30,258 bases of DNA from a virus: positions 1-30,258 of IMG/VR virus record IMGVR_UViG_3300033273_000049; one strand, given 5' to 3'. This document shows, one piece after another, positions 1 through 30,258 of this stretch. The position numbers and the translations under genes are program-made. Numbering within the stretch: the first letter of the stretch is position 1; each line of letters begins with the position of its first letter. Under the pieces are notes generated by a model, which saw only the letters and a list, made by a program, of their open reading frames with translations, had not been told where the DNA came from and ran no database searches.

Positions 1-33
1 CCGCCACCGCCGCCACCGCCGCCACCACCTCCT
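1..33 (+). repeat. CCGCCACCG tandem repeat encoding polyproline
   Basis: Three near-perfect copies of the 9-mer CCGCCACCG followed by CCTCCT encode Pro x11. The stretch is extremely G+C rich against an AT-rich genome. It may extend beyond the window edge. Confidence 0.75.
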
Positions 34-204
34 ATTGAGCCTACAGTTACACCTCAAGGTTCAAAAGAGCAGCAGAGAGTAAAAACTCAACAAGCTAGGA
101 AGAAAGGTCAAATGGCAGCTAGGGTGACTGGTGGTCAAGGATTGCTACAAGAAGCGCCGACAGAAAAACCAAGTTTGTTAGGGCAAAATAAAAGGAACTA
201 TTAA
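1..204 (+). CDS. C-terminal part of a proline-rich small phage protein upstream of portal (partial)
   Basis: Frame 1 is open from the window edge to a TAA at 202-204 and encodes 67 residues, so the start is outside the window. The visible part begins with eleven consecutive prolines. A basic, Gln/Lys-rich stretch follows, ending in a GGQGLLQ motif and a terminal LLGQNKRNY. Short proteins with a polyproline run and a C-terminal G-x-x-LL / LLGQ motif are often found just before the portal gene in podovirus and siphovirus genomes; their role is not known to me. The stop overlaps the portal start by one base (TAATG), so the two are probably translationally coupled. The reading frame is clear; the function is not. 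Confidence 0.7.
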   Translation, partial: PPPPPPPPPPPIEPTVTPQGSKEQQRVKTQQARKKGQMAARVTGGQGLLQEAPTEKPSLLGQNKRNY

Positions 205-1862
205 TGGCTGAAATTGATCAAAGAGCTGCTGTTCTTATGAAAAGGTTTAGCAGCCTGAAGACATATAGAAGCAATTGGGAAAGTCACTGGCAAGAAATTG
301 GTGATTTTGTAGCGCCAAACAAAGGCAACATAACCAAAAAAAGAACTCATGGTGACAAAAATACTGAGCGTATATTTGATGGCACTGCACAGTTCGCAGC
401 TGAACTTATGGCGTCAAGTATGCATGGAATGCTGACTAATTCAGGCACGCCCTGGTTTAGTCTTCGTTATACTGATGATGAGTTTGAAACTGATGATACA
501 TCAAAAGAATGGTTAGAAGCTGCCACTGATACTATGTATGTTGAGATCGGCAGATCAAATTTTCATGAAGCTATTAATGAATTATATTTTGATCTGGTTA
601 CTTTTGGTACAGCGGTCATGTTTGTTGATACTGACAAAGAAGGCACATTAAGATTTTCAACCAGGCACATATCAGAATGTTACGTATCAGAAGATGAATT
701 TGGTAGAGTTGATACTGTATTTCGTGAGTTTAAAATGCCTGCAAGAGCAGCTGTGGCGCAGTTCGGTGAAGAGAATATTACAGAAAGACTTTTGAAAAAA
801 TCTCAGGATGATCCATATGACATGGTCGAGCTGCTCCATGTTGTTATGCCAAGATATGAAAGAGACACTGTTAAGATTGATGCAAAGAACAAACCAATAG
901 CATCTATATATTTAGATCCTGGCGATAAAAAAATTATATCTGAAAGTGGATTTGATGAGTTTCCTTATATGGTTCCAAGGTTTCGTAAGGCATCATATGA
1001 AAATGGTTATGGACGTTCACCAGCTATGACAGCTTTGGCTGATATAAAAATGCTGAATGAAATGTCCAAAGCGGTTATTCAGGCGGCTCAATTGCAAATC
1101 CATCCTCCCCTTCTAGTACCAGATGATGGTTTTATACTTCCAGTTCGTACTGTTCCAGGGGGTTTGAACTTTTATCGATCAGGCACTAGGGATAGAATTG
1201 AGCCACTGAATATTGGTGCAAATAATCCTTTAGGCGAAAACCAGTTGGAGCAAAGACGAACAGCAATCAGAGCGGCGTTTTATGTAGATCAGTTAGTCAC
1301 TGGTAATAGACCAGGAATGACAGCAACAGAAGTGATTCAAAAATCTACAGAGAAAATGAGAATACTAGCGCCTTTAACTGGTAGGCTACAGTCAGAATTA
1401 CTAAGACCTCTTATTGATAGAATATTTAATTTGATATCTAAAAAAGAAGGTTTTGCTCCAGCTCCTGAGACTATGGCTGGTAGTGAAATAGATATAGAAT
1501 ATGTATCACCATTAGCTAAAGCGCAGCGTCAAGGCGATGTCCAGGCGTCACTTGAGTTATTTCAGTTTCTTGCACCTCTTATGCAAGTTGATCCTAATGT
1601 GGTTGATTTCTTGGATGTTGATGGTTTAGCCAAGCACATAATCAAAACTACTGGAGTACCAGCAAGTGTGGTTAGAGGGGCAGAAGAGGTGGCTGCAATC
1701 CGTGAGCAGAAGCAACAAATGCAGGCTCAAATGGCAGAAGATCAAAGGGCAGCAATGCTTGCAAAAGCAGCCGGTGAAGGTGCGCCAGGTCTTAGGGCGG
1801 CGGATGATGTTAGTCCTGAAACTCAAGAAGCAGTATTAAATTTGGTAACTGGTAATGAGTAG
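204..1862 (+). CDS. Portal protein (head-to-tail connector)
   Basis: This 552-residue protein fits the podovirus head-tail connector family (T7 gp8 type, Pfam Head-tail_con). It would form the dodecameric portal at the capsid vertex through which DNA is packaged and ejected. Supporting signs are the N-terminal helix with RSNWESHWQEIGDFVAP, the FDGTAQFAAELMASSMHGMLT motif region (about residues 58-78), the GTAVMFVD and YGRSPAM motifs, and a Gln/Ala-rich C-terminal helical tail. Length is typical (500-600). The ATG at 204 is preceded by AAAGGAACT, an acceptable ribosome binding site, and overlaps the upstream stop. The gene overlaps the next start by 8 bases. Terminase would be expected upstream, outside the window. 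Confidence 0.93.
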   Translation: MAEIDQRAAVLMKRFSSLKTYRSNWESHWQEIGDFVAPNKGNITKKRTHGDKNTERIFDGTAQFAAELMASSMHGMLTNSGTPWFSLRYTDDEFETDDTSKEWLEAATDTMYVEIGRSNFHEAINELYFDLVTFGTAVMFVDTDKEGTLRFSTRHISECYVSEDEFGRVDTVFREFKMPARAAVAQFGEENITERLLKKSQDDPYDMVELLHVVMPRYERDTVKIDAKNKPIASIYLDPGDKKIISESGFDEFPYMVPRFRKASYENGYGRSPAMTALADIKMLNEMSKAVIQAAQLQIHPPLLVPDDGFILPVRTVPGGLNFYRSGTRDRIEPLNIGANNPLGENQLEQRRTAIRAAFYVDQLVTGNRPGMTATEVIQKSTEKMRILAPLTGRLQSELLRPLIDRIFNLISKKEGFAPAPETMAGSEIDIEYVSPLAKAQRQGDVQASLELFQFLAPLMQVDPNVVDFLDVDGLAKHIIKTTGVPASVVRGAEEVAAIREQKQQMQAQMAEDQRAAMLAKAAGEGAPGLRAADDVSPETQEAVLNLVTGNE

Positions 1863-2085
1863 TCCTGAACAGTTAAGAATTATATTTAAAGAATTGTTCT
1901 CCTCCACTGAAGGTAAGAAGGTTTTAGAAGATTTAGAAACTAGGTTTAGTTATAGGTCTTCTACCTTCATACCGAACAGTGATGAAACAATATACCGAGA
2001 AGGTCAAAGATCTGTCGTGGTGTTTATAAACAACATGATTGAAGATAAAAAACCAATAGAACAAGAAGGAGCTATAAATGTCTGA
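1855..2085 (+). CDS. Bbp19-like phage structural protein
   Basis: A 76-residue protein with the pattern seen in Bordetella phage BPP-1 Bbp19 homologues: an F-x-T/S-x-EGKKVLEDL segment near residues 15-26, then FSYRSSTF and an EGQRSVVVFINNMI helix. In BPP-1-like podoviruses this small protein lies between portal and capsid genes. A precise structural role is not established to my knowledge. It overlaps the portal 3' end and its own 3' end overlaps the scaffold gene by 8 bases, so it belongs to the head operon. Family assignment is by pattern and synteny. Confidence 0.75.
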   Translation: MSSPEQLRIIFKELFSSTEGKKVLEDLETRFSYRSSTFIPNSDETIYREGQRSVVVFINNMIEDKKPIEQEGAINV

Positions 2086-2914
2086 AGAAGGTCAGGTAGC
2101 GGATGCCCCAGTAGAAACTGGACAAGCAGCGTCTGAAGCAACAACAGAGTTTAATTTTAGAGATCATATTGATGAAACAATAAGAGATGATCCAAGTCTA
2201 GCCACATATAAGGATATAAATGGTATGGCTAAATCTCTTATAAATGCACAAAAAATGGTTGGCGCAGATAAAGTTGCCATACCAGGTAAATACACAACAC
2301 CTGAAGAAATGGATATTTTTTATTCAAAGATAGGTAGACCTGATGCCCCTGATGGCTATGAGTTATCAAATAATGACGTCATAGGTGAAGAAGGTGTAAC
2401 TTTCTTTAGAGAGCTTGCCCATAAAAACGGATTAACACAAACCCAGGCTGAAAATATCCTAACTGAGTATACCGGATATTTAGATACTTTAGGTGAGAAA
2501 ACAGAAGAGCAAATAGAGCAAATAAGAGTTGGTCTAGAAAAAGATTTACAAAATGAATGGGGTGATCAATATGAAAAAAATATTGGTTACAGCAATGAAG
2601 TTGTAAGCACTTTTGGCGGAGATGATGACGCCATAACAGAAATGAAACTAGCTGATGGCACAAGGATTGGGGACAATCCTTTGCTCATTGAAATGTTTTC
2701 AAACATAGGTCGTTTCATAGCCGAAAAAATTGGTGAAGATAGTTTTTCAGGAAGAGACAATGTTCCTGGCATGGCTATGGAAGAAGTACAACAAGAATTG
2801 AATAGCATCATGGCGCCTGGCACACCGTATTGGGATAAACAGCATCCTGATCATAATAGAGTTGTCCAGCGTGCTTTTCAGCTAAACAGCATGATAACTG
2901 GTGATGCTGCGTAA
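2078..2914 (+). CDS. Capsid scaffolding / head assembly protein
   Basis: This 278-residue acidic protein lies directly before the major capsid gene, the usual place for scaffold. It has a variable Ala/Glu/Thr-rich N-terminus, then a segment around residues 40-90 containing AKSLINAQKMVG and a YTTPEEMDIFY / GRPDAPDGYEL motif found in many podovirus scaffold-type proteins. A long charged helical centre and a C-terminal GTPYWDKQHPDH motif follow. The role inferred is transient internal assembly factor for the procapsid. A GAAGGAG site precedes the ATG. The scaffold call rests on motif and position, not on a catalytic signature. Confidence 0.8.
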   Translation: MSEEGQVADAPVETGQAASEATTEFNFRDHIDETIRDDPSLATYKDINGMAKSLINAQKMVGADKVAIPGKYTTPEEMDIFYSKIGRPDAPDGYELSNNDVIGEEGVTFFRELAHKNGLTQTQAENILTEYTGYLDTLGEKTEEQIEQIRVGLEKDLQNEWGDQYEKNIGYSNEVVSTFGGDDDAITEMKLADGTRIGDNPLLIEMFSNIGRFIAEKIGEDSFSGRDNVPGMAMEEVQQELNSIMAPGTPYWDKQHPDHNRVVQRAFQLNSMITGDAA

Positions 2915-2916
2915 AT

Positions 2917-3026
2917 ACCCAGTGATGGGTTAATCTATGGATAAGCTTTATGCCCCATAGCACATACCTTTGCGTAAGGTGGAGTAATTACCCTTAGTAA
3001 TAGATGGTCTGCGCAAGCAGATAGCC
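2917..3026 (+). promoter_or_regulatory. Hairpin-rich leader upstream of the major capsid gene
   Basis: The 153-base gap between scaffold and capsid has no ORF but a series of stem-loops: ACCC/GGGT (2917-2930), CTATGG/CCATAG enclosing ATAA/TTAT (2935-2960), ACCTT/AAGGT with a 5-base loop (2966-2980), and TCTGC/GCAGA closed by a GCAA (GNRA-type) tetraloop (3008-3021). TAAGGT (2975-2980) can instead pair with ACCCTTA (2990-2996), leaving one bulged C, so two folds compete. There is no U-run, so this is not a simple terminator. I infer an mRNA leader that affects stability, processing or translation of capsid mRNA. It ends in a GGAG ribosome binding site at 3057-3060. Confidence 0.5.
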
Positions 3027-3067
3027 AATCGTAGAAACTTAAATCTTAATTTTAATGGAGAATGTAA

Positions 3068-3931
3068 ATGTCTGCTAATCAGATAACTACCGCATTCGTG
3101 AATCAATTTTCATCGAATGTTCAGCTTCTCTCACAGCAAATGGGATCACTTCTACGAAACACCGTAGATATTGAAACTGTTAATGGTGAGAAGGCTTTCT
3201 TCGACCAAGTTGGATCAACAGCAGCTGTAGAAAAAACTACAAGGAATGCTGATACACCTTTGGTTGAAACACCTCATGAAAGACGTATGGTCACAATGTC
3301 AGATTATGAGTATGCGACTTTAATCGATGACCAGGACAAAATCAGATTATTGATTGATCCTACATCAACTTACGCCAAGGCAGCAGCAGCTGCTATGGGC
3401 AGAAAGATGGATGACGTTATCATTGCTGCAATGTATGGTGATGCTAAAACTGGCAAAGATGGTTCAAGTACAACATCATTTCCAGCTGCTAACCAAATTG
3501 CTGCGGCTTCAGGCGGTCTAACAATCGCTAAGTTAGTCGAAGCAAAACAGAAGCTTGATGAGAACTCTGTTGATCCATCTATCGCAAGATACATCGTTGT
3601 ATCTCCAAAGCAAATCAGCGATTTATTAAACTCAACAACAGTAACAAGCGCAGACTTTAACACAGTTCGTGCTTTGGCAACTGGAAGCATATCTTCATTC
3701 GTTGGTTTTAATTTCATCGTTTCTAACAGATTACCAGTTGATGCTAGTTCTGATAGACGAGTATTTGCTTGGGCGCAAGATGGAGTGAAGGTGGCTCTTG
3801 GCAAAGAACCTCAAGCGAGGATCGATGTTAGAGCAGATAAATCATACGCAACACAAGTCTATTACTGCATGACTATGGGAGCTACTCGCATGGAAGAAGA
3901 AAAAGTAATAGAAATTAAGTGTTCAGAGTAA
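3068..3931 (+). CDS. Major capsid protein (HK97-fold, BPP-1/Phage_capsid_2 type)
   Basis: The 287-residue product strongly resembles the podovirus capsid family related to Bordetella phage Bbp17. Visible signatures are FVNQFSSNVQLLSQQMGS near the N-terminus, the VNGEKAFFDQVG loop, TPLVETPHERRMVTMSDYEYA (about residues 63-83), LIDDQDKIRLLIDPTS, and MGRKMDDVIIAAMYG. It would form the icosahedral shell. The TGGAGAATGTAA ribosome binding site decides the ATG at 3068. It follows the structured leader and is followed closely by the cement-protein gene. Confidence 0.93.
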   Translation: MSANQITTAFVNQFSSNVQLLSQQMGSLLRNTVDIETVNGEKAFFDQVGSTAAVEKTTRNADTPLVETPHERRMVTMSDYEYATLIDDQDKIRLLIDPTSTYAKAAAAAMGRKMDDVIIAAMYGDAKTGKDGSSTTSFPAANQIAAASGGLTIAKLVEAKQKLDENSVDPSIARYIVVSPKQISDLLNSTTVTSADFNTVRALATGSISSFVGFNFIVSNRLPVDASSDRRVFAWAQDGVKVALGKEPQARIDVRADKSYATQVYYCMTMGATRMEEEKVIEIKCSE

Positions 3932-3942
3932 GGGAGAGTTAA

Positions 3943-4404
3943 ATGGCTACAGTATATTCTACTCAAAGAACTAACGCTAGAGCAGTTCCTTCCGTAAAGA
4001 ACAAAGCTAACGAATTAGGTGGCAGAGTTCGTGTTGCTCACGGCGTTTATGAAGCATCTTCATTAGCATCAGGTGATGTTATCGAAATGTTTATCCTTCC
4101 TGACGGCGCAAGAATCATCAGTGGTTCTTTAGCTCATGATGCATTAGGAGCAAGTACAACATTAGCTGTAGGACATGGTGCTTACAATAATGCTGATGGT
4201 ACAGCAGTTGCTTTAGATGCTGATGAGTTTAAAGCAGCAGCTGCTTCAACATCCGCTCAAAAAGTGGACGTTGCTGCAACACTTGCTTTAGGTTCAGGCA
4301 TTGAGATCGATGCAGATCAGGATGGTTATCCAGTAACAGTAACAATGGGCGGAGCCGCTGGTACTGGTACTATTGAATTAACTATGCTTTATGCATTAGA
4401 TTAA
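3943..4404 (+). CDS. Probable capsid cement/decoration protein (Bbp16-like position)
   Basis: A 153-residue, Ala/Gly/Val/Thr-rich, beta-predicted protein 11 bases after the capsid gene. Its N-terminus has RVRVAHGVYEASSLASGDVI and LPDGARIISGSL, a pattern seen in small proteins downstream of the capsid gene in many podoviruses. In BPP-1 the equivalent gene makes a jelly-roll cement protein that caps the HK97 shell. I infer the same job here from position, size and composition. The ATG has a GGGAGAG ribosome binding site. A strong terminator follows, ending the head transcription unit. Confidence 0.72.
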   Translation: MATVYSTQRTNARAVPSVKNKANELGGRVRVAHGVYEASSLASGDVIEMFILPDGARIISGSLAHDALGASTTLAVGHGAYNNADGTAVALDADEFKAAAASTSAQKVDVAATLALGSGIEIDADQDGYPVTVTMGGAAGTGTIELTMLYALD

Positions 4405-4411
4405 TTAACTG

Positions 4412-4435
4412 GGGGCAGTTAACGCTGCCCCTTTT
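4412..4435 (+). terminator. Rho-independent terminator after head genes
   Basis: A perfect 7-bp stem GGGGCAG/CTGCCCC with a 6-base loop is followed directly by TTTT. It lies 8 bases after the cement-protein stop and 16 bases before the tail tube A gene, so it separates abundant head mRNAs from tail mRNAs. Confidence 0.85.
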
Positions 4436-4451
4436 CTTATAAAGGTTTATT

Positions 4452-5042
4452 ATGGCTAGTGTTGTTGATATATGTAATTCAGCTTTAAACTTAATTGGTG
4501 CGTCTAATATTTTAGATTTAACTGAAGATAGTAAAGCTGCTAGGATTTGTAATCAAAGATACAGTTTTGTAAGAGATGCAACATTTAGATCTCATCCTTG
4601 GAATTGTCTTTTAAGACGAGTAACATTAGCTCCTGAAACAGAAACACCGGACTTTGATTTTTCAAATCAATTTACCCTTCCAACAGATCCATATTGTTTG
4701 CGTGTCCTACAACTCCAAGACCAAGATTTAGTATATAAAGTTGAAGGCAGAAAAATTCTAGCTAACACAACTCAAATTAAAATGTTGTATGTAGCAAGAG
4801 TTGAAGATCCAAATGAGTATGATCAATTATTAATAGAAGCTATATCAGCTAAACTTGCAGCTGATATTTGTTATGCGTTAGTTAATAGCGCAAATCTAAT
4901 GGTACAGCTCAATTCAATGTATAAGGCTAAACTTGTTGAAGCTAGGTTTGTTGATGCTAATGAAGGCACACCAGCAACAATGAATAATGAATCTAGTCTG
5001 ACAGTGGCAGAAAGTAATATCTTCCTTGCATCGAGGTTGTAA
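4452..5042 (+). CDS. Tail tubular protein A (T7 gp11-like, adaptor)
   Basis: The 196-residue protein matches tail tubular protein A: VVDICNSALNLIGA at the start, SKAARICNQRYSFVRDATFRSHPWN (about residues 27-51), then the FTLPTDPYCLRVLQL segment. In T7-like virions this forms the ring between portal and nozzle. Length is that of T7 gp11 (196). The ATG lies just past the terminator with a weak AAAGG site. It overlaps the next gene by one base (TAATG), consistent with tail-module coupling. Confidence 0.9.
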   Translation: MASVVDICNSALNLIGASNILDLTEDSKAARICNQRYSFVRDATFRSHPWNCLLRRVTLAPETETPDFDFSNQFTLPTDPYCLRVLQLQDQDLVYKVEGRKILANTTQIKMLYVARVEDPNEYDQLLIEAISAKLAADICYALVNSANLMVQLNSMYKAKLVEARFVDANEGTPATMNNESSLTVAESNIFLASRL

Positions 5043-7309
5043 TGGCAAAGATTACAGCTGCAAAACAAAATTTTACGTCAGGTGAAATTACACCCAGGCT
5101 ATCTGGTAGAACTGATTTAGGGCGTTACGATAATGCAGCACAATCAATAGAAAATTTTTTAGTACAACCACATGGCGGTTTAGGCAGAAGACCAGGGACA
5201 GAATTTATTAGAGAGGTTAAAACAAGCTCTGCACAAACCAGACTTATACCTTTTCAATTTAATGTTGAACAAGCTTACATATTAGAATTTGGTAATTTAT
5301 ATTTTAGAGTTTATAAAGATGGTGGGATAGTTGTATCAAGTGGTGTGCCAGTTGAGTTTACAACACCTTATACAACAGCTCAGTTAGATCAAATCAAATT
5401 TGCTCAAACAGCTGATGTTATGTACATTTCCCATCCAAATCATGCACCTAGAAAAATAACCAGGACTTCTCATACAGCGTGGACAGTTACCGAAGTAGAT
5501 CTTCAGCGTGGTGCAATGCTAGATCAAAACTTAACAGACACAACATTGACAGCTGGTGGAAGAACTGGCACTGTTACAATCACCGCCAGTGCAGATACAT
5601 TTGTTTCTACAGACGTAGGACGCCTTGTTAAACTTCATAAAGGTTTTGCAAAAATAACATCATTCACGAGCGCAACATCTGTTGATGCTGCTGTTCAAGA
5701 GCTTGAAGACGGACGATCTGAGTTGATGCCATCGTATGCAGCAACTACAATATCGTTTCATGAAGGTGATCCTAGCGCAACCGGTCTAGAGCATAATGAT
5801 AGAATTGAAGACAGCGACGGTAATTTCATTACTCAAGGTTTTGAAAATGGAATGAAAATCACGATTAGTGGTACTACTAGTAATAATGGATCAGGTAAAC
5901 TGATAGTGGATGTTACGGATACAGTTATTACATTAGCGCCTGGTATTGATTTAACAAATGAAAGTTCAGGAACAAGTTTTACGCTTACTGGTGATCTAAT
6001 AGCAGATAGTAATTTTTCATTAGGAGCATTTTCAGAAACAACTGGTTACCCAGCTGCGGTTGCTTTTTATGAACAACGGTTAGTTTTTGCCGGTACAAGT
6101 CATCAGCCACAAACAATATTCTTTTCTCAAAGTGGTGATTTTGAAAACTTTGAACGTGGTGCAAATGATGATGATGGATTAGTTTATACAATAGGATCTA
6201 ATGAAGTAAACGTAATACGGTATTTAGCATCAGGCAGGCAATTAATTGTTGGGACAAGTGGTGGTGAATTTGTTGTAAGAGCGTCAGGATTTGATGAACC
6301 ACTAAAGCCAAATAACACACAGATAAAACAACAAACAACATATGGATCTGCTGATATACAACCATTGCAAGTTGGCAACGCCACACTATTTTTACAAAGA
6401 GCTAAAAGAAAATTACGTGAATTAATTTTTAGTAATGAAAGCGATAGTTATGTAGCACCTGATATGACTATTTTAGCTGAACATATAACAGAAGGGGGCA
6501 TAACAGATTTTGCTTACCAGCAAGAGCCTGACAGTATTGCATGGACTGTAAGAACAGATGGTGTTCTTGCGTGTATGACTTATAGACGAGAAGAGCAGGT
6601 TGTTGCCTGGCATAGGCATATTATAGGCGGTGCATTTGGATCAGGTGATGCTGTTGTTGAATCAGTAGCGGTTATACCAGGTGACCTGGATGAAGATGAA
6701 GTTTATTTAATTGTCAAAAGGACAATAGATGGAGCAACAAAAAGATATGTTGAGCGTATGTCAGGATTTGATTTTGGAACAGATATTACGAATGCATTTT
6801 TTGTTGATAGTGGACTAACATATTCAGGAAGCGCAGCAACAACTATTTCAGGTCTAGACCATTTAGAAGGAGAAACTGTTTCAGTATTAGCGGATGGATC
6901 TGTTCACCCAGACGTTACTGTAAGTTCAGGTTCGGTTACACTCCAGCGTTCTGTTACAAAGGCTCACATAGGATTGCCTTTTACAAGTAAAGTAGAAACA
7001 TTAAGAATTGACGGTGGTAGCGCTTTAGGAAGCTCTCAAGGTAAAGTAAAAAGAATATCTGAGGTTACAATAAGATTGTTTAGATCAGTAGGTTTAAAAG
7101 TAGGAACATCTACTAGTGAATTAGATATAGTGCCTTTTAGAGATTCAGGTAACGCAATGGACACAGCAACACCATTATTTACTGGTGATAAAACAGTCGA
7201 ATTTAGAGGTGGCTACGATGATGATGCAACAATTGTTATTCAGCAAGACCAGCCATTACCAATGACAATACTAGCTATATTCCCAACGGTATCTGTTTTT
7301 GATAAATGA
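5042..7309 (+). CDS. Tail tubular protein B-like nozzle protein
   Basis: A 755-residue protein placed directly after tail tube A, as in T7 (gp12). It begins with AAKQNFTSGEITPRLSGRTDLGRYDNA and has QPHGGLGRRPGT (about residues 43-54) followed by FQFNVEQAYILEFG and YFRVYKDG. This N-terminal signature marks podovirus and N4/BPP-type tail nozzle proteins. A central region with LPEQRL-like FYEQRLVFAGT and FFSQSGDF (about residues 342-366) is also typical. Beta-rich C-terminus. Its stop overlaps the next start (ATGA). Role: tip of the short tail that contacts the cell surface. Confidence 0.85.
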   Translation: MAKITAAKQNFTSGEITPRLSGRTDLGRYDNAAQSIENFLVQPHGGLGRRPGTEFIREVKTSSAQTRLIPFQFNVEQAYILEFGNLYFRVYKDGGIVVSSGVPVEFTTPYTTAQLDQIKFAQTADVMYISHPNHAPRKITRTSHTAWTVTEVDLQRGAMLDQNLTDTTLTAGGRTGTVTITASADTFVSTDVGRLVKLHKGFAKITSFTSATSVDAAVQELEDGRSELMPSYAATTISFHEGDPSATGLEHNDRIEDSDGNFITQGFENGMKITISGTTSNNGSGKLIVDVTDTVITLAPGIDLTNESSGTSFTLTGDLIADSNFSLGAFSETTGYPAAVAFYEQRLVFAGTSHQPQTIFFSQSGDFENFERGANDDDGLVYTIGSNEVNVIRYLASGRQLIVGTSGGEFVVRASGFDEPLKPNNTQIKQQTTYGSADIQPLQVGNATLFLQRAKRKLRELIFSNESDSYVAPDMTILAEHITEGGITDFAYQQEPDSIAWTVRTDGVLACMTYRREEQVVAWHRHIIGGAFGSGDAVVESVAVIPGDLDEDEVYLIVKRTIDGATKRYVERMSGFDFGTDITNAFFVDSGLTYSGSAATTISGLDHLEGETVSVLADGSVHPDVTVSSGSVTLQRSVTKAHIGLPFTSKVETLRIDGGSALGSSQGKVKRISEVTIRLFRSVGLKVGTSTSELDIVPFRDSGNAMDTATPLFTGDKTVEFRGGYDDDATIVIQQDQPLPMTILAIFPTVSVFDK

Positions 7310-7746
7310 TTATAATTGATTTTGAATCTGACCACGCCAAAGAAATATTAGGTGGTTCGGTTAATGATGAAAAGATTAGACCACCCATTGAGGTTTCACA
7401 ATTTGTTGAACCAATGGTCGTAAAGAATATGGCATTTACTGGTGTTCTAAATGGCAAAATAATAGCTTGTGGTGGTATATACCCTATTTGGGATGGTGTA
7501 GGTGAAGCGTGGTTTCTTGGGACAGATATGGTCAATGAGAAGCCTGTAAGCGTCACTAGGACGGTTAAAAGTTATTTAGATGTATTGATGACCAATAATA
7601 ATTTACATCGTGTACAAGCTCATATTAGGCATGATTGGGATAGAGCTAACAGATGGATAGCTTTTCTTGGAATGCAAAAAGAAGGGGTTGTCAGGAAATT
7701 TAGTCCTGATGGTAGAGATCATATTTTATTTAGTAAGGTGATATAA
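7306..7746 (+). CDS. Internal virion protein A-like, GNAT fold (T7 gp13-like)
   Basis: A 146-residue protein with a GNAT acetyltransferase-like fold, judged from the beta-strand pattern NMAFTGVLNGKIIACGGIYP, then the EAWFLGTD segment and a VQAHIRHDWDRANRWIAFLG region (about residues 101-120). Proteins of this kind occupy the gp13 position in T7-like tail modules (DUF2833 family) and are needed for virion morphogenesis. Whether it acetylates anything is unknown; the typical acetyl-CoA loop Q/R-x-x-G-x-G/A is not evident. It overlaps both neighbours, by 4 bases at the start and 1 base at the end. Confidence 0.78.
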   Translation: MIIIDFESDHAKEILGGSVNDEKIRPPIEVSQFVEPMVVKNMAFTGVLNGKIIACGGIYPIWDGVGEAWFLGTDMVNEKPVSVTRTVKSYLDVLMTNNNLHRVQAHIRHDWDRANRWIAFLGMQKEGVVRKFSPDGRDHILFSKVI

Positions 7747-8222
7747 TGGGATTAGAAGCTGCTACACTTATGGCAATCGGTTCAGGTGTTTCTGCGGTAG
7801 GTACATTTGCTGCTGCTGAAGGTACTAAACAAGTTGGACGATATAATAAACAAATAGCAGACAGAAATGCAAAGGTAGCAGAACAACGAGCGGAAATGGC
7901 ATTGTTTGATGCATCTAGGAATGCTGTAAAATTTAGGAATGATTTTAGAGGATTAAACGATGCATCAGCTATGGCTATGCGTAAAAACAATGTGGCTATA
8001 ACTGGTTCAGCCCTTGATGTTTTACTTAATAACGCTTTGAACTTTGAAATAGATAACGAAAATCAGAGACGCCAGGCAGCTGCTACGGCAAGTGATTATA
8101 GAGAGAATGCTGTTAATGAAAGGCTTCGAGGACAACTTGCATTATATGAAGCGAAACAACAAGCGAAGGCAATGAAAATTGGAGCTATTGGTCAAATGTT
8201 TACAACATACGGTCAAGTATAA
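7746..8222 (+). CDS. Internal virion protein B-like (T7 gp14-like)
   Basis: This 158-residue protein is Ala- and Gln-rich and nearly all helical. It starts with a hydrophobic Gly/Ala segment (residues 5-22, TLMAIGSGVSAVGTFAAA) followed by a long coiled-coil-like region. NVAITGSALDVL and the adjacent RRQAAATASDYR are characteristic of gp14-like ejection proteins. In T7-like phages gp14 enters the outer membrane during DNA ejection. It sits between gp13-like and large ejection proteins, as expected. Start and stop are each coupled to neighbours (TAATG). Confidence 0.78.
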   Translation: MGLEAATLMAIGSGVSAVGTFAAAEGTKQVGRYNKQIADRNAKVAEQRAEMALFDASRNAVKFRNDFRGLNDASAMAMRKNNVAITGSALDVLLNNALNFEIDNENQRRQAAATASDYRENAVNERLRGQLALYEAKQQAKAMKIGAIGQMFTTYGQV

Positions 8223-9868
8223 TGAGAGTTCCAACTTATAAACAACAAACTGGTTTTGGTATTCGTGGTGGCGGTGGACAGCGTCTAACCGTTAGTCTTA
8301 ATCCAAATGCAGCTACAGCAGTAGCTAGGACAATAGCTAATATAGGTGATACTGTAACTGAAATTGGTATGAGAAAGTTAGAGATAGAAACTGATACTGA
8401 AGTTAACACAGCCAAAAAAGCAATCATTGCAGAGTTTGAACAAGAAAAATCAAAAGCATTAATAAGTGAAAACCCTATCCAGGCAGAAAGAGAAGCCAAG
8501 GGTAAAATGAAACAGATACTTAAACAGTATCAAAGCGGTATTAAAATAAACCCAATAACCAATAAACCTTATTTGTCTTCTAAAAAATCACAGTCAAGAT
8601 TTATGACAATTGGTCAAGAGGTTTACAGTTCTGCAATTATTGATTATGTGAAAAAGAATAATTCTAGAATTATAGAAATCAATAAATCAAATATATCAAG
8701 TAATACTGACGAAGCTGTAAACAACATAATAAATGCAGATAATTTTGGTACGGCTAACGAAAACTTTCAAAAAGTTTTTTCAACTAACCCAAACAATCCA
8801 GGCATTCTTACTAAAGCTCTAGTTGGTGGTAATTATGATTCTAAAGAATATACAACAGCTTTTGATAAAGCAGCTGAAATGCTAGTGGACGGCTTGGTTT
8901 TAAAAGAAATGAAAAAATCACCAAGTGCTATGATTGCAGCTATGGAAATAGTTGATGGAAAAAGTGATAACGTGGTTTTAAATAATGCTATAAATCTTAT
9001 AGGTGATAAAACAAAATTGCGTAAAAGAATACTTGAAGCTGCTGAAAAATTTGATGAAGAAAGAGAAGAAATAAAAGAAGCAAAACAAAAAGAACAAGAG
9101 GAAGACAATAACAAATTATACAGAAGCATTATTAATATAGATATCAATAATCAAACAGAACTTTCTGGAGCTATTAAAAATCATAGAATACTTAAAGCCA
9201 AAGGCTTTTACGAGACTACAAGTAAGATTAGAGAGACAGAATTATTTTTAGGTATTAGACAACCTGAGACAAAAGGAAGTCAGAAATCAGATAGAGCAAC
9301 AATCAGGATACTTAAAGAAGCTGATAGGAATAATACTTTAACAGCTGCACTTGTTGAAAATAATTCTTCAGGACTAAACGATACAGACTACAAAGGTTTT
9401 CTGACAGCAGCTCAAAAAGAATTAGATGATGGTTTTAGAGACGCCAAGCAATATTTTAGAAACAAACTGAGTTATAATGAAAATGCGGACACTAGCGGCG
9501 CAGCTGGTAAGTCTCTCCAGCTAATGTTTGATGATGCACAAAATGAACTATTTGCATGGAAACTCAAAGAAGATAAAGATGGTAGAGCCGTTACCTATGC
9601 AAGCACGATTGCAAAAGCTCAAGATATTTATAACAAAAAAGAACTTGAGTTTCGTAAAATTATGAAACAAACGGCAATTGATTATATAACAAGCATAAAT
9701 TCAATGTTGCCAAATAAAATAGTTTTTGATGAAAATAAACCAATTCAATCGACAATAGATTATATCAAAGACAATCCAACATTATTTAGACCAAGTGACT
9801 TACTTGTTCAAAATTTAAGAAGAGAAATTTTAACTTATAAAAAATTTAAGGTTGATAGCATACAATGA
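8222..9868 (+). CDS. Internal virion / DNA ejection protein (gp15-like position)
   Basis: The 548-residue product starts with an RVPTYKQQTG segment and a Gly-rich patch, then a very Lys/Glu/Asn-rich helical protein with coiled-coil character around residues 270-300. No enzymatic motif is visible. Position after the gp14-like gene and the architecture suggest an internal core protein ejected with the DNA, comparable to T7 gp15. Sequence similarity to gp15 itself cannot be claimed. It overlaps the next gene by 4 bases (ATGA). Confidence 0.65.
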   Translation: MRVPTYKQQTGFGIRGGGGQRLTVSLNPNAATAVARTIANIGDTVTEIGMRKLEIETDTEVNTAKKAIIAEFEQEKSKALISENPIQAEREAKGKMKQILKQYQSGIKINPITNKPYLSSKKSQSRFMTIGQEVYSSAIIDYVKKNNSRIIEINKSNISSNTDEAVNNIINADNFGTANENFQKVFSTNPNNPGILTKALVGGNYDSKEYTTAFDKAAEMLVDGLVLKEMKKSPSAMIAAMEIVDGKSDNVVLNNAINLIGDKTKLRKRILEAAEKFDEEREEIKEAKQKEQEEDNNKLYRSIINIDINNQTELSGAIKNHRILKAKGFYETTSKIRETELFLGIRQPETKGSQKSDRATIRILKEADRNNTLTAALVENNSSGLNDTDYKGFLTAAQKELDDGFRDAKQYFRNKLSYNENADTSGAAGKSLQLMFDDAQNELFAWKLKEDKDGRAVTYASTIAKAQDIYNKKELEFRKIMKQTAIDYITSINSMLPNKIVFDENKPIQSTIDYIKDNPTLFRPSDLLVQNLRREILTYKKFKVDSIQ

Positions 9869-12693
9869 CAAGTTATTTAGACCAGATAGAAAATGATTAT
9901 GAAGCAGCTGAAACAGCTGCTTTTTTTAATATTGGCGTTGTAAATAAACCTGGAGAAAAAAAAGAACCAGTTGTGAATGAAACGGAATCAATTCCAGGAA
10001 CAATGGGACGTGCTGTTGTAAAGGGCGCAGTTAAAGGTATGACAGAAGCACCAATGAACCTAGCGTCAATTGTTGGTGCGCCAGTAGATATAGTTACAGC
10101 TGGTCTAAATAAAATTGGCTTTGATATTCAAAACCCAGTTATGGGAAGTGATTTTTTACAAAGTGGTGTGAAGGCAATTACAGATTTTGGAGAACAACTT
10201 ATTCCTAAATCATTGAATGTAAAATTTAATGAGTATCTCTCCAAACCCTATGACAATCAAATTACTGGCGCATTAACAGAAGCTATTACTCAATTTGGTA
10301 CAACAGCAATACCAGCGGCATCTTTTGTAAAATTAATTACTAATGCAAATCCTTTTACTAGATCATTGATGTGGGGCGGTATAGCCGATGCTACTGCTTT
10401 CAATGCAAACGACCAAACGCTAGTAGGTCAGTTATTGTCAAACCCTGAAGGCGTAGAAGATCAAGATAAAGAAGCGTTACGCGAAATGCTTATAGGTTTG
10501 TTTACAAAATACGAAGATGATCCTGAAGCTGTAAAACTTGCAAAGTCAGCTCTAGAGGGAATGGGCATAGGTGGTTTATTAGAAGCTTCATTTAAGATTG
10601 GAAGAAAAATACCTTGGAAAAGAGTTTTGCAAGGTGGAACTGTTGCGGCTGGTTCTATGGTTTCTAATGATGCTGAAGCTGGTGTAATTAGTAATATAAT
10701 AAACAGATTATCTAGGGCGGAAACAACAAAGCTCAAAGCAGATACTAAAACAACAAAAGAATATAATACTATTAGAGACGAAGCTCTTAGGGTGAAAAAT
10801 GAATACCCTGAAAACGAAGGGTGGCTTCCAATAAATATTGCAGCTGATAGTAAAAAGCCATCATTCAAAGTTGATAAAAATGGTAAGATAGATATTAGAT
10901 GGCAGCTTCCAGCATATGCTTTTCATATTCCTAATGTCAAAAATTTTGATAAACTTAAAGGTGATAAAAAAGCGGCAGCTGTTTCAACTCACAAATCTAA
11001 TCTTGTTAATAAGATGGTAAGTGATGTAAACGGTGTTCTTGAAAGAGCAAAGAATGGTGATCAGGCTGCAATAGACATTATCAACCAGGCTAACTGGTAT
11101 AGATCAATGAGATCTAGACTTAGAAGGGAGTTTGGTGGTTTGTCTGATGTATTTGCTGATATTATTGGCGCAACGTCAGCAATGACAAATGTACAACAAA
11201 ACTATGAAAATGCTGTTGAAGTTTTAAGAATGTTTGTCAGAGGTGACTTTGATCCTCAAATTGAAATGTATAAAAAAATAGTTGATGAGGGTGGTAGTGT
11301 AAGTTCAACAAGACTTACTTCAATGGCAAAAGATGAAAATGTTGATTTTGATCTTATAAGAAATGCATCAGGTAAATTATTTGGAAACAACAGCGCAGCT
11401 GCTACAACAGCTCTTCTTGATATGTTCAGGCAAATAAAACCTGGCAAATCTCCTAAAACAATTAATTTTACTGGTAATCTTATAGGTTTTGGTAATGAAG
11501 CTACAATAGATGTATGGGCGGCTAGATATCTAAGAGATGCGGCTGGATTACCAAGAATACCACCACCAGCAGAAAAAGCCGTGGCTGGTAAACATCTAAC
11601 TAAAAGTACTTTTGAAAATCCACAAATAGGTTCTGAGTTTGGTTTTGGACAAGAAGTATTTTCTGATGCTGCAAAAATATTGAATACGGAGGGCGGTATA
11701 AAAGCATTTAATCCTAACATAGGTGATATGGGTGCGGATGATCTCCAGGCAGTTGTTTGGTTTTTAGAAAAAGAAAAGTGGACTAAAAATGGATGGACAA
11801 CGAAAGCTGGTGAAGGCGGATCATTAGACTTTGAAAGTGTATATGGTGGATCATCTAATCCTGAAAGAGTAAAAGAGCTAAGATCAATAATTAACAGTTC
11901 TGCTTCAAGCGAAGCTGATAAAATCAAAGCAGCTGATGAATTAAAAACTTTAGAAGGATCACCTGAAAGAACAGTAATTGGTATTTCAAGAGAAAGACCT
12001 GGTGAAGTTCCAACTAATGTTCAGCAAGCAGATTTTTCAACAGAGGTTACAAAAGACATAAAAGATGATCCTACTGTGATGGGGTTTCAGGCAAATCCAA
12101 GTTTCGGATATTATGATCAAGCACTTGAAAGATCATTAAATTTTGAGGTAGTTACAAGAACAAACTTTAATCCTAAAAAACTTACAGATTCTGTAGTTAG
12201 AGCTGCACAAAAGTATAATCAAGAATCAACATTTATATCTAAAGTTGTTCCTGATGGCACGGTTGATGCTAGACCTGGTGCAGAAATATATTTTCAAAAA
12301 CGTACAAATGTTGACTTTGCACAAATGATTTCAGATATACTAAGAGCAAGAAATATTGATGGCTTTACATTCATAACTGATGCAAGGTATCAGGACAGAG
12401 CTGATATTATGGCATTAAGTAATGAACCAACAGCTGGACTAACTGGAGTTAGATTTCAATATATTCCTGAATTTGATGGTGCGTTTGATCCAGCTCGTGC
12501 AAAAGAAATATTTAAAGAAAAAGAAAAACAATTTAGAGATGTTTTAGAAGAAATATCAAAAATAGATGGAATTAGTTTTGCAGATGTATTATCATATGAT
12601 ACCCAGGTATTTAAAAGACCTGATGTAGAATGGATAAACGGTGGAGTTACTTATGACGAGTACTTTGGAAGAACAGCTTCAGGAGGAACTTGA
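9865..12693 (+). CDS. Large internal virion / ejection protein with unknown domains
   Basis: A 942-residue protein in the gp16-like position. N-terminal third: glycine/alanine-rich, possibly membrane-active segments (GRAVVKGAVKGMTEAPMNL, then VGAPVDIVTAGL). Middle third (about residues 400-580): a globular region with WYRSMRSRLRREFGG, FADIIGATSAM and NFTGNLIGFG followed by ATIDVWAARYLRDAAG, seen in large proteins of marine phages. C-terminal third (about 700-940): a mixed alpha/beta region with FEVVTRTNFNP and DGFTFITDARY. I recognise no catalytic signature; it may be a multi-domain polyvalent-type protein injected with DNA. Function is inferred only from order and size. Confidence 0.62.
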   Translation: MTSYLDQIENDYEAAETAAFFNIGVVNKPGEKKEPVVNETESIPGTMGRAVVKGAVKGMTEAPMNLASIVGAPVDIVTAGLNKIGFDIQNPVMGSDFLQSGVKAITDFGEQLIPKSLNVKFNEYLSKPYDNQITGALTEAITQFGTTAIPAASFVKLITNANPFTRSLMWGGIADATAFNANDQTLVGQLLSNPEGVEDQDKEALREMLIGLFTKYEDDPEAVKLAKSALEGMGIGGLLEASFKIGRKIPWKRVLQGGTVAAGSMVSNDAEAGVISNIINRLSRAETTKLKADTKTTKEYNTIRDEALRVKNEYPENEGWLPINIAADSKKPSFKVDKNGKIDIRWQLPAYAFHIPNVKNFDKLKGDKKAAAVSTHKSNLVNKMVSDVNGVLERAKNGDQAAIDIINQANWYRSMRSRLRREFGGLSDVFADIIGATSAMTNVQQNYENAVEVLRMFVRGDFDPQIEMYKKIVDEGGSVSSTRLTSMAKDENVDFDLIRNASGKLFGNNSAAATTALLDMFRQIKPGKSPKTINFTGNLIGFGNEATIDVWAARYLRDAAGLPRIPPPAEKAVAGKHLTKSTFENPQIGSEFGFGQEVFSDAAKILNTEGGIKAFNPNIGDMGADDLQAVVWFLEKEKWTKNGWTTKAGEGGSLDFESVYGGSSNPERVKELRSIINSSASSEADKIKAADELKTLEGSPERTVIGISRERPGEVPTNVQQADFSTEVTKDIKDDPTVMGFQANPSFGYYDQALERSLNFEVVTRTNFNPKKLTDSVVRAAQKYNQESTFISKVVPDGTVDARPGAEIYFQKRTNVDFAQMISDILRARNIDGFTFITDARYQDRADIMALSNEPTAGLTGVRFQYIPEFDGAFDPARAKEIFKEKEKQFRDVLEEISKIDGISFADVLSYDTQVFKRPDVEWINGGVTYDEYFGRTASGGT

Positions 12694-12838
12694 TAGCGGA
12701 AGGGATGAAAATTCTTTCATTGTCAAAAACCTAAGAAGACAAATAGAAGCAAAAAAATCAGGAAAAGGTTTTGCTGAGCTTTATATCACTGGATCTGCAA
12801 ACAAACCGACAAGTGAAAATAATTCACAAATGTCCTAA
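12653..12838 (+). CDS. Small conserved phage protein (SGRDENSFIVKNLRRQI motif)
   Basis: A 61-residue protein overlapping the end of the preceding ejection protein by 41 bases in another frame. A GGAG at 12643-12646 lies six bases before the ATG at 12653, which decides that start over the upstream GTG. The central motif, a run of acidic residues then SGRDENSF-V-K-LRRQI, occurs in very short proteins next to large ejection genes in other podoviruses, as far as I recall. The product is charged and helical. Function unknown. A terminator follows within 30 bases. Confidence 0.7.
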   Translation: MTSTLEEQLQEELDSGRDENSFIVKNLRRQIEAKKSGKGFAELYITGSANKPTSENNSQMS

Positions 12839-12864
12839 AATATGGTAAAAGACTATATATAGTG

Positions 12865-12892
12865 GGAGTGCCTTGGGCGCTCCTTTTTTTTT
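12865..12892 (+). terminator. Rho-independent terminator inside the ejection-gene block
   Basis: An 8-bp stem GGAGTGCC/GGCGCTCC (one G-T wobble) with a TTG loop is followed by nine T residues. It lies between the 61-residue gene and the 1068-residue ejection protein, 9 bases before the latter's ATG. I see no convincing promoter between it and the next gene. Confidence 0.88.
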
Positions 12893-12901
12893 GAGGATCT
12901 C

Positions 12902-15900
12902 ATGGCAACACCTGAAGAACAAACGCTAGAAGCGTCTGCTACTGGCATATCTAATTTTGCCGATAAAAGACCTGACGTTAGCAAAAATATTCAAACTGCT
13001 GGACTTGGAAAAGAAATATTTGGTTTGTTTGGTGAAATACTTAAGAGACAAAATAAAGGCGGCATGGGTACTGGTGTATCAGGATCAGGCGCAACAACTA
13101 AGGTTCCTGAACCATCTGTTGAAGGTTTATTAAAAAATGATGAAACCTATAAAGGTGTTCAAAAAGATTTATCTAAAAAAGTATTAACACCTGAAGGTCA
13201 AGAGCGTTTTGCAAAAGGTGGGTTTCAGGCAAAAGTTGCAATAGAGCCTGAAGATGATTTGATTGATCTAGCTAAACAAGCAGCCGATCAAGAAGTTAAC
13301 ACAGTTGCAAAAAAAGGTTTAAGAAATTTCAGAACTGGTCTTGCTAATGAAGGCGATGCTCTAGATTACTTAGAAATTAAAAATAAAAATTTAATATCAA
13401 GTGACACTGGATTAGATTTTAATTTTAATAATTTTGAAAGTGGTGCTGATGTAAACAGAGCTATTAATTCAATAAGCGAAATATACAAAAATCCACAAGA
13501 GTTAGAAAAAAGAGGAATACAAACAAACGAAGAAACACTTGCAAATGCATCACAATTACTTGCTGATGAAATTGGTCTTACAAAAAAACTATTAAACAAA
13601 AAATCTGGACAGCTGTTAAATGCAGAAGAGATGACTGCGGTAAGGATTTTACTACAAAAGTCAGCTGCAAGATTAGAAGAGTTAGCAAAAAAAGTAGAAA
13701 CCGGTGACGCTAGTCCAAATGACCTGGTAGCATTTAGACGCCAAATGTCTATTCATGCTGGAATACAAATGAAGGCAAAAGGCGCACAAACTGAAATAGC
13801 CAGGGCGTTACAAGCATTTAGAATTAAAACTGATACAAATATTCCTGATGTTCAGGCGCAAGTTATACTAGATGAAACTGGTGGTACTAAATTAGCGCAA
13901 GATATGGCTAAAGGTTATTTAGAAGCTCTTAAAACTGGTGGTCAGGCTAATGCTAATAAATATGTAGCTGGTGCATGGTATCAAAAAATTGGAGATATTT
14001 GGCAAGAAGTATATATAAATGGTTTATTAAGTTGGGCGCCTACTCATCTTAAAAATATGTTAGCTACGCCATTATTCATGACATACAATCTTATGGCAGA
14101 TATCTTAGCTGCTAGTATAGGAACTGGTATTAGAACTGGTCAAAGATTAGTTGGTAAGCAAGTAAATCCTGAAGGCGTATATTTTGAAGATTTGTTTGCT
14201 AGGGTGTATGGATATTCTAAATCTCTAAGAGATGCTTATGTTGTTATGGGAAAAACATTTCAAACTGGCGTACCAGCTGATGTTTTAAATAAAATTGAAA
14301 ATTCTAATTATAGGGCTATTGATTCTGAAACATTAAATATATCAGGTGCAGCTGGTCAAGCGATTGATAAAATCGGTAAATTAATAAGATACCCAGGCAC
14401 AGCTCTTCAAGCAGCTGACGATTTTTGGAGAGTTATTTCAAGCCGTGGTGAATTATATGAACAAGCTGTAAGGACTGCTAGAGCATCAAAAGCAAAAGGT
14501 AATTCAATAGATGTAGCTGTTGATGATGCTATGATGACTTTGTTAGATCCAAAGTATAAATCAGATGAATTAGATAATGCAGCAAGATACATAACTCTTA
14601 CAGATGATCTTGGTGATGGATTGCTAGGATCATTTACTAAAGGTATTAGAAAAAACTTTTTTGGTAAAATGTTGATGCCTTTTGCCAAGGCGCCAACAAA
14701 TAGTATGTTAAGGATAGGAGAAGGGCATCCACTAGTTATTGCTGCTTCTATGTTAAATCCTAGCAGTACAATTAGAAAAAATTTACTTGGTCAAAATGGT
14801 GCAAGGGCGCAACAAAGAGCTATGGGTAAAATGTCATTGGGTGCAATGACATTGGCTATATTTCATGAGTACGCTATAAATGGTCAGATAACTGGATCAT
14901 ATCCAAGAGATGCTACAGCGCAGAAAATGTTGCCCCCAGGATGGCAGCCATATAGTTTGGTTTTTAGAGCTGAAGGATTCCCAACGGATGAAGATGGTGA
15001 TCCGTTGCCGATGTATAATGAAAAAACTGGATTACCAAATGGTAAATTAGTTTATGTGAGTTACCAAGGTTTAGAACCAGTAAGTGCATTCATAGGTATT
15101 GCAGCAAGTACAGCTCAATATCAAACTATGTTTTATGATCCTGAAGATAGGCTCAATTTAGTTTCAGCTGCTATTGTGGCAACTGTAGATTATTTTAGAG
15201 ACTTACCTTTTCTTCAAGGATTAGGATCTATAATTAGAGCTTTTGACTATGCAGACCCATCATTAATTATTGATAGTCCGTTAGGCAGTATGGTTGGTGC
15301 ATTTCCGTTGCCTTATAGCAGCGCTGTTAGGAATATAAAAAAATTAACAGATAGTGAAGAGGGTGTTGACGGACAAGGTACAATAATACCAAGCAAACAA
15401 CCTGATATGCCAAAATTATATTACACAATTGCTGATGTAAGAAAGCTTTATGACGATAGTCAAAATACAGATAATCCATTTAAAGAAATACCATATTCAT
15501 TAGTTGGTACCAAAAAAAATATAGATGGTGATTCAGCAGCTACCTTTTTTTACGACACAGTTGCATATGGTTGGAACCAGCAAGTTATGACTATACCATA
15601 CGTAAAAGGTGTAGAAGAAAACTATGCATATAGATACGATATGCTTGGATTCAAAAAAGAACGAGGTGTTCCTTTTGCTGTAAATCCAATGCTTGCTTTA
15701 TGGAACAGCATTACACCATTTAAGATGAGCTATGGTGAAGAGAATATAGAACCTTATTTTGCTGAATTAGTCAGATTAGGTGCGCCTTTAACAGATGAAA
15801 AAGCAAGAATAAATGGAGTTGCTCTTGATAACATTAGAAGAGGGCAACTAACAGAAATAGCAAAAAATAAAGTTATGCTGCGCTTGAATGTACAAGGTTC

Positions 15901-16108
15901 AAGGGGCAGCGGTATGTATAGATTTAGAGATTATCTAAAAGTTCTTATGGTGCATCCAATTTATGTAAGAGCAAAAGATGATGCAAAAAAAAGAATGATT
16001 AAAACGGCTGAAGATAATTTTTATGAAGCTGCATTGCCAATCATGCTTGCAATGCCAGGGAATGAAGAACTACAGCGTGTTTTTCAGGACAATCAATTAT
16101 TAAATTAA
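12902..16108 (+). CDS. Very large internal virion / DNA-transfer protein
   Basis: The 1068-residue product has a charged helical N-terminal half. A more hydrophobic region follows from about residue 375, with INGLLSWAPTHLKNMLATPL and YNLMADILAASIGTG. Next come RYPGTALQAADDFWRVISSRG (about 500) and LMPFAKAPTNSMLRIGEG (about 597). These motifs recur in the largest ejection/polyvalent-type proteins of temperate podoviruses; a possible relation is the large-polyvalent-protein associated domain 38. Role inferred: moves into the envelope to carry DNA across, analogous to T7 gp16. I see no lytic transglycosylase motif. A TTGAGGATCTC site precedes the ATG. Confidence 0.68.
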   Translation: MATPEEQTLEASATGISNFADKRPDVSKNIQTAGLGKEIFGLFGEILKRQNKGGMGTGVSGSGATTKVPEPSVEGLLKNDETYKGVQKDLSKKVLTPEGQERFAKGGFQAKVAIEPEDDLIDLAKQAADQEVNTVAKKGLRNFRTGLANEGDALDYLEIKNKNLISSDTGLDFNFNNFESGADVNRAINSISEIYKNPQELEKRGIQTNEETLANASQLLADEIGLTKKLLNKKSGQLLNAEEMTAVRILLQKSAARLEELAKKVETGDASPNDLVAFRRQMSIHAGIQMKAKGAQTEIARALQAFRIKTDTNIPDVQAQVILDETGGTKLAQDMAKGYLEALKTGGQANANKYVAGAWYQKIGDIWQEVYINGLLSWAPTHLKNMLATPLFMTYNLMADILAASIGTGIRTGQRLVGKQVNPEGVYFEDLFARVYGYSKSLRDAYVVMGKTFQTGVPADVLNKIENSNYRAIDSETLNISGAAGQAIDKIGKLIRYPGTALQAADDFWRVISSRGELYEQAVRTARASKAKGNSIDVAVDDAMMTLLDPKYKSDELDNAARYITLTDDLGDGLLGSFTKGIRKNFFGKMLMPFAKAPTNSMLRIGEGHPLVIAASMLNPSSTIRKNLLGQNGARAQQRAMGKMSLGAMTLAIFHEYAINGQITGSYPRDATAQKMLPPGWQPYSLVFRAEGFPTDEDGDPLPMYNEKTGLPNGKLVYVSYQGLEPVSAFIGIAASTAQYQTMFYDPEDRLNLVSAAIVATVDYFRDLPFLQGLGSIIRAFDYADPSLIIDSPLGSMVGAFPLPYSSAVRNIKKLTDSEEGVDGQGTIIPSKQPDMPKLYYTIADVRKLYDDSQNTDNPFKEIPYSLVGTKKNIDGDSAATFFYDTVAYGWNQQVMTIPYVKGVEENYAYRYDMLGFKKERGVPFAVNPMLALWNSITPFKMSYGEENIEPYFAELVRLGAPLTDEKARINGVALDNIRRGQLTEIAKNKVMLRLNVQGSRGSGMYRFRDYLKVLMVHPIYVRAKDDAKKRMIKTAEDNFYEAALPIMLAMPGNEELQRVFQDNQLLN

Positions 16109-16120
16109 AGGATATTTAAA

Positions 16121-17785
16121 ATGACAATATCTAGTACCACTACTAAAAACAGTTATAGTGCAAACGGTACGCAGCACTCATTTGCATATGCTTTCAAGAT
16201 ATTTGCAAATGGTGATCTTACTGTTTTAGTTAGATCTTCAACTGGAACAGAAACAGTTAAGGTTCTTGATACAGACTACGTTGTTACAAATGCTGGTAAC
16301 GCTTCAGGTGGTAATGTTCTATTTAAATATAACACTGGTAATACTGGAGATTCTCATTATTCAGCTACAGACAAAAGACCGCAATCAGGTGAAACTGTTG
16401 TTATTAGGAGAAACATAACACTCACTCAAGAAACTGATTATGTTGAGAATGATCCATTTCCGGCAGCAAGTCATGAAGATGCTTTAGATCGTTTAACCAT
16501 GACATCTCAACAGCTACAAGAAGAGCTTGATAGATCAATAAAATTATCAAGAACTAATACTATGACATCTACAGAATTTACTGTAGGCGCTACAGATAGA
16601 GCTAATAAAATATTAGCTTTTGATAGTTCTGGTGAAATATCTGTAACACAAGAACTTGGAACGTATAAGGGTACTGATACAACAACAACAACTTCTGCTT
16701 ATCAGCAAAGAGATATCATCAAATCAACAACAACAGCTCAATTAAATAATGTATATATATGTGTTGCAGATTCCGTTGTAGGAGATTTGCTAACAGACAC
16801 AGACCATTTCGAGCTATTAGTAGATGCAGTAAGTGCAGCTACAAGTGCAACTAACGCAGCAACTTCTGCAAGTGCAGCATCAACTAGCGAAAGCAATGCA
16901 GCAACTTCTGCGTCAAACGCAGCAACTTCTGCAAGTAATGCAGCCACATCAGCAACCAATGCTTCTAATGCTCAGACAGCAGCAGAAACTGCACAAGCAG
17001 CAGCCGAAGCAGCTTTAGATAACTTTGACGATATATATCTAGGAGCTAAAGCAAGTGATCCGTCTGTAGACAATGATGGAGATGCACTCAATGCAGGTGA
17101 TTTGTATTTTAATACAACTAGCAATAACCTCAAGGTATATACTGGTTCTGCTTGGGCAGATGCAGCATTAACTGCTGCTGATTTTCTAACTGTTGCTAAT
17201 AACTTATCAGACCTAAACAATGCAGGAACAGCAAGAACTAACTTGGGATTAGGAACTATAGCTACACAGGCTGCTGATAATGTGTCTATCACAGGTGGTT
17301 CAATAACTGGTGTAACAGATATAGCTATAGCTGATGGTGGTACTGGAGCTTCATCAGCAAGTGCTGCACGAACAAACCTAGGTTTAGTTATTGGCACTGA
17401 TGTGCAAGCATTTGATGCTGATCTTGTAGCCAAAGATGTGAACAATACATTTACGGCTGCACAAAGAGGAAGCACAGACACAGACACAACCAATAGCGGT
17501 AATGTGACTTTGGACTTTAATACGAATCAGAATTTTGTTTTAACATTAACTGGAAATGTAACTTTAGATAATCCTACTACTGAAGCCGTTGGTCAATCTG
17601 GGTTTATTACATTTATACAAGATGCAACTGGTGGCAGGACAGTATCTTTAGGAACAGATTATGAGACAGCAGGTGGAGCAGGTTTAACTCTATCAAGTTC
17701 AGCTAGTACAACGGATATAGTGCCTTATGTGGTTGTTGCTTCAAGTCGTATTTTGTTAGGTACTCCACAATTAGCTTTTAGTTAG
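16121..17785 (+). CDS. Tail fibre protein (T7 gp17-like N-terminus)
   Basis: A 554-residue fibre. Residues 1-150 match the tail-attachment domain of T7 gp17-type fibres: SANGTQHSFAYAFKIFANGD, ETVVIRRNITLTQ, then DPFPAASHEDALDRLTM and QQLQEELDRSI. Residues 236-300 are an Ala/Ser/Asn repeat (units like AATSASN), a trimeric coiled-coil shaft. After it come a GDLYFNTTSNNLKVYTGSAW module (about 326-345), two SDLNNAGTARTNLGLG-type elements (362-377 and 403-422) and a beta-rich C-terminal tip. It would bind the host receptor or carry the next fibre protein. Confidence 0.88.
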   Translation: MTISSTTTKNSYSANGTQHSFAYAFKIFANGDLTVLVRSSTGTETVKVLDTDYVVTNAGNASGGNVLFKYNTGNTGDSHYSATDKRPQSGETVVIRRNITLTQETDYVENDPFPAASHEDALDRLTMTSQQLQEELDRSIKLSRTNTMTSTEFTVGATDRANKILAFDSSGEISVTQELGTYKGTDTTTTTSAYQQRDIIKSTTTAQLNNVYICVADSVVGDLLTDTDHFELLVDAVSAATSATNAATSASAASTSESNAATSASNAATSASNAATSATNASNAQTAAETAQAAAEAALDNFDDIYLGAKASDPSVDNDGDALNAGDLYFNTTSNNLKVYTGSAWADAALTAADFLTVANNLSDLNNAGTARTNLGLGTIATQAADNVSITGGSITGVTDIAIADGGTGASSASAARTNLGLVIGTDVQAFDADLVAKDVNNTFTAAQRGSTDTDTTNSGNVTLDFNTNQNFVLTLTGNVTLDNPTTEAVGQSGFITFIQDATGGRTVSLGTDYETAGGAGLTLSSSASTTDIVPYVVVASSRILLGTPQLAFS

Positions 17786-17793
17786 GAGTAAAA

Positions 17794-20256
17794 ATGCCTT
17801 TTGGTTCTTCTCAATGGATGTATGCTTCTGGAGCTTTCTACAATGGTGTAGCTACTCAGTCATTAAGGTTTGATAGTGGTAGTAATGCTTATTTAAGTAA
17901 AACCCCATCTAGTGCAGGTAATCAAAAAACTTGGACTTGGAGTGGTTGGGTTAAGCGTTCAAAACTTGGATTATCTTCTTATACAAATAGAATTTTTAAT
18001 GTTGGCTCAAATACTTACCCATATGGTACATTATATTTTCATAATACTGATAAATTGTATTTTTTAGAACAGCCAAATAGTTCAGATACTAATTGTGCAA
18101 AACAAACATCAGCAGTATTTCGTGATACATCGGCTTGGTATCATATTGTTGTTGCTATTGATACAACTCAAGCAACAGCAGGAGATAGAACTAAATTATA
18201 TGTTAATGGCGAACAATTAACTTCTTTTGATACAGACATTAATTTTTCACTTAATGCAGATTCTTATTTTAACAGTACCAATACACATTACATTGGATAT
18301 TTAGCAACATTATCCACTCAAGATTTTGATGGTTATATGGCTGAAGTTAACTTTGTAGATGGTTCAGCACTAGACCCAACATCGTTTGGCGAAACAAAAA
18401 ATGGTGTATGGATACCCAAAGCATATACTGGCTCATATGGCACTAATGGTTTTAGATTGCAATTCAATCAAACTGGAACAGGAAGTGCATCATCTAGCAC
18501 AATAGGAGCAGACACTAGTGGTAATGATAATCACTTTACATCTAGTGGGATAGTTGCTTCTGATTGTGACATGCCAGATAGTCCAGAGAATAATTTTGCG
18601 ACCATTTGTCCTTTGTCAAGCGATGTATCTGCAACTTTTTCAGAGGGTAATTTAAAATATTATTCTTCCCAAGATACTGGAAATGCAAATCAAGGAATTT
18701 CTAGTGGCAAATTTTATGCAGAAGTATATATAAGTGGAGGTAGTAATTCTTACGTTGGTGTTTGTGATATTGGCAATGGACTAAATCCAAATAGAGGTGG
18801 TGATTTTAGTGGTCATGGAGCAATAGCTTATAAAGCAAATGGTGACCAATATAGTTTACCATCAGGAGGAAGCTCTGCTACTGCTAGTTATGGTGATACT
18901 TATACAAGTGGAGATATTATTGGTATAGCAGTCGATGTTGATAGTGATACTGTTACATTTTATAAAAATGGTGTTAGTCAAGGAAATACCACAAATGGTG
19001 TATCACATATAAGTTCTGATGGTGTTTATAGCCTTATTGTTTATGGAACTTTTGTAACTTTTATAATAAATTTTGGACAAGACCCAAGTTTTGCAGGTGC
19101 TTTAACTGGTGGTGATATAGGAACAGAAACACCAAGCGAGGGAGCAGGTGTGTTTAAATATGCTGTCCCAAGTGGCTATCTAGCATTATGCACAGCTAAC
19201 CTGCCCGAACCAACCATAAGTCCTAATGCAAGCACACAAGCTGATGATTATTTTAATACAGTTCTTTATACTGGAACTGGTGCTAGTGGAAATGCAATAA
19301 CTGGTGTTGGATTTCAGTCAGATTGGGTATGGATTAAAGAGCGTAGCGGTTCGGCTGACCACGGGCTTTATGATTCGGTCAGAGGCGTTCAGAATCAGTT
19401 AGAGAGCAACAACACAAACGCAGAGACAACAGAGGCAACAGGACTGACTGCGTTTGGGTCTGATGGTTTTACTGTAGGTGCTTTGGCTCAACTCAACACC
19501 AACACCGATACCTACGTCTCTTGGAACTGGAAAGCAGGAGGAACTGCTGTAAGCAATACAGATGGTAGTATAACATCTTCAGTAAGTGCAAACACAGATG
19601 CAGGGTTTAGCATTGTTAGTTATACATCAAACAATACAGCAGGTGCTACAGTTGGACACGGATTAGGAAAAGTGCCTGCAGTGATTATTACAAAAAACAG
19701 AGAAGATGCTAGAAATTGGGGTGTTTATCATCATATGGTAGCAAGCGACCCAGAAACAGATGCTCTATTTTTAAATTTAACCAATGCAGTATCAGATAAT
19801 TCTGCTTATTGGAATGATACTGCACCCACAAGTACAGTTTTTTCTTTAGGTAGTGGAGCAGGAGAAACAAACTACCCTTCTTCAGATGGATTTGTAGCCT
19901 ATTGTTTTGCAGAGATAGAGGGCTACAGTAAATTTGGCAGTTATATTGGTAATGGTTCATCAGATGGCACGTTTGTTTATCTTGGGTTCAGACCTGCTTT
20001 TTTAATGGTCAAAAATGTTGATACGGCTGGTGAAACTTGGCATATGTTTGATAGTGTAAGAGCAACATATAATGTTGTTGTACCAAGATTAATTGCAAAT
20101 GGTAGTAACCCAGAAAATAACAACGATAATATTTTAGATTTTACATCAAATGGGTTTAAATGGCGAGATAGCAATGCAGGATATAATGGTAGTGGTGATA
20201 ACTATATATATATGTGCTTTGCTGAGAATCCTTTTAAATATGCTAATGCAAGATAG
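17794..20256 (+). CDS. LamG/SPRY-containing tail fibre or adhesin with triple C-terminal repeat
   Basis: An 820-residue protein with separable modules. Residues about 20-225 look like a concanavalin A/LamG jelly roll (TWSGWVKRSK, WYHIVVAIDTT, LYVNGEQ, DGYMAEVNFVDG). Residues about 245-430 look like a SPRY-type domain (GKFYAEVYISGG, GDIIGIAVDVDSDTVTFYKNG). Residues 491-811 hold three diverged copies of a module with the pattern Y-x-G-x-(5-8)-G-F-x-W/A-x-x-I/M-x-K, then a DSVR-like helix and ending Y-V/I-x-W/M-C/N-F-A (copies near 491-579, 609-706, 717-811). Placement after the gp17-like fibre suggests receptor-binding tips. The part coding for the first copy is notably more G+C rich. Confidence 0.8.
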   Translation: MPFGSSQWMYASGAFYNGVATQSLRFDSGSNAYLSKTPSSAGNQKTWTWSGWVKRSKLGLSSYTNRIFNVGSNTYPYGTLYFHNTDKLYFLEQPNSSDTNCAKQTSAVFRDTSAWYHIVVAIDTTQATAGDRTKLYVNGEQLTSFDTDINFSLNADSYFNSTNTHYIGYLATLSTQDFDGYMAEVNFVDGSALDPTSFGETKNGVWIPKAYTGSYGTNGFRLQFNQTGTGSASSSTIGADTSGNDNHFTSSGIVASDCDMPDSPENNFATICPLSSDVSATFSEGNLKYYSSQDTGNANQGISSGKFYAEVYISGGSNSYVGVCDIGNGLNPNRGGDFSGHGAIAYKANGDQYSLPSGGSSATASYGDTYTSGDIIGIAVDVDSDTVTFYKNGVSQGNTTNGVSHISSDGVYSLIVYGTFVTFIINFGQDPSFAGALTGGDIGTETPSEGAGVFKYAVPSGYLALCTANLPEPTISPNASTQADDYFNTVLYTGTGASGNAITGVGFQSDWVWIKERSGSADHGLYDSVRGVQNQLESNNTNAETTEATGLTAFGSDGFTVGALAQLNTNTDTYVSWNWKAGGTAVSNTDGSITSSVSANTDAGFSIVSYTSNNTAGATVGHGLGKVPAVIITKNREDARNWGVYHHMVASDPETDALFLNLTNAVSDNSAYWNDTAPTSTVFSLGSGAGETNYPSSDGFVAYCFAEIEGYSKFGSYIGNGSSDGTFVYLGFRPAFLMVKNVDTAGETWHMFDSVRATYNVVVPRLIANGSNPENNNDNILDFTSNGFKWRDSNAGYNGSGDNYIYMCFAENPFKYANAR

Positions 20257-20265
20257 GAGTAAATA

Positions 20266-20817
20266 ATGGCTTGGTTATACAATGGAAGAACTCTAAAAGT
20301 TGGCAAGAGTTGGACTGATGATAATGGATATAAACACCCTTATAATTGGGCAACAGCTTGGTCAGCAGAGGACAAAGAGCAATGGGGTGTTACTTGGCAA
20401 GATGACCCAGATACAAGCTATGACAATAGATTTTATTGGGCAAGAGATGTAGAACGTAGCCTAACAGATATCAATGAAGTTGACGAAGACGATAACCCAA
20501 TATTAGACCAAGATGGCAATCAAGTTGTAACTAAAGGTTTAAAGACTATCTGGATAGAGCAAACAAAAGCAACTGCTAATAATTTACTGGCTAAATCTGA
20601 TTGGTATGTTGTTAGAAATGCAGAAAAGTCCTTAGCTATACCTTCAGAGATAAGCACTTACAGAGATGCAGTAAGGACTGCTACTGGCACAATAGAGACT
20701 GCAATAAATGCTTGTGCTGATTTAGATGCTTTTAAGGCTTTGTTTATAGCACCTACAGATGCTGATGGTAATGTTACTGGCAATGCACCTATATATGATT
20801 TTCCAGAGGAGGTGTAA
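20266..20817 (+). CDS. Probable tail fibre assembly / DUF4376-like protein
   Basis: A 183-residue protein just downstream of the fibre genes. The N-terminal region is Trp-rich (WLYNGRTL, NWATAWSAEDKEQWGV, RFYWARDV). The C-terminal region has TANNLLAKSDWYVVRNAEKS followed by IPSEISTYRDAVR, the arrangement of tail-fibre assembly chaperones (L-x-x-S/T-D-W followed by YRQALR). Such proteins fold or attach distal fibres. Call is by motif and position. GGAG ribosome binding site seven bases before ATG. Confidence 0.68.
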   Translation: MAWLYNGRTLKVGKSWTDDNGYKHPYNWATAWSAEDKEQWGVTWQDDPDTSYDNRFYWARDVERSLTDINEVDEDDNPILDQDGNQVVTKGLKTIWIEQTKATANNLLAKSDWYVVRNAEKSLAIPSEISTYRDAVRTATGTIETAINACADLDAFKALFIAPTDADGNVTGNAPIYDFPEEV

Positions 20818-20979
20818 TTGGTTAAAGCCAGTGATGTAAAAGCACAGATAGATACCCACGAAGCGGTCTGTGCTGAGCGGTGGAGAGAGACATTGACCAG
20901 ATTAAGACGTTTAGAGCAGATATTGCTAGGAACTACAGCTACAATGCTTGCAATGATGGCAGGTTTATTATTGAGGTGA
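20818..20979 (+). CDS. Tiny XhlA-like membrane protein, TTG start (lysis region)
   Basis: A 53-residue ORF begins at TTG 20818, directly after the preceding TAA. A near-perfect AGAGGAGG ribosome binding site at 20805-20812 selects this TTG. The protein has a charged helical N-terminus (VKASDVKAQID, ERWRETLTRLRRLEQ) and one C-terminal hydrophobic segment of about 18 residues (LLGTTATMLAMMAGLLL). This is the layout of haemolysin XhlA-like small phage membrane proteins, and it opens the lysis region. It may be a holin or a holin partner; topology is the only evidence. Confidence 0.66.
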   Translation: MVKASDVKAQIDTHEAVCAERWRETLTRLRRLEQILLGTTATMLAMMAGLLLR

Positions 20980-20983
20980 CGCT

Positions 20984-21454
20984 ATGCTTGAAATGCTAAT
21001 AGTAGCTAATAGTGCATTTGCAGTCATCAAACAAACAATAGAAAATGGTAGAGAATTATCTTCAGCTGGAGCTGCAATCGCAAAGTTTGTAGGTGCAGAA
21101 GAACAGCTCAAACAAGATTTACATAAGAAAAAGAATAGTATCTGGACTAACTTTCTAGGTAAAACAGATAATGACCTAGAAGAGTTTATGGCTTTAGAGC
21201 AAATAAAAGAAAAAGAAGAACAGCTGAAACAGATAATGATCTACCTAGGGCGACCAGGTTTGTACCAGGATTTCGTTCATTACAGAACTGAAGCCAGAAA
21301 AGCCAGGCGTGATGCTAGAATAAAAGCCGAGAAACAAAGAGAAAAATTTAAAGAAACTTTTTTAAAAGTTATCCTAGCTATTTTGATTACAGCAATGTTG
21401 TCTGGTGTAGTAACGGTGTTGGCGATAATTGCAAAGAAAAAAGGTATAATATGA
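20984..21454 (+). CDS. Conserved marine-phage membrane protein (lysis region)
   Basis: The 156-residue product has N-terminal LIVANSAFAVIKQTIENGREL (residues 5-25), a pattern I associate with a small protein common in marine podoviruses and myoviruses. A charged, Lys/Glu-rich coiled-coil-like centre and a single C-terminal transmembrane segment (about residues 127-149) follow, ending in basic AKKKGII. It is tail-anchored with the bulk on the cytoplasmic side, or the reverse. Position between XhlA-like and holin genes suggests a part in lysis, but this is inference. Its stop overlaps the next ATG (ATGA). Confidence 0.62.
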   Translation: MLEMLIVANSAFAVIKQTIENGRELSSAGAAIAKFVGAEEQLKQDLHKKKNSIWTNFLGKTDNDLEEFMALEQIKEKEEQLKQIMIYLGRPGLYQDFVHYRTEARKARRDARIKAEKQREKFKETFLKVILAILITAMLSGVVTVLAIIAKKKGII

Positions 21455-21648
21455 CCGCATTTCTTTTAGTGTGTTCGCTTTCTGGAATAATGAGTAATGG
21501 TATTTATTTTCAGAACGTAAACCATTGCATAGATTACAGAGACAAACTGAACCAACAAACTTTTATGAGAGACGATAAGCCACAAACATATGAGTGTATA
21601 TGTAAGCTCATACCATTTGTGGATACTAAAAAAGTAAAGGTGTATTGA
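21451..21648 (+). CDS. Small cysteine-containing possibly exported protein
   Basis: A 65-residue protein with a hydrophobic N-terminus (AFLLVCSLSGIM) and cysteines at 8, 26, 49 and 51. The N-terminus could be a signal sequence, although it lacks a leading basic residue and LLVC is a poor lipobox. I recall similar short proteins in marine phage lysis regions, without known function. It is coupled to both neighbours by overlapping start/stop codons. Confidence 0.55.
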   Translation: MTAFLLVCSLSGIMSNGIYFQNVNHCIDYRDKLNQQTFMRDDKPQTYECICKLIPFVDTKKVKVY

Positions 21649-21962
21649 TGGCGCAAAAAAAATTACAAAAAGAATCCATATACGCTGAGTATGATGAAGA
21701 TGGTGACGGCATTGTGTCTGATGAAGAGCTTAGTCATGTCACCGAAATAAAAAAGCTTGAGCATGATCTAAGAAAACAAAGAGCGCAAAGACGTATGGCA
21801 ACCGCAAGCCTGGTTGCTATGGGATTGTTTACTGCTGCAATGTTTGTTGTTGAAATACCTAGAGTAGAAGCTTTAGCAGATATATCAAACCTATTTTATA
21901 TTACTGGTGGTGGTATCGTAGCTGCTTACATGGGAGCTTCTGCTTTTATGAATAGGAAATAA
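21648..21962 (+). CDS. Membrane protein with EF-hand calcium-binding loop
   Basis: I choose the ATG at 21648, which overlaps the upstream TGA (TGATG) and has AAAGG seven bases before it; a TTG just upstream is a poor alternative. The 104-residue product has a canonical 12-residue EF-hand loop at residues 16-27 (D16, D18, D20, G21, V23, E27), a charged helix, then two hydrophobic segments (about 55-72 and 80-98). A cytoplasmic or periplasmic Ca2+-binding head on a membrane anchor is the natural reading. Its neighbours are lysis genes. A holin-like or regulatory role is inference. Confidence 0.68.
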   Translation: MAQKKLQKESIYAEYDEDGDGIVSDEELSHVTEIKKLEHDLRKQRAQRRMATASLVAMGLFTAAMFVVEIPRVEALADISNLFYITGGGIVAAYMGASAFMNRK

Positions 21963-21964
21963 TT

Positions 21965-22345
21965 ATGTTACAATTTTTAACACCGCTTGCATCCCTGGCA
22001 TCTAGCTTTATGGAATCAAAGATAGAGCAGACAAAAGCAAAGGGAGCTGTAGCCAAAGCAAAGGCAGAAGCTGAAGCAGAAGTAATGAAGACAGCTGCAA
22101 CTCATGATAGTAAATGGGAACTTATCATGGCGCAGAGTACCCAGGGTTCCTGGAAAGATGAAATAATTACTGTGATTGTTTTGATACCAGTGATCCTTGT
22201 GTTCATCCCTGGTATGGAAGATATAGTCAAACAAGGTTTTGATAGATTAAACGAGCTACCTGATTGGTATCAAAATGTTTTATACGTCACAATTTTAGCA
22301 GGATTAGGATTGAAAGGTGTAGACAAATTTAGGGGTAGGAAATGA
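21965..22345 (+). CDS. Holin, 3TM / GTA-holin-like
   Basis: A 126-residue protein with an amphipathic N-terminus, an Ala/Lys/Glu helical stretch (TKAKGAVAKAKAEAEAEV), a SWKDEIITVIVLIPVILVFIPG membrane segment (about 62-83) and a second one, YQNVLYVTILAGLGLKGVD (about 102-120). This resembles the 3TM holin family found in gene-transfer agents and marine phages. It sits immediately before the endolysin gene, overlapping it by 4 bases. It would form the inner-membrane lesion that releases or activates the endolysin. Confidence 0.75.
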   Translation: MLQFLTPLASLASSFMESKIEQTKAKGAVAKAKAEAEAEVMKTAATHDSKWELIMAQSTQGSWKDEIITVIVLIPVILVFIPGMEDIVKQGFDRLNELPDWYQNVLYVTILAGLGLKGVDKFRGRK

Positions 22346-22791
22346 TGTTATCAAAAAACTTTTCACTAGCAGAATTAACAAAAAGCCAGACAGCTGAAAG
22401 AAAAGGTATACCCAACACACCAACAGCTGATCACATTTATAATCTTACAGCATTGTGTGAAAATATATTACAGCCAATACGAAATGAGTTTGGATCATTT
22501 ATAGTTTCAAGTGGATATAGATCACCTGAACTATGTGAAGCTATCGGATCAAAGGCAACTAGCCAACACGCAAAAGGTGAAGCGGCTGATTTTGAGGTAG
22601 CCGGTGTAAGTAATTATGATCTAGCTAAATGGATAGAAGAAAATCTACCATTTGATCAATTGATATTAGAATGTTTCCAGGGCGGTAACAGCGGCTGGAT
22701 ACACTGCTCATACATACCTGATGGTAGAAAAGAAACACTGACCTACAATAGATCAGAAGGATATAGGAAGGGATTGTTACATGGCGGTTAA
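22342..22791 (+). CDS. Endolysin, peptidase M15 family
   Basis: The 149-residue protein has the M15_3 (D-Ala-D-Ala carboxypeptidase-type) zinc signature: SGYRSPELCEAIGS (57-70), SQHAKGEAADF giving H76 and D83, LILE with likely catalytic E110, and WIHCS giving H121. It would cut peptidoglycan stem peptides in the periplasm. No signal peptide is visible, so export depends on the holin. The first ATG overlaps the holin stop (ATGA); a second ATG three bases later is equally usable. Full length for the family. It overlaps the following small gene by 11 bases. Confidence 0.9.
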   Translation: MMLSKNFSLAELTKSQTAERKGIPNTPTADHIYNLTALCENILQPIRNEFGSFIVSSGYRSPELCEAIGSKATSQHAKGEAADFEVAGVSNYDLAKWIEENLPFDQLILECFQGGNSGWIHCSYIPDGRKETLTYNRSEGYRKGLLHGG

Positions 22792-22951
22792 TGCAGCTGG
22801 TAATTATACCAAACCAGGTATGAGAAAAAGATTATATAAATCTATTTTAGGAAGAGCTACTCATGGAACAGCTGCTGGTAAATGGTCAGCCAGGAAAGCA
22901 CAATTATTAGCCAAGACATATAAGGAAAAGGGTGGTGGTTACAGATCATGA
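22781..22951 (+). CDS. Small basic phage protein, DUF5872-like N-terminal part
   Basis: A 56-residue ORF. It contains the pattern AGNYTKPGMRKRLYKSI followed by AAGKWSARKAQLLAKTYK and GGGYR at the end. This Y-T-K-P...W-S-A-R-K-A-Q pattern occurs in small proteins of marine phages and in DUF5872-type proteins. The product is strongly basic. Function unknown; nucleic-acid binding or packaging in the virion is possible. It overlaps the next gene by ATGA. Confidence 0.7.
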   Translation: MAVNAAGNYTKPGMRKRLYKSILGRATHGTAAGKWSARKAQLLAKTYKEKGGGYRS

Positions 22952-23193
22952 GCCTAGCCAAGTCGCAACAAAGCCTAAAGAGCTGGGGTAAACAGAAATG
23001 GCGCACTAAGTCAGGTAAAAAATCTTCTGTTACTGGTGAGCGTTATTTGCCTGAGAAAGCAATAAACGCTCTTACACCAGCTGAGTATGCTGCAACCACA
23101 GCTGCTAAAAGAAAGTCAAAGAAAGCTGGTAAACAGTTTTCAAAACAACCTGAATCAATCATGAAAAAAACAAGACAATTTAGGAGGGTATAA
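22948..23193 (+). CDS. Small basic phage protein, DUF5872-like C-terminal part
   Basis: An 81-residue, very basic protein with QQSLKSWGKQKWRTKSGK near its start, GERYLPEKAI, then EYAATTAAKRKSKKAGKQF and a KKTRQFRR end. The KW-R-T-K-S-G-K...ERYLP motif recurs in phages and some large DNA viruses, often adjoining the motif encoded by the gene just upstream. The two may form one functional unit split over two coupled genes. Role unknown. Confidence 0.7.
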   Translation: MSLAKSQQSLKSWGKQKWRTKSGKKSSVTGERYLPEKAINALTPAEYAATTAAKRKSKKAGKQFSKQPESIMKKTRQFRRV

Positions 23194-23363
23194 TGCCAGG
23201 AATGATGAAAGAAAAATTAGAAAAGTCTTTGATGGCAAAAGCCAAAGCAAAAGGTTTGAAAGGTAAAGCTGCTGATAGTTATGTATACGGCACAATGACT
23301 AAGATAGGTGGCTCTAAGTTTGCTAATAAGGCTGCTAAAATGGGTTCTGTTAAATCATCATGA
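23193..23363 (+). CDS. Small basic protein, function unknown
   Basis: A 56-residue ORF with a good AGGAGG ribosome binding site at 23181-23186. The product is Lys/Ala/Met-rich (MAKAKAKGLKGKAADSYVYG then KFANKAAKMG). ATG overlaps the upstream stop and its TGA overlaps the next ATG. I recall similar YVYGT-M...G motif proteins beside VRR/DUF small genes in marine phages but no function. Confidence 0.62.
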   Translation: MPGMMKEKLEKSLMAKAKAKGLKGKAADSYVYGTMTKIGGSKFANKAAKMGSVKSS

Positions 23364-23617
23364 GCAGCATTCTAAAGAGAATGAAGGTCAGTGGTTTTAA
23401 CAAACCAAAACGTACACCTAATCATCCTACAAAAAGTCATGTTGTTGTTGCCAAGGTAGGTGACAAAATTAAGACAATAAGGTTTGGTCAGCAAGGAGTT
23501 AGCGGAGATAAGAAGGCAACACCAAGACAGAAATCATTCAAGGCAAGACACGCTAAGAATATAGCTAAAGGTAAAATGTCAGCTGCTTACTGGGCAGACA
23601 AAACTAAATGGAGTTAG
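23360..23617 (+). CDS. Small basic conserved phage protein (DUF6321-like)
   Basis: An 85-residue protein with a well-conserved-looking pattern: GFNKPKRTPNHPTKSHVVVA, KIKTIRFGQQGVSG, then SFKARHAKNIAKGKMSAAYW ending with A-D-K-T-K-W. It is common in marine podoviruses and siphoviruses. The ARH...KG-MSAAYWAD-VKW end is its most diagnostic part. It is probably a virion-associated or nucleic-acid-binding protein, but there is no direct evidence. Confidence 0.72.
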   Translation: MSSILKRMKVSGFNKPKRTPNHPTKSHVVVAKVGDKIKTIRFGQQGVSGDKKATPRQKSFKARHAKNIAKGKMSAAYWADKTKWS

Positions 23618-23619
23618 TT

Positions 23620-23814
23620 ATGGCAGAAGGAACACATTTTTTTAAAGATGGTAAACCTTATAAAGGTGATGTCCACAAAATGCCAAATGGTCAAATACAT
23701 ACTGGCGCTTCACACAGCGCAGCATCCAAACAAGTATTTCATGCAAAGGATTTATCAAAAGCAGCTCAATCAAAAGCAATGTCATTAATGAAAAAAATGA
23801 AAGGAAAAAAATAA
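23620..23814 (+). CDS. Small basic phage protein, function unknown
   Basis: A GGAG at 23610-23613 lies six bases before the ATG at 23620, so I prefer it to the in-frame ATG at 23608. The 64-residue product starts with GTHFFKDGKPYKGDVHKM and GQIHTGASHS, a pattern (H-F-x-x-G-K-x-Y-x-G...T-G-x-x-H-S) common in tiny phage proteins. The C-terminus is Lys/Met-rich. Function unknown. Confidence 0.65.
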   Translation: MAEGTHFFKDGKPYKGDVHKMPNGQIHTGASHSAASKQVFHAKDLSKAAQSKAMSLMKKMKGKK

Positions 23815-23915
23815 TGTACGGCAAATCATCATATGGAAAGAAAATGTATACCAAAAAAAAACCTATGAACAAAGGCGGAAAAAAGAAATCTATCATGGGT
23901 AAATATAAATCCTAA
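23814..23915 (+). CDS. Very small Lys/Tyr/Gly-rich peptide
   Basis: A 33-residue ORF whose ATG overlaps the stop of the upstream gene (TAATG). The product is almost a third lysine, with YGKKMYTKK and KGGKKK motifs. It ends the tandem series of small basic genes, two bases before the attP repeat array. Coupled start and uniform composition support a real gene. Very likely nucleic-acid binding by charge alone. Confidence 0.5.
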   Translation: MYGKSSYGKKMYTKKKPMNKGGKKKSIMGKYKS

Positions 23916-23917
23916 TT

Positions 23918-23971
23918 GTTTGCATTTTGTTTGCATTTTGTTTGCATTTGTTTGCATTTTGTTTGCATTTT
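23918..23971 (+). repeat. Left arm-site array: five GTTTGCATTTT repeats
   Basis: Five head-to-tail copies of the 11-mer GTTTGCATTTT start at 23918, 23929, 23940, 23950 and 23961; the third is one base shorter. Spacing of about one helical turn would put all copies on one face of DNA. The same unit occurs on the other side of the tRNA core. Confidence 0.92.
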
Positions 23972-24054
23972 TTCGAGGGAATCGGTGGGAACTCTATAGC
24001 CGTATTTCGCAGAATCCCTACCTTTTTACACCTCACGCATAATTTTTTTACGAA

Positions 24055-24099
24055 CTGTCACGCCGGAGGTCGCGAGTTCGAGTCTCGTCACTCTCGCCA
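24055..24099 (+). other. attP core: 3' half of tRNA-Asp(GUC)
   Basis: The bases read as anticodon loop CTGTCAC (24055-24061, anticodon GTC 24057-24059), anticodon stem 3' strand GCCGG, variable loop AGGTC, T stem GCGAG/CTCGT with loop TTCGAGT (24077-24083), acceptor 3' strand CACTCTC, discriminator G (24096) and encoded CCA (24097-24099). This is the layout of bacterial tRNA-Asp, including G73. The bases before the loop (ACGAA) do not pair with GCCGG, and no D arm or 5' acceptor strand is present. It is therefore not a working tRNA gene. The 3' half would restore the host gene after integration. Confidence 0.88.
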
Positions 24100-24169
24100 G
24101 AATTTTCCAAGTAAAATCAATAGTTTATCCCTCCAAAGACCTCTTCCAAAATTGATATAAATTATGCTT

Positions 24170-24202
24170 GTTTGCATTTTGTTTGCATTTTGTTTGCATT
24201 TT
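24170..24202 (+). repeat. Right arm-site array: three GTTTGCATTTT repeats
   Basis: Three perfect, abutting 11-mers begin at 24170, 24181 and 24192. They are in the same orientation and identical in sequence to the left array. Confidence 0.92.
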
Positions 24203-24205
24203 TTC

Positions 24206-24244
24206 TTGTTTATATGACATTAGATGTTATATATATTGTATAAG
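24206..24244 (+). promoter_or_regulatory. Candidate integrase promoter
   Basis: TTGTTT (24206-24211) and TATATA (24228-24233) are separated by 16 bases, and an alternative pair ATGACA (24214-24219) with TATAAG (24239-24244) is 19 apart. Both are imperfect and the region is simply AT-rich, so only a promoter region is claimed. It directly adjoins the right arm sites, so integrase binding could repress it. Confidence 0.35.
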
Positions 24245-24266
24245 ACGTTAACAAAAGGGGAAGCAA

Positions 24267-24329
24267 ATGAAAGATCTTAAAGTAAGATATTGGTAAGCAA
24301 GAAAGCATTGGGTTATTGATGCAAGGCGT
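24267..24329 (+). other. Integrase 5' extension broken by in-frame TAA
   Basis: An ATG at 24267 with a strong AAAGGGGAAG ribosome binding site opens nine codons (MKDLKVRYW) and then TAA at 24294-24296. The same frame continues without further stop through ARKHWVIDARR into the integrase. The continued peptide looks like the first strands of an integrase arm-binding domain. The stop is thus either a mutation, an error, or a recoding signal. Without readthrough, initiation must happen downstream, for example at GTG 24330 with only a weak AGG before it. Confidence 0.75.
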
Positions 24330-25415
24330 GTGGGTTACTCACACGCTCACGGTAAATTTTCATCAGAAGCAGCTGCGTTGAAAGAAGCTGAGTTACTCAA
24401 AGCTAAATTTATTACTGGTGCTATTGCAGAAAAAGTTGACGTGGTAAAAGTATCCCAGGCAGTTGATAAGTTTTATCATTACCAAACAACTAGAATAGAC
24501 AATAAAGAAATGTCTGTTTCATTTTTCAAAGAGATTAAAAAATCATTAGGTTATTGTTTGGGTATCAAGATTGATGGTAAAAAATTTTTAGATCAAAGTT
24601 TTGATATTATTAAAAGAGAAAACAAATCTGAATTAGTTACAGCTTTTGTAAAAGGTATTACTGACGAAGGTAAGTCTAAAGCTACAGCTGAGAAAAGAAT
24701 TAAGATATTAAAAATGTTTTTTAATTACTGTGATCTTAAAGGTTGGATTACAATGAATCCTCTTGATAAAGTTTCTTTAGGTATGTCATGGGAGATTGGA
24801 GATAGGGCGCCAAGAATACAGCCTGAGACAATTCAAAAGATTGTTAGTGAGGGATTGCCATCAGAAAGTATTTATGATCAGTGTATGGTTCTTACAGCTC
24901 TTGCAAGTGGCATGAGACAAGGTGAGCTACGTGCATTGAAGTGGGGTAATATTGATTTTGATAATCAGACAATCCGCATCGAAGGCGCAGTTAAGCATGG
25001 CACAATGATTATCGGTGACACTAAAACTAAAAGAGGTAAAAGAGAAATACCTATTGATGCAGCTACAATGAAGAAACTTAAAGAACTTAAAATTGCTTCA
25101 AAGTTTAGCGCACCTGGTGACATTGTTTTTGCAAGCTCAAACGGTACACCAAAAGCACAAAAGATATTAATCAAACTTATTAAAAGGGTTTGTGAAACAG
25201 CTGGTGTAAAGCCTATCCTATGGGGTGACATGAGACACTTTTATGCATCAGTACAGTTATCTAGCCTGGGTGAAGATTGGGCGGAAGTAGCTGCTCTTAT
25301 GGGGCATTCAAACTCTAACTTTACTTACAAGCAGTACGGTCATTATGTGAAGAATGAGCGCAAGCAGGCTAAAGCCAGAGAAGCAGCTGCTTCAGCAATG
25401 TATGGCGGAAACTAA
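24330..25415 (+). CDS. int: Tyrosine-family site-specific integrase
   Basis: From GTG 24330 the product has 361 residues. It has an N-terminal arm-binding part (SSEAAALKEAELLKAKF), a core-binding SAM-like helical domain (about 40-150), and a C-terminal catalytic domain. Catalytic residues are R196 (LASGMRQGEL), Lys 232/234 in a TKTKRGKREIP hairpin, R302 in GDMRH, H326 in LMGHS, and the nucleophile Y336 ten residues after it. The usual first His of H-x-x-R is G299. It would integrate the phage at tRNA-Asp using the adjacent attP. The 3' end overlaps the convergent excisionase-like gene by 4 bases. See the upstream in-frame stop. Confidence 0.9.
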   Translation: MGYSHAHGKFSSEAAALKEAELLKAKFITGAIAEKVDVVKVSQAVDKFYHYQTTRIDNKEMSVSFFKEIKKSLGYCLGIKIDGKKFLDQSFDIIKRENKSELVTAFVKGITDEGKSKATAEKRIKILKMFFNYCDLKGWITMNPLDKVSLGMSWEIGDRAPRIQPETIQKIVSEGLPSESIYDQCMVLTALASGMRQGELRALKWGNIDFDNQTIRIEGAVKHGTMIIGDTKTKRGKREIPIDAATMKKLKELKIASKFSAPGDIVFASSNGTPKAQKILIKLIKRVCETAGVKPILWGDMRHFYASVQLSSLGEDWAEVAALMGHSNSNFTYKQYGHYVKNERKQAKAREAAASAMYGGN

Positions 25416-25615
25416 TCCGCCATATCCATTTCAGATTCAATGCGTAATATTTCAGATTTAGGTATAAAATAAACTCTTGAATCTTTAATTGATTTTATTT
25501 TGCCGGTTTGTATCCAGCGATAAATTCTTTTTCTATTTGTATCGCCAAAATCACCAAACAATCTTATAGCAACCTCTTTAGGTCTTAATAAACTTCTACC
25601 TTCCAGGGAAGCCAT
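25412..25615 (-). CDS. Excisionase-like HTH DNA-binding protein
   Basis: On the minus strand, GGAG (25625-25622) lies six bases before ATG 25615, which I prefer over an ATG at 25621 that has no spacing to the site. The 67-residue product has a winged-helix motif of the MerR/excisionase HTH_17 kind: RPKEVAIRLFG, NRKRIYRWIQTGKI, then a VYFIPKSEIL wing. It is the last gene of the leftward operon, convergent with and touching the integrase gene. It would direct recombination towards excision, so it should be made when the leftward operon is derepressed. It could instead be a plain regulator. Confidence 0.78.
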   Translation of the reverse strand: MASLEGRSLLRPKEVAIRLFGDFGDTNRKRIYRWIQTGKIKSIKDSRVYFIPKSEILRIESEMDMAD

Positions 25616-25892
25616 GATCATCTCCTATAGGTGTTGTATTGCTTTGCAACATAGTCTTGCGCTCGTCAGGTAAAAAGAGATTAGCGCTTCCCATTGTTGT
25701 ATATGTGTCTATCTCTTTTCTTTGCAGCTGTATAGACGGTGATTTATTTGCTATGGCATAATACTTTTCAAGTTGATCAACTAAATCTTGATCGTCAATA
25801 TTAAACCAAAATCCAACTGAGATTTGATCTGTACCATTAATAGTTCCATTTAATCTCAATCTACTATTTTTCATATTAGGCGCTGATGGCAT
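25596..25892 (-). CDS. Hypothetical protein of recombination operon
   Basis: A 98-residue protein not recognised. N-terminal half is beta-like (RLRLNGTINGTDQISVGFWF), then an acidic helix (DDQDLVDQLEKYYAI) and a C-terminal region with PIGDDHGFPG. The ATG at 25892 has AAAGGAAAG just upstream. It overlaps the annealing-protein gene by 17 bases and the excisionase start by 20. It may assist recombination or ssDNA handling by context alone. Confidence 0.6.
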   Translation of the reverse strand: MPSAPNMKNSRLRLNGTINGTDQISVGFWFNIDDQDLVDQLEKYYAIANKSPSIQLQRKEIDTYTTMGSANLFLPDERKTMLQSNTTPIGDDHGFPGR

Positions 25893-26523
25893 TTGCTTTC
25901 CTTTCTGTGTAAGCGTTAAATAATTTTGTGTGTAAGTTTTTGTTTAAGTCTGATAACCACATAAGGTTTTCTGACTCCTGCTGTGTCCAAACGATCAATC
26001 CATTTTGATTCATTGTTTGAATTGCTTCTATCTGCTGATCCACATATTTTTGAGCAGCAGCTAATTTGTCTTCATGATTTTCTTTAGATAAAGAATTATT
26101 ATTAGAAGTAGATTTTGTTTCCAATTTCTTTTCCTTTTCTTCTGCTATTTCCATTTCATCTACACTGGCTATTTCACCACCATGTATTCCTAAACTTGCT
26201 AAAGCACGTCCCCAAGAGCTGCTCTCGCAGTTCTCTAATGCCGATGTTTTATTGATATTACCGCTTCCAATGATTTCTTCAGCTGTGCCAGTACCAACAA
26301 CAAAACCATCTTTGTCGATTACAGTTGTCTTTATTACTATTTTTTCACCTGGTTTAGATCCGTAAGTAACGATCTCAGAATTGATACCGTAATTAAAAGC
26401 GGTATGTTTACGGAATATCTCAAGTCTAGTAGCAACCGTAGTATACTTTTTGTTATGTATATTTACGCCTTTTGCTTCTCGTAGTTCCTTTATAATATTA
26501 CTCATTATTTGATTATCAATCAT
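25876..26523 (-). CDS. Single-strand annealing recombinase (Rad52/ERF-type)
   Basis: The 215-residue protein has KYTTVATRLEIFRKH near residue 26, a beta-rich region (KIVIKTTVIDKDGFVVGTG), then INKTSALENCESSSWGRALASLGI (about residues 89-112), which is characteristic of the phage recombinases related to Rad52/ERF annealing proteins, and GGEIASVDE. The C-terminus is charged and poorly conserved, usual for the family. Paired with the PD-(D/E)XK exonuclease in the same operon, it gives a lambda Red-like two-component recombination system. AAGGA precedes the ATG. Confidence 0.78.
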   Translation of the reverse strand: MIDNQIMSNIIKELREAKGVNIHNKKYTTVATRLEIFRKHTAFNYGINSEIVTYGSKPGEKIVIKTTVIDKDGFVVGTGTAEEIIGSGNINKTSALENCESSSWGRALASLGIHGGEIASVDEMEIAEEKEKKLETKSTSNNNSLSKENHEDKLAAAQKYVDQQIEAIQTMNQNGLIVWTQQESENLMWLSDLNKNLHTKLFNAYTERKANAISA

Positions 26524-26854
26524 TGCTTCCTTCTACTCCTCTAATCTCAAATACACCTTTGTATTGAGGGTTATTTTTCATCCAAAGCCTTGAATAATAA
26601 GGTTTGTGATGATCATTAATTTTTAGTTTTTTTTCTTTGTTGGTTGTGTCTTGGATTGCAACACTTGTTTCCCATCGTATGCGCTCCATAATTAAAGATG
26701 TTCCTATCCTGCGCATTCCTTTATCAAGGCATTCATGGGTAAACTTATCCCATAGCTCATACACGATTGGATATTGCTTATGAAACTCTAGGAAACGTGC
26801 TTCACGGACATTTCTAGGTACTTCTAGTCTATCAAACATATTTCTTTGCATCAT
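26516..26854 (-). CDS. Conserved phage protein of recombination/replication operon
   Basis: I start at 26854, where ATGATG overlaps the stop of the tiny upstream ORF; a longer reading frame upstream would overlap it wholly. The 112-residue product has FLEFHKQYPIVYELWDKFTHE, GMRRIGTSLIMERIRWETSV, then KINDHHKPYYSRLWMKNNP. This pattern (F-x-x-N/Y-P-x-V-Y...I-R-W-E-T...K-I-N...Y-Y-x-R) is widespread in phages next to recombination or replication genes. No function is known to me. The next gene overlaps it by 8 bases. Confidence 0.75.
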   Translation of the reverse strand: MMQRNMFDRLEVPRNVREARFLEFHKQYPIVYELWDKFTHECLDKGMRRIGTSLIMERIRWETSVAIQDTTNKEKKLKINDHHKPYYSRLWMKNNPQYKGVFEIRGVEGSND

Positions 26855-26988
26855 ACTATCACCAGCAAAAATATTATGAATGAAGTGAAGCTTAAAAATC
26901 CTAGTAGATTTATTATGGTGTACCAAAAAGCATATGAATTTTGTTTTGGTGTGGCTTTCTCTATATGCAGCCTTATAAATTTATTCAT
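26851..26988 (-). CDS. Tiny membrane protein within the recombination operon
   Basis: A 45-residue ORF, too short for routine ORF calls, fits the gap between exonuclease and conserved hypothetical. Its ATG overlaps the exonuclease stop (ATGA) and its TGA lies within the next gene's ATGATG, so all three genes are coupled. It begins MNKFIRLHIEKATPK and ends in one hydrophobic segment of about 22 residues (IINLLGFLSF... FIIFLLVIV), predicted to span the membrane. Both-end coupling supports it; no homologue is recognised. Confidence 0.5.
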   Translation of the reverse strand: MNKFIRLHIEKATPKQNSYAFWYTIINLLGFLSFTSFIIFLLVIV

Positions 26989-27911
26989 TGTACAAATCCC
27001 CATAAAATTTTTGCTTCTGATAAAACGTCAGGATGAATATCCCAGGCGAACATATGACTAAAGTCAGGCTCAACAAGCTGTATCAAATCATTGACTGTTT
27101 CAGCCGATTTGAGCTGGTTTTCACGGATACGACATTTAGCTACAATGTGATTCCAAATATTTTTAAGGGCTTCAGGCGTTAGTTTTTCGCAGTTATCTTC
27201 AGTAAAAACTCTAAAGCTAGTCTCATTGGCATAAACAATTGCCTGCGGTTCATTCTTATATGCCCAGTAGCCTGCGACCTGGCACAAATGCGACCAGCTA
27301 GGTTGCGTTGGTAAGCTTGCTGATCTTTTGCCTGACTTGGTATTAGCTACACTTGACCAGGTAGTTTTAAGTTCTATCTGTCCGTTAAAGTCAGGCTTGC
27401 CGTTATATTCAAGAGCTAGACCTGGAACTGAAAACATATAATTACGTTCACCTTCCAGTTTATTTATTCTTAATTTATTTTGAGCTTCATCAATACCATC
27501 TAATGCATTTTTAAATACGTCAGCAAAACTATTAAGGCATAAGTCTAGTTGCGCTTCATCTTTTCCATCATCCCATGTTTTAGGTTTGTATTCTGCGAAC
27601 ATTTCACGTCCTGCATCAACACAATCTTCAATGGTATCTGCTTTGTTATGTACTCGATAATCATCAACTAGTGATTGCACAATTCGACCAGCTGTCATTT
27701 TAGCTGCATCATTTGTGTATTTTTGAATTTGTTCTAAGGCGTGATCTTTGTCACCGTCCTTTTCACCTTTAACTATAGACCAGGCTATATCAAGCTTTGG
27801 TCTAATAATACATTTGTCAAAGTATGTTCTGCATACCGGTCTACTCTCTGGATTAGAATGCCATAAGTAGTTTTTGTTAGATGCCCAGCTGGGCAGTGTT
27901 GGGAACTCCAT
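26985..27911 (-). CDS. PD-(D/E)XK exonuclease (RecB/lambda exo-like)
   Basis: The 308-residue protein has the nuclease core: D174 in GKPDFNG, then IELKT giving E180 and K182, and a downstream Q211-x-x-x-Y215 (QVAGY) typical of RecB-like/lambda exo enzymes. An N-terminal W-x-x-N-x-x-Y-L segment and a helical stretch precede it. It would resect dsDNA ends to give substrate to the annealing protein in the same operon. It is first in the leftward operon, 66 bases after the repressor gene, with only a weak, distant GAGG before the ATG. Confidence 0.8.
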   Translation of the reverse strand: MEFPTLPSWASNKNYLWHSNPESRPVCRTYFDKCIIRPKLDIAWSIVKGEKDGDKDHALEQIQKYTNDAAKMTAGRIVQSLVDDYRVHNKADTIEDCVDAGREMFAEYKPKTWDDGKDEAQLDLCLNSFADVFKNALDGIDEAQNKLRINKLEGERNYMFSVPGLALEYNGKPDFNGQIELKTTWSSVANTKSGKRSASLPTQPSWSHLCQVAGYWAYKNEPQAIVYANETSFRVFTEDNCEKLTPEALKNIWNHIVAKCRIRENQLKSAETVNDLIQLVEPDFSHMFAWDIHPDVLSEAKILWGFVQ

Positions 27912-27981
27912 ATTTTAAACAACCTCTGTTAACTATTAAATGGGTTTTAATAGTTTTGACAGTTGATGTTAAATATGTCAA
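27912..27981 (-). promoter_or_regulatory. PL-like regulatory region of the leftward operon
   Basis: The gap between repressor and exonuclease contains a perfect inverted repeat AACTATTAAA/TTTAATAGTT with a 5-base spacer (27931-27955). Beside it is a TTGACA/TGTCAA pair (27956-27961 and 27976-27981) separated by 14 bases. The minus-strand TTGACA at 27981-27976 is a consensus -35 box, but no good -10 at 16-18 bases is present, so the exact promoter is uncertain. TGTCA half-sites also occur around the repressor's own promoter. This is probably the operator for the recombination operon. Confidence 0.55.
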
Positions 27982-28583
27982 CTAATAATTTCGTATCCTA
28001 AAATATCAGGTCGTTCAATTCTCATAATTATTGGGCATGAGAAGATTAGTGTTTGGTCAGTTTCTGTAGCGCCACTAAAGCTTGTAAGTGTGAATTTGTT
28101 TCCTGGATTAGGGTAAACCGTTCTCTGTAAAATATTTCCTTCAATAGTTTTCACAATACAATTTTTACCCATGGAGGTTTGGGGAATGTTTTGATTTTGT
28201 ATAGGTCTAGTGTCTACTAATAATACTGAGTTATTTAAAAAGTTATTATATGATTCTCTTATATCTATGAATGCGCCTATGTATGGCGGAAATCTAAGCG
28301 AAGAGCTAAAAAACTGTTGTTTTTCAGAGGCATCCTTCATTACAACTTTGTTTGCTTCATATACTTTACCAAGTACATTTATCTTTATGTCGCTAAATAA
28401 AATTTGACTTGGATCAATGTCTAATATTTCCGCATAGTCTTCAGCATCTTGTATGCTAAACTGAGATCTGCCAGATACGTGCCTTGATAAACTTTCTGGG
28501 GCAATACCTTTAGCAGCTGCAACTTCAGCATGAGTAAGTCCTGCCAACCTAATTAATTTTTTTAAATTGTTTTTTACAGTCAT
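27978..28583 (-). CDS. CI-like phage repressor (XRE HTH, S24-like C-terminus)
   Basis: The 201-residue product has a helix-turn-helix at about residues 7-60 (LKKLIRLAGLTHAEVAAAKG, ESLSRHVSGRSQ) of the XRE/Cro-CI kind. Its C-terminal domain resembles the LexA/S24 beta fold: SVLLVDTRP (about 118-126), GKNCIVKTIEGNILQRTVYPNPG (about 138-160) and a final beta strand region. I cannot see the expected Ser...Lys dyad; the Lys position reads Q/R-T. It would keep the lysogenic state by binding the TGTCA-containing operators on both sides of its gene. Divergent from the Cro-like gene. GGGAG precedes the ATG by 9 bases. Confidence 0.82.
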   Translation of the reverse strand: MTVKNNLKKLIRLAGLTHAEVAAAKGIAPESLSRHVSGRSQFSIQDAEDYAEILDIDPSQILFSDIKINVLGKVYEANKVVMKDASEKQQFFSSSLRFPPYIGAFIDIRESYNNFLNNSVLLVDTRPIQNQNIPQTSMGKNCIVKTIEGNILQRTVYPNPGNKFTLTSFSGATETDQTLIFSCPIIMRIERPDILGYEIIS

Positions 28584-28709
28584 AATGTGTCACTCCCAAT
28601 AAGACACATATCATAATATATACCCATAAACTATGTCACATACTGTCATATATAAATTTAATTAAATGACAGTATTGACCGTATGTGTCAATTGTATATA
28701 CTCTACGGC
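28584..28709. promoter_or_regulatory. Divergent operator/promoter region between repressor and Cro-like gene
   Basis: This 126-base gap holds several TGTCA half-sites: TGTGTC/GACACA (28586-28591 and 28603-28608), TATGTCACATA around 28632-28642, a perfect 10-bp inverted repeat ATACTGTCAT/ATGACAGTAT (28640-28649 and 28666-28675, 16-base spacer) and TGTGTCA (28684-28690). The pattern is that of a lambda-type immunity region with several operators. Candidate leftward promoter: minus-strand GTGACA (28639-28634) and TATGAT (28615-28610), 18 apart. Confidence 0.75.
28675..28702 (+). promoter_or_regulatory. PR-like promoter of the Cro-like gene
   Basis: TTGACC (28675-28680) and TATACT (28697-28702) are separated by 16 bases, each one mismatch from the sigma-70 consensus. 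The TGTGTCA half-site lies between them, so repressor binding would block it. A transcript starting about 7 bases after the -10 box would begin at or next to ATG 28710. Confidence 0.68.
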
Positions 28710-28919
28710 ATGACTTTAAAAGATTTTAGAATACAGAATAAATTAAGTTACGCAAAGTTAGCTGCAATGATAGGTGCAAGTCATGCAACGATTGCCAGGC
28801 GTTTTTGCCTTCCTAGAACACATAAAGATAGGATGATACCAAGCGCTAAGTATATGGCTGCGATTATGACAGTAACTGACGGAGCGGTAACGCCTAACGA
28901 TTTTTATCGTGTAGATTAG
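28710..28919 (+). CDS. Cro-like HTH regulator
   Basis: The 69-residue protein has TLKDFRIQNKLSYAKLAAMIG and ASHATIARRFCLP (about residues 2-36), a helix-turn-helix of the phage Cro/CI kind. ATG 28710 is preferred; the upstream in-frame ATG at 28683 falls inside the promoter. No ribosome binding site precedes 28710, and its A lies at the expected transcription start, so a leaderless mRNA is likely. It is divergent from the repressor and probably opposes it. Two bases later the VRR-NUC gene starts. Confidence 0.75.
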   Translation: MTLKDFRIQNKLSYAKLAAMIGASHATIARRFCLPRTHKDRMIPSAKYMAAIMTVTDGAVTPNDFYRVD

Positions 28920-28920
28920 C

Positions 28921-29331
28921 ATGAAAGAATACCAATTTCATAAAATGGTTGTGGATTGGTTAGACGCTGCGTTGCCCAAAGGCTCTATTTATCATCATTC
29001 ACCGAATGAAGGTAAGCGTCACATTAACTATCATGTGAAAATGAAAGCTATGGGAATGAAGGCTGGGTTTCCTGATTTGTGTATATTTGTACCGCAGCGT
29101 TATTTCTGGAAAGGCGAGCCTTGCAGCATATTTTTAGAATTAAAAAGACCAGGCGGTAGAGCCACACCTCAACAAAAGAAAATGCATGAGCAGTTAATTG
29201 ATACTGGCGCAGCTGTAGCCGTGATTGATAACTTTGCAAAGATGAAGTTATTTTTATCAAACCTGATTAAATTAAAGAATAACACACAAATGCAGATAAT
29301 CGAGAAACTTGCCAAGGAGCTTGGGGCATGA
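28921..29331 (+). CDS. VRR-NUC domain nuclease
   Basis: A 136-residue protein with the VRR-NUC signature: HHSPNEG (E30), MGMKAGFPDL (D52), FLELKRPGGRATPQQ (E73, K75, Q84/Q85), then a helix with HEQLIDTGAAVAVIDN. This PD-(D/E)XK family contains structure-specific nucleases; the short phage form is often near replication or Holliday-junction genes. It is in the early rightward operon and overlaps the next gene by ATGA. Full-length for the family. Confidence 0.85.
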   Translation: MKEYQFHKMVVDWLDAALPKGSIYHHSPNEGKRHINYHVKMKAMGMKAGFPDLCIFVPQRYFWKGEPCSIFLELKRPGGRATPQQKKMHEQLIDTGAAVAVIDNFAKMKLFLSNLIKLKNNTQMQIIEKLAKELGA

Positions 29332-29639
29332 ACTGTACCAGCTGCGGCAAATCTACCCAGGTAAAAGATAGTAGATCACATGAAGATAACCAGGTTAGAC
29401 GAAGAAGGGTATGTATCAGCTGTAAAAATTCATTTTACACCCTAGAGACAAGAGAAACTGAAAAAATAAACGTGAATAAGCTCCGTAGAGGTGTTGATCA
29501 GGTTACTAGTGGTGTCATTAGACCTAAAAAGAAGAAAGTATTCTCAGCAAGGCGACAAGAGCCAAGAACAAGGTATGATGACTTTGAGCAGTTTGATGAC
29601 GATGATTATTTAGATTTAAAAGAGCTAGGAATAAAATGA
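29328..29639 (+). CDS. Zinc-ribbon protein, NrdR-like N-terminus
   Basis: The 103-residue protein opens with C3-x2-C6 and C29-x2-C32 flanking KDSRSHEDNQVRRRRVC, close to the zinc-ribbon of NrdR (C-P-x-C...V-x-D-S-R...R-R-R-x-C-x-x-C-x-x-R-F). The ATP-cone that follows in NrdR is missing; instead there are basic (RPKKKK) and very acidic (QFDDDDYLDL) tails. It could bind DNA or nucleotides; regulation of ribonucleotide reductase is not implied. Coupled to both neighbours (ATGA). Confidence 0.72.
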   Translation: MNCTSCGKSTQVKDSRSHEDNQVRRRRVCISCKNSFYTLETRETEKINVNKLRRGVDQVTSGVIRPKKKKVFSARRQEPRTRYDDFEQFDDDDYLDLKELGIK

Positions 29640-30258
29640 GACCTCATGTAGATCTATGCAGTGGTATTGGTGGCTTTGCACTTGGTTTTATTGCAGCAGA
29701 AATAACTGAACCAGTATTGTTTTGCGATTTTGATGAAAAAGTAAGGAAATTATTAAAGGTTAGATTTCCAGGCATACCTATAGCTAATGATGTAAAGGAG
29801 ATAGCAAGTGATCCAAGAAGATTTATTTATGAAAGACCCTTTATTCTCTCAAGTGGCTACCCCTGCCAACCCTTCTCGGCAAGTGGCAAAAGACGAGGGG
29901 AAGAAGACCCTAGACACATCTTCCCGCACATTGCTGAAATTGTTAAACAAACGAGACCCTCTTACTGCGTTTTCGAGAATGTTTATGGCCACATTTCTCT
30001 CGGCCTCGACAAAGTTCTTAGCCAAATGGGATCACTTGATTACGCCTCAGCGACATTTGTTGTTCCAGCTGCGGGTTTCCGCCCCCACAAAAGAGACAGA
30101 CTCTTGATCATCTGCAAGAACATGGCCGACCCCAACAACGAAGAAATTTGGTCATGCGAGCGAGGGTCAGACGTTGATAATGAGGGATCTAGTGGAGAGA
30201 GGAGAGCTGACGGAACAAGAAGCTCAAGCCATGATGAATGGCACGACACTCAGACCAC
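29636..30258 (+). CDS. C5-cytosine DNA methyltransferase (partial, runs off window)
   Basis: The frame is open from ATG 29636 to the window end (207 codons visible). Motif I DLCSGIGGFALG (6-17), motif II LFCDFDEKVR (28-37), motif IV GYPCQPFSASG with catalytic C77, motif VI FENV (E114), and motif VIII FRPHKRDRL (148-156) are in order. The target-recognition domain and motifs IX-X lie beyond the edge. It would methylate cytosine at C5 in phage DNA, usually as defence against restriction. The gene is AT-rich up to about 29,820 and clearly more G+C rich after, with more CCC/TTC/CTC codons. The start overlaps the preceding stop (ATGA). Confidence 0.9.
   Translation, partial: MRPHVDLCSGIGGFALGFIAAEITEPVLFCDFDEKVRKLLKVRFPGIPIANDVKEIASDPRRFIYERPFILSSGYPCQPFSASGKRRGEEDPRHIFPHIAEIVKQTRPSYCVFENVYGHISLGLDKVLSQMGSLDYASATFVVPAAGFRPHKRDRLLIICKNMADPNNEEIWSCERGSDVDNEGSSGERRADGTRSSSHDEWHDTQT

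Follow-up and report, generated by a model that had tools for sequence, protein, structure and literature searches.

A lambda-like attachment site in a predicted SAR116 podophage, with arm-type repeats that track residues 25-27 of the adjacent integrase

In phage lambda the attachment site carries the arm sites P1, P2 and P'1-P'3 and the IHF site H', and the heterobivalent Int contacts the arms through a small N-terminal arm-binding domain (eLife 2016, PMC4880445). Recognition of arm sites in systems of this type is difficult to dissect, since natural integrases diverge in all their parts together. In the cluster K mycobacteriophages, variation at one arm base was found to go along with Int positions 17 and 19 (Pope et al. 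2011, PMC3203893). The Mediterranean metagenomic phage groups G16 and G18 have been tied to SAR116 bacteria, in the account given of them, through their integrase and att sequences (Mizuno et al. 2013, PMC3861242), so that a phage-SAR116 link drawn from a tRNA-fragment attP is of a known kind. On the side of the host, cis-mobilizable elements of the CIME type have been defined (PMC5704250), and Dehalococcoides ssrA islands without an integration module have been described (PMC3146451).

The window, i.e. the whole 30,258-base stretch of viral DNA that was analysed, contains an attP of which the P arm (23918-23971, + strand), delimited from the repeat positions and by alignment with relatives, consists of five arm-type repeats, four copies of GTTTGCATTTT and one of GTTTGCATTT. 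Between these repeats and the core lies a conserved block, CGAGGGAATCGGTGGGAACTC (23974-23994, +), which is kept in the relatives with a tRNA-Asp core and in the host elements, and which is a candidate accessory-protein site. The core (24055-24099, +) is the 45-nt 3' half of tRNA-Asp(GTC), spanning the anticodon loop through CCA (CTGTCACGCCGGAGG...CTCTCGCCA). A match to the IHF consensus, AATCAATAGTTTA (24115-24127, +), lies immediately past the core within the P' arm, in a position like that of lambda H', and three further arm-type repeats (24170-24202, +) complete the P' arm. The initial annotation had proposed eight repeats in the same orientation, arranged as five plus three around the core with gaps of 83 bases on the P side and 70 bases on the P' side. 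Both the array and the gaps were confirmed, with the precision that seven copies of GTTTGCATTTT are exact (starts at 23918, 23929, 23950, 23961, 24170, 24181 and 24192) and that the eighth, at 23940-23949, is a 10-base copy with one T fewer than the 11-mer, the spacing being 11, 11, 10 and 11 in the P arm and 11 and 11 in the P' arm. All seven exact copies present in the window fall within the attP; shuffling gave an expectation of 0.06 exact copies per window, and seven copies were reached in 0 of 100 shuffles.

The attP lies directly upstream of the gene of a tyrosine integrase (24267-25415, +; 382 codons in the relatives), identified from its PF00589 domain (E 2e-23) and its PHROG category, integrase. 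In the window, codon 10 is an in-frame TAA (24294-24296) instead of the sense codon found in all relatives, and the longest open part starts from GTG 24330, a restart that would drop the first strands of the N-domain. Because of this TAA the function of the window copy is in doubt: it may be dead, or it may have been misread through a sequencing or assembly error. The model of the integrase fold has a mean pLDDT of 63, a low confidence overall. The N-domain modelled alone (pLDDT 77) consists of three strands and a helix, and its best match among solved structures is the lambda Int N-domain with P'2 DNA (2WCC), a weak one with Z 3.6 and rmsd 5.0; Foldseek with the N-domain returned no match. 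From a reading of the family alignment, the first His of the usual HxxR motif seems to be Gly throughout at position 320 (W-G-D-M-R-H). Phage records searched at the DNA level yielded nothing related to the attP-int region, and protein matches to the integrase were below 60% identity.

As for the phage itself, portal and capsid are similar to their counterparts in HTVC010P-type pelagiphages, with about 55% and up to 67% identity, and an endolysin gene is also present. A Cro/C1-type repressor (27978-28583, −) is consistent with a temperate phage, and a 69-aa HTH_17-like protein (25412-25621, −; PF12728, just under the curated cut-off) is a candidate excisionase (RDF). At its end (29636-30258) the window breaks off within a DNA cytosine methyltransferase-like gene, of which only the beginning is present, with a visible rise in G+C.

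Eleven relatives were drawn from IMG/VR, and the order repeats-core-repeats-int is kept among them. L001-L007, L011 and L054 retain the core, both arms and the P-arm block, with two repeats per arm. The core-proximal pairs of the window, i.e. two of the five P copies and two of the three P' copies, align without gaps with the pairs of the relatives, the remaining three P copies and one P' copy lying outside. Because most relatives have a 2 + 2 layout and the extra copies are core-distal, the 5 + 3 array of the window is an expansion; such growth happened more than once, as L084, with an open int frame, also has by inspection a 5 + 2 array. The earlier remark that eight repeats outnumber the five arm sites of lambda is fair as a count, but the number eight does not characterise the system, in which two repeats per arm are what is conserved. 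The distance from the start of the P pair to that of the P' pair is 220 bp in the window, L001-L007 and L108, and 221 bp in L085. The IHF consensus WATCAANNNNTTR is found at a fixed offset past the core, with no mismatch in 11 of the 12 phage attP and one mismatch in L084. Its conservation spans attP with different cores, namely tRNA-Asp in two versions and tRNA-Glu, and the site, placed between the core and the P' arm sites, is predicted to be an IHF bending site. Repeats that persist without the tRNA half, which the initial annotation had named as evidence against an attP, were found only in the decayed lineage L008-L010, with one repeat left and no core.

Beyond these phages, L108, the integrase of which is distant (about 30% identity), possesses an entire 2 + 2 attP: its repeats are GTAACCA, its core looks like a tRNA-Leu fragment in reverse, and YPK occupies the place of integrase residues 25-27. 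L109 and L113 carry GTACCCA pairs, with no recognisable relative of the window integrase beside either; in L109, near position 7556 on the reverse strand, the pair is followed by an apparent tmRNA 3' end, and this is probably a further attP that uses the same arm motif. The interval between attP and int holds differing small open reading frames in L002, L003, L006, L007, L009, L010 and L054, and appears as a spot for accessory genes.

The variable bases of the repeats are uniform among the copies within one phage and different between phages, the exception being one P' copy of L085 (GTACTCA). In a set of 16 integrases with six repeat types, which includes several close relatives, GTAGACA is found with SHY at integrase residues 25-27 (L001, L002), GTACACA with NNR (L003, L004, L006, L007, L011, L054), GTTAACA with SVN (L005), GTTTGCA with SHA (the window, L008-L010), GTACCCA with GNK (L079, L085) and GTACTAC with NDR (L084). 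In the window these residues, Ser-His-Ala, are encoded at 24339-24347 (+) and are candidate determinants of arm-site specificity. In the 384-column integrase alignment, no adjacent pair other than columns 26-27, and no such triple other than columns 25-27, maps one-to-one onto repeat type. The column-pair test, applied to related sequences, was picked after two others had been uninformative, and for this reason it is descriptive and not a significance test. A partial Mantel correlation of loop and repeat distances yielded p of about 5e-5, but was set aside as not specific for the N-domain, a segment near residue 196 having scored equally, and the strict requirement that every same-type pair be closer than every different-type pair was satisfied by no sliding segment of the alignment.

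Pairwise contrasts are stronger evidence than the column-pair test. Beyond position 33, 346 of 349 residues are the same in the integrases of L002 and L003, and yet 7 of the 12 loop positions are unlike and the two phages have different repeat types; those of L003 and L007, 89% identical outside the loop, have the same loop type and the same repeat type. Furthermore, SHA and GTTTGCA are common to lineages the integrases of which are 64% identical. For L009 and L010 the GTTTGCA repeat had been predicted beforehand, and one copy was found upstream in each, the rest of the attP being lost. At the level of sequence, the repeat tracks integrase residues 25-27 even between integrases more than 98% identical elsewhere, and this covariation indirectly supports the view that the N-domain of the tyrosine integrase would bind the repeats as arm sites.

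The assignment of the core to the 3' half of tRNA-Asp(GUC), and the proposal that an exact 45-base match would be found in bacterial genomes, were both borne out: the core is identical at 45 of 45 positions to tRNA-Asp in 33 stretches of contigs from the collected genomes, which carry the SAR116 cluster label with few exceptions. The complete tRNA-Asp gene is visible in the flanks of most of these stretches, and ARAGORN returned tRNA-Asp(gtc) in the tested loci that contain the 5' half. At four host loci integrated elements are bordered by an attL (tRNA, core and P' arm) and an attR (P arm and core) exactly as predicted. It had been anticipated that the matching tRNA-Asp genes would stand beside related prophages; no intact prophage was found by the integrase and portal searches of 136 order-level genomes, many of them partial single cells. 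The phage integrase was detected in 0 of 136 at E 1e-10, in a search run with a positive control, and the phage portal in 0 of 136, in a search run without one. Overall, the attP reading is supported by the int gene directly downstream, the exact core in the host, the layout kept in relatives and the attL and attR junctions in host genomes. A decayed P arm with a core near a flagellin gene (L066:2258-2460, G047) appears to be a fossil of the same att system.

Seven cassettes of 1.6-4.6 kb with phage-type attL and attR and no integrase are found in six SAR116 genomes, at tRNA-Asp, tRNA-Glu and tRNA-Pro. The cargo of those at tRNA-Asp is defence-like: they contain a 504-aa DndB-family protein (PF14072) and a 73-aa open reading frame (L033:572-2678 in G001, and L041:2082-4190 in G003), a protein with a trypsin-like domain (L045:1252-2826, G002), or GmrSD_N and AlbA_2 at opposite ends, the latter cassette having its two ends on two contigs of one genome (L022 and L020, G004). 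The cassette at tRNA-Glu(TTC) (L152:820-2999, G058) encodes a 620-aa protein without Pfam match and has hybrid arms, with GTTTGCA in P' and GTACCCA in P. Two tandem cassettes (L153:4167-10830, G092) lie downstream of tRNA-Pro(GGG), their cargo, as read from the translations, being a GAF-like protein and an ABC transporter operon. A small open reading frame located between virion genes of the window (12641-12838) resembles the 60-aa one of the GmrSD-AlbA cassette (L020:1289-1471).

In L033, L041 and L045 the order is tRNA, core, IHF-like site, P' repeats, cargo, P repeats, P block and second core, the P' repeats being partly decayed in L033 and L041. Sites without an insertion exist in close relatives, and an empty and an occupied site can be compared, since the flanks of L045 align to L043 (97.8% upstream, 92.8% downstream), from which the 1.57 kb in between are missing. 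The bodies of L033 and L041 are 98.7% identical, as opposed to 91.8% for the downstream flank, and their P' spacers differ, a contrast that suggests horizontal movement. By eye, a single base separates the P spacer of L045 from its counterpart in phage L005. The cassettes resemble phage-derived cis-mobilizable elements that would move between genomes. A generic arm pattern with one mismatch allowed matched in 16 of the 136 order-level genomes, many of these matches being chance-like because a reversed control pattern also matched several genomes; G058 and G092 are among the 16. The SAR116 hosts carry 4-6 other tyrosine recombinases, located away from the cassettes, which could in principle act on them; G092 is an exception, with a larger element upstream of the tandem cassettes that has its own, different integrase. 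Packaging of the cassettes by phages is unsupported, as the DndB-like and trypsin-like cargos had no match in IMG/VR and the tRNA-Asp P-arm block occurs in nine IMG/VR contigs, none of them new to the phage set except L054. The more distant DndB-like genes of SAR116 (L096-L098) are without phage arms. It may be tentatively proposed, with some reserve on our part, that SAR116 uses phage integrases as a shared cassette system, in which the integrase of an infecting phage would excise and insert integrase-less cassettes, each holding a single defence gene or operon, at tRNA genes, the code of residues 25-27 and arm repeats would set the pairing, and hybrid arms would answer to two phage types.

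With regard to the window, we are highly confident that it carries the attP of a temperate podophage, a distant relative of HTVC010P with a SAR116 host, that acts in a lambda-like manner, with the proximal 2 + 2 repeats as working set and the distal copies as later duplications, and in which repeats and residues 25-27 change together. The N-terminal domain of the integrase would hold the repeats in both arms, while IHF would bend the P' arm just to the right of the core. The catalytic domain would then exchange strands in the core so that the phage enters tRNA-Asp with its 3' end restored. The two core-proximal repeats per side would provide one site for each subunit of a presumed Int tetramer, the three distal P copies and the one distal P' copy of the window being later additions. 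As the variable bases and residues 25-27 change together, a new arm address would be acquired as a matched set.

The features of the window may also be explained by a dead attP, in which the TAA at codon 10 abolished int function and unselected slippage is lengthening the array. The absence of the TAA from all relatives, the core-distal position of the extra copies and the presence of a repeat already reduced to a 10-mer fit this explanation, which we deem possible and are inclined to doubt: past the TAA the int frame is intact for 361 codons with 93% identity to the relatives, the same variable bases are found in all eight repeats, a single-base assembly or sequencing error would look alike, and the 5 + 2 array of L084 coexists with an open int frame. 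The match between repeats and N-domain could instead be mere linkage, the attP-int segment being inherited whole so that any residue would seem to covary. Repeats and int are indeed adjacent, the six repeat types come from 16 integrases of which several are closely related, and the distance-based partial correlation was as high near residue 196. Such an origin is made improbable by the L002/L003 pair, near-identical after position 33 and yet different in loop and repeat type, by the reverse situation of L003 and L007, by the absence of any other adjacent column pair with one-to-one mapping, and by the SHA and GTTTGCA shared between integrases of 64% identity. That the repeats are repressor operators or iterons controlling int transcription is suggested by the P' copies, about 65-97 bp upstream of the int start, and is very hard to reconcile with repeats that flank the core at a conserved distance (P and P' pairs 220 bp apart), that are present as both halves of the array at host junctions without int, and that covary with the integrase N-domain; we give this idea almost no credence. 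By taking all this into account, the observation and interpretation of the initial annotation stand, to be completed by the 2 + 2 working set and by the interruption of the window int, neither of which had been noted.

The attP is of an ordinary, well-known kind, and the phage family is unusually informative: the natural specificity series and the integrase-less cassettes are what raises its interest. Because the family offers integrases that are almost the same except, for the most part, in one loop and in their arm repeats, the recognition code becomes testable with a handful of substitutions, and the cassettes suggest a way in which ocean bacteria with small genomes may acquire and shed individual defence genes at tRNA sites and be spared the cost of a recombinase.

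Like that of lambda, the window attP has a core flanked by arm sites, an IHF-type site between core and P' arm and an adjacent tyrosine integrase. Unlike that of lambda, its core is a tRNA half, its repeats are in one orientation and in tight 11-bp tandem, the basic set is 2 + 2, here 5 + 3, and no Xis or H1/H2 sites were identified in it. As in the cluster K mycobacteriophages CrimD, Anaya, Adephagia and Pixie, the last with a six-copy array, 11-bp arm repeats vary with N-terminal residues of the integrase (PMC3203893); in cluster K, however, it is mainly one base that varies, in four phages, whereas here there are six types differing at several bases, residues 25-27, and integrases up to 99% identical elsewhere. 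G16 and G18, which are unrelated to HMO-2011, similarly have an integrase and a tRNA-fragment attP that exactly matches SAR116 (PMC3861242); as far as the description of that work goes, the attP serves there to name the hosts, and arm repeats, covariation and host cassettes are not part of it (PMC3861242). For the cassettes, the closest known concept is the CIME (PMC5704250), a possible mobilisation by a helper element having an indirect sign in their presence and absence between close relatives. Like CIMEs, they retain attL and attR and have no integrase; unlike CIMEs, their att arms are of phage type and not derived from ICEs or IMEs, and each holds, in its 1.6-4.6 kb, one cargo gene or operon.
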